A DNA stretch of 64,000 nucleotides from Candidatus Latescibacterota bacterium (GTDB lineage: Bacteria; Krumholzibacteriota; Krumholzibacteriia; WVZY01). Position numbers and translations under genes: made by a program. Under the pieces are notes generated by a model. That model did not search any database, was not told the DNA's origin, and worked only from the letters and a program-made list of their open reading frames with translations. The stretch spans positions 70,190 through 134,189 of the forward strand of contig WVZY01000057.1 of the NCBI GenBank assembly GCA_011772205.1, in the 5' to 3' direction. Positions 1-64,000 of this stretch are shown here, piece after piece; within the stretch, counting starts at the first letter, position 1, and each line of letters starts with the position of its first letter.

Positions 1-123
1 GCCCGCTTCGGTCGGCTTCCCGCCTGCGGCGGAGGATCCTCGCTCGCTCCGCGTAACGGTTCGTCACCCCCGCAGAGCCTCCTGTATGCTCCGCGCGATA
101 GCCCCCGCACCCCCACGGAGCCT
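1..123. repeat. Dispersed palindromic repeat family R1, copy 1 (cut by window edge)
   Basis: Positions 27-71 are identical over 45 bases to 38812-38856, and weaker similarity continues on the right to about position 110. A degenerate inverted end (CCCCACGGAGCC) lies at 112-123. The sequence is GC-rich, contains GGATCC in the core and codes for nothing convincing. It is probably an intergenic interspersed element. Its left end is outside the window. Confidence 0.7.
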
Positions 124-540
124 GCCCGCTTCGCCTCCAGGCGGTGATTCGTCACTCCGATCACGCATCATTCCAGCTCGCTTGTCCAGCGCTGCGAAAA
201 CGTGCTGAGCGCTGTCTACACATTCGAATTGGGGTGTTTGGGTGTCCTGAAATTCGCTTGACAGGGGGTGAAAATACGGGTAATTTGCCATGAAGGCTTT
301 TTGTGAAAATTAGCACAAGAGCGGCTTCCGGAACCAGAGGGTCATCAACCCGGATACTGCGTATCTGGTTTACTTATAAAAAATTAACGAGGCACATCGC
401 ACCTGTTGATACATCCCTCGCGTTTCCGATTCCCTGCAATTTTCTGCACGGTCGCCCCGGGAGGTGGGGCGGCGTTGCCTTGCATTTGATGAAGGAAGTA
501 AACGAGTAAGCTTCGTGTCCGCATTCAGAGGATCGCAGTC
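124..540. other. Intergenic leader upstream of the nuo operon
   Basis: No convincing gene was found here. The short open frames in this stretch lack ribosome binding sites and recognisable products. A TATAAA at 375-380 could be a -10 element for the nuo operon, but I see no good -35 at the right distance. The stretch 440-480 is GC-rich and could fold in the leader RNA. Confidence 0.4.
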
Positions 541-903
541 ATGCTGGCCGCTTCCAAATATGCACCGGTGGTTCTTCTTTTCGTGATCGCCCTCGCCATT
601 CCTGTGCTCATGATTGGCATCGCCACTATTGTTGGACCACGCAGGCTTGGCGTCAAAAAGAAGGTCCCCTTCGAATGTGGAACCGAACCCATAGGGGACA
701 CCCGGAAGCGCTTTTCCGTACGATTCTTCCTTGTAGCACTCCTATTCATCGTCTTCGATGTCGAGGCGGTCTTTATCTTTCCCTGGGCCGTGCTGTTCAG
801 ACAGCTAGGCCTGTTTGGCTTTATTGAAATGGCCGTCTTCTTGTTCATCCTCATTCTCGGACTCGTCTATGTGTGGAAGAAGGGAGCCCTCGAGTGGGAG
901 TGA
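541..903 (+). CDS. nuoA: NADH-quinone oxidoreductase subunit A
   Basis: This is a 120-residue membrane subunit of respiratory complex I, which oxidises NADH, reduces quinone and pumps protons across the inner membrane. Three hydrophobic helices are visible, at about residues 8-32, 61-82 and 88-111. The family signatures PFECGTEP (about 43-50) and FDVEAVFIFPWA (about 72-83), with their conserved acidic residues, are present. The ATG follows a GAGG-like site. It is the first gene of the nuo operon, and its stop codon lies within the start region of nuoB. Length and motifs are normal for the family, so the call is secure. Confidence 0.97.
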   Translation: MLAASKYAPVVLLFVIALAIPVLMIGIATIVGPRRLGVKKKVPFECGTEPIGDTRKRFSVRFFLVALLFIVFDVEAVFIFPWAVLFRQLGLFGFIEMAVFLFILILGLVYVWKKGALEWE

Positions 904-1397
904 AGGGCCACGCATATGCAAAGGATCAAGCCGGAATCATCACCACCCGGATCGACGAAATTGTCAAGTGGGGCAGGAAATTTTCACTCTGGCCGCTTCC
1001 TTTCGGCACGGCATGCTGCGCGATCGAATATATGGGCGTAGTTGCCAGCGGCTTCGATCTCGCCCGGTTTGGTGCGGAGTTCGTGCGGTTTTCACCTCGC
1101 CAATCCGATCTCCTCCTGGTTGCTGGAACGATCAATTATAAAATCGGGCCCGTCTTGAAACGGATCTATGACCAAATGTGTGAGCCCAAGTGGGTTATCT
1201 CGATGGGGGCTTGCGCGTGCTCCGGCGGTTTCTACGACAACTATGCAGCGATCCAGGGGATCGACCAGATCATACCGGTGGATGTGTTCATACCAGGGTG
1301 CCCGCCGCGCCCCGAGGCCATTCTCGATGCGATCCTAAAGTTGCACGAAAAAATAGATAGGGAACCCGCGAGGAAACAAAAGCGGGTCACCGACTGA
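894..1397 (+). CDS. nuoB: NADH-quinone oxidoreductase subunit B
   Basis: This peripheral complex I subunit carries the terminal [4Fe-4S] cluster N2, which hands electrons to quinone. The ligand motifs are intact: a tandem Cys-Cys in GTACCAIEYM (residues 41-42), the Cys of ACACSGG and the Cys of FIPGCPPRP. I chose GTG at 894 because AGGGAG at 881-886 sits 7 bases upstream; GTG codons at 873 and 900 are alternatives. The product is about 167 residues. The gene overlaps the end of nuoA, which implies translational coupling. With nuoI missing from this operon, the usual electron donor to N2 is not encoded next door. Confidence 0.96.
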   Translation: MGVKGHAYAKDQAGIITTRIDEIVKWGRKFSLWPLPFGTACCAIEYMGVVASGFDLARFGAEFVRFSPRQSDLLLVAGTINYKIGPVLKRIYDQMCEPKWVISMGACACSGGFYDNYAAIQGIDQIIPVDVFIPGCPPRPEAILDAILKLHEKIDREPARKQKRVTD

Positions 1398-1454
1398 TCT
1401 TCAATCGCGTGGACGGCAGCCAAGTCTGCTCGCCGAAATCAAAACGCTCGAGAA

Positions 1455-1973
1455 ATGATGAAGAACGAGTTGGAAAAACTGGATGTCTATCTCAAAGAGC
1501 TCGGCGAAATACACCCGGATGCCGTGGGCAAGGTGGGCCAGGAGGTCGACGATGCCGTGTGGGTTGTCGGCCGTGACCGTGTCCTCGATGTGCTGATCTG
1601 GCTGAAAGACAAAGGATTCGATCTTCTGCTGGATATTGCCGGCGTGGACGGGCTCCATCTGGGAAGAATGGAACGGTTCGAAGTTGTCTACATTCTGTAC
1701 TCGATCAAAGAGAATATCCGCCTTCGTGTGAAAGTGTTTCTCCCGGAAAGTGACCTCAAATTGCCGACCGCGACGGATCTTTGGCAGTCGGCCAATTGGG
1801 CGGAGCGGGAAGTATTCGATATGTTCGGTGTTACCTTCGAGGGGCACCCAAATCTCAAGCGGATTCTCTGTCATCATGAGTTCGAAGGTCACGCCCTGAG
1901 AAAGGACTATCCCATGATGGGCGGTCAGTGGTGCTCGAGCACCCGGGACCTTCGTGAGGATTTGGACGAATGA
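1455..1973 (+). CDS. nuoC: NADH-quinone oxidoreductase subunit C
   Basis: This 172-residue protein is the 30-kDa-type subunit of the complex I hydrophilic arm, which packs against NuoD. The family signature EREVFDMFGVTFEGHPNLKR lies at about residues 115-135, followed by FEGHALRKDYP. It is separate from nuoD, unlike the fused nuoCD of E. coli. Two ATG codons (1455 and 1458) are possible starts. The 57-base gap after nuoB contains nothing recognisable. Length is typical for an unfused NuoC. Confidence 0.96.
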   Translation: MMKNELEKLDVYLKELGEIHPDAVGKVGQEVDDAVWVVGRDRVLDVLIWLKDKGFDLLLDIAGVDGLHLGRMERFEVVYILYSIKENIRLRVKVFLPESDLKLPTATDLWQSANWAEREVFDMFGVTFEGHPNLKRILCHHEFEGHALRKDYPMMGGQWCSSTRDLREDLDE

Positions 1974-2028
1974 TAGACCTGAGCTTCGTCCACCTCAGCA
2001 ATTCATAGACGGAAAAAATAGAACCAGC

Positions 2029-3342
2029 ATGAACGAAAGAGAGAAACAATCATCTGATAGTCCCTTCGGTGTCAATCCGGGCCGGAAAGAAGACATCGCT
2101 GAGGATTTTCCGCGCGAGGAAGGCGGTTTCGGCGTCTCGTTCGAAAGACTCGACGAAATGCTCCTCGAAGACCTCGACACGGAGCCGATGTACATCAACA
2201 TCGGCCCGATCCATCCGGCCACCCACGGGACGTACCGTATATTCTGCAGACTTCAAGGAGAAACGGTCGAGAAAGCCGCGGTGGAGATCGGTTTTCTTCA
2301 TCGGGGATTCGAGAAAATGGTCGAGATAAAACCCTATGGCCAGGTCATCCCATACACAGATCGCCTGAACTACTGCAGCGCGCTGGTGAACAACGTTGCG
2401 TTCTGCAAGACGGTCGAGCGGATGCTGGATCTTACCGTCCCCGAAAGGACCCAGTACATCCGTGTAATCATTATGGAAATCCAGCGGATCATGGACCATA
2501 TGATCTGCTTGGGAGCGGCGCTCGTTGACCTTGGGGCGCTGACCAACTACTGGTACTTTTTCAATGCGCGCGAAAAACTGAACGATGTAATCGAAGCGCT
2601 CACCGGAGCTCGTCTTACCTACTCTTATGTGCGAATCGGCGGCCTTGCGTGGGACCTTCCCACCGGATTCGAATCGAACGTTAACGCTTCCCTCAAAACG
2701 GTTCGCAAGGCGATCCACGACGTCACACGCTTGGTCAAGCGGAACCGCATCTTTCTCGACAGAACGATTGGCGTGGGTGCGACGAGCGGTGAGGAGGCGG
2801 TGAGCTTTGGTTTTACAGGCCCCTGCCTTCGGGCGTCCGGTGTGCCGCACGATCTCAGAAAAGCGCGGCCGTATTACCATTACGACGAGCTCGACTTCGA
2901 TATTCCCATCGGGCAAAACGGCGATTGCTACGACCGGATTTTCGTAAGGATCGAGGAGATGCATCAGAGTCTCAGGATCATCGAGCAGGCCCTGAAAAAG
3001 CTGCCTGGAGGTCCGATCAATGTGGATGACAAGCGGGTGACCCTCCCTCCGAAAGGCAAGGTCCATGGAACGATGGAGGGATTGATCAACCATTTCAAGC
3101 TGGTGATCGAGGGAGTTCAGCCGCCGCCCTGCGAGATCTACGACTCGCTGGAGGCGCCCAATGGAGAATTGGGATTCTATATCATCAGTAATGGAAGCTC
3201 GACTCCGTATCGAATAAAGGTGAGGCCTCCTTGTTTTTACACGATGAACGGATTGAAACGGCTCATCGAAGGCGGAATGGTGGCGGACATCGTTGCAGTT
3301 CTTCCGGGGCTCAATGTCATCGCTGGGGAGCTGGATCGATAA
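2029..3342 (+). CDS. nuoD: NADH-quinone oxidoreductase subunit D
   Basis: This is the 49-kDa-type subunit that forms the quinone-binding pocket together with NuoB. The conserved NIGPIHPATHGTYR segment, carrying the quinone-site histidines, begins near residue 57. It is preceded by a charged, probably disordered N-terminal extension of about 50 residues beginning MNEREKQSSD. I place the start at ATG 2029; an in-frame GTG at 1954 would overlap nuoC and adds implausible sequence. The product is 437 residues and ends in the typical NVIAGELDR. It lies 55 bases after nuoC and 18 bases before nuoE. Confidence 0.96.
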   Translation: MNEREKQSSDSPFGVNPGRKEDIAEDFPREEGGFGVSFERLDEMLLEDLDTEPMYINIGPIHPATHGTYRIFCRLQGETVEKAAVEIGFLHRGFEKMVEIKPYGQVIPYTDRLNYCSALVNNVAFCKTVERMLDLTVPERTQYIRVIIMEIQRIMDHMICLGAALVDLGALTNYWYFFNAREKLNDVIEALTGARLTYSYVRIGGLAWDLPTGFESNVNASLKTVRKAIHDVTRLVKRNRIFLDRTIGVGATSGEEAVSFGFTGPCLRASGVPHDLRKARPYYHYDELDFDIPIGQNGDCYDRIFVRIEEMHQSLRIIEQALKKLPGGPINVDDKRVTLPPKGKVHGTMEGLINHFKLVIEGVQPPPCEIYDSLEAPNGELGFYIISNGSSTPYRIKVRPPCFYTMNGLKRLIEGGMVADIVAVLPGLNVIAGELDR

Positions 3343-3360
3343 ACTGAAGCAGTTTATGAA

Positions 3361-3882
3361 ATGGATAAACAGGTCGCTGAAAAAATCGCATTCAACGAGC
3401 AAAGCGAGCGGCGCTATCAAGAGGCGCTCGAGATGTATCCGACGAAGGAAGCTGCGCTGCTGCCTGTGCTGTGGATAGCCATGGATCAATTTGGTGCTCT
3501 TCCCACCGAAGTGCTCGAGTATGTCTCATCGCGGCTGGATCTCCCACCCGTTCGTGTGTTCAGCGCCGTCGAATTCTATACGATGTTCTACCGAGAGCCC
3601 CGTGGCCGTTATCACATCCAGGTTTGCCGGAATTTGTCCTGCACGCTCCGGGGAAGCGAGCAGTTGATGGGGTTGCTGGAAGGTAAGCTGGGGATTCAAC
3701 CTGGAGAGACGACCGAGGACGGGAACTTCAGCATCGAGACGGCCGAGTGTCTGGGTTCTTGCGGAACGGCCCCGGTGATGAGGGTAAACGACACGTACTA
3801 CGAGGATCTGACAATAGAAAAACTCGAGAAAATTATCGAAGGCTGCCTCGGGGGGCGGAGCTCTTCAGAATTGTTGGGCTAG
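3361..3882 (+). CDS. nuoE: NADH-quinone oxidoreductase subunit E
   Basis: This thioredoxin-fold subunit of the NADH dehydrogenase module holds [2Fe-2S] cluster N1a. The four ligands are visible as C89, C94, C130 and C134, in CRNLSC and ECLGSCG. The N-terminal helical part (about 1-75) contains the family sequence VLEYVSSRLDLPPVRV. Length is 173 residues, normal for the family. The gene ends in TAG, which shows that TAG is used as a stop codon in this genome. It sits between nuoD and nuoF in the operon. Confidence 0.97.
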   Translation: MDKQVAEKIAFNEQSERRYQEALEMYPTKEAALLPVLWIAMDQFGALPTEVLEYVSSRLDLPPVRVFSAVEFYTMFYREPRGRYHIQVCRNLSCTLRGSEQLMGLLEGKLGIQPGETTEDGNFSIETAECLGSCGTAPVMRVNDTYYEDLTIEKLEKIIEGCLGGRSSSELLG

Positions 3883-3929
3883 GCGCCTGCGCTATCTACG
3901 GGTTCAGCGCCTGAATTCGAGGACGATCG

Positions 3930-5222
3930 ATGTCCAAGAAAATATTGAGCGCCAATTTCGATCTACCAGACTCCCATGCACTGCGCGTGTACGAGGAAAC
4001 GGGCGGGTACCGGGCTATCCGCAAGATACTTGGAACTCCCGGAGACGAGATCATAGAAGAGGTAAAGAAGTCGGGGCTCCGCGGAAGGGGCGGTGCCGGA
4101 TTTCCAGCGGGTGTTAAGTGGGGTTTCGTGCCCAAGGATACGGATCAACCCAAGTACCTTTGCGTGAATGCGGATGAGGGTGAACCCGGTACATTCAAAG
4201 ATCGCCAGATCATGGAACAGAATCCGCACATGCTGATCGAGGGGATCCTGATTTGCTCCTACGCCGTTGGAATCGAAAGAGCGTATGTTTACGTTCGCGG
4301 GGAGTATGTATTCCAGATTCAACGGCTAGCTGCGGCGATAGCGGAAGCTTACGGCAGCGGCTATCTCGGGAAGAATATCCTCGGCTCCGATTTCAACCTG
4401 GATGTGGTGATCCACCGGGGCGCGGGTGCATATATCTGCGGTGAGGAAACCGGGCTCATCGAGTCCCTCGAAGGCAAAAAAGGTCAACCGCGAGCCAAAC
4501 CCCCTTTTCCGGCCGTCGTAGGGGCATTTGGATGTCCGACGGTCGTCAACAATGTGGAAACGCTTTCTTCGCTTCCATTCATCATCAATGAGGGAGCGTC
4601 CGCCTATGCCGCGATCGGCACGGCGAAAAGCACGGGCACGATGCTGTTCTCGGTGAGCGGAATGGTCGAAAAACCGGGAGTCTACGAGGAAGCGTTCGGC
4701 GTCAATCTCGTGGAATTCATCGAAGAGCGGGCGGGCGGCGTTCTCGGAGGCAAGGCCCTCAAGGCGGTTATCCCCGGCGGGTCCTCGGCACCGATTCTCA
4801 CCGCTGACGAAGCGCGGAACACCGTGCTGGATTACGAAGCACTTGCCGAAGCTGGATCGATGCTCGGCTCCGGAGCCATTATCGTTCTCAGCGAAGACGT
4901 ATGTATCGTCAAAGCGCTCCAGGTCATCACCCGCTTTTATTCGCACGAGTCATGCGGGCAGTGCCCCCCCTGCAGGCATGGAACGTATTGGCTTGCCAGG
5001 ATCGCAGATCGAATCGAAAACGGGCGGGGAGAGCCGGATGATATCGACCTCCTGCTGAGCATCTGCCCCGAAATGATGGGCAGGACGATCTGCGTGCTGT
5101 GCGATGCAGCGGCGATGCCGACGGAGAGCTATGTGAAGAAGTTTCGAGAGGAATTCGAGGAGCACATTCGATTGAAAAAGTGCCCTATGGACGGGGCACC
5201 TCGGCTTCTGGGTATCGAGTGA
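3930..5222 (+). CDS. nuoF: NADH-quinone oxidoreductase subunit F (NADH- and FMN-binding)
   Basis: NuoF binds NADH and FMN and is the entry point for electrons into complex I. The glycine-rich GRGGAGFPAGVKWGF near residues 53-67 and GAYICGEETGL are the FMN/NADH-binding signatures. The ligands of [4Fe-4S] cluster N3 are C342, C345, C348 and C388. At 430 residues it has the normal length. It starts 47 bases after nuoE and lies 22 bases before nuoG. Nothing is missing, so the NADH-oxidising module looks complete. Confidence 0.98.
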   Translation: MSKKILSANFDLPDSHALRVYEETGGYRAIRKILGTPGDEIIEEVKKSGLRGRGGAGFPAGVKWGFVPKDTDQPKYLCVNADEGEPGTFKDRQIMEQNPHMLIEGILICSYAVGIERAYVYVRGEYVFQIQRLAAAIAEAYGSGYLGKNILGSDFNLDVVIHRGAGAYICGEETGLIESLEGKKGQPRAKPPFPAVVGAFGCPTVVNNVETLSSLPFIINEGASAYAAIGTAKSTGTMLFSVSGMVEKPGVYEEAFGVNLVEFIEERAGGVLGGKALKAVIPGGSSAPILTADEARNTVLDYEALAEAGSMLGSGAIIVLSEDVCIVKALQVITRFYSHESCGQCPPCRHGTYWLARIADRIENGRGEPDDIDLLLSICPEMMGRTICVLCDAAAMPTESYVKKFREEFEEHIRLKKCPMDGAPRLLGIE

Positions 5223-5244
5223 TTGAAGAGAGAACCGGAGAGGA

Positions 5245-6867
5245 ATGAGCATCAGCATAAAAATAGACGGCAAAACATACGACGTTCCCGAGGGAGGCCG
5301 CCTGATCGATGTCTGCCATGACGTGGGAATCGAGATTCCACATTTCTGTTACCATCCGGGCCTCGGACCCGATGGGAATTGCAGGATGTGTCAGGTGGAG
5401 CTCATTACGGGTCGCGGGCCAATACTCGCCATTTCGTGTAAGACGACTGTAACCGATGGAATGGAAGTAGTCACAAGCAGCGAACGTATAAAGCAGGTGC
5501 GCGCGTCGGTGGAAGAATTCCTTCTTTTGGATCATCCTCTCGATTGCCCAATATGCGACAAAGCCGGAGAGTGCACGCTCCAGGATTACTACTATGAGTA
5601 CGATCTCCAGGACAGCCGCATGAAATTTCCCAGGGAGAAAAAGCGGAAGGCAATCGTCCTGGGGGAAACGCTCGTCCTCGATCAGGAGCGGTGCATTCTG
5701 TGCAATCGTTGCGTTCGCTTTCTCAGCGACATCGCGGGTAAGGAGGAACTGTTCATTGCCGGAAGAGGGCATGAATCCTACCTCACCACATTTCCTGGTA
5801 GGGAGGTGACCAGCCCTTATTCGCTCAATACTGTGGATCTCTGCCCAGTGGGTGCGCTCACGAGCCGTGATTTTCGCTTCTCTTCCCCCACGTGGTTTCT
5901 GTCGCGGAGTCCATCGGTGTGCAATACGTGTTCGCGAGGCTGCAACATAGAAATCGATCACAAGAGCGGAAAAATCCATCGCCTGCGTCCCAGGCACAAT
6001 GAGAGCGTGAACAGCTACTGGATGTGCGATGAAGGGCGGCTGAATTATAAGTTCGTGAATGAAAACCGGCTAAAGGAATTCAAGGTGACGAGAGGGGGCA
6101 AGAAGGTTGCAGCTTCGAGTGAAACCGCGGTGCGGGAAATTCTCTCTGCACTCCGCCCTGCGGGGTCGGGGACTCCCGGAAGCAGTTCGGAAGCGGCAGC
6201 CGGTGAGATTCTCATTCTGGCTTCCCTTACTTGCACGATCGAGGAACTCTTCCTTCTCAAAAAGCTCAATGGGATCTTGACGGCCGCAAATCTGTATGCC
6301 GTTCGCCATGTCCCTGACGGTGAGGAAGACAATATCCTCCGGAAGGCGGATCGGCACCCAAACCTCAAATCAGCAGAACTGCTCGAGCTTTCTATTGTCG
6401 ATCTCAGGGAAGATGGCGCGGGAACCGGGATGAGCGACATCGAAGGAATCTTGTCCCGGGGCTGCACGCTATTGTGCGTCGGATTCAACTACGGTATATC
6501 GAAGGCGCTTCTCGATGTGTTTTCGCGCGCGCGGACGGCAATCATCGCAGCAGCATGCGAAACTCCTCTAATGGATAAAGCAACCATTGTAGTGCCGGCA
6601 CTCACATTTTCCGAGAAAGAGGGTCTCGTTATCAATTTCCAAGGTCATATCCAGCGGTTGCACACCGCTTTGGCACCGCAAGGTGAGAGCATGAACGAAT
6701 GGAAGCTCGTCAACAATCTGATCTCAATGCTCGACGCCTCCAAAAGCTTTGAGAACATCACGGAAGTGCGGAGAGCCGTCCGTGAGGAGGAATCGGCGTT
6801 CGCCGGCGTGGATTTGAACGCGATCGGGCTGACCGGTGTCCGGATCGAGAGTCTTCCCATCGGGTGA
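5245..6867 (+). CDS. nuoG: NADH-quinone oxidoreductase subunit G (short form)
   Basis: This iron-sulfur subunit relays electrons from NuoE/F toward NuoI. The N-terminal [2Fe-2S] ligands are C35, C46, C49 and C65. Next come H97, C101, C104 and C110 for a His-Cys3 [4Fe-4S] cluster, then CILCNRC with CPVG for a further cluster, and CNTCSRGC near residues 222-229, the N7-like motif at the start of the molybdopterin-fold domain. The protein is 540 residues, shorter than the 700-900 residues common in proteobacteria, so the C-terminal inactive molybdopterin-type domain is reduced. GAGAGGAA precedes the ATG. Its TGA overlaps the GTG of nuoH. Confidence 0.95.
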   Translation: MSISIKIDGKTYDVPEGGRLIDVCHDVGIEIPHFCYHPGLGPDGNCRMCQVELITGRGPILAISCKTTVTDGMEVVTSSERIKQVRASVEEFLLLDHPLDCPICDKAGECTLQDYYYEYDLQDSRMKFPREKKRKAIVLGETLVLDQERCILCNRCVRFLSDIAGKEELFIAGRGHESYLTTFPGREVTSPYSLNTVDLCPVGALTSRDFRFSSPTWFLSRSPSVCNTCSRGCNIEIDHKSGKIHRLRPRHNESVNSYWMCDEGRLNYKFVNENRLKEFKVTRGGKKVAASSETAVREILSALRPAGSGTPGSSSEAAAGEILILASLTCTIEELFLLKKLNGILTAANLYAVRHVPDGEEDNILRKADRHPNLKSAELLELSIVDLREDGAGTGMSDIEGILSRGCTLLCVGFNYGISKALLDVFSRARTAIIAAACETPLMDKATIVVPALTFSEKEGLVINFQGHIQRLHTALAPQGESMNEWKLVNNLISMLDASKSFENITEVRRAVREEESAFAGVDLNAIGLTGVRIESLPIG

Positions 6868-8180
6868 ACCTTGAACTCCTGGAAGGGTGTACCAGGGAGA
6901 TGGCAGAAAATCTCATCATTATAGCCAAGACACTTTTTGTCATCGCGATGGCATTTGGGTTTCTGCTCGTGGTCATTTGGTTCGAGAGGAAAGGCAGCGC
7001 GTTTATCCAGGACAGGGTAGGACCAAACCGAGCCGCTATATTGGGTGTCAGACTCGCAGGATTCATCCAGAACTTCGCCGATGTCACCAAACTGATCATG
7101 AAAGAAATGTTCATTCCCGGCGAAGTGAACCGCATCTATTTCATCCTGGCCCCCTTCATCGGATTCACTTTCATTCTCACGTCTTTCGCCGTCATTCCTT
7201 TCGCCGATAACTTGAGAATCGGCGGGTTCGACATTCCAATGCAAGTGGCGGACTTGAACGTGGGTGTTCTGTACATACTTGCTATCACGTCACTGAACGT
7301 ATACGGAATCGTCCTGGCGGGGTGGTCCTCGAACAACAAGTTTTCTCTTCTTGGAGGTCTCCGTTCCACCGCTCAGATGATTAGTTACGAGATTCCACTG
7401 GGGCTGTCGATCGTCGGCATCTTCATGGTCTTTGGATCGCTCCATCTCAACGAGATCGTCCGGGCCCAGGGAGAGCTCTTGTTCGGATTTCTCCCTCGTT
7501 GGGGGATATTCGTTCAGCCGCTGGGATTTATCATTTTCATTTCCGCGGCCTACGCGGAGGCGAACCGAACGCCGTTCGATATACCGGAGGGCGAATCGGA
7601 GATCGTTGCGGGTTACCATGTCGAATACAGCGGTATGCGTTTCGCCCTGTTCTATATGGGCGAGTACATCGCTCTCGTTCTCTCATCCGCTCTCGTTGTC
7701 ACGCTCTTTTTCGGCGGCTGGCAGATACCATATCTCGATACGTCGGATCTCATCCGTCATGCGTCTGTCGTATTGAAAGTGCTGCTCCTGGGGGGTGCTG
7801 CCATGTCACTGGCCGCAGCAATAGCATTTATAGGTTACGCGAAGAGACTCAAGGGAACTTGGGGTGACATCCATGACCGCGAGGGACATGTCCTCACGAC
7901 ATTCGCAGTTCTGGCGCTTGCCGTTTTTCTGGTAGTTCTATTTTGGCTCTGGAACGTTGAGTTCCCCGATTGGGCCGCGAGAACGATAGCGCTGATCTCT
8001 CAGGTGGGGATGTTTTTGATCAAGGTGCTTTTCTTTGGTTGGCTTTTTATATGGGTGAGATGGACCCTCCCCCGGTTCCGGTACGATCAGCTGATGGGTT
8101 TGGGGTGGAAGGCGCTGATACCTCTGTCTTTCATCAATATATTGATCTCCGGGCTGGTGATTCTTCTCGTGCAGAGGTGA
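6864..8180 (+). CDS. nuoH: NADH-quinone oxidoreductase subunit H (enlarged)
   Basis: NuoH is the membrane subunit at the junction with the peripheral arm and lines the quinone channel. Family motifs are present: IWFERKGSAFIQDRVGPNR, EANRTPFDIPEGESEIVAGYH and the C-terminal WTLPRFRYDQLMGLGWK. It has 438 residues against about 325 in E. coli. Much of the extra length is hydrophobic sequence between FFGGW (about residue 283) and the final RYDQ motif (about residue 400), including extra predicted helices. GTG at 6864 overlaps the nuoG stop; ATG at 6900 is an alternative. The gene expected next, nuoI, is missing. Confidence 0.95.
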   Translation: MNLELLEGCTREMAENLIIIAKTLFVIAMAFGFLLVVIWFERKGSAFIQDRVGPNRAAILGVRLAGFIQNFADVTKLIMKEMFIPGEVNRIYFILAPFIGFTFILTSFAVIPFADNLRIGGFDIPMQVADLNVGVLYILAITSLNVYGIVLAGWSSNNKFSLLGGLRSTAQMISYEIPLGLSIVGIFMVFGSLHLNEIVRAQGELLFGFLPRWGIFVQPLGFIIFISAAYAEANRTPFDIPEGESEIVAGYHVEYSGMRFALFYMGEYIALVLSSALVVTLFFGGWQIPYLDTSDLIRHASVVLKVLLLGGAAMSLAAAIAFIGYAKRLKGTWGDIHDREGHVLTTFAVLALAVFLVVLFWLWNVEFPDWAARTIALISQVGMFLIKVLFFGWLFIWVRWTLPRFRYDQLMGLGWKALIPLSFINILISGLVILLVQR

Positions 8181-8238
8181 ACGTGAAGAGTGGATTTCTG
8201 TTGTTTCAGCCGAATGGATTACATGCACTGCTGAGGGA

Positions 8239-8736
8239 ATGATGGAAGCTGTTGCCTTTTATATAATCGCCGCCATCGCTGTCTTTGGCGCGCTTCTCAT
8301 GATAACGCGCCGCAATCCCCTTGCTGGAGCGTTTTCGCTCGTAGTGAGTCTGATCGCACTGGCCGGTATTTATGCAATGCTGCGTGCGGAACTAATTTTC
8401 ATCCTTCAGATTCTTGTTTACGCGGGGGCGATCATGGTGCTCGTGATCTTTACGATCATGCTCCTAAATCTGAGGGAAGAAGAGTTGGAGGAACCGCCGG
8501 CAGGAAAGATCAAGACTCTCATCATCCTCGCCGCCGTCGCTTTTGGGTGTTACGGAATTATTAAGGTGCTGTCCGGAGCGCCCGATGAAGTTCCACGGGT
8601 ACCGGAAAATTTTGGCAGCGTTGAGAAAGTCGGCGAGCTGATGCTGACTTCGTACCTCTATCCATTCGAAATAATCTCCGTCGTTCTTTTGGTGGCGATC
8701 GTCGGTGTTGTGCTTTTGGCGAAAAAGGTAATCTGA
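8239..8736 (+). CDS. nuoJ: NADH-quinone oxidoreductase subunit J
   Basis: This 165-residue membrane subunit has five hydrophobic helices. The family region [26 protein letters not shown] lies at about residues 55-80; it contains the pi-bulge helix that links the quinone site to the proton channels. It begins 58 bases after nuoH, exactly where nuoI normally separates H from J. Its TGA overlaps the ATG of nuoK (TGATG), so the two are translationally coupled. Length is close to the family norm. Confidence 0.96.
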
Positions 8737-9038
8737 TGATAACGCTGGACCATTATCTCTATTTGAGCGCGATACTTTTTTTCATTGGGGTTTTCGGCGT
8801 CCTGTTTCGGCGGAATCTCATTGTGATTCTCATGTCAATCGAACTCATGCTGAACGCGGTGAACCTATCATTCATCGCCTTCTCCCGATATACAGCGAGT
8901 ATGGACGGTCACGTGTTCGCGTTTTTCGTAATGGCTGTGGCAGCCGCAGAGGCGGGCATAGGACTCGCAATTCTTGTGATGCTCTTTAGAAACCGAAGAA
9001 CCGTCCAGGCGGATGACCTGACCTTGATGAGAGATTGA
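8736..9038 (+). CDS. nuoK: NADH-quinone oxidoreductase subunit K
   Basis: This 100-residue subunit has three transmembrane helices and is homologous to MrpC of cation antiporters. Visible family residues include the [29 protein letters not shown] stretch (about 18-46), with the conserved membrane Glu in IELMLN, and a second buried Glu in [11 protein letters not shown]. The start overlaps the nuoJ stop. Length is exactly that of the family. It lies 7 bases before nuoL. Confidence 0.97.
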
Positions 9039-9045
9039 GCAACAT

Positions 9046-11144
<2,099 letters not shown>

Positions 11145-11145
<1 letters not shown>

Positions 11146-12755
11146 TGGATTTGCTATCGATCATCATATTTCTTCCGCTCGCCGGCGCGGTGCTGCTCTT
11201 ATTATTCCCGAGAGAATCGGAAAGAGCGATCAGGGGCTTTTCACTCATTGTATCGCTTGCCGCATTCATCGTCTCGCTCCGTCTGCTGACAGGGTTCCAG
11301 ACGAGCGCCGAAATGCAATTTGTGAAGCATATCCCCTGGATTCCTTCCCTCGGAATTTCCTACATCGTCGGGGTGGATGGGCTGAGCCTATTTCTCGTGC
11401 TTCTTGTTACGTTTCTCCAGCCGATTACGATACTTAGCGCCTTCCGCGCCATCACCGAGCGGGTGAAAGAGTTCTATATCTGCATGCTGCTCTTGGAAAC
11501 ATCAATGATTGGGGCGTTCGTTGCGCTGGACTTGTTTCTCTTTTATGTGTTCTGGGAATTGATGCTCATCCCGATGTACTTCCTGATTGGGATATGGGGC
11601 GGACAGCAGCGAATCTACGCAACAATCAAGTTCTTTATCTATACGATGGTGGGTTCGCTGCTCATGCTGGTGGCGATCCTCGTCCTCGTCTATACGTACA
11701 AGTCGCAGAGCGGCGTTCTCACCTTCGAACTCGACAAGCTCTATTGGGTCGCCATGTCGACGAGGACCCAGTGGCTTCTCTTCCTTGCATTCGCCCTTTC
11801 GTTCGCGATAAAAGTCCCGATGTTCCCGTTCCATACGTGGCTTCCAGATGCGCACGTAGAAGCGCCGACGGCGGGCAGTGTGATCCTGGCCGGTATCCTT
11901 CTCAAAATGGGGGGCTACGGTTTCTTGAGGTTCGCGATGCCTTTGTTCCCCGATGCTGCGCTCAGGGCCGCCCCTTTGGTGGCAATCCTAGCTATCATCG
12001 GAATCATTTACGGGGCGTGCGTGGCGATGGTCCAAAAAGACGTCAAGAAATTAGTGGCTTATTCCTCCGTTTCTCACCTCGGCTTCGTAATGTTGGGCCT
12101 GTTTGTGCTCAACACTCAGGCTGTCGAAGGAGCGATTTACCAGATGCTGAATCACGGCCTGTCCACCGGGGCGCTCTTCCTCCTCGTGGGCGTGATTTAC
12201 GAGCGGAGACATACGAGATTCATCGAAGAGTTCGGTGGGATCACGAAAGTGATGCCGGTATACGCGGCCATCTTTATGGTCGTCACCCTTTCGTCGATCG
12301 GGCTTCCCCCGCTCAACGGTTTTATCGGCGAATTTCTCATTCTCATCGGAATATTCAAAGCGAAAGCCGTCTATGCAGCGCTCGCAGCAACCGGCGTCGT
12401 GCTCGGAGCGATTTACATGCTGTGGATGTATCAGAGGGTGTTTTTCGGTGAAGTCAAACATGCAGTGAATCGAACGCTGAGAGATCTCACGCCGAGAGAA
12501 GTAATCGTTTTCGCTCCGGTCATAGCGTTGATATTCTTCATGGGAGTCTATCCCAATCCGCTGATCAGCCGTATGGAACCTGCAGTGAAAAAATTCGTCA
12601 CCGAGGTAAGAGCGGGGAGAGGCGATTACATGCAAATTACCCGGTTCGCGGAGCAGGCCGGCGGCAAATGGATGCCGGCAGTCCTCGAGGTGGATCCAGA
12701 GCATCCCGATGAAGAGACGGCTGCGCTCGTTGAAAAGGAGACCGAGTTGGAATGA
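11145..12755 (+). CDS. nuoM: NADH-quinone oxidoreductase subunit M
   Basis: This 536-residue antiporter-like membrane subunit forms one of the complex I proton channels. The core signature KVPMFPFHTWLPDAHVEAPTAGSVILAGILLKMGGYG is present, as is YSSVSHLGFV. I placed the start at GTG 11145, which shares its first base with the nuoL TAG stop and gives the normal start MDLLSIIIFLPL; the frame is open upstream, but that part is only nuoL read in another frame. The C-terminal tail after about residue 480 is acidic and hydrophilic. The gene overlaps nuoN by ATGA. Confidence 0.97.
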
Positions 12756-14254
12756 TCAGTCCTCCTCCTGTGAATACCGAAATACTGAATCTACTTGCAC
12801 CGCTTTTGGTACTCGTCGGCGCGGGACTCCTCTTTCTCATGTTCGGGGCTTTCCGGAACCGGGTGGGAACGTTTCAGAGAGCCCTGATTGTCATTCTGTA
12901 CGCGGCCGTCCTCTTTTATGTGGGAAAGCTGTGGAATGCCGAAGGATGGCCGATCTTGAACGGGATGCTGATCATCGATCGTTTCTCGCTTTTTTTCACG
13001 GCTGTTGTGACGATTTGCGCGCTCGGTTCAGTGCTCACCTCGGCCAACTACCTCGACAGGTTCGGTCTCGACCGGAGCGAATATTTCGCCCTCCTCTTCT
13101 TCGCCACTTCCGGAATGGTCGTTCTCGTGTCCGCTTACAACCTGATTTCGCTCTTCCTCGGCCTCGAGTTGATGAGCCTGTCCGTGTACGTGCTCGTGGG
13201 ATATCGCAGGCGGGATTTCTTCGCCAACGAAGCGGCCCTCAAATATTTTCTTCTCGGCGCTTTCGCCATCGCGTTTTTCCTGTACGGCGTATCCATGATT
13301 TACGGTCTGACCGGTACGACCAACTTCAAAGGGATAATGGTGGAGGCGACATCCCGGGGAATTGCGAGAGATCCTCTTTTCCTTCTGGCGGTCGCGCTGA
13401 TCCTCGCCGGTTTTGCCTTCAAGATATCATCCGTTCCGTTTCACATGTGGGTGCCTGATGTGTACCAGGGTGCGCCTACCCCGATCACGTCTTTGATGGC
13501 CACAGCGGTGAAAGCCGCCTCCTTTGCCGCGTTTCTCCGTCTGTTCTATATGTGTTTCATGATGGGAAGCTCGAAGTGGTCGGGCATCATAGCGGTGCTG
13601 GCCGTGCTCACGATGACACTTGGAAATATTGTGGCCCTCGTGCAGAGGAACATCAAACGTATGATGGCGTACTCGAGCATCGCGCACGCCGGCTATATCC
13701 TCATCGGGCTCGCATCTTTGTCCATCGAAAGCACCCGGGCCGCATCCAGCATTTTGTATTACCTGCTTGCCTACTCGTTTATGACGATAGGCGCTTTCGC
13801 TCTCATAAGTGCTGTTGAGAAACGGGAAGGAACGCGCGGGCTCGACATCGCCGAATACGCAGGGCTCGGCTTGAAGAAACCGTTCCTCGGGCTTGCAATG
13901 GCGGTGTTCATGTTTTCGCTCGCCGGTATTCCACCCACCGCAGGATTCTTCGGAAAGTATTACATCTTTAGCGCGGCAGTGGAGGGGGGGCACGTAGGGC
14001 TCGCTATCATCGGCGTTCTTAACAGCGCGCTGTCGCTTTATTATTACCTCCGCGTCCTTGTCGTGATGTACATGCAAAAAGGCGTGGAACCGCTCGATGT
14101 TCACGATGATCTCGGCGTCAAGGTTGTCCTCCTCGTGTCCCTCTTTGCCATCCTGTGGTTGGGATTTGGACCCGAACGTCTCCTGCCCGGCGTGGAAAGC
14201 ATCCTCGAATGGACGCGAGTCTCCGTGGCGAAGATCGCGAGTCTCGGCATGTAG
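12752..14254 (+). CDS. nuoN: NADH-quinone oxidoreductase subunit N
   Basis: This is the third antiporter-like subunit of complex I, with 500 residues and about 14 predicted helices. The signature FKISSVPFHMWVPDVYQGAPTPITSLMATAVKAASFA is visible, along with MAYSSIAHAGYILIGL. It starts inside the nuoM stop (ATGA) and is the last nuo gene. The order J-K-L-M-N is canonical. After it come 144 bases without a gene that contain a promoter, so the following genes may form a separate unit. Confidence 0.97.
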   Translation: MISPPPVNTEILNLLAPLLVLVGAGLLFLMFGAFRNRVGTFQRALIVILYAAVLFYVGKLWNAEGWPILNGMLIIDRFSLFFTAVVTICALGSVLTSANYLDRFGLDRSEYFALLFFATSGMVVLVSAYNLISLFLGLELMSLSVYVLVGYRRRDFFANEAALKYFLLGAFAIAFFLYGVSMIYGLTGTTNFKGIMVEATSRGIARDPLFLLAVALILAGFAFKISSVPFHMWVPDVYQGAPTPITSLMATAVKAASFAAFLRLFYMCFMMGSSKWSGIIAVLAVLTMTLGNIVALVQRNIKRMMAYSSIAHAGYILIGLASLSIESTRAASSILYYLLAYSFMTIGAFALISAVEKREGTRGLDIAEYAGLGLKKPFLGLAMAVFMFSLAGIPPTAGFFGKYYIFSAAVEGGHVGLAIIGVLNSALSLYYYLRVLVVMYMQKGVEPLDVHDDLGVKVVLLVSLFAILWLGFGPERLLPGVESILEWTRVSVAKIASLGM

Positions 14255-14327
14255 AGCCGGGTGCTTGTCCGCAATCCCCACAGTCTTTTGTGGCTCTGAT
14301 ATGTATCGATCGCTTGTAACTTTGGTG

Positions 14328-14358
14328 TTGAACACATCCCTCTTTTGAAATGTATAAT
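14328..14358 (+). promoter_or_regulatory. Candidate sigma70-type promoter for the small membrane protein gene
   Basis: TTGAAC (14328-14333) and a consensus TATAAT (14353-14358) are separated by 19 bases, which is longer than ideal. The site lies 41 bases before the ATG at 14399, in the only sizeable gap after nuoN. The perfect -10 makes it plausible. Confidence 0.5.
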
Positions 14359-14398
14359 GAAGCCGGAGATGAGCGTCGTTTCATAAGGAGGGGCAAAA

Positions 14399-14617
14399 AT
14401 GGAGTTACTGGAATTTTTCAACAAACGAGCAAGGAACCTCAGCGTCGTCGATGTGAAACTGGCCCAGGGCGCTGCCATGTGCCTCGCCTTGATCGTTGCG
14501 AAATTGATACCCAGAATCATGGACGTCAATGTTTGGTGGTTTATGGCGGCGCTGGCGGTCTGTGCTGTAAAACCATTTTATGTATTTTACATGAGAGAGG
14601 ATCGAAGCTCGAGTTGA
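14399..14617 (+). CDS. Small membrane protein of unknown function
   Basis: I do not recognise this 72-residue protein. A very strong ribosome binding site (TAAGGAGG, about 6-7 bases before the ATG) and its own candidate promoter argue that it is real. About 25 hydrophilic N-terminal residues (MELLEFFNKRARNLSV) are followed by two hydrophobic stretches, at about 26-40 and 47-64, with an intervening RIMDVN turn and a charged C-terminus. It could therefore be a two-helix hairpin membrane protein. It lies between nuoN and a radical SAM gene; whether it is functionally linked to either is unknown. Confidence 0.75.
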   Translation: MELLEFFNKRARNLSVVDVKLAQGAAMCLALIVAKLIPRIMDVNVWWFMAALAVCAVKPFYVFYMREDRSSS

Positions 14618-14780
14618 GCCGGTAGCGCCAAGAACCCGCCGCGGTTCGGACGCGGAGCGGTATGTCATAAGCAGCCTCACGATCGAAAAAGCACCTTGCT
14701 ACCTTGGGCTCAAGGCTTGGCAAGGAGCCTTCGGCGCCTCCGTGCAGGAGTAATTCGATAATCTAGGGAAAAGGGAATAT

Positions 14781-15683
14781 ATGCTGACGGGAATCCATTT
14801 TCTGCTCACCTATGCGTGTAATTTTGAGTGCGACCATTGTTTCCTGTACTGCGGCCCGAGCGCAGAGGGGACTTTCACGATCAAAAAGCTCGTCAGAGCT
14901 TTTGAAGAGATACATCGAATCGGGACGATCGAATGGGTGTATTTCGAGGGTGGGGAACCGTTTCTTTTCTACCCGCTCGTTCTCGAGGGCGTTAGGTTCG
15001 CGCGGGGTATGGGCTTGAAAACCGGCGTCGTAACGAACGCGTATTGGGCGACGTCTCCGGAAGACGCCGAACTTTGGTTGGCGCCCCTGGCCAGCTTGGG
15101 TCTTGCCGATCTCAGTGTAAGCGATGATCAATTCCATCACGATAGCGAAGAGGAAAATCCCGCCAAGCCGGCTTCGAAGGCTGCGGAACGGTTGGGCATC
15201 CCGGTGTGTTCGATTTGCATCGAGGAGCCGACGGTCGAGGCCGGAGCAAGTAAGACTCAGGAGAAAGGCGAGCCGGTCGTCGGTGGCGGCGTGATGTTTC
15301 GGGGCAGGGCCGTCGAGAAGCTGACCGAAGGGCTCCCCGGAAGACAATGGGAGGAATTCAACGAATGTCCCTACGAGGAATTGGACGAACCGAAAAGAGT
15401 TCACATCGATCCATACGGTCATGTTCATATCTGCCAGGGATTGAGCATGGGCAATATGGACAAAAATCCCCTCTCCTCACTGGTGAAGGACTACCGTGCC
15501 GGTCTTCATCCAATATGCGGTCCGCTGCTGAAGGGGGGGCCGGCCCAGCTGGCAAGAGAATATAAAGTCGAGCACGAGGATCGTTACATAGATGCGTGTC
15601 ATTTCTGCTATCTTGTGAGATCGAAACTGATCGATAAATTCCCGCAGTACCTCACTCCAAAACAGGTGTATGGACTCGAATGA
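14781..15683 (+). CDS. Radical SAM domain protein
   Basis: This 300-residue protein has the radical SAM cluster motif C-x3-C-x2-C in YACNFECDHC near residues 13-21. It should therefore bind a [4Fe-4S] cluster and S-adenosylmethionine. The SAM-contacting region VYFEGGEPFLFYP follows at about residues 53-65. A C-terminal CHFC pair and another cysteine in HVHICQGLSMGNM (about 216-228) could hold a second cluster, as in SPASM/twitch-type enzymes, although the count is low. The substrate is unknown. It is followed 30 bases later by a cysteine-rich ferredoxin-like gene on the same strand, which could be its electron donor. Confidence 0.85.
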   Translation: MLTGIHFLLTYACNFECDHCFLYCGPSAEGTFTIKKLVRAFEEIHRIGTIEWVYFEGGEPFLFYPLVLEGVRFARGMGLKTGVVTNAYWATSPEDAELWLAPLASLGLADLSVSDDQFHHDSEEENPAKPASKAAERLGIPVCSICIEEPTVEAGASKTQEKGEPVVGGGVMFRGRAVEKLTEGLPGRQWEEFNECPYEELDEPKRVHIDPYGHVHICQGLSMGNMDKNPLSSLVKDYRAGLHPICGPLLKGGPAQLAREYKVEHEDRYIDACHFCYLVRSKLIDKFPQYLTPKQVYGLE

Positions 15684-15713
15684 AGTCGTTCATAGTAAAA
15701 GGAGCGATTCACC

Positions 15714-17024
15714 ATGGGTCACGCTGTTAATCCCGACCGGGAGTATCGTCTTTTGCAGAAACGTCTGGACAGCCATATCGCCGGTGCTCCCGAAACTCCC
15801 GAATTCATGAAGATACTGAGGCTCCTCTTCTCCCCCACGGAAGCGGAGCTCGCCAGGCGGATTCCCTTCCGGCTCACTCCTTTGCATGTGCTGTCCGAAA
15901 AGCTCGGCATCCCCGAGGAGAAGCTGAACGACAAGATGAATGAGATGGGCGAGCGTGGACTGGTGCTCGATTCCGAGCACGATGGAATCCGGTACATCGC
16001 CCTCGCACCGGTGGTAATCGGTTTTTACGAGTTTACCTTCATGAGGACGCGGGAGGATATGCCTATGGCCGAACTGTCCCGCCTTTTCGATACCTACATG
16101 AACGCAGACGACAGGTTCGCCCGATCTGCATTCAAAGGCCAAACCCAACTCGCGCGTTCGCTGGTTCGGGAAGAGGCGCTCCCGGAAGGCGATCACACCG
16201 AAATACTGGATTGGGAACGCGCTTCTCGTATCGTGCGGTCTGCGACAGCAGTTGGCGTTTCGCTTTGCGCCTGCCGTCACAAAGCGAGCCATCTCGGGAA
16301 AGCGTGCGAAAACACCCTGCAGAATTGCCTCTCCTTCAATTCCGCAGCGAAGATGTTATTTCGCAGCGGTCTCGCACAGCCGGTCACGAAGGACGAAGCC
16401 ATGCGCATTCTGGAACGCAGCAAGGAGGCCGGTCTGGCCCAGACGGGCGACAACGTGCAGAAGAAGGTCACGTATATCTGCAACTGTTGCTCGTGCTGCT
16501 GCGGCTTCATGCATGCCATCAAGACGTTTGACCTTCGCAACGCCGTCGTCACCTCGAACTGGATAGCACAAGTGGATACGGCCAATTGCACCGGATGCGG
16601 CAAGTGCGCGGAGTCTTGTCCGGTCGACGCGATCGATTTGATGGAGCTGAAGATTGGAAAAAAGAAGCGGAGACAAGCCGTGCGCGATAATGAGTTGTGC
16701 CTGGGTTGCGGTGTCTGTTACTCCGCCTGCGAGAACGGCGGCATATCGATGAAGCCTCGGGAGAGGAAAGCCGTTGTTCCCGAAACCGTGTACGATCGAA
16801 CCGTGATGATGGCGATCGAGAGGGGCAAGCTCCGGGACCTCATTTTTGATTGCCCGGAAAAGCTGAGCCATCGCGCGATAGGCCGGATGATTGGCGTGCT
16901 GGAAAAATCCCCGCCAGCCAAAGTCGCAATGGCAATCAAGCCGCTGCGGTCCGCTTTTCTGAACGCGGTTGTCATGAGAGCCAAGCGGGAGTCCAGGAGT
17001 AGATACGGTAAGGACTTTGGCTAG
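15714..17024 (+). CDS. Cysteine-rich 4Fe-4S ferredoxin-domain protein
   Basis: This is a 436-residue, probably cytoplasmic redox protein. Residues 1-150 look helical and winged-helix-like (RRIPFRLTPLHVLSEKLGI). A first cysteine group follows the pattern C185-x-C187-x10-C198-x6-C205. A dense cluster C256, C258, C259, C261, C262, C263 comes next. Two bacterial ferredoxin motifs follow, CTGCGKCAESCPVD (about 293-306) and CLGCGVCYSACENG, each able to hold a [4Fe-4S] cluster. GGAG precedes the ATG. It most likely forms a unit with the upstream radical SAM gene. Its partner and reaction are not evident from sequence. Confidence 0.85.
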   Translation: MGHAVNPDREYRLLQKRLDSHIAGAPETPEFMKILRLLFSPTEAELARRIPFRLTPLHVLSEKLGIPEEKLNDKMNEMGERGLVLDSEHDGIRYIALAPVVIGFYEFTFMRTREDMPMAELSRLFDTYMNADDRFARSAFKGQTQLARSLVREEALPEGDHTEILDWERASRIVRSATAVGVSLCACRHKASHLGKACENTLQNCLSFNSAAKMLFRSGLAQPVTKDEAMRILERSKEAGLAQTGDNVQKKVTYICNCCSCCCGFMHAIKTFDLRNAVVTSNWIAQVDTANCTGCGKCAESCPVDAIDLMELKIGKKKRRQAVRDNELCLGCGVCYSACENGGISMKPRERKAVVPETVYDRTVMMAIERGKLRDLIFDCPEKLSHRAIGRMIGVLEKSPPAKVAMAIKPLRSAFLNAVVMRAKRESRSRYGKDFG

Positions 17025-17081
17025 ACCTGGGCGGGATCACTCTCCCTTCACTCTCCCGGCATTGAATTAGGTAACAGCAAA

Positions 17082-17984
17082 ATGGAATCCTACTTGGGTG
17101 AATTTGCGGCCTTGGCCACGGCCTTCTTTTGGACAGTTACCGCACTCGCCTTCGAAGCGGCCGGAAAAAGGGTGGGATCGCTCTCCGTCAATGTCATTCG
17201 GCTGTGCATCGGGTTCGTTTTTCTCAGCGTGTGTTTGTATGCGTTTCGAGGCTCCGCGTTCCCAGTGGACGCTTCGGCGCATGCTTGGCTTTGGCTTTCC
17301 ATCTCCGGGCTCGTGGGTTTGGTGCTCGGCGATTTCCTCCTGTTCAAGGCTTTCATCAGGATTGGATCCCGCATTTCGATGTTGATCATGGCTTCCGTGC
17401 CGCCGCTGACCGCGCTGATCGGATGGCTCATTATGGGTGAGATCCTCACGCCCACGAACTATTTCGGCATGGCGCTGACGATCGGTGGAATTGCCCTTGT
17501 GGTGCTGGAACGCAATCCAGCACGGAGGCAGCAAGTCAAGTTTTCACGCCCGGTATCCGGGGTTCTCGTTGCATTCGGCGGAGCACTTGGACAAGCCGTC
17601 GGGCTCGTGCTCAGCAAATACGGCATGGGCGACTACGATGCTTTCTCTGCCACCCAAATACGTCTCATTGCGGGTATTGTCGGTTTCTGCTTGATTACAT
17701 TTCTGGCTCGGGCGTGGGGGCGCGTAACGACTGCACTGATCGACAGAAAAGCGGTAATGAATATATCTTTAGGGGCTTTTTTCGGCCCGTTTTTGGGTGT
17801 ATCATTCTCCTTGCTTGCGATTCAATACACCACGGCGGGGGTGGCCGCAACGATCATGGCAATTGTCCCCGTGCTGATCATCCCTCCGTCGGTTCTGCTG
17901 TTTAAGGAAAAAGTAACGATGAAAGAAGTGCTGGGAGCGTTCATCGCTGTAGCTGGAGTGGCCGTGTTGTTTTTATGGAAATAA
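17082..17984 (+). CDS. EamA-family (DMT superfamily) transporter
   Basis: This 300-residue inner-membrane protein has about ten predicted helices arranged as two EamA repeats (about residues 3-140 and 155-298). The repeat signature is visible as ALIGWLIMGEILTPTNYFGMALTIGGIALVV in the first half and IPPSVLLFKEKVTMKEVLGAFIAVAGVAVLF in the second. Members export or import small metabolites such as amino acids or nucleotide sugars, and the substrate cannot be read from sequence. It follows the ferredoxin-like gene by 57 bases and precedes the sugar dehydrogenase by 84 bases. Confidence 0.9.
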   Translation: MESYLGEFAALATAFFWTVTALAFEAAGKRVGSLSVNVIRLCIGFVFLSVCLYAFRGSAFPVDASAHAWLWLSISGLVGLVLGDFLLFKAFIRIGSRISMLIMASVPPLTALIGWLIMGEILTPTNYFGMALTIGGIALVVLERNPARRQQVKFSRPVSGVLVAFGGALGQAVGLVLSKYGMGDYDAFSATQIRLIAGIVGFCLITFLARAWGRVTTALIDRKAVMNISLGAFFGPFLGVSFSLLAIQYTTAGVAATIMAIVPVLIIPPSVLLFKEKVTMKEVLGAFIAVAGVAVLFLWK

Positions 17985-18068
17985 TGAACCGCTGGCTGCC
18001 TAATGGGGGACAGCACGTTAGAGTTCTGGACGATAACTCGAGCTCGACCTGAGAAATGGAGAGAAGTT

Positions 18069-19727
18069 ATGACCGCTAAAAAGTCAACCGGCCAATCAGG
18101 AAATAAATCGGCTGCCCCAACCGGGGAAGCGTTCCCCCTGCCGACAGAAGGGGAGTATATGAAGGAGTTCGGGCGGCTCGAAGCGCTCGCGAAAGCGAAT
18201 CGTGAGAAGGGCCGGGAAATCGTCGTTGTGATGGGCGTTGGTTTTGTCGGGGCAGTAATGGCTGCTGTGGTGGCCGACGCCACTAACGACGCCGGTGAGC
18301 CGAACAAATTCGTCATTGGAATGCAGCGACCGAGTATTCGAAGTTACTGGAAGATCCCTCTGCTGAACCGCGGCGTGCCCCCTGTCAAGGCGGAGGATCC
18401 CGAGGTCGACGAGATGATCCACCGCTGCGTCGTCGAAAAAGAAACGCTGACAGTCACATATACCTACGATGCGCTCAAGCTGGCCGATGTAGTAGTGGTC
18501 GATGTCCAGTGCGACTATTTGAAAGAGGATCTCGGAAATGTCCGCACCGGCCGGACAGATATGGCGGCTCTCGAGGAGTCGTTTCACATTATTGCGGAGC
18601 GGATCCCGCCGGAGTGTCTGGTTTTGATCGAGACGACCGTTGCTCCCGGTACAACGGAACAAATCGCCTATCCGATCATTAAAAAAGCTTTCCGCATGCG
18701 CGGAATCGAGACAGAGCCCCTTCTCGCACACAGCTATGAACGTGTGATGCCGGGACGGGATTATGTAGCGAGTATTCGGGATTTCTGGCGTGTCTGCAGT
18801 GGCGTGAATGATGAATCGCGGCGGCGCGTTGAACAGTTCCTGAACGATGTCCTCAATACGAAGGAATACCCGCTAACCGTCCTCGACCGCCCGATCGAGT
18901 CCGAGACAGCCAAGGTGGTGGAGAACAGCTTCCGGGCTACCACGCTGGCCTTCATGGACGAGTGGAGTCTTTTTGCCGAACGAAACGGCGTCGACCTCAT
19001 GAAGGTCATCGATGCGATCAGAGCTCGGCCGACGCATAAGAGTATGCTGTTTCCGGGTCCGGGCATCGGCGGTTACTGCCTGCCCAAAGACGGCGGATTG
19101 GGTTTATGGGCATACAAGCACCTGCACGGCGGGATGGATGATATCTTCAGAATGACCGCCATGGCCATCGACATCAACGATACGCGAAGCCTCCATGTTG
19201 CGGAGATCACCCGCGACGCCCTCCGAAACATGGGACGACCGGTCGCCATGGCGGAGATTCTTCTTTGCGGGGCGAGCTACCGTGAGGATGTCGGAGACAC
19301 GCGGTACAGCGGATCCGAACTGGTCGTCCGAAAGCTCACCGAGATGGGCGCGGAGATGCGCGTTCACGACCCGTATGTGGAGACCTGGTGGGAATTCGCC
19401 AGCCAGGACACTTATCCCGCACCCGGCCGGAGTCTTGCGCGGTTTTTCAGAAACCAAGAAAAGCTAAAAGAACTGGTTGTCCAGAAGGACTTCGAGAAAG
19501 CCCTTGAGGATTGTGATGCGGTGATTTTCGCAGTGAGGCACGAGCCGTATCTGAATCTCTCGCCGGATGCGGTGGTGGAAGCGGCCCGGGGTCCGATAGC
19601 CGTCATCGATTGTTTCTGCTTGCTGGACGACGACAAAATTCGACGCTACTTCGAGCTCGGCTGCGAAGTGAAGGGGCTTGGCAGGGGGCACATGAGGCAC
19701 ATAAAGGAGAGCATCCAGCAGCGCTGA
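18069..19727 (+). CDS. UDP-glucose/GDP-mannose dehydrogenase family protein
   Basis: The predicted role is NAD-dependent two-step oxidation of a nucleotide sugar to its uronate, for surface polysaccharide synthesis. The Rossmann motif VMGVGFVGAVMA lies at about residues 53-64. The catalytic cysteine is C337, in GPGIGGYCLPKDGG. The C-terminal domain (about 410-540) has the family's DxR region (REDVGDTRYSGSE). I chose ATG 18069, preceded by GGAG at 7 bases, over an in-frame ATG at 18003; this gives 552 residues. It is longer than usual (about 430), with a 45-residue N-terminal extension and an insertion near 455-490. The substrate is unassigned. Confidence 0.87.
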   Translation: MTAKKSTGQSGNKSAAPTGEAFPLPTEGEYMKEFGRLEALAKANREKGREIVVVMGVGFVGAVMAAVVADATNDAGEPNKFVIGMQRPSIRSYWKIPLLNRGVPPVKAEDPEVDEMIHRCVVEKETLTVTYTYDALKLADVVVVDVQCDYLKEDLGNVRTGRTDMAALEESFHIIAERIPPECLVLIETTVAPGTTEQIAYPIIKKAFRMRGIETEPLLAHSYERVMPGRDYVASIRDFWRVCSGVNDESRRRVEQFLNDVLNTKEYPLTVLDRPIESETAKVVENSFRATTLAFMDEWSLFAERNGVDLMKVIDAIRARPTHKSMLFPGPGIGGYCLPKDGGLGLWAYKHLHGGMDDIFRMTAMAIDINDTRSLHVAEITRDALRNMGRPVAMAEILLCGASYREDVGDTRYSGSELVVRKLTEMGAEMRVHDPYVETWWEFASQDTYPAPGRSLARFFRNQEKLKELVVQKDFEKALEDCDAVIFAVRHEPYLNLSPDAVVEAARGPIAVIDCFCLLDDDKIRRYFELGCEVKGLGRGHMRHIKESIQQR

Positions 19728-19780
19728 GTGGGGCTTTCGCGGATTCGGTGCTCCCCGATGGCAGTAGGGGCGTCTCAGCG

Positions 19781-20662
19781 TTATGTCCTGTCCAACTGCT
19801 TCCTCAGGAGTGGCACCACTTCTGCGGGGACGGCGGCGACCGGTATCGAGGCGGCGTCGAAAGCGGCAAGCTTGCTCTTGATACTTCCGCGGCCAGAAGC
19901 GACGATCGCTCCGGCATGACCCATTCTTTTTCCCTCCGGTGCCGTCCGCCCTGCGATATAGGCCACCACCGGCTTCGTGATGTCACCCCTTGCCACCAGA
20001 TCTGCCACTTCTTCTTCCATACTCCCCCCAACCTCACCGATGAGGAGTATCGCCTCGGTCTCGGGGTCCGCTTCGAACAGCTTTATCATTTTGGCGAACG
20101 TTGTCCCTACGATGGCATCCCCGCCAACGCCTACGCATGTCGTTTGCCCGATGCTCGCGAGGGTGAGGCGCGAAACGATCTCGTACGTCAAGGTGCCGCT
20201 CCGGGAGGCGACGCCGACGGGACCCGGCATATAATATTGAGAAGGAACGAAGCCGATCTTGCAGCGGGCCGGTGGCGCGATGAGGCCCGGCGTGTTGGGG
20301 CCGATGAGATCCGTCCCGGCAATTTCCGCTCCGGCCACGATTTCCATGGTGTCGTGAACGGGTACATGCTCCGACACCATGACAACGAGCCGGATCCCCG
20401 CATCCAGAGCTTCGAATGCAGCGGCTTTCATTGCGCGGGCGGGCACGAATAAGATCGCCGCGTTGGCCGCCGTGGCCTCGACGGAATCGGCGACCGTGTC
20501 GAATACCGGTACTCCATGGACGTTCTGCCCGCCGGCGCCGGGGCGGACGCCGGCCACGATGCGGGTTCCGTACTCCAGCATCAGCTTGGTGTGGTGCTGG
20601 GCCGCGCTTCCAGTGATTCCCTGGACAAGTAAACGTATGTCGCTGTCTACGAGGACGCTCAT
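19781..20662 (-). CDS. sucD: Succinate-CoA ligase alpha subunit
   Basis: The alpha subunit of succinyl-CoA synthetase interconverts succinyl-CoA and succinate, with nucleoside triphosphate formation in the TCA cycle. The phosphohistidine is H249, in GKRMGHAGAI. CoA-binding sequence QGITGSAAQHHT lies at the N-terminus, and IGPNTPGLI and SRSGTLTYEI are family signatures. The product has 293 residues, the standard length. It begins 13 bases after sucC on the same strand, so the pair is one operon. It converges with the upstream dehydrogenase gene, with 53 bases between the two stop codons. Confidence 0.97.
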   Translation of the reverse strand: MSVLVDSDIRLLVQGITGSAAQHHTKLMLEYGTRIVAGVRPGAGGQNVHGVPVFDTVADSVEATAANAAILFVPARAMKAAAFEALDAGIRLVVMVSEHVPVHDTMEIVAGAEIAGTDLIGPNTPGLIAPPARCKIGFVPSQYYMPGPVGVASRSGTLTYEIVSRLTLASIGQTTCVGVGGDAIVGTTFAKMIKLFEADPETEAILLIGEVGGSMEEEVADLVARGDITKPVVAYIAGRTAPEGKRMGHAGAIVASGRGSIKSKLAAFDAASIPVAAVPAEVVPLLRKQLDRT

Positions 20663-20675
20663 GGTCTACATCGTC

Positions 20676-21800
20676 CTAGGTTTTCCGCTTTTGTGACAGC
20701 TCCACGGCACGTTGGATTGCGTCTTCCAATTTCTTGAAGGGTAAAATGCCCAACCCCTTCAAGATTTGGTGGCCTTCTTCCTCGAGGTTCCCGATCATTC
20801 GCACCACGATCGGCGTATCGGTGGGATGGTCCGCCAGGTATCGCTTGATACCCATCGCCAGCTCATCGCAGCGATTGAGTCCTGCGAACATATTGACGAG
20901 CAGAACGCGCATCGGCTTTGCCCTGGAAAGCAAATCGAAGGCTTCGTATATTCCCTCGTCATCGATTTGCGCCGTGTCGAGAAAATTTGCCGGTGTTCCT
21001 CCCGCCCTGTGCATCAGGTCCAGGATCGCCATGGTGAGGCCGGCGCCGCTGGAAAGCACGCCGATGTTCCCTTCCAGGTCGATGTACGTCCAGCTCTTCT
21101 GAGCGGCTTCTTCCGCAATGGGATCCTCGACGGGAATTTGTTTCTTCAACGCAATCAGGTTCTCGTGGCGAAACAGCGCTTCCTCGTTGACATTCAGCAC
21201 CGCATCCGCCGCGATGAGGCTGCCTTCGGCGGTGCGCACCAGAGGATTGATTTCCACCAGTTCACATTCGTATTCGCGGAAGATGCGGTACAGCGTTTCG
21301 AGGCAGCGTGCGGTATCTTCGCCCATTTGTGATGCTACCGGCGCGAGATCTTTCGAAGCCGGTCCCTTCAGAATATTGACGGGGAGCTTAAAGATGCTCT
21401 CGGGTCGATGCCGGGCGGTCTCTTCGATCTCCACACCTCCTTCGAGGCTTGCAATCATCACGGGACAGCGTTTGGCATAGTCGATGGTGACGGCAATGTA
21501 CCATTCATCCGATATGAAAAGCTTTTCCTCCACGAGCAATGTGCGGATTCGCTCTCCTTTGATACTCATGCCAAAAAGACGCATGGATTGTTCGAACGCT
21601 TCATCAGGGCTATTGGTAAAGGCGATGCCTCCCGCTTTGCCCCTGCCTTTCACGCCCAGCTGTGGCTTGAGCACGGCGGCCTTTCCGAGCTTTCGTGCCG
21701 CATCTGCTGCTTCTTCAGGCGTTTTTGCAATTCTTCCGCGGGGAATGGCAATTCCGTAGTCGGAAAACACGGATTTTGCCTGATATTCACGCAGTTTCAT
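20676..21800 (-). CDS. sucC: Succinate-CoA ligase beta subunit
   Basis: The ATP-grasp beta subunit pairs with SucD. It starts MKLREYQAKSVFSDYGIAIPRG, the normal family N-terminus, with the VLKPQLGVKGRGKAGG nucleotide-binding segment near residues 42-57, ELVEINPLVRT, and the C-terminal LVNMFAGLNRCDELA. The open frame continues upstream to 22262, but that part resembles no SucC and I take ATG 21800, giving 374 residues. The ribosome binding site is weak. A candidate promoter lies 90 bases upstream, overlapping one that faces the other way. Confidence 0.96.
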   Translation of the reverse strand: MKLREYQAKSVFSDYGIAIPRGRIAKTPEEAADAARKLGKAAVLKPQLGVKGRGKAGGIAFTNSPDEAFEQSMRLFGMSIKGERIRTLLVEEKLFISDEWYIAVTIDYAKRCPVMIASLEGGVEIEETARHRPESIFKLPVNILKGPASKDLAPVASQMGEDTARCLETLYRIFREYECELVEINPLVRTAEGSLIAADAVLNVNEEALFRHENLIALKKQIPVEDPIAEEAAQKSWTYIDLEGNIGVLSSGAGLTMAILDLMHRAGGTPANFLDTAQIDDEGIYEAFDLLSRAKPMRVLLVNMFAGLNRCDELAMGIKRYLADHPTDTPIVVRMIGNLEEEGHQILKGLGILPFKKLEDAIQRAVELSQKRKT

Positions 21801-21875
21801 AAAACGATCATTCCAAGGGATGGCTGTTTCGAACAGCCGTGCAAGCGTAGATCGTGATTGGACATCACTCAGTGG

Positions 21876-21903
21876 TTGACGCAGGAGCAGTATAGCATAT
21901 AGA
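21876..21903 (+). promoter_or_regulatory. Candidate sigma70-type promoter toward the methyltransferase gene
   Basis: TTGACG (21876-21881), a 16-base spacer and TATAGA (21898-21903) face right. It would give a leader of about 180 bases before the ATG at 22094. It overlaps the leftward candidate promoter for sucCD, so the two would exclude each other. Confidence 0.45.
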
Positions 21904-21917
21904 AATGAAGTTGATAA
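21889..21917 (-). promoter_or_regulatory. Candidate sigma70-type promoter for sucCD
   Basis: On the minus strand, TTATCA (21917-21912), a 17-base spacer and TATACT (21894-21889) precede the sucC ATG by about 90 bases. The spacing is ideal, the -35 is imperfect. It overlaps the rightward candidate at 21876-21903. Confidence 0.4.
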
Positions 21918-22093
21918 ATGACGATTGAACCTCGAGAAGATATTTTTAGCTCCAATTGGTATATAACACGCCCTGTGTGTCGGCGCTGCGCGTGGCACTT
22001 GCAGAGAGAGGCTCCGGGAATTGCTAAGGGATCTCAGGCTGGTGCAAAGCTTGTGGGGGCGCGGCATAGAGGGCAATAGGTGGAGCGAAAGCC

Positions 22094-22930
22094 ATGCAAC
22101 ATTTCGAAAACTGGGAATACGATATAAATGATCCATCGCTCGTCTCGGTTTGTGACGAGCTCCCTCTGTGGTCGGCACCGTTTGGATTGAAGCTGCTCGA
22201 TACGATCGAATACCGGCCGGACATGAACGTGCTGGATATAGGATGCGGTACGGGATTTCCATTGCTGGAGCTGGCCGGGAGGTTGGGGAGATCGTGCCGT
22301 GTGTACGGAATCGACCCTTGGAAAACGGCCGTTGAACGCATCCGCCTGAAATTGAAGGTGTGGAAGATCCAGAATGTGGAAGTCATTCATGGAGTGGCCG
22401 AGAGAATGCCGTTCGACGATAGGTTCTTTCATCTCATCGTTTCGAACAACGGGATCAACAATGTGGACGATCCCGAAGAGGTGCTATCAGAGTGCTTCAG
22501 AGTGGCCCGCCCAGGGTGCCAATTAGTTGTCACAGTGAATCTGCCGGACACGATGATTGAGTTTTACAATATGTACGAGGAGACGCTTCAAAAGTTGGGA
22601 AAGACAAAAGAAGTCGCCAAAATGAATGAGCATATATCCGCTCGCCGCAAACCGTTGGATGCCACGAAAAAAATGCTGATTGATGCGGGCTTCGAATTGA
22701 TAAATGTGGTCGAGGATTCATTCAAGATGAAGTTTCTCGACGGAAGCGCTCTAATGCAGCATCCGTCAATCAAATTGGCTTTTTTGGAACCATGGAAAGG
22801 GATTTTGCAGGAGAACGATGTCGAAGAAGTATTTGGCCATTTGGTGGACCGCTTGAACTCATATGCAAATGCAAAAGGCGAACTCAGTTTGACCGTCCCC
22901 TTGGCTTGTATCGACAGCCGGAAGAAATGA
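22094..22930 (+). CDS. Class I SAM-dependent methyltransferase
   Basis: This 278-residue soluble protein has a Rossmann-like methyltransferase fold. Motif I is VLDIGCGTGFPLLELAGRLG, at about residues 47-66. It is followed by the acidic YGIDPW, the motif II-like region FHLIVSNNGINNVDDPEEVL and the post-motif GCQLVVTV. The C-terminal half (about 155-278) contains no motif I know. Substrates of this broad family range from quinones to small metabolites and cannot be inferred. It stands alone downstream of a divergent promoter region shared with sucC. Confidence 0.85.
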   Translation: MQHFENWEYDINDPSLVSVCDELPLWSAPFGLKLLDTIEYRPDMNVLDIGCGTGFPLLELAGRLGRSCRVYGIDPWKTAVERIRLKLKVWKIQNVEVIHGVAERMPFDDRFFHLIVSNNGINNVDDPEEVLSECFRVARPGCQLVVTVNLPDTMIEFYNMYEETLQKLGKTKEVAKMNEHISARRKPLDATKKMLIDAGFELINVVEDSFKMKFLDGSALMQHPSIKLAFLEPWKGILQENDVEEVFGHLVDRLNSYANAKGELSLTVPLACIDSRKK

Positions 22931-22997
22931 GTCTTGAGGTTTTCGCTGGCTTTTGAATTTCTTGATCAACTGCGGCATCTAAACATGGAGGGTGAAC

Positions 22998-24122
22998 ATG
23001 AAGTCGGTAATCGGCAAGACGCTCGCGACGATTGTTACTATCGGAGTCGCGGCCATACTCTTGATGGACCAGGTCAAATCCGATCCAGGAGATGAAGCCG
23101 CTACCCTCGATCAATACGACATTATCTTCTATGGGTCGTCAACTCGGTCGAGCCCCAATATTATCATGCGGCTCGATAACAACGCGGAGATCCTGCTTGC
23201 CTGCGTTTCCGGAAGGACACAAGAGGGTCTGAAAGAAGCAGGCTTCCGATTCACGGAAAGCCAATTGACGCTGCTGGAAGAGTGGGGTCTTCTCGAAAGT
23301 GATGAAGATGTCCTGAAAACGGCGTTCCCGGTCATCGATTTGGAGAAAGCTAAAATCCTGCGGGCCGAGACGAAAGAGCACGGCTATCAGCTGGGTCACA
23401 AGATCCATAAGGACCTTAAGGCGTTGAAAGAGAAACTTCAGCCCAAGAAGCGACTGCTGAATCATTATACGATTCTTTTTTCGTACGTTATTGACGGCTT
23501 GGTTTGGGATTTGTTCGAAGAGAAGGGCCTTCTCGGACTCAAGGACATAACGGTTGAGAATCCTTTCTGGACTGGAATGCTTTGGGTCATTTATCCCCCC
23601 AGGCAGTTTTCATGCGGCACCAATACGATCTCGCACGAAGACATCAGTCTCAAGATCAATTGGAGCGAAGCAACGCTCCCGAAAATGAAGGCGCTGCATT
23701 CCAGAAAAAACATCGAGGCTTTCTTGAACGATTACGTGGATAGAGGGAAAATCAGAAATCAAGATGTGATAGATGCATACGTGCCTCTGAACATATTGGA
23801 TAGATCAGGCCGTATAACCGTTCCGGTAATAGTGGAAAAACGAGGCGATCCGCTGTACGAGATCTGCCTGTCCATTTCTCGAAACGTCGTTGATTATGTC
23901 ATGCAGGAGATCGACCTCACCGGGATGAAACATCGCCTGGGGCTTCGAGATGAGGGGCAAGCGCTCCTCATCGTCTATCACGAGCTGATGTGGGATATGA
24001 TGGACTACCTCGAGGCTCAAGGACTGACGAGAAAACCTAACGCCTTCGCCTCTCCAGATCGGGCTCAACCAAAGGACATCGGAGATTTGGTATTTATCGT
24101 GGACCACGCCCGAAGGCGGTGA
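22998..24122 (+). CDS. Secreted or membrane-anchored protein of unknown function
   Basis: I do not recognise this 374-residue protein. ATG 22998 has GGAGGG 5 bases upstream and gives an N-terminal signal sequence or anchor (MKSVIGKTLATIVTIGVAAILL) followed by a largely hydrophilic, mixed alpha/beta body. Features include a tryptophan-rich stretch FWTGMLWVIYPPRQFSCG near residues 195-212 and HELMWDMMDYLEAQGL near the C-terminus. The sequence FTESQLTLLEEWGLLESD (about 77-94) resembles a helix-turn-helix or wing segment, but this is weak. It probably acts in the cell envelope. No neighbour indicates a function. Confidence 0.7.
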   Translation: MKSVIGKTLATIVTIGVAAILLMDQVKSDPGDEAATLDQYDIIFYGSSTRSSPNIIMRLDNNAEILLACVSGRTQEGLKEAGFRFTESQLTLLEEWGLLESDEDVLKTAFPVIDLEKAKILRAETKEHGYQLGHKIHKDLKALKEKLQPKKRLLNHYTILFSYVIDGLVWDLFEEKGLLGLKDITVENPFWTGMLWVIYPPRQFSCGTNTISHEDISLKINWSEATLPKMKALHSRKNIEAFLNDYVDRGKIRNQDVIDAYVPLNILDRSGRITVPVIVEKRGDPLYEICLSISRNVVDYVMQEIDLTGMKHRLGLRDEGQALLIVYHELMWDMMDYLEAQGLTRKPNAFASPDRAQPKDIGDLVFIVDHARRR

Positions 24123-24353
24123 CCGTCCGGGATCCCGAATATTTAAAAGTAAGCTGATTTGGACAGGACATGTTAGAGTCGGCCTGAGGCCAATGGTCCT
24201 GAGAAAAAGGGTTCTCTGGAGCTTCATACAAAATCGCTTCCTCACTGTAATACCAAACAATTTTATAACAATTGATTCAGCATCAATATGCTAAAATGCT
24301 GTCTTACGTAGAATGCTTATCGAAACCCGCCAAAGTCAACTCAGGAGAAACGC

Positions 24354-25496
24354 ATGCCACCAAGGAAAGCGAGAATGAAAGTGAGAAAGGGCTGTTCGAT
24401 GGAACAGGACGAAGCAAGAGCGGTTCGAGAACTGGCCACAAAAATAAAGCAACCCGGTTCCTCCGTTAGCTGCATTTTCGCCTCGTCCAACTTTGATTTG
24501 GAAAAGCTTGGATCCGAGCTGCGGAGCGCTTTTCGAGGTCCGGTCATCGGATGCACAACTTCTGGTGAGATTACGCCCCAAGGCTACGCTCAGGGCACCC
24601 TTTGTGGATTTAGCATCGTCAGCAAAGAATTGAAAGCGCACCCCTTCATGATCACCTCTCTGAAAAACTTTGATGCCACAGGGATGGAAGATGTGGTGAA
24701 GTCGTTGCAAAATATTCTATCGAGAACCTTGAAGGTGTCGCCGGAAGCCAGGGCGTTTGGCTTGCTTTTCATCGATGGGCTCTGCACGATGGAGGAGCAG
24801 GTTGTTGCGATCCTCGCGAATGCTTTGGAAGATGTCCCCATTGTCGGAGGATCGGCTGGAGATGACTTGAAATTCGAAAAGACTCATGTTTACTCGAAAG
24901 GCGGATTCGTATCTGATGCCGGCATTTTTACGTTGTTCGTTACAACCTTGCCCTTCACACCCATAAAAACTCAGCATTTTCGGGCCTCGGACACACGTCT
25001 TGTGATTACAAAAGCCTCTCCCGAAAAAAGGATAGTGTATGAAATCAACGGTAGGCCGGCTGCGCAGGAATATGCCCGCGTAGTGGGCATAGATACTAAT
25101 GAACTCGCCCCTATGGTGTTTTCCACGTATCCGGTGATGCTGAGGTTTGGAGGAGAGTATTACGTTCGTTCCATCCAAAAGATGAACGAAGATGGGAGTC
25201 TCACGTTCTATTGCGCCATAGACGAAGGATTGGTGCTCAGAATCGCAAATGGAGAGAACCTGGTAGACAACCTGAGCGAAGCGTTTGAACAGGCGCGCAT
25301 CAAGATACCGAGAATCAAACTGACAATCGGCTGCGATTGCATTCTTCGTTTGCTGGAAGTGAAACATAAAGGTTTGCAGGACCAGGTCAACAAAATCATG
25401 ATGGAGAACAATGTCGTGGGATTCAACACTTATGGCGAGCAGTTCAATTCGGTTCATGTGAACCAAACGTTTACCGGAATCGTGTTGGGAGAATAG
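24354..25496 (+). CDS. FIST domain sensory protein
   Basis: This 380-residue protein matches the FIST_N plus FIST_C architecture, thought to sense small ligands such as amino acids in signalling systems. Typical segments are GPVIGCTTSGEITPQGY (about 62-78), FIDGLCTMEEQVV, PIVGGSAGDDLKFEKTHVY (about 162-180) and, near the C-terminus, NNVVGFNTYGEQFNSVHVNQTFTGIVLG. AGGAG lies 6 bases before ATG 24354. The downstream histidine kinase starts 2 bases after its stop, so the two are surely co-expressed. The FIST protein is a likely input module for that kinase. Confidence 0.9.
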   Translation: MPPRKARMKVRKGCSMEQDEARAVRELATKIKQPGSSVSCIFASSNFDLEKLGSELRSAFRGPVIGCTTSGEITPQGYAQGTLCGFSIVSKELKAHPFMITSLKNFDATGMEDVVKSLQNILSRTLKVSPEARAFGLLFIDGLCTMEEQVVAILANALEDVPIVGGSAGDDLKFEKTHVYSKGGFVSDAGIFTLFVTTLPFTPIKTQHFRASDTRLVITKASPEKRIVYEINGRPAAQEYARVVGIDTNELAPMVFSTYPVMLRFGGEYYVRSIQKMNEDGSLTFYCAIDEGLVLRIANGENLVDNLSEAFEQARIKIPRIKLTIGCDCILRLLEVKHKGLQDQVNKIMMENNVVGFNTYGEQFNSVHVNQTFTGIVLGE

Positions 25497-25498
25497 TA

Positions 25499-28213
25499 AT
25501 GAGTAAGGAAACGGAGTTGAGGGAGCGCATAGAAGCTCTCGAGAGTGAGATCACCAGACTGGAGAAGGTCAACGAGGCCTTGATGAACCGGGTGGAGCGG
25601 AGCACCGATGCGGCCGGATCCGCGTACTCGCTTTTTGAAACCAACATACTTCTCCAAAACACAATCAAGGAGCACACCGGGCGTCTGATCGAGATCAACC
25701 ATATGCTGCAGCGTGAAATCGGTGAGCGCAAGAAGACGGAGGAGGCGCTGCGTTGGGAGAGGAACTTCGTTGATGCCGTTTTGGAGGTGGCAGGCGCGCT
25801 CATCGTGGTGCTGGATCGGAAGGGTCGTATCGTGCGATTCAACCGCCAATGTGAGAAGGTCACGGAATACGCTTTCGATGAGGTGCGCGGGAAGCCCTTT
25901 TGGACGTTCCTCATCGAGGAAGAGATGGAAAAGGTCAGGAATGTTTTCGAAGGCCTCAAAGCCGGTGAGGTATCCAGTCAGGCGGAGAATTACTGGGTAT
26001 CCAAGACAGGGGAGAAGCGGTTGATCGCGTGGTCGAATACCTCGTTGAACGAAGAAAGCGGCAAAGTCCAGTACATCGTCGGAATCGGGATCGATATTAC
26101 GGAGATGAGGGAGGCGGAGGAAAAATTGAAGCTCTACAGTCGCATATTCATGTCTTCGAGCGACGGTATCGCCATAACAGATCCGGAGGGCATTATTATC
26201 GAAAGAAATCCTGCCCACCGGCAGTTCTTGGGATTGCCGGATGATGCGGTGATCGGCAAGCCGGCCATGCAGTTCATCGGTGGGATCAATGCGGCAAAAG
26301 TCATGAAAGCCATTGCGGAAGATGGGCGCTTTCGTGGAGAATTCGAATTAGGTGATAAAGATGCTGAGAGGGGTTATTGCATAGATTTGTCCCTGTTCCC
26401 GATCTATAACGAGGTTGGAGATCTTCTCTATTATGTAGGTATGGGTCGGGACATCACACAGCGCAAGCGGGATCAGGAAGCCCTCGCCGCCCGCCTGCGC
26501 TACGAGATAGGACTGGCGGGCTGTTCGCAAGCGCTACTCCAAGCGGGGCCTCTGGACGAGATCATACCGAATGCGTTGCAGCATCTGCTGAGTGCAACGG
26601 AAGTCGAAAGAGCTTATATATTCGAGAACTTCGAAGATCCCCTGGATGGTCTTTGCGGGCGCCTGAAATATGAAGTCTGCGCTGTTGGAGTGGAGGATGA
26701 ATTCGACAACCCGCTGCTCCAGCACCTTCCATACAGAGAAAGCTTTGGCCCGTGGCGGGAGCACCTTGCGAGCAACAAGCCTTACGGGGGGATAACGAGG
26801 AATCTGCATCATGGCTTGCGGGAGCTGTTGCAGCAGCAAGGTGTCCTGTCCATTATCATGATCCCGATCTGGATCAACGAGGACTGGTACGGATTCATCG
26901 GTTTCGATGATCTTGATCAGGAACGGGATTGGACTCAAGAAGAGGTGCGGTTGTTGGGAACTGCCGCGGACATGATTGGCGGATTTCTGGCTCGCCGCCG
27001 TGCAGCCGAAGCGCTGCGTTCGAGCGAACAGCGATTTCGCATGCTCGTTGAGAATTCGAACAACATCATCTTCTCGTTGAATCCCGAAGGCGCATTCACG
27101 TACATTTCGCCCAAATTCGAGGATTATTCGGGATTCTCCGTGGAAGATTTTCTCGGTAAACCTGTGAGCAGCATGATTTATGAAGAAGACGCACCGGTCT
27201 TCATGGATTGGCTGACAAAACGACTGCTGAGAGGATACGACGGGCAGCAGAACGTGCAAGGAAGGTTCCTCGATAAGAACGGGAAGCTGCGATGGTTCGT
27301 ATCGAATGCATCCGTGGTCCGAGATGAAGAAGAAAAGCCAATGGAGATCATCGGAGTGGCGCATGACGTGACGGACATGAAGCAAGCTCTTGACGATCTC
27401 GAAGAGGCCAACCGGAATTTGCATCAAACTCAGGTCCAGCTAATTCAATCGGAAAAAATGGCATCACTCGGGATGCTCGTCGCCGGAATAGCACACGAGA
27501 TCAACACGCCTGTTGGATCGATCAACAGCATGCATAACACGCTGGTTCGCGCGACCGATAAGCTTTTCGGGGCTTTGAAAAAGGACTATTCAGAGGATTC
27601 AAGCAATTATGCGATGGTTGAGTCGATGTCTGAAATAATTGGCGATGCCAACCAGGTGATTCAATCGGCTGTCGAGCGTGTGACTACGATAGTCCGAAGA
27701 CTCCGATCATTTGCGAGGCTTGATGAAGCCGAACTGCATGAAGCGGCTGATATTCACGAAGGTTTGGAGGACACGCTGACACTGATTCACCACGAGATCA
27801 AGCACAATATCAAAGTGAACCGCATGTACGGCGATGTTCCTCGCTTCGCGTGCTTTCTGGGAAGAATGAATCAGGTATTCGTCAATATCTTGATCAATGC
27901 CAAACAAGCAATTGTAGGAAAAGGTGAAATCACGATCACGACGTATCATCGTGATGACAAGGTCTATATTGAATTTAGCGATACCGGTATTGGTATACCC
28001 GAGGACAAATTGGACAAGATTTTCGACCCCGGCTTTACAACAAAGGGTGTCGGAGTTGGAACGGGACTTGGTTTGTCGATTTGCTATCAAATTATCCAGG
28101 AGCATCACGGAGACATTCGGGTTAAAAGCAAAGTTGGAGAGGGAACAACCTTCACGGTCGTCCTGCCGACGAATCTGGATAAAATTCTCGGGGAGGAAAC
28201 TGGAAAGAAATGA
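25499..28213 (+). CDS. Multi-PAS/GAF sensor histidine kinase
   Basis: This is a 904-residue cytoplasmic hybrid of sensor domains with a histidine kinase. A coiled-coil N-terminus (about 1-75) is followed by PAS domains at about 85-200 and 210-325, a GAF-like domain at about 330-500, a third PAS at about 510-630, and the kinase core. The phospho-acceptor is H666, in AGIAHEINTP. The N box is NQVFVNILINAKQAI, and the G boxes are DTGIGIPEDK and GTGLGLSI. There are no transmembrane segments and no receiver domain. It is coupled to the FIST gene by a 2-base gap. No response regulator lies nearby, so the output is elsewhere. Confidence 0.93.
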   Translation: MSKETELRERIEALESEITRLEKVNEALMNRVERSTDAAGSAYSLFETNILLQNTIKEHTGRLIEINHMLQREIGERKKTEEALRWERNFVDAVLEVAGALIVVLDRKGRIVRFNRQCEKVTEYAFDEVRGKPFWTFLIEEEMEKVRNVFEGLKAGEVSSQAENYWVSKTGEKRLIAWSNTSLNEESGKVQYIVGIGIDITEMREAEEKLKLYSRIFMSSSDGIAITDPEGIIIERNPAHRQFLGLPDDAVIGKPAMQFIGGINAAKVMKAIAEDGRFRGEFELGDKDAERGYCIDLSLFPIYNEVGDLLYYVGMGRDITQRKRDQEALAARLRYEIGLAGCSQALLQAGPLDEIIPNALQHLLSATEVERAYIFENFEDPLDGLCGRLKYEVCAVGVEDEFDNPLLQHLPYRESFGPWREHLASNKPYGGITRNLHHGLRELLQQQGVLSIIMIPIWINEDWYGFIGFDDLDQERDWTQEEVRLLGTAADMIGGFLARRRAAEALRSSEQRFRMLVENSNNIIFSLNPEGAFTYISPKFEDYSGFSVEDFLGKPVSSMIYEEDAPVFMDWLTKRLLRGYDGQQNVQGRFLDKNGKLRWFVSNASVVRDEEEKPMEIIGVAHDVTDMKQALDDLEEANRNLHQTQVQLIQSEKMASLGMLVAGIAHEINTPVGSINSMHNTLVRATDKLFGALKKDYSEDSSNYAMVESMSEIIGDANQVIQSAVERVTTIVRRLRSFARLDEAELHEAADIHEGLEDTLTLIHHEIKHNIKVNRMYGDVPRFACFLGRMNQVFVNILINAKQAIVGKGEITITTYHRDDKVYIEFSDTGIGIPEDKLDKIFDPGFTTKGVGVGTGLGLSICYQIIQEHHGDIRVKSKVGEGTTFTVVLPTNLDKILGEETGKK

Positions 28214-28298
28214 AGTCGACGATTGACGGAGCCTCCCGTTAGGTTCGATGACCGGGTGGTAGGTGCATTACTTCGGAGCAGTCATTCGGAGGTTTGCG

Positions 28299-28853
28299 AT
28301 GGCGAGCTTTTCGGATCGCGTTGTTCGAGCTGCAAAACTCGATGTGACTCTTTACGAAGAAGTTGAAAGGGATAGGGAGGCGATCGGCCAGGCGATGTGT
28401 GTGGTGGTTCTGTCGAGCGTCGCTGCGGGTATCGGAAGCATCAACGTCTTGAATATAGGCATTCAAGGCATGCTACTAAGGAGCGTTTCAGCGCTATTCG
28501 GATGGTTTGTGTGGGCCTGGCTCACTTACTTCATCGGTTCGCGGCTGCTTCCGGAACCGCAAACAGAAGCGGACGTCGGTGAACTCCTTCGGACCATTGG
28601 ATTCTCCAGCGCGCCGGGATTGATCCGAGTGCTCGGAATCATACCGGGGACCGCCCAGATCGTTTTTTTTGTTGCAGCGGTCTGGATGCTCGTTGCGATG
28701 GTCATCGCGGTCAGACAGGCGCTCGATTATACGAGCACGTTGAGGGCGGTGGGCGTATGCTTGATCGGTTGGATGATTCAGTTGTTCCTTCTAATGATCC
28801 TGCTCTCGATAGTACGTACTGATGCGCCCGTGGGCGGCATGATAACTCACTAG
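28299..28853 (+). CDS. Yip1-like multi-pass membrane protein
   Basis: This 184-residue protein has about five predicted transmembrane helices (about 35-58, 63-85, 105-122, 124-145 and 158-178) after a soluble N-terminal helix. ATG 28299 follows GGAGG at 6 bases. The layout and the segment GELLRTIGFSSAPGLIRVLGIIPG resemble bacterial Yip1-domain proteins, whose role is unknown. It ends one base before the stop codon of the convergent arsenite-permease pseudogene. Being 85 bases downstream of the kinase, it may be co-transcribed with it. Confidence 0.75.
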   Translation: MASFSDRVVRAAKLDVTLYEEVERDREAIGQAMCVVVLSSVAAGIGSINVLNIGIQGMLLRSVSALFGWFVWAWLTYFIGSRLLPEPQTEADVGELLRTIGFSSAPGLIRVLGIIPGTAQIVFFVAAVWMLVAMVIAVRQALDYTSTLRAVGVCLIGWMIQLFLLMILLSIVRTDAPVGGMITH

Positions 28854-28854
28854 C

Positions 28855-30515
28855 TCAGGGCGACTTTCCGAACCAATTCTGCGTCCGGAGACAAATCCTC
28901 ACCAGCATCAACATCACTGGAACCTCGATGAGAACGCCGACGACGGTGGCGAGCGCCGCACCGGAGGACAGGCCGAAGAGCATCGTCGCCGTCGCGATGG
29001 CTACCTCGAAATGGTTCGATGCGCCGATCAGCGCGGACGGCGCTGCATCGCGGTATCGGAGCTTGATGAGCTTGGCCAAACCATATGCAAGTAGAAAGAT
29101 CACGCTGGCTTGAATGAACAGAGGAATGGCGATCCAGAGAATCGTGGCGGGATTGGACAGGATGACCTCGCCTTTGAAAGAGAAAAGCGGCACGAGCGTT
29201 ATGAGAAGGGCCACGACGGTCACAGGAGTGAGAACGTGAAGGAATTTCTCCCTGAACCAGGCTTCCCCTCTGACGCAAATGATCTACTTCCGCGAGAAAT
29301 ATCCCGACACGAGAGGCAGGGCCACGTAGATTCCAATGGAAAGCAGCAGCGCCTGCCACGGAACGGGAAGCCTGCCGACACCGAGCAGGAAACCGCCGAG
29401 GGGCCCGTATAGGAAAAGCATTGTCAGCGAGTTTATCGCAACCATCACCAGCGTGTGGCCGTCGTTGCCTCTCGAGAGGTATCCCCACACCAGCACCATT
29501 GCCGTGCACGGTGCGATCCCTAAGAGAATGCAGCCAGCAAAGTAGCTCCGCCACAGGGGACTTCGAGCATCCGGATGCCATCCACGAGAATCACTTTCCC
29601 GGCTCCATGCGCAGCGCCGACCGGGAGATCCAATCCTAGCGGGAGTTTGATGTGGTCCACAGCATCCGGACCGATGAGGTTGTGGAACAGCGATCCAAGA
29701 AACAGCAGCGAAATCGCATACATACCGAAAGGCTTGATCGCCCAGTTGATGAAAAGAATGAGTCCCACAGGCCTCACGCTTTTTCCGGCCTCGAGCACTT
29801 CTGCGAAGTCAATTTTCACCATGATGGGGTACATCATGAAGAAGAGACAGACGGCGATCGGTACGGAAACAACTGGCGCCCCTTTGACGGAGATGGCGAG
29901 CCCGTCGAGGACGGATGCCACATAGGGAAAGACCTTACCGATGACGATGCCCTCAGCGATACAGAGAATCACCCAAACCGTGAGATATTTCTCGAAAAAA
30001 CCGAGGCCTTTTCCTTCAGCAGTGGATTGGGTGTCGATAGCAGGCACACCGACTGCTCTAGTTGTCGTTTCCAATGTTTGCTGTCGTCCAGTCTTGCGGC
30101 CCAAGTATTCTGTCAAGGTTTCCACGAACGTCGTGATCTCGTCACGGACACGGCGGTAATGCGCCAGCGCCTCTTCCTCGCTGTCTGCGTTTGCCGCGAG
30201 CTTTGGTGGATCGTCGAAACCTTTATGTAATACCGCTGTGTTACCGGGGAAAACGGGGCAATGCTCGCTTGCGTGATCGCAGACAGTAACAACGAGATCG
30301 AAATCGACGTCCATCAGCTCCCTCAGATGCTTGGACCGGTGTTTCGAGATGTCCACGCCAATCTCGTTCATCACTCGAACGGCTCTTGGATCGAGAGCGA
30401 AAGGAACGATACCGGCCGAGAACGCTTCGATGGCGTCACCTTTGAGGTGTCGCGCCCACCCCTCGGCCATTTGGCTCCGGCAGGAATTGCCAGTGCATAA
30501 AAAAAGGATCTTCAT
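28855..30515 (-). pseudogene. ArsC-ACR3 fusion (arsenate reductase + arsenite efflux permease), disrupted
   Basis: The N-terminal 140 residues are a low-molecular-weight-phosphatase-type arsenate reductase, with the P-loop C7-TGNSC-R13 and a distal CDHASEHC pair typical of thioredoxin-linked enzymes. A linker of about 35 residues leads into an ACR3 permease ([42 protein letters not shown]). The permease frame breaks near 29530-29536, where one base appears missing, and resumes as [24 protein letters not shown] at 29286-29284 then interrupts it after SGYFSRK, where I would expect Trp. The rest to 28855 is intact. The start overlaps the arsR stop (ATGA). Confidence 0.85.
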
Positions 30516-30877
30516 CTTCTGCTTTGAAGGCTGCACAGTTCCTCGCGATCTATTTTGAGTAACCTATCGAGCCTCTTGGTATCTTCGTCGATTTGCATAT
30601 CCCCTTCGAGCGACCTCCTCGTCCAGGAGATGGCTTCACGGACTTCCCTGGGTGCCTTTCCGCCCGGAAGTTTGTAGAGCATCCACCGCCCTTCTTTTCG
30701 AGTCTCGACGAGGCGGGCCTGCCACAGGATCGAAAGGTGCTTCGACACGGTCGAGGGCGCAAGCTGCACGAGCTCCGTTAGCTGGCAAACGCAGAGTTCC
30801 CCTTTTCTCAAGGCCAGGAGCAGACGCACGCGGTTTTTATCCGAGAGCGCTTTGGAGATAGAGATGAATTCACGCAT
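30512..30877 (-). CDS. arsR: ArsR-family transcriptional repressor
   Basis: This 121-residue winged-helix metalloregulator is likely to repress its own ars operon until As(III) binds. The metal-binding pair is in ELCVCQL (C29 and C31), followed by the recognition helix [32 protein letters not shown]. Its stop overlaps the start of the arsC-acr3 fusion. A near-consensus promoter and a palindrome lie just upstream, at 30907-30949, consistent with autoregulation. The regulator looks intact although the permease it controls is disrupted. Confidence 0.93.
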
Positions 30878-30906
30878 AGTGAGACCAGCAGAGGTTTGTT
30901 TATTAT

Positions 30907-30922
30907 TTCGTCATATGGCGAA
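30907..30922. promoter_or_regulatory. Candidate ArsR operator
   Basis: TTCGTCATATGGCGAA is palindromic at 14 of 16 positions. It abuts the -10 element of the arsR promoter, covers the expected transcription start, and lies 30 bases before the arsR ATG. This is the usual place for an ArsR/SmtB-type autoregulatory site. Confidence 0.55.
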
Positions 30923-30949
30923 TTATAGATATATGAAAAATTATGTCAA
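30922..30949 (-). promoter_or_regulatory. Strong sigma70-type promoter of the ars operon
   Basis: On the minus strand, a consensus TTGACA (30949-30944), a 16-base spacer and a consensus TATAAT (30927-30922) stand 45 bases upstream of the arsR start. This is the best promoter match in the window. Confidence 0.8.
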
Positions 30950-30996
30950 CGGCTATTTTTTGATCGGAGGCTGGACCACTGGCGCCCTAGATCCCT

Positions 30997-31554
30997 TTAC
31001 CGTTTCTTTCTCTGGTGCTTCTTTCGCCACAGATACGGTTTCTGGAATTTTGGCGCGGGCGATTCAAGCGAGGCTTGAAGGATCTTCCTAGCAAGATCGG
31101 GAAATCCGTTGTCTCCGAAGGTGGTCACCGTTTCGTAAGCGAGTCCATTATGGATGAGTTTTACCGAGAGGAGCTCGCCGTCAACGATTATATGAGCGAG
31201 GATTCGGTCATAAATATCTTTTCCGTCGGGGAGATATTCGGCAATCTTAGCCCTCAAAATCCATGCTTTGGTGGACTCAGCAGCCTCGATGCCGAAGGGC
31301 TGGTTTTCGAAAATGCCAACCGAGGTGTCGATGATCTCTGGCGCATCGATGCCTAAGATTCGGATAGGTTTTCCGCTGAGTAAAAAGCTGTCCCCGTCAT
31401 CGAATTCGATTCTATCCTTGTAGAGATACCGTGCGCCTCTGTGCGAAGGCTGGTATCCGGGGGGACCGGTTTTGGAACAGCCGTTTGGGAAAAAAAGTGC
31501 GCTGAGAGCGATAGAGAAAGCCAAGCATCGAAGATGTACAATTCTACTTTCCAC
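30997..31554 (-). CDS. Staphylococcal-nuclease-like (SNase) lipoprotein or secreted nuclease
   Basis: This 185-residue protein has an N-terminal export signal (HLRCLAFSIALSALFFPNGC) with a cysteine that could be lipidated, although PNGC is not a textbook lipobox. The SNase fold follows, with DRIEFDDGDSFLL, the catalytic RILGIDAPEI (Arg, Asp and Glu) near residue 67 and YDRILAHIIVDG, equivalent to the second active-site Arg. GTG 31554 has GGAGG 8 bases upstream, which is better placed than the TTG at 31560. The C-terminus is strongly basic (WRKKHQRKKR). It should degrade extracellular or periplasmic nucleic acid with calcium. Confidence 0.85.
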   Translation of the reverse strand: MESRIVHLRCLAFSIALSALFFPNGCSKTGPPGYQPSHRGARYLYKDRIEFDDGDSFLLSGKPIRILGIDAPEIIDTSVGIFENQPFGIEAAESTKAWILRAKIAEYLPDGKDIYDRILAHIIVDGELLSVKLIHNGLAYETVTTFGDNGFPDLARKILQASLESPAPKFQKPYLWRKKHQRKKR

Positions 31555-32043
31555 TGCCAAAACCTCCCTTTCTTTTCCCCATCGGGGAACGGTCGCTTTG
31601 TTGCCTTCATCCGATGCCCGAAGGGAAGAAGGTGCGGCTTGCAGAAGGGTGCTGGCTGGGAAGAATAATAAATAAAGAGAAAGTGGAAAATGTCAAGAGG
31701 TACTTGCTGGGAGAAACGCAGATCGCCCTATTCCTGCTGTGACAGGGCAGAACGCAGTACGCAAATTGCAACCGCTTGTGAACCCATTTAGGGTCATTTG
31801 TCAACGCTGTGGTCACCTCGAAAAAGGCATTTGGAGCCTCAAAAATGCTTTTTCAATATCTCTATATATTTTAGGGATTTCCGTCAAAATTATTTCAGTG
31901 AACTTCTTGACAAAGCTCTTGTCATTTCATTAATTATAAGCAGCCCCACCAAGGAGCGCCGTTATCGGCGTCTCTCCCCCAATACATAAGCGGTTAACGA
32001 AGTATCTGGCACGGGAATTGTTTAACCACCATAGGAGTGCTTC
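31555..32043. other. Intergenic region upstream of the TPR protein gene
   Basis: I see no gene in these 489 bases. It is AT-rich from 31830 to 31940 and holds a candidate promoter at 31907-31936. A small hairpin (GCCG-TTAT-CGGC) lies within 31955-31975, in the leader of the downstream gene. It does not match a riboswitch class I know. Confidence 0.5.
31907..31936 (+). promoter_or_regulatory. Candidate promoter for the TPR protein gene
   Basis: A consensus TTGACA (31907-31912) is followed 17-18 bases later by the AT-rich TTAATTA (31930-31936). The -10 is poor, but the -35 is perfect and the region precedes a well-formed gene by about 110 bases. Confidence 0.4.
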
Positions 32044-33165
32044 ATGCGAAAGAGCAGCTTAATATACTTCGGGCTCGTCTGGTTGGTTTTCGGCGCAACA
32101 TCTGTTCTGGCCGACAGCGTACCGAAACCAGGAGTCGCTCCCGCATTCACATCAAAAGCCGACGTGATGCTCTCCACCGCGGAGACCTTTATTCGTGCAC
32201 GGGATTATGAAAAAGCCCTGGCGGTTGCTGAAGATCTTGCCAAGGTGTATTCAAATTATGCCCCTGGTTGGATGATTCTCGGACACTGCAGGTCACTCGC
32301 TGGAGAGTTCGAGGCTTCCAACGAGGCCTACGAAACGGCCCTCAGCATAGGAGCGGATGCGAATCAGGTCTACAACCGCATGGCGTACAACCATGTAAAG
32401 ATGGAGGAATGGGCAAAAGCGAGACACCGCTACGAGGCCATCCTCGATTTGGACCACACCGATGTGAATGCACTCGTGCAGCACGCATACATCGATGAAA
32501 AGCTCAACAACTTCGAGGATGCAATTGTCTTTTGCAAGAAAGCCTTGGACGTCAAGCCTTCCAACACCAAGGTCATCGCCGCCTTGGCCAGGATCGAGGC
32601 CAAGCGCGGTGAGAAGAGCGAGGCCCGCTTTTGGCTGAAAAAGGGTCTCGAAGTGGATCCGGAAAGCAAATTGTTTCTCAATAAATTATCCGTTTTGTTG
32701 ATAAACGAACAAAGCTACGAGGAAGCGCTACCGCATCTCGAAAAGCTCCTCGTGGTCGATCCAGACAATCCGGCCATTCACCGGAATGTCGGTATCGCCT
32801 ATTACGGCCTCAGTAAGAAAAAAGAAGCCAAGGAAGCATTCGAGGTATTGAGGCGGACGGGCGGCAAAATGAATGGGCTGTACGGTCCGCTCGCGGAATC
32901 CTATCGAGCAACGGGAGAGAAGGCCAAAGCCATGGCCGTCGTAAAGGAAGGGATTCGGGAGAAGGATCAAGTCGCCTGGCTCTACTGCATTTGGGGCAAG
33001 CTGCTAGAGGAAAGTGAAAACTATGACGGTGCGATCGACAAGTTCAAGAAAGCGGCGGAGCTGAGGGAGAAACCTTGGACCGGTTACGCGGAGAAACAAA
33101 TCGCCCGGCAGATAAAGCTCAAAAAGCGCGCGGAGCTAATGGCTGCTCAGGGGGGAGGTAAGTAG
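32044..33165 (+). CDS. Secreted tetratricopeptide-repeat protein
   Basis: This 373-residue protein has a signal peptide (about 1-23, ending VFGATSVLADS) and about eight consecutive TPR units of roughly 34 residues from residue 38 to 355. An example is AYNHVKMEEWAKARHRYEAI. TPR domains are protein-interaction scaffolds, so it is probably a periplasmic or outer-membrane-associated adaptor. AGGAG lies 7 bases before ATG 32044. It is single and ends at a rho-independent terminator (33220-33259) shared with the facing htpX-like gene. No catalytic domain is present. Confidence 0.85.
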   Translation: MRKSSLIYFGLVWLVFGATSVLADSVPKPGVAPAFTSKADVMLSTAETFIRARDYEKALAVAEDLAKVYSNYAPGWMILGHCRSLAGEFEASNEAYETALSIGADANQVYNRMAYNHVKMEEWAKARHRYEAILDLDHTDVNALVQHAYIDEKLNNFEDAIVFCKKALDVKPSNTKVIAALARIEAKRGEKSEARFWLKKGLEVDPESKLFLNKLSVLLINEQSYEEALPHLEKLLVVDPDNPAIHRNVGIAYYGLSKKKEAKEAFEVLRRTGGKMNGLYGPLAESYRATGEKAKAMAVVKEGIREKDQVAWLYCIWGKLLEESENYDGAIDKFKKAAELREKPWTGYAEKQIARQIKLKKRAELMAAQGGGK

Positions 33166-33219
33166 CGCAGAGATATACTGTAGAGCAGAGCGGCTTGTGC
33201 GTGAAGCACACCTGCGCAT

Positions 33220-33259
33220 CGCTCCCTTGGACGATATTCGCTGAGGGGGCGATTTTTTT
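33220..33259 (+). terminator. Rho-independent terminator after the TPR protein gene
   Basis: The stem CGCTCCCT (33220-33227) pairs with AGGGGGCG (33244-33251) with one G-U pair. It is followed by a run of seven T at 33253-33259. It lies 55 bases after the TPR gene and overlaps the stop codon of the convergent protease gene. Confidence 0.8.
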
Positions 33260-34094
33260 ATATGGTCATTTCCCTGAGCCGCCGGACTCTCTCTTCGATC
33301 GGTGGGTGGGTGCTGAAGAGGCTCGAGATTCCGCCGCCCCTCAGGGGATTTACGATGAACATGTGAGCCGTCGTCTGTCCTGCGTTCATGGGTCTTTTGC
33401 TGGCCCAGTCGTCGAGCTTTACCAGGGCATTGGCCAGTGGCCGGGCACTTCCGGCTATTTTTGCTCCCCCGGCATCTGCCATATACTCTCGCGATCGTGA
33501 GATAGCCATTTGAATCAGCATGGCGGCGATAGGTGCGAGAATGGCCATGGCAAGCAACTCCAACCCACCGCCCCTTCGATCGTCCCTGGCGCCGCCGAAA
33601 ATCATGGCAAAGCGCGCCCAAAACGCGAGCATCGTGATCGCCCCGGCGAGCGTAGCGGCAATCGAACCAACGAGAATGTCCCGGTGCTTGACATGGGCGA
33701 GTTCGTGAGCGATCACGCCAGCGATTTCGTCGGGCTTCAGGAGTGCGAGCGCCCCCTCCGTTACTGCGACGGCTGCATGCTGGGGATCGCGCCCCGTTGC
33801 GAAGGCGTTGGGCGTTTGCGAGGGAATGACGTAGAGTTTCGGCATGGGGAGACCGCCACGCTGGGCGAGTCTCTCGACCATTTCATGGAGTTCCGGGGCT
33901 TGATCTCGTGTGACGAGTTGTGCCCGGTAGCGCATCAGCGCGATCTTGTCGCTCGACCAGTAGCTGAAGAAATTCATTATCGCTGCGATGACGAGCGCTA
34001 TGATGGCCCCTTGTCTTCCACCCAGAAGCTGGCCGATAATCACGAGCAACACCGTCATCAGCGCCATCAACATCGCCGTTCTAGCCGTGTTCAT
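33258..34094 (-). CDS. htpX: HtpX-like M48 family membrane metalloprotease
   Basis: This inner-membrane zinc protease is involved in quality control of membrane proteins. It has 278 residues: two N-terminal helices (about 5-25 and 28-48), the zinc site HELAH near residue 130, two further helices (about 143-165 and 178-200) and the third zinc ligand in SREYMADAGGA. IPSQTPNAFATG is the typical family segment. Length and motifs match HtpX well. GGAGG precedes the ATG on the minus strand. The 365 bases upstream contain a palindromic repeat element. Confidence 0.95.
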   Translation of the reverse strand: MNTARTAMLMALMTVLLVIIGQLLGGRQGAIIALVIAAIMNFFSYWSSDKIALMRYRAQLVTRDQAPELHEMVERLAQRGGLPMPKLYVIPSQTPNAFATGRDPQHAAVAVTEGALALLKPDEIAGVIAHELAHVKHRDILVGSIAATLAGAITMLAFWARFAMIFGGARDDRRGGGLELLAMAILAPIAAMLIQMAISRSREYMADAGGAKIAGSARPLANALVKLDDWASKRPMNAGQTTAHMFIVNPLRGGGISSLFSTHPPIEERVRRLREMTI

Positions 34095-34459
34095 TCTTAT
34101 AACCTCCGTTTTCCGAAAATCAGCCTTAATCCGTTAAAAATTGCTACGGGTTATCTCGTAAGGGGCTTTATCAATAACATAATTCGAGGTGTTTGGCGCG
34201 TCTCGTTCATCCCTCGGCTCATGGTCCTTGCGCGCATCTAAAGTTGCAGCGCGCTGCGGAAATCGCCTCGTAGTGAACGAGACACGCCTACTGTCCATTT
34301 TTGACGGATCAAGGTCCGTTATGTTTCGTTCAGTGTATATATGCAAATCGGCTTAAATTGTTCCCATCTATAGATACGCGAGGGCCGCCCTCACCGCAAG
34401 CGGAAAAGACAACGCATGGATGCTCGGGAATCGGGAGGGAGCGTCGATAGCCGATCGTG
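34095..34459. other. Intergenic region between htpX and the FemAB-like gene
   Basis: No gene is visible here. The region holds palindromic element A (34195-34288) and a small hairpin, ACGGATCAAGGTCCGT, at about 34304-34319. It must also contain the htpX promoter on the minus strand, which I cannot pin down. Confidence 0.5.
34195..34288. repeat. Palindromic interspersed element, copy A
   Basis: The outer arms GGCGCGTCTCGTTCA (34195-34209) and TGAACGAGACACGCC (34274-34288) are complementary at 14 of 15 positions. The core 34211-34269 matches 45736-45794 at 54 of 59 positions, including two internal GCGCGC blocks that can pair. The arms differ from those of copy B. It carries no gene and lies upstream of htpX and downstream of the FemAB-like gene. 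Confidence 0.8.
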
Positions 34460-35539
34460 CTAGCCGAAGTGTCGAAACATCCTTGAGCCGAGTCGCTCGT
34501 GGATCGTGAGAGGAAGCCGCCTCACAACGCCGGTAAAGAGCTTATATTTGAGGGAATCGCTCTTCACCACGCTCAGGCCCTCCTTCGGCGGATGAAAATA
34601 ATATGGCAGGGCTTCGCACCACGTTCCCCACCGGCTTTTGAAAGCATTGAGGCCTTCGTTGTCCGTAGCGGTTCTCCCGAAGTCGAAGGCGACCTCCCCG
34701 TCGAGAGCAGCGTCTTCGATCAACTTCCAGAGGAGGGCGTGTAAGGGAAAGGCGCTGCGAAAAGCCATCTCGGCCGCCCCGTATTTCCCATAACACACTC
34801 CCTTGTACCGGAGGGCGATGATTGCTGCAGCGGTTCTAGCCTGGTATTCAGCGATGTAAAGGAGCGATTTCGGATTTTCTGTCAGCCTGTCGAGGAGCTC
34901 GGAAAAAAACTTGCGCGGCTGCGGGGGGATGCCGAACCGTCTTCGATTCAAAAGGTACAGCCGATAGAACTCTCTGATGTCGTTTTCCCCCTTCCCAATC
35001 CTTGCCTGGACGCCGACGCGATAACTTTTGTTGATTTGCTGTCTCTGCCCCCTGTGAAGCGCTTTCCTTATCGCCTCAGTGTTCTTCGAAAGAGGGATGA
35101 TATAATTGTTGAAATGGTGCGTGGCTGAGAACTCGAGGTCTTTGAAACACTCAGGGGAAGCAGCTCCGGTTCCGCTCCCGGGCACTGCGGGCGCGCCTCT
35201 GATCTCGAGGTAACTGGTCTGTTCTTCACGTGATAAATCTAGAGCTTTTTCGACGAGCATGCGAGCGGTGTCGTTCGAGTCCGCCAGCGGGTAGCACACA
35301 TCGGAGAATGGCAGACAAACCATCCGGCTCCCGGTCAACCGGCTCCTTATGAGAAGGAGCGGCATCACGCCTCGAATCCCCTCAGCGTTCCGGATCATCA
35401 GGCAATATGGTTCGTAGCCGCCCGCGTCCCGCACCAGCTTGCACCAAGAGGACGAATGATAGACCATCGCTGCGGGATGCGCCTCGACAAAGCGGTCCCA
35501 GGAAGGATCTTCCCATGGCAGAACGGTATCGATTTTCAG
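34460..35539 (-). CDS. FemAB-like acyltransferase (GNAT superfamily)
   Basis: This protein of about 359 residues resembles FemAB/BioF2-like transferases, which join amino-acyl or similar groups to peptidoglycan precursors or surface glycans. Indicative segments are YHSSSWCKLVRDAGGYEP, KALHRGQRQQINKSYRVGV (the FemAB-type basic helix), CYGKYGAA, and FDFGRTATDNEGLNAFKSRWG near the C-terminus. No ATG, GTG or TTG is suitably placed. CTG 35539 has AAGGAG 7 bases upstream and I take it as the start; the frame is open to a TTG at 35623 that has no ribosome site. It is divergent from the glycosyltransferase-TPR gene. Confidence 0.82.
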   Translation of the reverse strand: MKIDTVLPWEDPSWDRFVEAHPAAMVYHSSSWCKLVRDAGGYEPYCLMIRNAEGIRGVMPLLLIRSRLTGSRMVCLPFSDVCYPLADSNDTARMLVEKALDLSREEQTSYLEIRGAPAVPGSGTGAASPECFKDLEFSATHHFNNYIIPLSKNTEAIRKALHRGQRQQINKSYRVGVQARIGKGENDIREFYRLYLLNRRRFGIPPQPRKFFSELLDRLTENPKSLLYIAEYQARTAAAIIALRYKGVCYGKYGAAEMAFRSAFPLHALLWKLIEDAALDGEVAFDFGRTATDNEGLNAFKSRWGTWCEALPYYFHPPKEGLSVVKSDSLKYKLFTGVVRRLPLTIHERLGSRMFRHFG

Positions 35540-35724
35540 CGTTCGACTCCTTGTGGATGCTCGCGCCTCTCGGCTGGGTAAAAATGGTGCGAAAAGGGGG
35601 ATGATGCGAAAATCAAGCCACAATATATAATTGATTGATCCTATTTGACAAGATGATATTCTTTTGAGAGAGCGAGTAGCGCTCTTCCGTCGAGTTCCAG
35701 CGTGGCCATCCTCCTGAATCTAAA

Positions 35725-37818
35725 ATGTCCAAAGGAAAACGAACCCGAAAGTCTCGCAGAGAAAAACCTGCTCCGCCGGGCGAGAGGTCATCGCGGTTTG
35801 CCATTGCCGATTTCTGGCATCGTCTCCGGGGCGGTCATTTGATGCTCATTATCTTTTTGCTCGCTCTCCTGGTCCGCCTCGTCTATCTCACCGAACTTCG
35901 CGAAGCCCCGTTTTTCCACCATCCGGTCGGCGATTCGGAGATCTACCACAACCGGGCCGTCGGCATCGCCGGAGGGGATCTGATCGGAAGGGAAGCGTAT
36001 TTCCACAGCAGCCCGTTTTATCCCTATTTCCTGGGTCTATTGTATAGGCTCTTCGGCGTTCATTTCACGTTTACCCGGTTTATTCAATTCTTGATCGGGA
36101 GCCTGAACTGCGTGCTGATCTATCTGCTTGCTCGAAGGCTCAACGGCGGAGATAAAGCAACGGCATTCCTGGCCGGACTTTTTGCTGCGTTCTGCGGGAT
36201 TTTCGCTTTCTTCGATGGAGACTTGTTGATGATCACCCTGGTGCTCTGCTTCACCATGGCGTCAGTTCTGTTGCTATTGAAACCATCGGGAGGGTTGTAT
36301 TTTCTCTCAGGACTTTTTCTGGGCTTTGCCGGATTGGGAAAACCCAACGTCCTCCTCTTCGCCCCATTTGCGCTGATCTGGATGTTTACTCGTTTCGAAA
36401 AAACGTTCGAATGGAAGCGGTGGAGAAGCGGACTGCTCTTCACATTGGGCTGCTGTTTGGCCGTTTTTCCAATCACTCTGAGGAATTATGTGGTTTCGAA
36501 AGATTTTGTGCTCGTATCGAGCAATGCCGGAGTGAATCTGTACATCGGCAACAACGAAGAAGCAACGGGCATTTTCTTTCTCCCCCACGAGTCGGGGCTC
36601 GAGAACACTCATTTGTATTTGAGCTCCAGGGCTTCCGCAGAAGAAGCGACGGGAATGGAGAACATGAAGCCTTCACAGGTGTCACGTTACTGGACTTCCG
36701 AAGCGACGCGATTCATGAGTGAGCGTCCTAAAGATGCGCTGAAGCTTCTATGGAGAAAATTTCTTCTCTTCTGGAATCACTACGAGATCCCCAACCATCA
36801 TAACTTTTATTATATACGTCTCCATTACGGGGATACGCTGAAAAGACTCTTCGTGAGCTTCACGCTTGTGGCGCCGCTGGCACTCGTGGGGATCTTGGGT
36901 TGTTTTCGCAGGCGTGCGACATCGCCTGCGTTTCGGCTCTACCTGGGATTTGTTCTGGTCTATATGGTATCGCTGCTGCCGTTTTTTATCACAGCGAGAT
37001 ACCGGCTTCCCGCCGTACCGTTCCTCGTCGTGTTTGCTGCGTTGGGAGCTCGGGAATTCTTGGATCTCGCACGTTCGCGACGATTCAAAAGGCTGGGAGT
37101 CTCCCTTGTCGTTGGACTCGCCGTTCTAGGGATCGTCAGGCTTCCCCTGATGGAATTTGACTTTGGATTTACTCACACCGTAATGGGAACGGCCTATTCG
37201 GATCTCGCCACTGTCGACCGCCAAAGGGCCGCCGATCACATACGAAACGCGATCATCGAGTACAAGAAGGCGCTCGAGATCCGGCCGCTATCGGTGGATG
37301 CTTATTACAACCTCGGAGTTGCCTACCAGAGAATCGGGTATTATTCCGGTGCGATCAAGGTGCTCGAAGCGGCTGTCGGTCTCAAGCCCAACCATCAATA
37401 TGCAGGAAAAGCATTGAAGGAGTGCCGGGAAGCGTTCGAGGCGGGAGGAGACCGCCTCCCGGCCGAGGCGATCCCAAAGAGTCCTTTCGAAAAGGCGCTG
37501 GACCAGACGCAGAAGGGTAATATTCTCGTGGCAAGGACATTCTATGAAAGGGTGATCGAAAAAGATCCGCACCACGCGGATGCCTACAGCCAGCTGGGAG
37601 CGATATACTTTGAGAAACAAGATTATGCCAGTGCGATCAAGATTTTCAAAAAGGGGCTTCGGCGGCAACCCGACCATTTCGTTCTCAACAACAACATCGC
37701 TGGTGCATATTATCGCAAAGGCGATTTCAAGATGGCGAAAAAATACTGGGAGAGATGCCTTGAAATCAAACCGGGTGAGGAAAGTGTTATCAAGCAGCTT
37801 CGAATGATTCCGGATTGA
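35725..37818 (+). CDS. Membrane glycosyltransferase (PMT/ArnT-like) with C-terminal TPR domain
   Basis: This is a 697-residue protein. After a basic N-terminus, about 10-12 transmembrane helices span residues 38-480. The early periplasmic loop HHPVGDSEIYHNRAVGIAGGD, with its acidic residue, is the GT-C active-site pattern seen in protein mannosyltransferases and ArnT. The stretch FFITARYRLPAVPFLVVFAALG is also typical of this family. The last 200 residues hold about four TPR units. It probably transfers a lipid-linked sugar to a protein or glycan at the outer face of the inner membrane. It lies 39 bases before the metallophosphoesterase start. Confidence 0.83.
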   Translation: MSKGKRTRKSRREKPAPPGERSSRFAIADFWHRLRGGHLMLIIFLLALLVRLVYLTELREAPFFHHPVGDSEIYHNRAVGIAGGDLIGREAYFHSSPFYPYFLGLLYRLFGVHFTFTRFIQFLIGSLNCVLIYLLARRLNGGDKATAFLAGLFAAFCGIFAFFDGDLLMITLVLCFTMASVLLLLKPSGGLYFLSGLFLGFAGLGKPNVLLFAPFALIWMFTRFEKTFEWKRWRSGLLFTLGCCLAVFPITLRNYVVSKDFVLVSSNAGVNLYIGNNEEATGIFFLPHESGLENTHLYLSSRASAEEATGMENMKPSQVSRYWTSEATRFMSERPKDALKLLWRKFLLFWNHYEIPNHHNFYYIRLHYGDTLKRLFVSFTLVAPLALVGILGCFRRRATSPAFRLYLGFVLVYMVSLLPFFITARYRLPAVPFLVVFAALGAREFLDLARSRRFKRLGVSLVVGLAVLGIVRLPLMEFDFGFTHTVMGTAYSDLATVDRQRAADHIRNAIIEYKKALEIRPLSVDAYYNLGVAYQRIGYYSGAIKVLEAAVGLKPNHQYAGKALKECREAFEAGGDRLPAEAIPKSPFEKALDQTQKGNILVARTFYERVIEKDPHHADAYSQLGAIYFEKQDYASAIKIFKKGLRRQPDHFVLNNNIAGAYYRKGDFKMAKKYWERCLEIKPGEESVIKQLRMIPD

Positions 37819-37856
37819 TGAGCGGCAGGCAAGAACATGTAAAGGAAGGCACCGTC

Positions 37857-38720
37857 ATGAGAGTTGCATACACTTCAGACATTCATATCGATGTATCCCC
37901 ACAGAACCTGCACGCGGCCAAGCAAATCGCAGCGTTGATGGCCGATGCCGGTCCGGATGCGGTCGTGCTGGCCGGCGACCTGGGGAATACATTAAAAGAA
38001 TTGGCGACCGTTTTGGAGTTCTTCAAGTACATCGATGCGCCGAAGTTGTTCGTACCCGGCAACCATGACCTGTGGGTGGAGCGTGACGCCGGTTTTGGAG
38101 AGGGAAGCGACAGTGGAGAAAAATACGCGTCGCTGATTCCCGCTCTTTGCGACAGGATGGGATTCGTGGATTTGGGACACGGCCCGTTCTACATCGGTGA
38201 CGCAGCATTCGTGGGCTCGATCGGTTGGTATGACTACTCGCTTGCCGATCCCCGGCTCGGCCTATCGGAAGGGGACTACAAAAAGGGACGCTATGGCGAC
38301 AGCAAATGGCTTGATAGCGAAATGGTTTCCTGGCGCCGGTATCCCCGTGCTGCAGGGGAGGAGGGATTGAGCGATAAAGAGATCTGCACCGGGATGGTTC
38401 GCAAGCTCGAGTCGCATATTATTGAAGCGGAAAAGCGAGTGGACCGGATTGTCGCGGTGATTCATACATGCCCTTTCCCGGAAGCGCTGCCGAGGAGCGA
38501 GGAACCCGATTACCTCGATGCTTTTTACGGGTGCGAGCAGATCGGGCAGGTGCTTCTGGCGCATAAAAAGATTGAGGCATGCATCACCGGTCACAAGCAT
38601 GTGAACGGCGATTGGGAGATCGGTGGCATTCGCGTCCACCGGCGGATTCTGGGCGGCGTCGGGCCGGACGACTCCATTGGAGAGCGGGTTCAGGAGGCGG
38701 TGGGCTTTCTGGAGCTGTGA
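37857..38720 (+). CDS. Calcineurin-like metallophosphoesterase
   Basis: This 287-residue enzyme has the complete two-metal signature set: SDIHID (about 7-12), GDLGN, GNHDLW (about 65-70), HTCPFPE and a final TGHKHVNGD. Such enzymes hydrolyse phosphomonoesters, phosphodiesters or nucleotides, and the substrate is open. I chose ATG 37857, which has GGAAGG 7 bases upstream, over in-frame ATG 37818. There is no signal peptide, so it is cytoplasmic. It probably shares a transcript with the glycosyltransferase gene. A 97-base palindromic repeat follows 46 bases after the stop. Confidence 0.9.
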   Translation: MRVAYTSDIHIDVSPQNLHAAKQIAALMADAGPDAVVLAGDLGNTLKELATVLEFFKYIDAPKLFVPGNHDLWVERDAGFGEGSDSGEKYASLIPALCDRMGFVDLGHGPFYIGDAAFVGSIGWYDYSLADPRLGLSEGDYKKGRYGDSKWLDSEMVSWRRYPRAAGEEGLSDKEICTGMVRKLESHIIEAEKRVDRIVAVIHTCPFPEALPRSEEPDYLDAFYGCEQIGQVLLAHKKIEACITGHKHVNGDWEIGGIRVHRRILGGVGPDDSIGERVQEAVGFLEL

Positions 38721-38766
38721 AAATCCAGTGTGTGATCTTCGAGCTTTGGGGCTTTTGTTGCGGAAT

Positions 38767-38863
38767 GCTCCGTGGGGTTCCTCACCACGCTCCCGCTCGG
38801 CTATTCGCCTCCGGCGGAGGATCCTCGCTCGCTCCGCGTAACGGTTCGTCACCCCCATGGAGC
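38767..38863. repeat. Dispersed palindromic repeat family R1, copy 2
   Basis: Terminal inverted sequences GCTCCGTGGGG (38767-38777) and CCCCATGGAGC (38853-38863) match at 10 of 11 positions. Positions 38812-38856 are identical to 27-71. An inner near-palindrome CCTCCGGCGGAGG precedes GGATCC. The element fills the space between the metallophosphoesterase and ino1, which are convergent. Confidence 0.75.
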
Positions 38864-38948
38864 CTTCCTAACTCCACGAAATAGCCCGCCATCTGCTCAT
38901 CCTGCGCCGCCCAGTAGCTTTTTATGATGAATCGCTAGTAAAGTAATA

Positions 38949-40265
38949 CTATTCGTAGTACTCCTGCCCCAGGTGAGTGATCAGCTCTTCACCCATCAGA
39001 TGCCGCAGATTGTTCTTGAGCTTCATCAGCTGAATGAACAGGTCGTGCTCCGGGTAGAGCTCCGGTGCGCACATGGGGCTCTTGAAATAAAACGAGAGCC
39101 ATTCTTGAATCCCCGAGAGGTTTGCCCGGGCGGCGAAATCCAGGAACAGCGCAAGATCGAGCACAATGGGCGCGGCGAGGATACTGTCCCGGCAGAGGAA
39201 ATCGACTTTGATCTGCATCGGATATCCGAGCCATCCAAAGATGTCGAGGTTGTCCCATCCCTCTTTGTTGTCGCCCCTCGGCGGATAGTAGTTGATCCGG
39301 ACTTTGTGATAAAAGTCCCCGTACAGATCGGGATAGAGGTTCGGTTGGAGGATCGTTTCGAGAACGGATAGCTTGCTCACTTCTTTCGTTTTGAATGATT
39401 CGGGGTCGTCGAGCACTTCTCCGTCGCGGTTCCCCAGAATATTCGTCGAGAACCATCCGCTGAGTCCAATGAGACGCGCCTTGAGTCCCGGTGCGATGAT
39501 CGTTTTCATCAAAGTTTGGCCGGTTTTGAAGTCTTTTCCGCAAATCGGGACGCAAAGCTCTCGCGCGAGGCCGATGAGAGCAGGGATGTCGGCCGAAAGA
39601 TTGGGTGCCCCATTCGCGTAGGGAACGCGCGATTTGACCGCCGCGTATGCGTAAACCATGCTGGGCGTAATTGCCGGATCGTTCTCCTTCAGTCCGGCTT
39701 CGAATGCGTCGATCGTTTCGTGAATCGGTTGCTTCTCTACATAGACCTCAGTGCTTCCGCACCAGATCATCACCATCCTGTCGAGATGTTTTTCCTGTTT
39801 GAAGCGGGCGATATCATCCATAAGCTGCTCGGCCAGTTCCCACCAGTTCTTGCCGTCTTTCTTGTGGGTACCGGATAGCTTCTTCACGTACCGCGAATCG
39901 AATACTGCTGGCATAGGGCGGATGTGCTCCAAAAAACCTTTCACGGAATCGAGGAGCGCCCTGTCGAGCACGCCGGCTTTGCAGGCGGCGTCATAGCAGT
40001 CATCCTCGAAAATATCCCACCCGGCAAACTCGAGATCCTTCAGCTCCGCGAGCTGAACGAAATCTCTGATCATTGGTGAACGATTGTCCGTTCTCTTACC
40101 CAGCCGTATAGTGCCCATCTGGGTGAGAGACCCGATCGGTTTGGCAATGCCTCTCCTGACCGCTTCTACGCCGGTGATGAATGTGGTTGCCACGGCCCCC
40201 AGACCGGGGAGAAGGACGCCGAGCTTGCCTTTGGGCCCCTGAATGGTGGTTTTCTTGACGTTCAT
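38949..40265 (-). CDS. ino1: Inositol-3-phosphate synthase
   Basis: This enzyme converts glucose 6-phosphate to myo-inositol phosphate using bound NAD. The 438-residue protein starts with a Rossmann segment (GVLLPGLGAVATTFITGVEAVRRG, about 16-39). It contains the family signatures ALIGLARELCVPICGKDFKTGQTLMKT and NILGNRDGEVL, and ends with the segment that packs the active site. GGAGG lies just before the ATG. It is divergent from a LysR gene followed by an inositol monophosphatase gene. Together the three supply and control free inositol, used in bacteria for phosphatidylinositol-type lipids or compatible solutes. Confidence 0.95.
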   Translation of the reverse strand: MNVKKTTIQGPKGKLGVLLPGLGAVATTFITGVEAVRRGIAKPIGSLTQMGTIRLGKRTDNRSPMIRDFVQLAELKDLEFAGWDIFEDDCYDAACKAGVLDRALLDSVKGFLEHIRPMPAVFDSRYVKKLSGTHKKDGKNWWELAEQLMDDIARFKQEKHLDRMVMIWCGSTEVYVEKQPIHETIDAFEAGLKENDPAITPSMVYAYAAVKSRVPYANGAPNLSADIPALIGLARELCVPICGKDFKTGQTLMKTIIAPGLKARLIGLSGWFSTNILGNRDGEVLDDPESFKTKEVSKLSVLETILQPNLYPDLYGDFYHKVRINYYPPRGDNKEGWDNLDIFGWLGYPMQIKVDFLCRDSILAAPIVLDLALFLDFAARANLSGIQEWLSFYFKSPMCAPELYPEHDLFIQLMKLKNNLRHLMGEELITHLGQEYYE

Positions 40266-40308
40266 CGATCGTTCCCTCCTTTGTGTTACGAAAGTCGAAC
40301 TCGGGGAA

Positions 40309-40382
40309 TTTTACGGTTTTCTAAAATATAAAAATAATTTATAATATTTATATGATTGATAAGCTATTTTTATGCCGTAAAA
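40309..40382. promoter_or_regulatory. Candidate LysR-type operators in the ino1 divergent promoter region
   Basis: Two palindromic sites share TTTTACGG and face each other. On the left, ATTTTA-N8-TAAAAT begins at 40308. On the right, read on the minus strand, TTTTA-N5-TAAAA lies in 40368-40382. They flank an AT-rich stretch (40321-40370) suited to divergent -10 elements. Spacing and the T-N11-A pattern fit a LysR regulator acting on itself and ino1. Confidence 0.5.
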
Positions 40383-40415
40383 TCGGCGTGTGACGACCTG
40401 AAAAGAGGAGAGCTT

Positions 40416-41315
40416 ATGGAAATCCGCCAGATGAAATATCTCCTGTCAACGATACGGCTGGGGAGCGTGAAAGAAGCGGCGAGGGAACATTTTATTACGC
40501 AGCCCGCCGTCAGCATTCAGCTCCGAAAACTCGAGGAGGAGCTCGGCGAGAAACTTCTCATTCGCAGTGGAAGGAAAGCCATCCCAACCATGGCAGGTGC
40601 TGCTTTTATACATCGAGCGGACGATATTCTCCAGCGCATCGAATCGCTCGAGAACTGGATTCAAGGCTTCAAGGGCCTGCAGACCGGTCTATTGAGGCTT
40701 GGCTCGATCGATTCGGCTAGCGTCTACGTCCTTCCGTCGGTGTTCCGTTCTTTTCGAAGGAAATACCCCGGCATCGACATTCGAGTCGCTGTTACCGACA
40801 CACGGGGGCTCGTTCGTTCGCTTAACGCCGGAGAGATCGAGCTTGCGATCGCCACCCTCCCCCTTCAAAGTGACGAATACCAGATCGAACCGATCTTCAA
40901 GGACCAAATGGTCCTCGTGACCAGTCCGCGTCACGAAATCGCCCGCACGCGGAGGTGGTCTTTGAGAGCGGTTGCAGAGATCGGACTCATCATGTATCCT
41001 ACACAATCAACTACCCGGAGGTTGATAGAACAAACTTTCATGGAAGCCGGTGCAACGCCCAGGGCGACGATGGAGATATCGAGTCCGGAGGCAATGAAAC
41101 GGCTTACCGAAGCAGGGCTCGGGGCGAGCATCCTTCCTGTCCGTTTGGTAGCACCGGAGGTGCGGCGCGGTACACTGAAAGTGATCCCCACTGGTAGACT
41201 ACGGTTTCAGCGCATAATGGGGATCGTTTACAGAGACCAAGATTCATTGTCCCCTCCTGGGCGAGTCTTTCTCGGGATGCTAAAGCAGAAATACACTAGA
41301 CAGGAGAAACCGTGA
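40416..41315 (+). CDS. LysR-family transcriptional regulator next to inositol genes
   Basis: This 299-residue regulator has an N-terminal winged helix-turn-helix (MKYLLSTIRLGSVKEAAREHFITQPAVSIQLRKLEEELG) and a periplasmic-binding-protein-like effector domain from about residue 92. ATG 40416 has GAGGAG 6 bases upstream and begins at the usual family position; an in-frame start at 40356 adds 20 residues without support. Its TGA overlaps the ATG of the monophosphatase gene, and it faces away from ino1. It is therefore the probable regulator of inositol synthesis here, with inositol or a phosphate ester as the likely effector. Confidence 0.92.
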   Translation: MEIRQMKYLLSTIRLGSVKEAAREHFITQPAVSIQLRKLEEELGEKLLIRSGRKAIPTMAGAAFIHRADDILQRIESLENWIQGFKGLQTGLLRLGSIDSASVYVLPSVFRSFRRKYPGIDIRVAVTDTRGLVRSLNAGEIELAIATLPLQSDEYQIEPIFKDQMVLVTSPRHEIARTRRWSLRAVAEIGLIMYPTQSTTRRLIEQTFMEAGATPRATMEISSPEAMKRLTEAGLGASILPVRLVAPEVRRGTLKVIPTGRLRFQRIMGIVYRDQDSLSPPGRVFLGMLKQKYTRQEKP

Positions 41316-42157
41316 TGCGTTACGAACGCGAGCTGGAAGTCGCACAAATGGCCGCAAGGGAGGCGGGGAAAATCTCCCGCGAATCATATGCCACCATCGA
41401 AGCGGGCGACGTGAGCGAGAAGCGCACGAACGATCTGGTTACTTCTGTCGATATTCATTCACAGGTGGCAATCGTCAACCGTATTCGGAATTCATTCAAA
41501 AAAGATTTCATCGTTGCCGAGGAAAACCTCGAGGGCGATATCAACAAGGGCATCGACAAGGACTGTTCCCGACGCTGGTATGTCGATCCCCTGGACGGCA
41601 CCACGAATTATATTCACGCGTTTCCGATGTTTGCAGTCAGCATCGCCATGGAAGAGGCTGGCGAAGTTGTCATGGGCGTGACGTATGATCCCATGCGCGA
41701 TGAGCTGTTTCATGCTGTAAGAGGCAGCGGAGCTTATGTGAACGACAAGCGGATATCGGTAAGCCGGATTTCGGATATGAGGAGGGTGCTGCTCGGAACG
41801 GGTTTTCCCTTCAGGGCTCGAGTGTTTCTCGATGATTACTTGAAAACGTTTCGGTTTTTCTTCAACAGCGTCCGGGGAGTCCGGCGGGCCGGTTCGGCCA
41901 CATTGGACTTCGCTTATTTGGCCGCCGGAAGGCTGGACGGCTTTTGGGAGCTGACGCTGAGTCCGTGGGACATTGCGGCAGGCGTCGTTCTGGTGGAAGA
42001 AGCCGGAGGGAGAGTAACGGACTTTTTCGGAGGCCGGACGTTCCTGGAGACTGGACACGTTGTGGCAACCAATAACAGGAATTTCCACGACTGGATGTGC
42101 GAGGAAATTCAGAAAGTATTTCCCGAGGGTGGAGACTACGCACTCCATGACGATTGA
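41315..42157 (+). CDS. Inositol monophosphatase family protein
   Basis: This 280-residue magnesium-dependent phosphatase would release free inositol from inositol phosphate made by Ino1. The metal-binding motifs are intact: AEENLEGD (about 66-73), DPLDGTTNYIHAFP (about 90-103) and the C-terminal SPWDIAAGVVLVEEAGG. The start ATG 41315 overlaps the LysR stop (TGATG), with AGGAG 8 bases upstream, so both are translated together. The nearby synthase makes inositol phosphate the most likely substrate. Related enzymes also act on fructose 1,6-bisphosphate, histidinol phosphate or PAP. Confidence 0.92.
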   Translation: MRYERELEVAQMAAREAGKISRESYATIEAGDVSEKRTNDLVTSVDIHSQVAIVNRIRNSFKKDFIVAEENLEGDINKGIDKDCSRRWYVDPLDGTTNYIHAFPMFAVSIAMEEAGEVVMGVTYDPMRDELFHAVRGSGAYVNDKRISVSRISDMRRVLLGTGFPFRARVFLDDYLKTFRFFFNSVRGVRRAGSATLDFAYLAAGRLDGFWELTLSPWDIAAGVVLVEEAGGRVTDFFGGRTFLETGHVVATNNRNFHDWMCEEIQKVFPEGGDYALHDD

Positions 42158-42189
42158 AATCTAATGACGGATATGCCTGAAAGCTCGAG

Positions 42190-42219
42190 CCCCCTGCGGA
42201 TTCTAATCCGCAGGGGGCT
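42190..42219. terminator. Hairpin, probable bidirectional terminator
   Basis: A perfect 12-bp stem GCCCCCTGCGGA/TCCGCAGGGGGC has a 6-base loop. It lies between two convergent genes, the monophosphatase and a lipoprotein gene. There is no clear T-run on either strand, so its efficiency is uncertain. Confidence 0.65.
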
Positions 42220-42252
42220 TGGCCATGTCATTGATAGCCTGAAACAGTTCGC

Positions 42253-43335
42253 TTACGACGAAGTCAGTGTGGGGCACCGCGTAGCCCAACGGCCCTTGAA
42301 AAAGCCGCCACCGCTGATGTGATCACCCTTCTTCCAAATCCCCTTCAAATCCCCTCTGACGTTGAGGTTCCGGTCGAGATAAACGCCCTCGAAGAAACCG
42401 CCAGGTGCATCCGGAAAAGGACCCCAGCGACCTTTGAGCAGCCCGTTGAATTGTCCGTTGAGACTGATCCATTTTCCGAAGAAGACGCGATCGCCATCGG
42501 AGTTCAGACCATAGAAGCCTTTGAGAAATCCCATATGGGCGCCTCGATCGCTCATCCACATTCCACGGAAGGTTCCGCGCGGTACATCTGTTGTGTCGGG
42601 ATCATCCTTCCATATACCACCGAGGAAACCTTTCGGGCAGCCCAGTGGGGGAATGTAGATAGAATTGAACGCAACGGCGTTGCCCGCATCGTCTACTTGA
42701 ATGACGCGGTGGATGTCTCTGAGCTCGTCGATCGTGAACGATATGGCCAATGGGCCCGTCGAGAATGTAACCACCGACGTGGAGTCCTTCACGTCTGTCG
42801 ATGAAAGGTTGGACGTGGGGATGATTCTCACGACGATCCCATCGAATGCGGGACCTGTAAACGACTCCCATTCGAGCAGGTCACGCCGTTCTCTGGGAAG
42901 AATCTGATCGTGCTCCTCAAACCGGATGATTCGCCTGAGTATGATGACTCCGGGATCGACTGTTAGGGAACCACTCCACTCGGTCCAGAAAGTGATCGTG
43001 GTGTCTCTTTCGAGGTTACCCCATGTGATCATCAGATAATGCCGGCCGAGTCGATGTCTCATCATTTCAGCGACTCCGGCTCGGTTGGCGATCGGATCGT
43101 CGTACTCTTGAACCATCGACTCGCCGAATTCTTCCAGCATCATCGGGTCGCCGAACGCAGGCGCTTCATCCGCGAGATTTAGTCCGCCGTATGGATCATC
43201 CAGATCGGGGACCTGTTCGCGGGTGTAAAGATCCTGTGAAGTTGGCTCTGTCACCTCTGGTGATTGACAGGCAGGAAGCCAGGCGAGCGCAGTCAAGGTG
43301 ATGATTGCAACTAGAAAGAGAGAGGCCCGCTTCAT
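42253..43335 (-). CDS. Lipoprotein with repeated G-x-F/L-x-G-x-W/Y units
   Basis: I do not recognise this 360-residue protein as a named family. ATG 43335 has AAGGAG 6 bases upstream and starts a lipoprotein signal peptide ending LAWLPAC (cysteine at about residue 23). An acidic linker and a predicted beta-rich domain (about 80-235) follow. The last 130 residues contain at least seven units of the form G-x-F/L-x-G-x-W/Y, for example GFLGGIW, GTFRGMW, GFLKGFY, GLLKGRW, GFFEGVY, GDLKGIW and GFFKGRW, spaced about 15-25 residues apart. This suggests a regular beta-sheet structure on the cell surface or in the periplasm. It is monocistronic. Confidence 0.8.
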   Translation of the reverse strand: MKRASLFLVAIITLTALAWLPACQSPEVTEPTSQDLYTREQVPDLDDPYGGLNLADEAPAFGDPMMLEEFGESMVQEYDDPIANRAGVAEMMRHRLGRHYLMITWGNLERDTTITFWTEWSGSLTVDPGVIILRRIIRFEEHDQILPRERRDLLEWESFTGPAFDGIVVRIIPTSNLSSTDVKDSTSVVTFSTGPLAISFTIDELRDIHRVIQVDDAGNAVAFNSIYIPPLGCPKGFLGGIWKDDPDTTDVPRGTFRGMWMSDRGAHMGFLKGFYGLNSDGDRVFFGKWISLNGQFNGLLKGRWGPFPDAPGGFFEGVYLDRNLNVRGDLKGIWKKGDHISGGGFFKGRWATRCPTLTSS

Positions 43336-43623
43336 TATGACTCCTTTCGCTAAACGCATATTGAACTTTTGATCGCTCAATTCGCCTCGTGTCTGCGTTT
43401 CTGCAATCGGAATGCCGGTTCTTCGACAGCGCCCCATGACGTCTATAATGCGAGGAGTCTCAATATGTTAGGTTGGGCGGGTTGGCTCCTTCCAACCGCC
43501 GCCGCTCCTTTGGAGTGTTCCTCCAGGTGCAGGTAGATGCTGCGCTTGACCTGTCAGGTACACTCGTTCAGAATGAGGAGCAATTGTGTCCGGGTCGAAC
43601 GGCTCGGTGGAAAGGCACTTTTC

Positions 43624-45654
43624 ATGCACAAGCATCATCATATCTCAAAAGGAACGGGGTCCCAATCAAAGCGGGAACCCTACCATCAGTCTGCTATCGA
43701 TTACGCATTTGCTTTCGTGGTACTCGCCTTCATCGTTTTCATTTCGCTATTTCCCTTGCGAAGCAACGATGTTTGGTGGCACATGGCCGTGGGAAAACAT
43801 ATGCTCGAGCATCGCCAATTCATCACCGAAGATCCATTCACCTTCACGGTCACTGGGAGCCCCTGGGTGCCGCATGCCTATCTTGCGGGAATCGTGTTCT
43901 ACTTGGTTCATCAGATGGGTGCCGCGTATGGTCTCATTGTGCTCAGGATCGTGCTGGTGCTTGTCGCATTCGGGCTATTGTTCAGGATTGTGAAAAAAGC
44001 AGATATCCCGTTCTCGATCGCCGCGCCATTCGTGCTTCTCTGCGCGCTCGTGGTTCATTCACGTTTTCTGCTCCGGCCCCATCTATTCGAATACATTTTT
44101 ATTGTGATCCTTCTCGGAATTCTTCTGGATGGGAGACGGCGGACCGGTATCCGCTACTTTGGTCCCCCAGTACTCCTTCAAATCATATGGGTCAACTTTC
44201 ATGCAAGCTTCTATCTCGGTCCGACGATTGTATTGCTGTGGCTATTGGGAGAAGCCGCGTCCAAAGTCTTCGCCCGTTCCGGAAAATTGGCGAGTGGGCA
44301 GTTCGAAGGCAACCTGAAACGACTTTCAATCCTCCTTTTATTGATGATCGCCGCATCGACCGTAAACCCAAGTCCCGCACAGTTCATCTTCCAGCCGCTG
44401 ACCGCCGAACACCGCGATCTCCTGACGCGGTATACACTCGAGTGGCGCTCACCTTTCGATCCTGCGCTCCGTCACGGCGCCTTCCATCCTTACTATGAAA
44501 TCTTCCTTGCGCTCTCCGGGCTGACGCTATTGCTCGGTCTGGTGCGACTCCGGTTCGCCGTTTTTCTCCTTGTGGGAGTGTTTGTATATCTGTCGCTCCA
44601 GGCACATCGTTTCAGGGCGGAGCTCGTATTTGCCGCGCTCCCGCTCCTGCTGATCGAGCTCAAACATGCACCGTTCGCTCCGGCTTTGGTGCGCTTTTTC
44701 TCCCGTTGGAAGAACGGCCCCACCCTAGCTCGGACAATCTTAGCATGTGTCTTGCTGTCGGTCCTCGTTTATACAGCGAGAGACCGCGTAGTGTGGGTAG
44801 GGACGGTAAGCGGTCGCCATCCGGCCAAAGCGTTCGATTTTATCCAGAAAGAGAACATCGCCCACAGACCGTTTCACCCGATCGGCTTCGGGTCTTACCT
44901 CTTGTGGCACTTATATCCTGAACGACAAAGTTTTATCGATGGTCGAAATTTTCACCCGACGCTCTACAAGGATTTCATTGCTTGCCAAACCAACGTTACT
45001 GAATTCCACCGGGTGATCGAAAAATACGATCTGGACGGATTTGTGCTGCCCGCACCGCGGCATAGCGATGCGGGAATGATGAATCTGCACCGTGCACTCA
45101 TCCGGTTCGATGATTGGGGACTGGTTCATATCGATACCGTTGCATTCGTATACGTGAAGACGGACAGGGTGCCCACCGAGTGGCTGGATAGGAACGCGTA
45201 CAGGATGTACCACCCAATCACCTTCGGGAACGTGCGTCCCCTTTCGGAAGAAATACCTGTTTTCATCGACGAAATCACTCGCGCTATAGAAGCGGAGCCA
45301 CTCATGGCAAAGCTCTGGGGAGATCTTGGGGAAGCCTATCTGTGGCAAAACGATGAGGAACGAGCATTCGAGGCTTTGGCCCGTGCGCGTGCGATCGAGC
45401 CGAATCGCCCCCTGTGGTGGCACCGCACGGGGATTCTTGCGCTCCAAGTCGGGAAGATTGATCTCGCGATTGAGGCGTTTGAGACTTTTCTGAGCGTGTC
45501 GCCGCGCAGCGCCGTCGGGCTGTACAATTTGGGCGTCGCTTATGCAGCAAAAGGCGACATGCAGAAAGCCATTTTGAGCCTGGAAAAGGCGCTGTCGATC
45601 GATCCGGGATACGCGGCGGCGAGAGAGCTGCTTGGTCAATTGCGGCGGGAATAG
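43624..45654 (+). CDS. Multi-pass membrane protein with C-terminal TPR domain
   Basis: This 676-residue protein has 10-12 predicted helices between residues 26 and 390. They are followed by a soluble region with GSYLLWHLYPERQSFIDGRN and then about three TPR units in the last 130 residues. The N-terminal loop SNDVWWHMAVGKHMLE carries an acidic residue after the first helix, like GT-C glycosyltransferases. Homologues are usually annotated as hypothetical membrane proteins. ATG 43624 with GGAAAGG upstream is preferred over an in-frame ATG at 43537. Its plan resembles the glycosyltransferase-TPR protein at 35725-37818, though I see no close sequence identity. Confidence 0.78.
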   Translation: MHKHHHISKGTGSQSKREPYHQSAIDYAFAFVVLAFIVFISLFPLRSNDVWWHMAVGKHMLEHRQFITEDPFTFTVTGSPWVPHAYLAGIVFYLVHQMGAAYGLIVLRIVLVLVAFGLLFRIVKKADIPFSIAAPFVLLCALVVHSRFLLRPHLFEYIFIVILLGILLDGRRRTGIRYFGPPVLLQIIWVNFHASFYLGPTIVLLWLLGEAASKVFARSGKLASGQFEGNLKRLSILLLLMIAASTVNPSPAQFIFQPLTAEHRDLLTRYTLEWRSPFDPALRHGAFHPYYEIFLALSGLTLLLGLVRLRFAVFLLVGVFVYLSLQAHRFRAELVFAALPLLLIELKHAPFAPALVRFFSRWKNGPTLARTILACVLLSVLVYTARDRVVWVGTVSGRHPAKAFDFIQKENIAHRPFHPIGFGSYLLWHLYPERQSFIDGRNFHPTLYKDFIACQTNVTEFHRVIEKYDLDGFVLPAPRHSDAGMMNLHRALIRFDDWGLVHIDTVAFVYVKTDRVPTEWLDRNAYRMYHPITFGNVRPLSEEIPVFIDEITRAIEAEPLMAKLWGDLGEAYLWQNDEERAFEALARARAIEPNRPLWWHRTGILALQVGKIDLAIEAFETFLSVSPRSAVGLYNLGVAYAAKGDMQKAILSLEKALSIDPGYAAARELLGQLRRE

Positions 45655-45720
45655 TAAACATCGGTGCGTTGCGAAGTCACCGAGGCTTTCTCGCAAGGCA
45701 TGCTTGGCGATCAGTAGCAG

Positions 45721-45812
45721 GCCTGCTTTGGCCGCCCCTCGGCTCATGGTCCTCGCGCGCGTCTAAAGTCATAGCGCGCTGCGGAAATCGCCTCACGGCG
45801 ACCAAGGCGGGC
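45721..45812. repeat. Palindromic interspersed element, copy B
   Basis: The outer arms GCCTGCTTTGGCCGCC (45721-45736) and GGCGACCAAGGCGGGC (45797-45812) are complementary at 13 of 16 positions; two of the mismatches would be G-U pairs in plus-strand RNA. The core 45736-45794 matches copy A at 54 of 59 positions. It lies between the membrane-TPR gene and the dipeptidase gene. Confidence 0.8.
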
Positions 45813-45877
45813 TTGGAATTGGTTTTTTTGCAAATGAAGAACGAACCCCTGGGAATCAGCACCGGCCGGTTCTCACA

Positions 45878-46900
45878 ATGAAGATTCTGCACGGCACGTC
45901 GCTCGAAGCACAAAAGCTGCATCGGCAATCCATCGTGATCGATCTTCACGCGGACACGCTGCTGCTCGTTTTCAAGCTTGGCTACAACCTAAAGAAAAGG
46001 CATAAGAACCGCATTCCGCTCAGCCCCCTATGCTATCACGTCGATATTCCGCGCATGCGCGAAGGTGGTGTTGATGCGATCGGATTTTCGGCGCCCACTC
46101 TCCCATTCAACATCGCCAGACGCCCTGGAAAGGTGCTCAGGACGATTGAGAAGGTGTCGCGATGGGCAAGGGGAATGCGGCACTGGATCGTGATGGTGCG
46201 ATCCGCTTCCGCGATCCGGGAAGCTCATCGCTCCGGGCTTCCTTCATTTTTCTTAACGCTCGAAGGGGCTCACGGGATATCGGCGACTTTGGAAGATCTC
46301 CGCAGGTACCGCGAACTTGGTTTACTCTCGATTACTCTTGCCCATCTCACTCGTTCCGATCTGGCATACCCCTCCACCTGGGGACGGTGGAAACACTACC
46401 GGTTCCCTCGCGAAGGCATTGCCCTCATAGAGAAAATGGAGGAGGCGGGAATCATCGTCGATCTCGCCCATGTAGCCGAGCGGGCCTTCGTAGACGCGAT
46501 CGGCGCCTGCAAGAAGCCGCCGATCGTTTCCCATACCGGTGTCAGCGGTGTGCGGCCCAGCTGGCGCAATCTCTCCGATTATGAAATCAAATGTGTGGCG
46601 GAAAAGAACGGCATTATAGGAGTGATCTTCTACCCTGGTTTCTTGACGCGTTCGATTGTCGCCTCGCTGGATTGCGTTGTCGCGCACATCAAGTACCTGC
46701 TAAAGCTGGTGGGCGACGATGTTATAGCGCTGGGGTCGGATTTTGATGGGTGCGTTGCCAGTATGCCCAGGGATTTGAGGGATATCAGCTACATGCCGCG
46801 GCTCACAGAGCGGTTGCTGAGGGAGGGAATCCCTGTAGATTCGATCCGTAAGATCCTCGGCGGCAACGCACTTCGCGTGATTCAGGAAGTGTGCGGTTGA
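45878..46900 (+). CDS. Membrane dipeptidase family (M19) peptidase
   Basis: This 340-residue zinc amidohydrolase-fold enzyme is predicted to cleave dipeptides. The first metal site is VIDLHADTLL (about 20-29), with His and Asp. Further signatures are FFLTLEGAHGI (bridging Glu), VDLAHV and SHTGVSGVRPSWRNLSD (metal histidines and Arg), and ALGSDFDGCVASMP near residues 285-298. I see no signal peptide, so it may be cytoplasmic. The ribosome binding site is not evident. The gene converges on the SUMF1-fold gene, with 25 bases between the stops. Confidence 0.92.
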   Translation: MKILHGTSLEAQKLHRQSIVIDLHADTLLLVFKLGYNLKKRHKNRIPLSPLCYHVDIPRMREGGVDAIGFSAPTLPFNIARRPGKVLRTIEKVSRWARGMRHWIVMVRSASAIREAHRSGLPSFFLTLEGAHGISATLEDLRRYRELGLLSITLAHLTRSDLAYPSTWGRWKHYRFPREGIALIEKMEEAGIIVDLAHVAERAFVDAIGACKKPPIVSHTGVSGVRPSWRNLSDYEIKCVAEKNGIIGVIFYPGFLTRSIVASLDCVVAHIKYLLKLVGDDVIALGSDFDGCVASMPRDLRDISYMPRLTERLLREGIPVDSIRKILGGNALRVIQEVCG

Positions 46901-46925
46901 GTGGCACAGGCTCGATGCATTTTGG

Positions 46926-47774
46926 CTACTTCTGTCGCCAGGGGGGATCCATCACGCAGCGAAAACCGATGTTTCCCCACCTCTCGTCCGGCTTTGCCTT
47001 TTCTCTGTTGGCGCAGCGAAGGAATTTCGCGAAGTTGTTCCACGATCCACCGCGGTAGATGCGGTATTTCTTGTCGCCATAGCTCGGAGAATATTCGGGG
47101 AAATCCCTGTCGACGACGTCGTCCTTACTCCGGGGATAGGGCTCGTACCAGGCATCCACCCATTCGGCCGCATTGCCCGCCATGTCGTGCAGCCCGTAGG
47201 GGCTCACACCATCGGGGAAGCGCATGATCGCCATCGGCCGATTGCCGTTGTTGGCCTTCGACTTGTCGAACTCATCTCCCCAAGGAAACCGCCGCCCATC
47301 CATGCCTCTCGCCGCTTTCTCCCATTCCTCCTCGGTTGGAAGGCGTTTTCCCACGAAACGCGCGTACGCCGCCGCCTCATGCCAGGAAATGCCGACGACG
47401 GGGTAACCGTCCCTGCCAACGGGGTATCGCTCGTTCTTCCAGTGGTGTGGAGGTCTGACCTTCATCGAATCGACGAAAACCTTGTACTGGGCATTGGTCA
47501 CTTCGTGAACGTCGATGTAGAAGCCGTCGATCCACACCCGCCGTTGGGGAAATTCGTCGATTTGCGCCTGGTTGCGGAGATCCTCATTCGTGCTGCCCAT
47601 GAGAAACTCCCCCGGAGGGATGTAGACCATGCCACTGATTACGGGAATGCTCTCGGGTTCGGCGTCGAGTCGCAATGCGCCTGGCGAGCTGGCGACTTCC
47701 GCTGTGATGTCACCAGCAGCCCCTCCTGAAGCCGCAAGAATCAGACACACGGTAGCAATCAGTAGTTTCATCAT
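46926..47774 (-). CDS. SUMF1/formylglycine-generating-enzyme-fold secreted protein
   Basis: This 282-residue protein has a signal peptide (MMKLLIATVCLILAASGGAAG) followed by an FGE-sulfatase domain. The domain begins GMVYIPPGEFLMGSTNED and contains HEVTNAQYKVFVDS, KRLPTEEEWEKAARG, FPWGDEFD, NAAEWVDAWYEP and the C-terminal RGGSWNNFAKFLRCANREKAKPDERWGNIGFRCV. The paired catalytic cysteines of true formylglycine-generating enzymes are not both present in the GGSW...RCANR segment. It is more likely a binding or structural member of the fold than a sulfatase activator. The open frame upstream of 47774 is unsupported. Confidence 0.88.
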   Translation of the reverse strand: MMKLLIATVCLILAASGGAAGDITAEVASSPGALRLDAEPESIPVISGMVYIPPGEFLMGSTNEDLRNQAQIDEFPQRRVWIDGFYIDVHEVTNAQYKVFVDSMKVRPPHHWKNERYPVGRDGYPVVGISWHEAAAYARFVGKRLPTEEEWEKAARGMDGRRFPWGDEFDKSKANNGNRPMAIMRFPDGVSPYGLHDMAGNAAEWVDAWYEPYPRSKDDVVDRDFPEYSPSYGDKKYRIYRGGSWNNFAKFLRCANREKAKPDERWGNIGFRCVMDPPWRQK

Positions 47775-48382
47775 GATGGTTAATGGGTTTATGTTGATTG
47801 GGTGGGGTCGGTTGAATACACGGCAAGCTGCGCTTGGCCGGCCGATCCTCAACTTATATGAAGAATAATTAAATAGGGCAGGGAGTGTAAACCGAAATTT
47901 CCAGGGGAAGGCGTCCTGGAGATTTGGTAATGGTTGAGCCTGGGTGGGCCGGAAAACTCAAAAAGTCGAGTGTCTCGCGAGGTAAGTGGCGGACGGTAAA
48001 AGATATAAGGAAAAGATATAAAGAGAGGCAGCGTGACGATCCTTCCCGATTCCGTCACGCTGCCTTGCCTGGTGGGGACTACAGAGTCTGGTTTCGCGCT
48101 TTCCCTCTTCCTTGAGTACTCTCAGTGTTTGCGAAGCGGTAAGGCTGGCGTCCCTTCACAAAATCTCGTCACTTCCTAATCTCGTTCAACAGGTCTTTAT
48201 CGAAAGCCGCGTTTCCTCCCAGGACGCCAGCCTCGCGTGTAACATAGCACCTAATTAAGTATAAGTAAAATATAAAAAATTGAATTGAAATATATATAAA
48301 ATAGATATTATATTGGTAAGCGGACCCCAGGGAGCGGATCGGTTGTCGACCGCGCCTCGAAGGTCCGAAAGGAGCGATTGTC
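47775..48382. other. Structured intergenic region between SUMF1-fold and LysR genes
   Basis: No convincing gene occurs in 608 bases. Two strong inverted repeats occur. The first is AGGCAGCGTGACG/CGTCACGCTGCCT (48026-48038 and 48053-48065, 13 bp perfect). The second is AGGCTGGCGTCC/GGACGCCAGCCT (48142-48153 and 48222-48233, 12 bp perfect, 68-base loop). The stretch 48240-48315 is very AT-rich, likely holding the LysR promoter. The hairpins may belong to an unannotated small RNA. Confidence 0.5.
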
Positions 48383-49297
48383 GTGCTGTCCATGAACCTG
48401 AACCATCTGCACTATTTTTATGTTGTCGCCAAAAACCGGAGTTTCACAGGTGCTTCGAGGGAGCTCATGGTTTCCCAGTCCTCCCTCAGCATTCAAATGA
48501 AGCAGTTCGAGACGGCGCTCGGGCAGAAGCTGTTTCACCGTAAAAAGACAGGTGTGGATCTCACTGAACCCGGCGAGATCGTCTATCAATCCGCCGAGCG
48601 GATTTTCCAGGAGGTGGAACGGCTCAGCGACCTCCTCGAGCAGGTCGAGCACCAAATCAAGGGGAGCATCGCGATCGGCACGGTGAATAGCATCGGCATC
48701 TATATGCTTCCCGATTTGCTCAAAGAGTTCAAAGAGGCCTACCCCGACGTGCGTATCACGATTGATTTCAAGAATGCGCGGGAAGTCATTGATATGGTGC
48801 ATTCGGGCAAGATCGATTTTGCGATTATCACCTGGAACCGGAAATATGGTGATCTTGCTTCTTTTCCGATCCAAACGAACAAAATGTTCCTCGTGAGTCC
48901 TCCGGATCACCCGCTCGCTGGCAAGGATGGACTCTCGCCCCGGGAGCTGGAGAAATATCCCTTCATTGGCTATGAAGAGGGAACGCCGAGTCGTACGATG
49001 ATGGATTCGCTTTTCAAGCGAATGTCGCTGAATGTGGATTATACGATCGAATCGGGGAACGTAGCGACGATGAAGCACATGGTGCTCGCAGGTCTCGGAC
49101 TCGCTGTTCTCCCCAATGTTGCTATCGGCCAGGAAATCCGCGACGGCCGCTTGATCCGGCTGGAGGTTCCCACCATGGTGATGGCCCAGGAAATCACGCT
49201 GTATTACAAGAAAAGCCGTCCCCTCGCCCCGACGAAGCAGGAGTTTCTCAAATTCTTAGGTAACCGCCGGAGACCATTGCGGGTGCGGAAGCGTTGA
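48383..49297 (+). CDS. LysR-family transcriptional regulator (orphan)
   Basis: This 304-residue regulator has an N-terminal winged helix (LHYFYVVAKNRSFTGASRELMVSQSSLSIQMKQFETALGQ) and an effector-binding domain from about residue 95. GTG 48383 has AAGGAG 8 bases upstream; ATG 48392 is a possible alternative. It faces away from the SUMF1-fold gene across a long AT-rich region that probably contains its operators. The following gene pair starts 104 bases later on the same strand. Its target and effector are unknown. It is not closely similar to the LysR beside ino1. Confidence 0.92.
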   Translation: MLSMNLNHLHYFYVVAKNRSFTGASRELMVSQSSLSIQMKQFETALGQKLFHRKKTGVDLTEPGEIVYQSAERIFQEVERLSDLLEQVEHQIKGSIAIGTVNSIGIYMLPDLLKEFKEAYPDVRITIDFKNAREVIDMVHSGKIDFAIITWNRKYGDLASFPIQTNKMFLVSPPDHPLAGKDGLSPRELEKYPFIGYEEGTPSRTMMDSLFKRMSLNVDYTIESGNVATMKHMVLAGLGLAVLPNVAIGQEIRDGRLIRLEVPTMVMAQEITLYYKKSRPLAPTKQEFLKFLGNRRRPLRVRKR

Positions 49298-49400
49298 CGC
49301 AACTCGGATGAATGCTTCACAAGCCCCCCTTCCCAGATTTTTTGTTACGCCGCAGTCTCTTTGGTCTATAATCTCTCTTCAGCCTGATGGAGGATGCTGC

Positions 49401-50465
49401 ATGCGGATACTGCACACGGCCGACATCCATCTGAAAGAGCCAAGCGACGAGCGGTGGGCGGCCTTCGAAACCATCGTCGGTATCGCCGGGAAGTCGGATG
49501 CGTCTGTTCTCGTCATCAGTGGAGATATGTTCGACAGAAACGCGGCGGCCGATAGGCTCAAAACGGCGATCCGCGACGTATTCAGGCAAAATCCGTTTCA
49601 CGTGGTGATTATCCCGGGCAACCACGATGATCGGGCGCTCAAAAGCGGCGACTATTTGGGCGAGAAGGTGACTGTTCTGGATGAATCCGGCCGTTTCGTC
49701 GATATCGATCGCGCGAGGATCATCGGCCTTCCGTTCGAAAAAATCGGCGAACAACAGGTCATCGAACGCCTCTTTGGCGTCAGGCAGCACATAAGGCCAG
49801 GCGGCGTGAACATCCTCCTCTACCACGGGGAACTCAGTGACAAGTTTTTTGACCGGGAGGGCTATGGAGGAGAGGACGAGTATCATTACATGCCCGCTCG
49901 GCTATCCCATTTCGACGGTCTGGGGCTGGACTATGTGCTTGCCGGGCATTTCCACACCAAGTTCCATCTGTTCAAGTTTCGAGACGGCTATTTCGTCTAC
50001 CCGGGTTCACCGGTCTCTATTACGAAACGGGAGACAGGCAGGCGGAGCATCGACTTCTTCGCTGTCGGGGATCCGCCGAAGGCCGAACCGCTCGATACCC
50101 ACCATTTCGAAACGATCGAAGTCCGCCTGAATCCTGTGGAAACCGGGAATGCGATCGAGACGATCAAATCGCGCATCTCGAGCTGCCACGAGGCAGCTAA
50201 GGTTTCGCTCACCATATCCGGGCACGTGGATCTCGAATCGATTGGAATGAGCAGGAAGCAATTCGGGAACGCCATCGATACCCTAAAACGGCCGAACATC
50301 GCACAAATCGATCATGAATGGAGAGACGTCGGTGAGATACTCCAGAACGATATCTACAAGCGGTTCGCCGACCACTTGGAGAAGACTCAGCTTTCCGAGG
50401 AGAGAAAGACCGCCATAAGAGACCTCGCTCTCGAGGCATTTTCGGAGGTGGCGCATGCGGATTAG
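49401..50465 (+). CDS. SbcD/YhaO-type DNA repair exonuclease (metallophosphoesterase)
   Basis: This 354-residue calcineurin-like nuclease has motifs in order: ADIHLKEP (D8 and H10), SGDMFDRN, IPGNHDDR, YHGE and AGHFHTKF. The C-terminal 100 residues form a capping region as in SbcD/Mre11 relatives. ATG 49401 has GGAGG 7 bases upstream; the in-frame start at 49308 is unsupported. The gene overlaps the next by 11 bases, so the two products are made together and probably form a complex like SbcCD or the Bacillus YhaO-YhaN pair, processing DNA ends or hairpins. Confidence 0.9.
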   Translation: MRILHTADIHLKEPSDERWAAFETIVGIAGKSDASVLVISGDMFDRNAAADRLKTAIRDVFRQNPFHVVIIPGNHDDRALKSGDYLGEKVTVLDESGRFVDIDRARIIGLPFEKIGEQQVIERLFGVRQHIRPGGVNILLYHGELSDKFFDREGYGGEDEYHYMPARLSHFDGLGLDYVLAGHFHTKFHLFKFRDGYFVYPGSPVSITKRETGRRSIDFFAVGDPPKAEPLDTHHFETIEVRLNPVETGNAIETIKSRISSCHEAAKVSLTISGHVDLESIGMSRKQFGNAIDTLKRPNIAQIDHEWRDVGEILQNDIYKRFADHLEKTQLSEERKTAIRDLALEAFSEVAHAD

Positions 50466-52812
50466 TGGGTTCCAGGTTAGCCGCTACGGGCCGCTTTCCG
50501 AATTCTCCATCCGCGATGCGCCGGCGTTTACGCTTTTCCACGGCCCAAACGAGCAGGGAAAGACACTGCTCATCGATGCGCTCATCAAGCTACTGTTCAG
50601 AAAGGGGCTCAAGCGGCACCTGAAACACTTTGGGAACATCCGCAGGGTGTCCGAAGAGCCTGAAGGATGTGTGGTGATCGAAGCGGATGGGCGGGAGCAT
50701 AAACTCGAAGGTAATGAGACGATTGCCAGTCATTACCCGGTGCCCATCACACCGGTGGATTTCCGGAATGTGTTCATCATCCGGGACAGCGACCTTTCGC
50801 TGAGTGAAGAGAAAGAGTACTACACGGATGTCACCGAAAAGCTCACGGGCATGCGGACAACCGAAATCCAAAGGCTGATGGAGGAGATCCGCAAGAAAGG
50901 GAGGCTCACGAGCTCCAAGTCGGACGCTCGGCTCTCCGACAGTGTCGATTTCGAAAAAATCGCCGGCAAGGTGGATCAGGCGGAGAGGCTTGTTTCAGAT
51001 GTCGCCGAATTGCGGGTGAGGCTTGCAGGGGATCGGTTCGACGAATTGGAAAAGGACCTCGCAGAAACGAGGGTACGGTTGGCCAGTGCAGAGAAGTCCC
51101 TCGAACTTCAAGAGCGAGCAAGGAAGCGCGAAAAGCTCGAGAAAGCAAAGCAGGATATGGAGGAGCTGAGCGAAACATTGGCTGATTTGTCCGGACTCGA
51201 ACGCGTCAACGAAAAGGATCTCCGGGCCTGGCAGGAAGCCACCTGGATCGGCGAAAAGGCTAAGGAGGCGCTGGAAAAGAGCAGCGCGAATCTGGAAGAG
51301 GCCAAGGAGAAAATTGTTGAATGCACCAGAACGATCGAGTCTCTACGTTCGGAAAAGGATGCGCTGGATGCAACCCGACAGGCTGCGGAGATAAAGTTGA
51401 AGCCCAAGATGGACGCTTATAGGAGCGACCGCGAAAGCATAACGAGCGCCGGGACCAAGGAAACGGCCTTCAGGCGGGCAAGAAATGTGTCCCTGATCTT
51501 CCTCCTGGTCGCTCTGATTGGGAACATATTTGCACCCTCTGTCTTCTTCTGGATCGTCGGAGGCGTGGCTCTTGCCGGGATCCTCGTCTTCGGCTACCGG
51601 ATTCTCAGGCTCTACAATATGAGGGCGCGCGCAGCTGAAGCACTCGAAGCGGTGCTTCTCGATGCCTCGGAGCTCGGATTTGAGGGAGGCGAAACGTTGA
51701 GCGATCTGTTGCGCATCACCGGCGAACTCGATAAAAAACTCGCATCGACTCAACGCAAGCTCGACCGAATCGAGGGTGACAAGAATTCCGTCATGAGAGA
51801 CAGAGAGCGCGTCGAGAGTGAAATGAGAGATCACCATGAAGCGCTCAAGAATGCGGAGGATACGGTCCGCTCGCTCCAGATGACAACAGGCGTTGATACG
51901 CTGGAGGATCTCCACAGTGCCATAGAGGGCAAGCGCGAGAAGGAGAAGAAGCGGGCATCCCTCGAAGCCGTGCTGACGAGCTCACTTGGCCCGACCGAGT
52001 CTGGAGAGAAAGGCGTCGCCGCGTGGAGAAGGTCGGTTGATAAGAGCATGGTTGAAGAGGATTCATCTGAAGGCCTGTCTTATGATCAAGGAACGGTCGA
52101 TGCGCTCGAGAAAGAGAGGGAGGTGCTGGAACAGCGCATCCGTGATCTGGGGGAGCGGTTGAAAACCGCGGATGACGATATTCTGCGGATCCAGTCGAAG
52201 GTGAACATGGCGAACCTCCCCGTGGAAACGCCTGAAGGACTGCGCGCCACCGCGGCACTCGAAAACCTCGAAGGCAAGCTCCGGGAATTTTGCTCCGCCG
52301 TGAATCTCGTAGCGGATAATGCCAGGGAAGCGCTCCGGATATTCGAAGCGGTTGCGGATGAGGAGAAGAATCGGGTGACCGGCCTTTTCGGAAAAGAAGC
52401 TGCGGTTTCGAAGTACTTCGCGGAAACGACGGAGAACCGCTATACCGAAGTCCACTTCGATCCCGAGGCCTCCGAGATTTACGCCGTCCAACCGGATGGA
52501 ACCCGCCTCAATGCCGGATATCTTTCTGGCGGCGCATATGATCAGCTCTACCTGGCCATCCGCCTGTCGATCGGCGAGCAGTTCCTTCAAGGCGGCAAAG
52601 GATTCTTCATTATGGATGATCCGTTCGTTAAATCGGACTTTGCCCGTTTGAAGCGCCAGCTCGATACACTGATCCGCCTGGCACGCGCTGGCTGGCAGAT
52701 ATTATATTTCTCCGCGAAAAAGGAAGTGCTCGAAGCCCTCGAAGAGCCGATAGAGAGCGGAGCCGTTCACCTGGTCAGGCTGGAAGATCTCGTAACGGCG
52801 GATCGGGAGTAA
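50455..52812 (+). CDS. YhaN/SbcC-like ATPase with coiled coil and transmembrane segment
   Basis: This 785-residue SMC/Rad50-like ATPase is the partner of the preceding nuclease. Walker A is GPNEQGKT (residues 30-37). The ABC signature is LSGGAYDQL near 690 and Walker B is FFIMDDPF near 717. Long heptad-rich coiled coils occupy about 150-340 and 420-640. In the middle, residues about 343-382 form two adjacent hydrophobic stretches (SLIFLLVALIGNIFA and VFFWIVGGVALAGILVFGY), so the arm tip is probably inserted in the membrane. GGAGG precedes the ATG, which overlaps the upstream gene. It lacks the zinc-hook CxxC of Rad50. Confidence 0.9.
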   Translation: MRISGFQVSRYGPLSEFSIRDAPAFTLFHGPNEQGKTLLIDALIKLLFRKGLKRHLKHFGNIRRVSEEPEGCVVIEADGREHKLEGNETIASHYPVPITPVDFRNVFIIRDSDLSLSEEKEYYTDVTEKLTGMRTTEIQRLMEEIRKKGRLTSSKSDARLSDSVDFEKIAGKVDQAERLVSDVAELRVRLAGDRFDELEKDLAETRVRLASAEKSLELQERARKREKLEKAKQDMEELSETLADLSGLERVNEKDLRAWQEATWIGEKAKEALEKSSANLEEAKEKIVECTRTIESLRSEKDALDATRQAAEIKLKPKMDAYRSDRESITSAGTKETAFRRARNVSLIFLLVALIGNIFAPSVFFWIVGGVALAGILVFGYRILRLYNMRARAAEALEAVLLDASELGFEGGETLSDLLRITGELDKKLASTQRKLDRIEGDKNSVMRDRERVESEMRDHHEALKNAEDTVRSLQMTTGVDTLEDLHSAIEGKREKEKKRASLEAVLTSSLGPTESGEKGVAAWRRSVDKSMVEEDSSEGLSYDQGTVDALEKEREVLEQRIRDLGERLKTADDDILRIQSKVNMANLPVETPEGLRATAALENLEGKLREFCSAVNLVADNAREALRIFEAVADEEKNRVTGLFGKEAAVSKYFAETTENRYTEVHFDPEASEIYAVQPDGTRLNAGYLSGGAYDQLYLAIRLSIGEQFLQGGKGFFIMDDPFVKSDFARLKRQLDTLIRLARAGWQILYFSAKKEVLEALEEPIESGAVHLVRLEDLVTADRE

Positions 52813-52834
52813 GGAACGAGGAGCAGCTTTTATA

Positions 52835-52863
52835 TTGACTTTTCATCAGTTACGGTGTATTTT
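52835..52863 (+). promoter_or_regulatory. Candidate sigma70-type promoter for the protease-barrel gene
   Basis: TTGACT (52835-52840), a 17-base spacer and TATTTT (52858-52863) lie just after the YhaN-like gene and about 105 bases before ATG 52968. Spacing is ideal. Confidence 0.6.
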
Positions 52864-52967
52864 AGGGATTGAAAAGGATTCGGTCATCAAACCAGCCTGC
52901 AATCCTTTCGCCCCCCTGTAATCGTGCCCACCACAGTGAAGGGTTATTTCACTGCGAATGTAGTTTC

Positions 52968-55900
52968 ATGAGAAATTTCATTTTTTTTATTAGCCTCGTT
53001 TTGTTTCTCTGTCCGTTATGGCCGGATGACGCCTTTTCGTATAACAACACCTCCCTCAAGTGGAGAACCATCGAGACCGAGCATTTCGATATCCACTTCC
53101 ACCAGGACACCCAGTGGACGGCGCGTGAGATCGCGCGCGTTGCCGAAGAAGTCTACCCGCATATCACCGGGCTGTATCACTACGAGCCGAAGGGCAAGAT
53201 CGATGTGGTCGTCAGGGATACCGACGACTACGCAAATGGAGTGGCTTTTTATTACGACAACAAGCTGGAGATCTGGGCAACCAACCTCGAGTTCTATTTT
53301 CGCGGGACCACGCAGTGGCTCCGAAACGTCTTTACCCACGAATTCACCCACATCATCTCGATCCAGGCGAGCATGAAGTTCCCGCAGCGAATTCCTGCCA
53401 TTTACCTCCAATGGATCGATTTTGAAAAGGAAAGGCGCTCGGATGTGCTCACCGGCTATCCGAGCCACATCGCCTCCTATCCCATTGCCGGCGCGGCAAT
53501 GGCACCGTGGTTCGCCGAAGGTGTGGCGCAGTACATGGCGCCTTCGAAACAGTACGACTGCTGGGACACCCACAGGGATATGATCCTCCGTTGCGGCGTG
53601 CTCGAAGACGACATGCTCACCTATGACGAGATGGGTTTCTTCGGAAAAAACGGGATACGGGGAGAGCAGGTATACGACCACGGTTTCGGGCTGGTCAATT
53701 ATATCGCCTCCAAGTACGGGCCCGACGCGATCAATAACATTGCGCATGAGCTGGGCTCGATCAGGCGGTTGACCATAGACGGCGCGCTAAAGAAGGTGAC
53801 GGGCAAGCCGGGAAGTGAGCTGTACGACGAATGGAAATCGGCGATGCACGAGCAATACAGTTCGGTGGCGGCAGGCATCAGAGAAAACATGAGGCAAGGA
53901 AGCGTGCTAGCGGGTGACGGGTATCTCTCGGTATTTCCGGCGTTCAGCCCTGATGGTGAGCGTATCGCGTTTCTCTCCAATAAGGGAAGCGACTTCGGAT
54001 CGACGTCTCTATATATCATGGATAGGAGCGGGGAAGGGCGAAAACATCTCAAAAGCGGTGTGAACTCCTGTGCCTCTTTCTCGCCGGACGGGAGGAAGCT
54101 CCTCTATTCCAAGAAAGGCAAGATCGACTGGTACGGCTCCCGTGTAAACGACCTGTATGTATATGACATCGAATCCGAAGAGGAGAAACGTCTCACGCAC
54201 GGTCTCAGGGCGAGCGACGCCAGTTTCTCACCGGACGGGAGCGACATCGTATGCGTCCTGAACGCAGACGGCACGCACAAAATCGCGCTGGTGAGCGGAG
54301 ACGGGAAAAGCGTCCGAGAAATTTTCGCCGGGGAAAAGGGAACACAGTTTTACGCACCGCAATTTTCACCGGACGGAGCGAAAATCCTCTTTGGAATATT
54401 CACTAGAGGCACCCGTGATGTTGCTGTGATCAACCGGGATGGCGGCGATTTTGAATATGTGCTCAGAACGCCAAATGATGAGCGCGAGGCCCAGTGGTCC
54501 AGAGGTGGTAGCTGCATCGTATTCTCTTCGGACCGCACCGGTGTATTCAACGTATATGAAATGGATCTCGAAACAGGGCGGGTCTATCAGTTGACCAACG
54601 TGATCGGGGGGGCGTTCATGCCCGCGCTGGCTGAAAGGAACGGTGCGCTTGCCTATTCGAGCTACCGTGCAAATGGCTATAGTATAGCGCTTCTCGACAC
54701 GCCATCGTCTCCGGTTGCCGAGCTCGGTAGGGATACATATCAAATTCGAACAACCCCAAACGATCCGTGTACAACGCTTAAAAGCGCTCCTCTCGAAGTA
54801 GAGAAGGACGTCGAAGCCGACAAGGTTTCCGAAGGAAACACTCACCGTATCCTCAGGCATGATGCGATAGGATCTGATCCTGCAACCGAATTGGCCGAGG
54901 AAGCGAATCCTCCCGAGCCAGGGCCGTACAAACGGTCGTTTACGCCGTTCCAGTTCTTTCCTCGATTCATCGTGTACGAACGTACGCCGCGGATCGGCCT
55001 GTTCATGGCAAGCAACGAAGTGCTCGACAAACAAAACTTTTTCCTCGGCGGTTCAATCGGGACGAACTCGGAATTCGATGCGTTTTTTCTGTACGAACTC
55101 AGGCAGCTCTATCCAACGTTGTTTGCCGATATCATCAGGCTTCGCGAGAAGTACGACGACCGGGCGGTTTTCGGGAATGAGGTGTGGGAACTCGGGCTCC
55201 GGTACGACCTGTGGCAGGCAGATCTCGGGCTTCGGCTCGAGTTCGAAGAGCCCTTCTCTATTACGAATCGGAACGTATTCTCCCTATTCTATACCCATGG
55301 CGAGTACAGCGTTCACATCGATGCCGAGATCTTCAACTATGGGAAACTCTTCGCCCGGGACAATGCCGGGTGGAAGTATTTTATCGGGAATGACTTCACC
55401 GCGAGTTATCACTACAAGAGCATCTCCCGGGCAGTTGACAGCGACATCAATCCGAGAGGTGGAAGGGAGTTCACCATCGAGTACATGAGGGCATACGACG
55501 AGCTGTTTACCAGCGGCGAGTTCGCATACGGATTCAATCCCATCTTTGATAAAAATAACTACAATTTGTATTCGCTGCAGTGGACCGAATATGTTGGGCT
55601 CCCCTATCTTCGCCATACGCTTCAGCTCAAACTGTATGCCGCCGCGATCGACACGCGGGTGGACGATTTCTTCTGGATTTACATTGGAGGCCGCGATTAT
55701 CTCAGGGGCTATACGTACTATAGCATCGGTGGACGCAAAGCGTTGCTCGGGAGCGTCACGTACCGTTTCCCCATCTGGCGCAGGATTAACAAGCAGTTCC
55801 TCCATTTATATGTGCGGGATCTCTACGGCAGCATCTTTTACGAAGCTGGAAACGCATGGAACGAGGATAAGCTAAAGACCACCGGTTACGAGAAAACGAT

Positions 55901-56075
55901 TGGATATGAGGCGCGGCTGTTGTTGGGATCCTTTTATACGTATCCGACATCGATCAGCGTCGTCGCCGCGTACCCCTTAAATGAAGTGATTTTCAACGAC
56001 CCCGTGTTCGGCGAGCTCCCGATCGTCCATAAGAAGGAGTGGCGGTATTATGTGACGGTGGGATTTGAGTTTTGA
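52968..56075 (+). CDS. Outer-membrane metalloprotease / TolB-like propeller / beta-barrel fusion protein
   Basis: This 1035-residue exported protein has a signal peptide (about 1-24, FFISLVLFLCPLW). A gluzincin-type peptidase domain follows, with zinc motif H124-EFT-H128 and third ligand E184, in WFAEGVAQY. From about 305 to 570 there are TolB/WD40-like propeller blades (FSPDGERIAFLSNKG, FSPDGRKLLYSKKG, FSPDGAKILFG). From about 660 to the end comes a Bam/Omp85-like barrel rich in alternating aromatic strands, ending in the aromatic YVTVGFEF. ATG 52968 is chosen because an upstream in-frame TTG lies at the expected transcription start. Processing or insertion of envelope proteins is a plausible role. 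Confidence 0.85.
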   Translation: MRNFIFFISLVLFLCPLWPDDAFSYNNTSLKWRTIETEHFDIHFHQDTQWTAREIARVAEEVYPHITGLYHYEPKGKIDVVVRDTDDYANGVAFYYDNKLEIWATNLEFYFRGTTQWLRNVFTHEFTHIISIQASMKFPQRIPAIYLQWIDFEKERRSDVLTGYPSHIASYPIAGAAMAPWFAEGVAQYMAPSKQYDCWDTHRDMILRCGVLEDDMLTYDEMGFFGKNGIRGEQVYDHGFGLVNYIASKYGPDAINNIAHELGSIRRLTIDGALKKVTGKPGSELYDEWKSAMHEQYSSVAAGIRENMRQGSVLAGDGYLSVFPAFSPDGERIAFLSNKGSDFGSTSLYIMDRSGEGRKHLKSGVNSCASFSPDGRKLLYSKKGKIDWYGSRVNDLYVYDIESEEEKRLTHGLRASDASFSPDGSDIVCVLNADGTHKIALVSGDGKSVREIFAGEKGTQFYAPQFSPDGAKILFGIFTRGTRDVAVINRDGGDFEYVLRTPNDEREAQWSRGGSCIVFSSDRTGVFNVYEMDLETGRVYQLTNVIGGAFMPALAERNGALAYSSYRANGYSIALLDTPSSPVAELGRDTYQIRTTPNDPCTTLKSAPLEVEKDVEADKVSEGNTHRILRHDAIGSDPATELAEEANPPEPGPYKRSFTPFQFFPRFIVYERTPRIGLFMASNEVLDKQNFFLGGSIGTNSEFDAFFLYELRQLYPTLFADIIRLREKYDDRAVFGNEVWELGLRYDLWQADLGLRLEFEEPFSITNRNVFSLFYTHGEYSVHIDAEIFNYGKLFARDNAGWKYFIGNDFTASYHYKSISRAVDSDINPRGGREFTIEYMRAYDELFTSGEFAYGFNPIFDKNNYNLYSLQWTEYVGLPYLRHTLQLKLYAAAIDTRVDDFFWIYIGGRDYLRGYTYYSIGGRKALLGSVTYRFPIWRRINKQFLHLYVRDLYGSIFYEAGNAWNEDKLKTTGYEKTIGYEARLLLGSFYTYPTSISVVAAYPLNEVIFNDPVFGELPIVHKKEWRYYVTVGFEF

Positions 56076-56116
56076 GCTTGGTTCTGCATTTTTGCTAATA
56101 TCTAAGTCGAATCATA

Positions 56117-56151
56117 CCGTGCCCTTTGTTTTGATGGAGGGCGCGGTTTTT
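56117..56151 (+). terminator. Rho-independent terminator after the protease-barrel gene
   Basis: The stem CCGTGCCCT (56117-56125) pairs with AGGGCGCGG (56138-56146), with one G-U pair, followed by TTTTT (56147-56151). It starts 41 bases after the stop codon. Confidence 0.85.
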
Positions 56152-56374
56152 GCTTGGGCGTAAAGGCCTGCGGAGCCTTAGACCCATTTGTGGAACCAGA
56201 TGTTCTTTGTAACTTCAGGGGGCAGGTTTTGGGCGAGTAGCTTTTCTTCATCTCTCGCTCCGCATGCAAGAATCTGAAAAACTTCGGTTTGATTTTGCCA
56301 ATGCTGACTCAACTTGTGGTAAAATTGGGACGAGCAGGTCAATTAACGAGGATCGAGTTTTTGAAAGGCGCATA

Positions 56375-58282
56375 GTGGTCAGAGAGTGGAAAACTCTAAA
56401 AAGATTCCTTTTTTGGGAAATCGCTCTGGGTCTACTGTTGGTAATCATTTTCGGTACCGTTTCCGGTCTGCGAATGGTTACTGCGAATGACTACATAAAG
56501 CAAGGGCTCCTGACCGCCGCCTTGTATACGTTTCAATCGATGTTCAACCGGATTGGCCTGGTCGTACTTGGCGCCACAGTGGCCGTCTGTGCAGTCTCGT
56601 TCATCTGCTTTCTCTCCCGTCACCGCGCTCGGGTGGCGGCCCTTTTCGTGGCCATCCCCGCATCCGTTTATACAGGTTATATTCTTGGTTACGAGCTGAA
56701 TCGGTACGACTTCAAGCCCTATTGGCTCGAGACGCAGACGGTATTTGGAATTCCCATACGCAGCGCGTTTCTTACTCCCAAGGTGGTCGCCATGAATGGC
56801 GCCATCCTGATCGCCATGCTGTTGGCGGGATGGGTATGCTACAAGTTAGCCATCCGCTTGTGGCGCTACGTGAGAAACCTGCGAGGCCGGTTCGGCGAAC
56901 CTTTCCGTCCCGGGTGGCTGGTGTTGTTATTCGCGTTGCTGCTGCTCGTGGGACAAGCTGCCTGTTTGCTGCATCGCGCCACTCACCGGCCGGCCGGCCC
57001 CAACGTCATCTTGATCTCCCTTGACACGCTGAGGGGGGATCACCTGGGGTGCTACGGATATGACAGGCCGGTCACACCCAACATTGACCGATTTGTTTCC
57101 AGCAGCGTCCTTTTCGAGAATGCGGTGGCTCAGGCCGGATCGACGCTGCCGTCGCATAAATCGGTAATGACCTCCCTCTACCCCCCGCAGCTTCGTACCC
57201 GGAGCGGTCGGAGGCTCGACCGTCATCGGATCACCCTCTCCGAGCTGATGCTGAACGCCGGATACCGGACCGCAGCGTTTGCGAACGGACTGGGTTGGGT
57301 CACCCCTGTTTACCATTTCGAACAGGGTTTTGATACCTACATCGTTCCCTCGCTTCAACTCATACCGAGGGTGGCGGACGCCGAGGAAATCACTCGTTTG
57401 GCCCTGTCATGGATGCGGGGACGGCGGAGTCGACCCTTCTTTCTCTTCTTGCACTACGGCGATATTCATTCGGACTTCAATGTTCTTCCATACGAGGCAC
57501 CCGAACCCTACCAGTCAATGTTCCTCGATCCGGATGCGCCGCCTCTCGACGTGTCGAGGGCGGGGGCGCACGGATCTCAGTATCTGGGAGCTATCAATGC
57601 GGGACGTTATACGCCCACCGATGAGGAAATGGCACAAATCCGGGCCATGTATGACGGCGGTATCCGGTACACCGACGCCCATCTCGGGGAACTGTTCAGG
57701 GGAATCGAAGAGCTCGGTTTATTGAACAACACCATGGTGGTGATGTTTTCCGACCACGGCGAGGAATTCGGCGAGCACGGCCGGGTGGCCCACGGATGGG
57801 TCTATCGCGAAGTAGCAAGGGTCCCCCTGATCATACGGTTTCCAGAGGGAGCCTGGGGCGGGACAAGGATTCGGGATCTCGTGCAGCTTTTGGACATCAC
57901 TCCTACGATATTAGACCGCGTCCAGATTCCTGCAACAACCGAGATGCTCGGCCGAAACTTGGTGACCTTGATCGAAAACGGGGGCGATGTTAGCAGAGCG
58001 TATACCGAAGGGGCAGAAGCCTATGCACTGAGGACCTTGGGCTGGATGTTTCGCTATGAGGTCGAGGATGAATACAAGGAAATGTACGACCTGCACAACG
58101 ATCCAGAAGAGCAGCATGATCTGATTGGAAACAAACCGGAAGATGAGAAGCGCCTGGAGGCAACGCTACTCACGTGGATGGATCTGGTGGGAGCGGGCAA
58201 GCCTGTGGCTCCCGATGCCGCACTGGACAATATCGACCGGCGCACTCTGGAGCTGCTGAAATCGCTGGGGTACATCCAATGA
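56375..58282 (+). CDS. Sulfatase-superfamily (alkaline phosphatase fold) membrane enzyme
   Basis: The product is about 635 residues. Four or five helices (within about 10-200) anchor a large exported catalytic domain. That domain begins NVILISLDTLRGDHLGCYGY and contains the metal-binding SDHGEEFGEHG. The nucleophile segment reads STLPSHKSVMTSLYP, with Thr where arylsulfatases have the Cys/Ser that becomes formylglycine. It may therefore be a phosphatase or phosphotransferase of the superfamily rather than a sulfatase. I prefer GTG 56375 (AAGG 6 bases upstream); the frame is open from ATG 56264, whose extra 37 residues look non-coding. It follows a terminator, so it is transcribed separately. 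Confidence 0.85.
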   Translation: MVREWKTLKRFLFWEIALGLLLVIIFGTVSGLRMVTANDYIKQGLLTAALYTFQSMFNRIGLVVLGATVAVCAVSFICFLSRHRARVAALFVAIPASVYTGYILGYELNRYDFKPYWLETQTVFGIPIRSAFLTPKVVAMNGAILIAMLLAGWVCYKLAIRLWRYVRNLRGRFGEPFRPGWLVLLFALLLLVGQAACLLHRATHRPAGPNVILISLDTLRGDHLGCYGYDRPVTPNIDRFVSSSVLFENAVAQAGSTLPSHKSVMTSLYPPQLRTRSGRRLDRHRITLSELMLNAGYRTAAFANGLGWVTPVYHFEQGFDTYIVPSLQLIPRVADAEEITRLALSWMRGRRSRPFFLFLHYGDIHSDFNVLPYEAPEPYQSMFLDPDAPPLDVSRAGAHGSQYLGAINAGRYTPTDEEMAQIRAMYDGGIRYTDAHLGELFRGIEELGLLNNTMVVMFSDHGEEFGEHGRVAHGWVYREVARVPLIIRFPEGAWGGTRIRDLVQLLDITPTILDRVQIPATTEMLGRNLVTLIENGGDVSRAYTEGAEAYALRTLGWMFRYEVEDEYKEMYDLHNDPEEQHDLIGNKPEDEKRLEATLLTWMDLVGAGKPVAPDAALDNIDRRTLELLKSLGYIQ

Positions 58283-58482
58283 GTCGCGATTCAGGCGAAC
58301 GGCCCCTTTGGTTCCTCGAGCAATAGATATTCCAAATGGTTATTTTTACCCTTCGGGCGCGAGTCCAACGAAAATTCCAACTCTACATGTGGTTTTGAAA
58401 AGAGGGGCGGACCACCCCTCCCTCAACCTGGACGATGTATCCGTCGAAAGGGAAAGGGGAATCATTTGTATCTCGGTCGCCC

Positions 58483-59250
58483 CTACTTTGGCTCTCCGCC
58501 CGTGGTCGTCTTGAGAATCGTCCCACGCTCTCCGACGGTCCACCCCGTGTTCGCATCCACAAAGAAAACGGAACGGATGAATGGCGTTGGGATGTTCTGA
58601 GGCGCCCATGTCGCCCCGCCGTTGGCGGTTTTGTGGATGGTTCCCTTAGAGTAATAACCCACGCCCACAGCCCATCCCGTGTTCGCATCGACGAAGAAAA
58701 CGTCGTTGAACCGCCTGGGCACGATCGTCGCGGGCGAGAGTTCGACCCACGTCGCGCCCCCGTCGATAGTACTGAGGATGGTTTCTTCACTTCCGACCGC
58801 CCACCCCGTGTTCGTATCGACAAAGAAAACCGCGTTGAGCCGGGCAGATGTACCACTGGACTGGGACGCCCATGTCGCGCCTCCGTCAATGGTTCTAAGA
58901 ATGATACCTCCACTTCCAACCGCCCATCCCGTATTGGCGTCAACGAAGAAAACGGAGTAGAGAGAGTTTGATGTTCCGCTCGCAGGGAGCGTCCACGTGG
59001 TCCCTCCGTCCGTGGTTCTAATGATGGTGCCCGCACTGCCAACACAGACGACTGTATCGGCGTCGACGGCATGGACACCCTCGAGGAACTCGCCCGTGGG
59101 TAGCGGGTGTTGCCGGAACCAACCGGGATCGGCATCGGCTCCATTTCCATTCGGCTTCACGCCGTCGTCCCCGCAGGAGTAGGATAGGAGCGCGAGAAGA
59201 ACGCAGGCCAAGAGCGCCGGCGTTGACTTGTGAGGTGGTTTGCCAGAAAT
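58483..59250 (-). CDS. Lipoprotein with YCF48/BNR-like beta-propeller repeats
   Basis: This 255-residue surface or periplasmic lipoprotein has a signal peptide ending LLALLSYSC, then five or more repeats of about 41 residues of the type VFFVDANTGWAVGSGGIILRT followed by DGGATW. These are BNR/YCF48-like propeller blades. Proteins of this type are usually binding or assembly factors. No standard start codon fits. AAGGAGG (59263-59257) lies 6 bases before ATT 59250, which I take as the start; an upstream TTG at 59316 has no ribosome site and would spoil the signal peptide. The blade count suggests a partial propeller that may pair with another protein. Confidence 0.82.
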   Translation of the reverse strand: MSGKPPHKSTPALLACVLLALLSYSCGDDGVKPNGNGADADPGWFRQHPLPTGEFLEGVHAVDADTVVCVGSAGTIIRTTDGGTTWTLPASGTSNSLYSVFFVDANTGWAVGSGGIILRTIDGGATWASQSSGTSARLNAVFFVDTNTGWAVGSEETILSTIDGGATWVELSPATIVPRRFNDVFFVDANTGWAVGVGYYSKGTIHKTANGGATWAPQNIPTPFIRSVFFVDANTGWTVGERGTILKTTTGGEPK

Positions 59251-59576
59251 GGCGAGCCTCCTTCGAATACGACGAAGGTGCAAGTTTTGGTTAAATCCCG
59301 CTGCGGCTGAAGGCAAGGATGTGGCTCATGTGTTGGCGGATCCAGTATATCACATCAAGACCGAATTTCCCAGCGTCTCCCAATCCCAGGGAACGATCGG
59401 GCGCCTGCCCGCAGGAATAACCTGGCGGAATGCGCGAAAACGGTCCGTCGGCTGGATTTCTCTTGACTGGCTAGTGAGTCCTGAAATCAGCTGCCAGAGA
59501 CCTGACTTGGATAATTGGAGAGGATTAATGCATAGGCACGTGAGGCGAACCTCGGGGCACTCGAATCTCTGCCAGA
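59251..59576. other. Intergenic region between the propeller lipoprotein and carB
   Basis: Apart from the Shine-Dalgarno sequence of the lipoprotein gene at 59257-59263, I see no gene or clear signal in these 326 bases. The lipoprotein promoter (minus strand) should lie here. Confidence 0.4.
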
Positions 59577-62500
59577 TTAAGTGCAAGTCTGACAATAATT
59601 GTTCTTGAGCTTTTCTGCATACGCCTGGAGCGGCGATACATCCATGTTTCCTCGCCTCAACGATGCGATCCCGAAAACGAGCGCGTGAAATCCCGCCAAC
59701 GTGGTAATGCTTGGAATCTTCATGCGGTTTGCGGCGAGCCGGATCGCTTTTTCATCCTCGATGGCGTTCTTGCCCGCCGGTGTGTTGACGACGAGCTGGA
59801 TCGAACCGCTCTCGATCATCTCTACGATTTTTTCATCTCCTGCGCTGAGCTTGGGTACCACGCGCACCGGCACGCCATGAGACCGAAGCACCTTCGCAGT
59901 GCCGCTCGTCGCGACGATCGTGTATCCGAGGTCGTGAAGCGCTTTTGCCGGAAAAATCGCCTGCCGCTTGTGCCGGTTGGCAACGCTGATAAACACATGC
60001 CCTGCTTCGGGTATCTGGAAGCCGGCGCCAATCTGTGCTTTTATGAAAGCTTCGCTGAAAGAAGCACCGAGGCCCATCACCTCGCCAGTTGCTCGCATTT
60101 CGGGACCGAGAAGGGAATCGACCTCCGGGAACCGGTCGAAAGGGAGCACCGGTGCTTTGACGACAAAAAAATCCAGGTCGCTTCGGTGCATCAACGCCCG
60201 AGGGATGCGGCGCCCAAGGATGGCGCGTGCTGCGATCTTCACCCAAGGAACACCAGTGGCCTTGCTGACGAATGGAACCGTGCGCGATGCCCTCGGATTG
60301 ATTTCAAGGCAGTAGACGGTATCATCTTTTACTGCGTACTGGACGTTCATCAAACCAACAATGCCGAGTGCCTTTGCTATTTTCTCTGTTGCGTCTTCGA
60401 TGGCGACGATTGTTTCATCTTCCAAGCTGATCGGAGGAATCACACAGGAAGAATCACCCGAGTGGATTCCCGCTTCTTCGATGTGTTCCAGGACGCCGGC
60501 GATGACGACATGTACATCGTCACTGACCGCGTCCACATCCACTTCAACGGCGCCTTCGACGAATTTATCGAGCATCAAGGGGCGCCCATCGCTCGAGCGA
60601 AGTGCGTTGTCCAGGGAAGCCTCGATGTCCTTCTCGTCGAATACCAGCTCCATCGCCATTCCACCGAGCACATATGGAGGCCTCAAGAGAATCGGGTATC
60701 CCAAGGAACGTGCTTTCTCCAGTGCTTCATCGCGATCCAGTGCGAACTCGCTGGCGGGCTGCTGGATATCGAGATTACGGAGAAGCTCGTTGCAACGTTT
60801 CCGGTCCTCCGCGATGTCCACGGCGTCGACGCTCGTGCCAAGCACCGTTATTCCTTGCTTATAAAGACGGTGAAGCAGTTTGAGGGGCGTCTGGCCGCCG
60901 AACTGGAAGATCACTCCCTCGGGATTTTCTTTTTCGATCACGGCGAGGACGTGTTCGTAGGAAACCGGTTCGAAGTAGAGCCTGTCGGAAACATCGAAGT
61001 CGGTGCTCACCGTTTCGGGATTGCAGTTGATCATGATGGTCTCGATGTCCAGCTCTCTCAATGCGGTGACGGCCTGAACGCAGCAGTAATCGAATTCGAT
61101 TCCCTGACCGATCCGATTTGGACCGCTCCCGAGGATCACCACTTTCCGCTTTTTCGAGCTGCGCGCTTCGCATGCGTCCTCGTACGATACATAATAATAA
61201 GGCGTCTCCGCTTCGAACTCACCGGCACAAGTGTCCACCATTTTGACCGTTGGTTCGATTCCGGAGCGTTTCCTGAAACGAAGGATTTGCTCTTCTTCAA
61301 CGCCCCACAAATCGGCCAGCTGTGCATCTCCGAAACCGGCGCGTTTTGCCTCTCTAAGGAATTTGGGATCACAGGGAAAGGGCGTTTTCCTCAAGCGCTC
61401 TTCAAAGAGAGCGATTGACTTTATGTTCTCCAGGAACCATGGGTCGATTTTTGTAAGGGCGTAGACTTCTTCGAGCGTAGCGCCGGCGGCAAACGCTGCT
61501 TTTATTGCAAACAGCCGCTCCGGGTTCGCGGTCGAGATGCATTCCGGCGAGTAGCGTTCGCCGGTCAAACCCTTCCAGCCTGCTTCGAGCGAGCGAAGCG
61601 CTTTTTGAAGCGCTTCATTGAACGTCCGCCCGAGTGCCATGACTTCGCCAATCGATTTCATCTGCGATGAGAGAGCTTCGTTCGCATTCTTGAACTTTTC
61701 GAAATTCCAACGTGGAATCTTTACGACGCAGTAATCGATGGCGGGTTCGAACGCGGCCGGAATCTTACCGACGATGTCGTTTGGGATTTCTTTGAGCGTA
61801 TATCCCAGTGCGAGCTTGGCCGCGATCTTGGCGATCGGATAGCCGGTCGCCTTGCTGGCGAGCGCGCTCGAGCGCGAAACCCGCGGATTCATTTCGATGA
61901 CGACCATCCTCCCCGTCTGCGGATCTTGCGCGAACTGTACGTTCGACCCGCCGCATATATCAACGAGATCCATTATCCCGAAGGCAGCGTCCCGCATCAT
62001 CTGGTAATCCCTGTCGCGAAGCGTCTGAACCGGAGCGACGGTGATGCTGTCTCCGGTGTGCGTTCCCATGGGATCGAGATTTTCGATCGAGCAGACCACC
62101 ACGTGGTTTGCGTCCCGATCCCGCATCACTTCGAGCTCGAATTCCTTCCACCCTTCGACGGACTCCTCGAGAAGCACTTCGCGAACGGGAGATTTCTGGA
62201 GACCATTCCTCACGATCTCGATGAAGTCGTCTCTGTTTCTGGCCATGCCGCTTCCGCTTCCCCCGAGCGTATAGGAAGGCCTGACGATCACGGGGAGCTC
62301 GAGGATGTCGATAATGGCCAGGGCTTCGTCGATGGTGGAGGCGACGGCGCTTCGCGGCGTCTCATGGCCAGCCGCATCGACCAGGGCTTTGAACTGTCTC
62401 CTGTCCTCTGCGCGGCGGATCGCCTCGAGCGTCACGCCAATCAGCCGGATGTTGTATTTCTTCAGAATCCCGCTCTCGGCCAGCTGGACCGCGACATTCA

Positions 62501-62786
62501 AAGCGGTCTGCCCGCCGAGTGTGGGGAGTATCGCATCACATGTTTCCTTTTCCAGAATCGAAGCACAGGTCTCCATGGTAATCGGCTCGATATAGGTAGC
62601 ATCGGATAGTTCCGGGTCCGTCATGATCGTTGCCGGATTGCTGTTCACCAAAACGACCCGGAGTCCTTCTTCTTTGAGCGAGCGGATAGCCTGGGTCCCC
62701 GAGTAATCGAACTCGCATCCCTGTCCGATGACAATCGGTCCCGAGCCGATGACCAGCACGCTCCCGATATCATGCAACCGAGGCAT
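59577..62786 (-). CDS. carB: Carbamoyl-phosphate synthase large subunit
   Basis: CarB makes carbamoyl phosphate from bicarbonate, two ATP and ammonia channelled from CarA, for pyrimidine and arginine synthesis. The 1069-residue protein has the two homologous ATP-grasp halves, starting [21 protein letters not shown] and, in the second half, [57 protein letters not shown] and [11 protein letters not shown] mark the active sites. A C-terminal MGS-type allosteric domain ends the protein. Length is normal. It overlaps carA by 17 bases and is translated with it. It is the last gene of the operon. Confidence 0.98.
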
Positions 62787-63963
62787 TTGTTCGTTTCCTC
62801 ACTTTTTGACAAAACGCTTCGAAGATAAACACGGTGTCCTGTGGGCCTGGTGAGGCTTCCGGGTGAAACTGGACGCAGTCGATATCGCGGCTTGGATCGC
62901 AAAAGCCCTCGACCGTTCCGTCGTTGGAGTTGACGTAAGTAATTTCGGCGTCCGATGTTCGCTCCAGATCATCGGAAACGGCATAGCCGTGATTCTGGCT
63001 GGTGATGGAAATCCGGCCCGTCCGGCGGCAAAGAACCGGCTGGTTCGCGCCGCGGTGGCCGAACTTCATTTTGTACGTGCGACCACCCATTGCCAAAGCA
63101 ACAATCTGATGTCCCAGGCAGATGCCGAGAATTGGAATGCTTCCCAGAAGCGATTCGACTTTGCGGATAATGCCAGGTACATCTGCCGGGTCGCCCGGCC
63201 CATTGGAAAGGACAAGGAAATCGAATCCGCCGGCGAGGATATCCTTAACATCAAAGCTCACATCGAAGACGGCTGTTTTGACACCGATTGTCTGAACCCT
63301 CTCGATGATGCTCTTCTTGGTTCCCAAATCGATGAGTGCGGCACGCAGGCCGGGTACCGCGTGCGGTGTTGGAGCAGTCACTTTGTTTGGTCCTGCTGCT
63401 GCTATCGATGATTGAAGATGTGAAGGTGTTCCCAATGCATATATAGGATTCCACGTACCGCTCACCGATTGCACGAGCGATTCTTCCGCCGAGTAGGCCT
63501 TTTCCCGGGCGAGCTCGAGGAGCTCTTCATCGGTATCCTCGGCGCTCCCGATCACGCCAATCACCGCACCGCGAGATCGGATTCGTCGAGTGATGGCCCG
63601 TGTATCCACTCCAGACAGACCGGGGAGCCCTTTTTCGACCATGAATGCCTCCAGGCTGATTCGATCTGGTCCCGGGGAGAAGTAGGGTGATAACTCTCTA
63701 ACTACCAACGCACTTGCAGCACAACTCGATCTCTCGCTGTCGGTGGAGGAAACGCCGTAGTTGCCGATTTGCGGATACGTCATGACGATCAGCTGTCCCG
63801 CATAAGACGGGTCGGTGATCACTTCCTGATACCCGGTCATGGAGGTATTGAAAACCACTTCGCCCCAAACTGGGAAGTTGCCCGAGCCAATCAAGTATCC
63901 ATCGAAACGGGCCCCATCGGCGAGGATAAGCTTCCCCTTCGGTCTGTTACGGATGGCATCCAT
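62770..63963 (-). CDS. carA: Carbamoyl-phosphate synthase small subunit
   Basis: CarA is the glutamine amidotransferase partner of CarB. The 397-residue protein begins [20 protein letters not shown], the family N-terminus. It contains [31 protein letters not shown] and ends with a class I glutaminase domain: VLSNGPGDP, the nucleophile Cys in [16 protein letters not shown] and the catalytic His-Glu in [12 protein letters not shown] 63963 gives the expected length. The promoter would be beyond the right edge or in the last 37 bases, where I see no clear signal. Confidence 0.98.
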
Positions 63964-64000
63964 TTGGATTCAAAGTCCTTTCTTGAGCAGAGGCCTGAGA

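Follow-up and report, generated by a model that had tools for sequence, protein, structure and literature searches.

A gluzincin-type peptidase, a TolB-like propeller and an Omp85-type barrel predicted in one bacterial protein, with a possible link to type IX secretion

What might a protein do in which a peptidase, a Tol-like propeller and an outer-membrane barrel are joined in a single chain? The question is raised by an open reading frame in the window analysed here, by which we mean the whole 64-kb stretch of DNA from a Candidatus Latescibacterota bacterium. The frame occupies positions 52968-56075 of the plus strand, to which all coordinates below refer unless marked otherwise, and from its ATG start it encodes 1035 residues followed by a stop codon. 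An upstream TTG would extend the product to 1068 residues; the hydrophobic leader begins at the ATG. Residues 1-24 (52968..53039, with the boundary placed by eye) look like a Sec leader and include a hydrophobic helix at residues 2-17 in the structural model; relatives also carry a leader, the sequence of which is not conserved among them. An earlier interpretation made from the letters alone (hereafter the sequence-only reading) had proposed that a HEFTH peptidase, a propeller and a C-terminal barrel form one exported chain. The AlphaFold2 model of the full protein, built from 79 sequences (the window protein and those of 78 of the 80 loci kept), has a pLDDT of 88.4 and a pTM of 0.88 and consists of a peptidase domain, a propeller of 24 strands and a barrel of 16 long strands that matches BamA. 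The fold searches agree with the model, and the proposal has therefore held; its exported nature is indicated by the leader and the barrel, and neither of the refuting outcomes named with it, a model that lacks the barrel or a product that is not exported, was obtained. Relatives that span the whole protein, at about 35-53% identity, eliminate the possibility that the three-domain reading is a product of chance or an artefact of the frame, and we consider the three-domain anatomy to be well supported.

The peptidase domain (residues 25-305; 53040..53882) is predicted to be of the gluzincin type. Its zinc-site motif HEFTH (residues 124-128; 53337..53351) and the sequence WFAEG (residues 181-185; 53508..53522), which contains the second-helix glutamate E184, are placed by the model on the helices 117-135 and 180-189, and H124, E125, H128, W181, E184 and G185 are invariant in 79 of 79 aligned rows. 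The 80 loci were selected with two patterns that lie within the peptidase domain, so that the conservation at residues 199-205 and 233-241 is biased, and the six invariant residues lie outside both patterns. In a Pfam search, Peptidase_MA_2 was matched below the curated cut-off both by the full protein and by the domain alone (E value of 3.9e-5), and all 50 of the family peptidase domains scanned matched this model at E 0.1 or better. A search of the peptidase profile against solved structures by sequence returned no match at E 10. When the domain was modelled alone from 50 sequences (pLDDT 88.8, pTM 0.86), the best fold match was lugdulysin of family M30 (Z 17.0 over 240 aa at 5.2 A), and further matches were found to chains of M1, M9 and LTA4 hydrolase (LTA4H) at Z 13-14. 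The features that characterize clan MA, namely HExxH and a downstream Glu ligand, were found in 79 of 79 rows, and the gluzincin fold is present in the model. The domain thus has in common with the gluzincins (lugdulysin of M30, collagenase of M9, M1 and M61) the HExxH motif, a Glu on the next conserved helix and the predicted fold, whereas it differs from them in that it is predicted to be anchored to the membrane by a barrel. The gluzincin site appears to be intact, which favours an active peptidase. Moreover, conservation is highest in the peptidase domain (its mean identity to that of the window protein is 49%, compared with 38% for the propeller, 32% for the barrel and 11% for the linker), which argues for a working enzyme.

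The peptidase is followed by a predicted six-bladed TolB-like propeller (residues 306-590; 53883..54737), in which the 24 strands span residues 312-586 and fit six blades of four strands each. Pfam recognized PD40 repeats in the window protein with an E value of 1.9e-14, and the closest fold in the PDB was that of TolB (3iax_A; Z 27.2 over 245 aa at 2.5 A). The NCBIfam TolB model gave 125.1 bits against a cut-off of 343.15, and the score of the curated TolB family was therefore not reached. The six-bladed propeller is shared with TolB of the Tol-Pal system; however, the window protein does not have the N-terminal domain of TolB, and its propeller is joined to a peptidase and a barrel. Between the propeller and the barrel lies a linker (residues 591-650; 54738..54917) that is predicted to be disordered, with pLDDT values below 50 at residues 602-643.

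The C-terminal region (residues 651-1035; 54918..56072) ends in F and is modelled as a barrel of the Omp85 type, the 16 strands of which extend over residues 662-1032. Its best match in the PDB was BamA of D. radiodurans (8xnb_A; Z 23.2 over 321 aa at 4.3 A), and BamA of F. johnsoniae (Z 22.6), FhaC (Z 21.2) and SAM50 (within Z 21-23) were also matched. By sequence the barrel is weak: the NCBIfam BamA model matched residues 752-975 with an E value of 0.01 and 14.2 bits against a cut-off of 297, and Pfam returned no match at E 0.001 for the window barrel alone. In Pfam, the barrels matched no family other than PF01103 (Omp85), which was found in 15 of 72 members, the window's not among them, and the family barrel profile matched TamA chains only when it was compared with the PDB. 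A generic porin can be ruled out because both the fold and the profile point to Omp85. The sequence LRGY (residues 912-915; 55701..55712), which we take to correspond to the [VIL]RG[FY]-type motif of Omp85 loop 6, is conserved among the 79 rows, where the second position is R in 44, K in 34 and Q in 1, the third is G in 68, S in 6 and A in 5, and the fourth is Y in all 79. With BamA and TamA the window protein shares the predicted 16-strand fold, the (R/K)GY motif and an aromatic C-terminus; in contrast to them, it has no POTRA domains and scores far under the curated BamA threshold. No POTRA domain was seen in the AlphaFold2 model, in which the barrel is preceded by the peptidase, the propeller and the linker. 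The Omp85-type barrel is described as the defining feature of the Omp85 superfamily (PMC4104836), and on the basis of the predicted structure the window protein is a member of this superfamily without POTRA domains.

The joining of a propeller to an Omp85 barrel has been published before. According to the part of the work of Heinz and Lithgow (2014; PMC4104836) consulted here, the WD40-Omp85 proteins carry a TolB-like propeller on the N-terminal side of an Omp85 barrel and have no POTRA domain, as is the case in the window protein, and the N-terminal beta-propeller joined to an Omp85 barrel that characterizes them is present in our model. However, the main text of that article does not contain the word peptidase, and the parts of it consulted draw no link to the type IX secretion system (T9SS), the comparison having been made by description. 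A second partial likeness is to PG1058 of the Porphyromonas gingivalis T9SS, which, as described in the part of PMC5053529 consulted, is also a multidomain protein with a TolB-like propeller but is a predicted lipoprotein with TPR, CRD and OmpA-like domains in place of the peptidase and barrel. In the literature searched, in which subscription journals were thinly covered, we found no description of a peptidase-propeller-Omp85 family or of its T9SS linkage. What we have not seen in print within that literature, and what is new relative to WD40-Omp85, is therefore the peptidase domain and the linkage to T9SS genes.

The family is distributed across the FCB phyla. Of 58 related genomes, 33 gave a match at E <= 1e-20, the source genome included, and in a wider genome collection at least 591 stretches were matched and at least 555 relatives confirmed, from which the 80 loci were kept. 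The phyla represented include Krumholzibacteriota, KSB1, Latescibacterota, Ignavibacteria, Calditrichota, Neomarinimicrobiota, Gemmatimonadota, Bacteroidota and Chlorobi, among others. A tree was computed from 104 sequences, with partial sequences left out together with L125 and L136, the apparent counterparts of L092 and L063. The tree places the window protein in a clade of 20 (support 0.98), and in the sister group of this clade T9SS linkage prevails. It follows that the linkage either disappeared in the window's clade or arose in its sister. The source genome also encodes a second peptidase-propeller protein on contig C34 (L002, L004), which has 1094 residues, is about 24% identical and contains HExxH, and comparably divergent relatives were found in other genomes (L036, L037).

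The linkage itself is evident from the genes that surround the family. Among the 80 loci, a large protein with FG-GAP repeats and a sorting tail is encoded nearby in 57, DUF5683 in 54, PorV in 48, a C25/PorU-like protein in 32 and SprA in 7. When the count was restricted to loci with sufficient flank for each gene, so that the denominators differ, the sorting-tail protein lay upstream in 53 of 57 loci outside the window's clade and DUF5683 downstream in 48 of 55, and PorV and the C25/PorU-like protein were present in 45 of 49 and 31 of 46, respectively. The median gaps between the gene and its two neighbours are 63 and 16 bases. In 13 of 14 further regions, 2 of which are possibly identical to loci among the 80, the order is PorU-like protein, PorV, sorting-tail protein and peptidase-propeller-barrel gene, followed by DUF5683 in 12 of 13; SprA also occurs in 3 of the 14, and one region (L131) has no cluster gene. 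Neighbour identities were assigned by Pfam for examples, and in the one example scanned the upstream protein matched FG-GAP and Por_Secre_tail with no match to M6, which makes it a probable T9SS cargo. This protein contains a GLPDL-like stretch (seen at L039:2039-5314, L054:2543-5641 and L068:1984-5163) that we assume to stand where M6 peptidases have HExxH; its His-Glu pair seems to be lost, and the protein may be a dead peptidase. The DUF5683 protein is linked to the peptidase-propeller-barrel family across several phyla, and no paper naming both DUF5683 and type IX secretion was found in the literature searched.

The window's own clade is different. Where the flank was sufficient, the sorting-tail protein was found in 0 of 9 of its loci, DUF5683 in 0 of 8, PorV in 0 of 6 and the C25/PorU-like protein in 0 of 5, and none of these four genes was found at the 11 loci of the clade, a list that comprises the tree members and L038, a sequence of insufficient length for the tree that was placed by identity. 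A tblastn search for T9SS neighbours across the whole 64-kb window gave no match. The gene is instead preceded by a metallophosphatase and an AAA protein, a pair resembling SbcCD, and followed by a sulfatase. In the window's sister families it lies between hflC (6 of 9) and thyX (7 of 8); hflC was not found beside the closest relatives (L038, L049 and L071). A conserved, different neighbourhood with hflK/hflC and thyX near the gene was seen at L040, L045, L051, L056, L069, L077 and L086. Elsewhere in the window, at 58483-59316 on the minus strand, there is a protein of repeated VFFVDANTGWAVG units that resembles, by eye, a Ycf48-like repeat protein.

The sequence-only reading had also regarded the gene as an independent unit with its own promoter and terminator. 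Both sites do exist: a promoter-like TTGACT-17-TATTTT lies at 52835..52863, and a hairpin of 14 pairs followed by a T run, the longest of 4 terminator-like sites, lies at 56116..56147. However, the counts of such sites equal those in shuffled sequence (2 vs 2.3 and 4 vs 4.3), and neither is above chance, so that they cannot serve as proof of independence. Independence may apply at most to the window locus; most relatives' genes are embedded between T9SS genes.

The co-occurrence of the family with T9SS was evaluated in 118 genomes of the phylum to which one Melioribacteraceae genome belongs, with the protein called at E <= 1e-20. SprA is present in 91 of these genomes and the protein in 55, and all 55 carriers of the protein have SprA; the protein is found in 0 of the 27 SprA-negative genomes and is missing from 36 of the 91 SprA-positive ones (Fisher 1.5e-9, phylogeny ignored). 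Among the 55, eight match weakly (E 1e-22 to 1e-30) and resemble the paralogue type, and in the strict set without them SprA accompanies the protein in 47 of 47 (Fisher 9.2e-8, phylogeny ignored). Because 36 SprA-bearing genomes are without the protein, it does not belong to the universal parts of the T9SS. In the window's class, SprA (which exceeds its curated cut-off in 55 of the 58) and PorV are each present in 58 of 58 genomes, including 25 without the protein, and co-occurrence within this class is therefore uninformative. In the source genome, SprA exceeds its cut-off, and PorV and PorU exceed theirs and adjoin on contig C8. The same genome contains a relative of the sorting-tail protein with a PorV-family gene directly after it (C69:20233-24501), and the T9SS sortase model was matched in it 52 times, in most cases over the end of the model alone, a pattern that points to numerous putative sorting-tail proteins.

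The source genome also gives no support to the proposal that the protein could act without separate Tol or Bam partners. It encodes BamA above the cut-off (508.6 bits) and a full-length TolB-like protein below the 343-bit cut-off (314 bits), and the modelled chain has no POTRA domain. The window protein is therefore not a stand-in for Bam or Tol, and its role as a replacement for BamA or TolB was rejected.

The reading that we favour among those considered, with a probability of roughly 0.4, is that the protein is an outer-membrane-anchored gluzincin that serves the T9SS as a processing or quality-control factor. We infer this role from gene context, and the window locus is without that context. 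According to this proposal, the barrel would anchor the propeller and the zinc-dependent peptidase to the outer membrane via the flexible linker. By analogy with the N-terminal domains of Omp85 proteins, the peptidase and propeller would be placed on the periplasmic face, where the propeller, like TolB and BamB, may bind a partner or client, and the peptidase, if active, would trim or remove proteins en route to or through the machinery composed of SprA, PorV and PorU. Such a role would be one of processing or quality control rather than that of the translocon itself, and in the window's organism, in which the gene is unlinked and SprA, PorV and PorU lie elsewhere in the genome, the same job would be expected. 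It is also possible, again by analogy, that the Omp85 barrel inserts or exports substrates.

An alternative that we consider unlikely is a T9SS-independent factor for general outer-membrane assembly or quality control, a BamA-BamB-like fusion with a peptidase, the role of which could resemble that of BepA, a peptidase of E. coli. The placement between hflC and thyX in the sister families, where there is no T9SS gene, and the retention of the gene without T9SS linkage in the source genome are consistent with such a factor, and WD40-Omp85 proteins are read as BamA-BamB-like fusions in the part of Heinz and Lithgow (PMC4104836) consulted. However, the strong T9SS linkage in other clades argues against it, as does the absence of the protein from all of the SprA-negative genomes of one phylum, every one of which needs outer-membrane assembly.

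A slightly less likely alternative is a surface protease that exports itself, with the barrel carrying its own peptidase and propeller out in the manner proposed for PlpD (type Vd). An exported enzyme and an Omp85-type barrel in one chain would correspond to PlpD as described in the part of PMC4104836 consulted, and the predicted disordered linker of about 60 residues between the putative passenger and the barrel would suit this arrangement. However, two folded domains would need to traverse a 16-strand barrel, and the T9SS linkage would have no clear reason. Moreover, patatin-type Omp85 proteins (type Vd) have a POTRA domain between the passenger and the barrel, and the model of the window protein has none. 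Finally, a nutritional or remodelling enzyme of the outer membrane, whose proximity to T9SS genes would reflect no more than a general locus for surface proteins, is improbable: the adjacent upstream gene does encode a probable cargo (FG-GAP repeats, sorting tail) and no machine part, but PorV, C25/PorU and, in 7 of the 80 loci, SprA are machine parts that share the cluster.

The proposed processing or quality-control role may be extended, in a form that we hold to be somewhat unlikely, to an overlooked and ancient outer-membrane component of the T9SS that would process or license clients at a point between SprA, the translocon, and PorV/PorU. Such a component would be absent from several SprA lineages, as in the 36 genomes noted above, perhaps including the classic T9SS models, and this absence, if real, would explain why screens there have missed the protein. 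Omp85 proteins insert proteins into outer membranes or move them across, and an Omp85 protein with a protease and a Tol-like propeller that is conserved across the FCB phyla and has its gene among those of the T9SS is a concrete candidate for an as yet undescribed step in type IX secretion.
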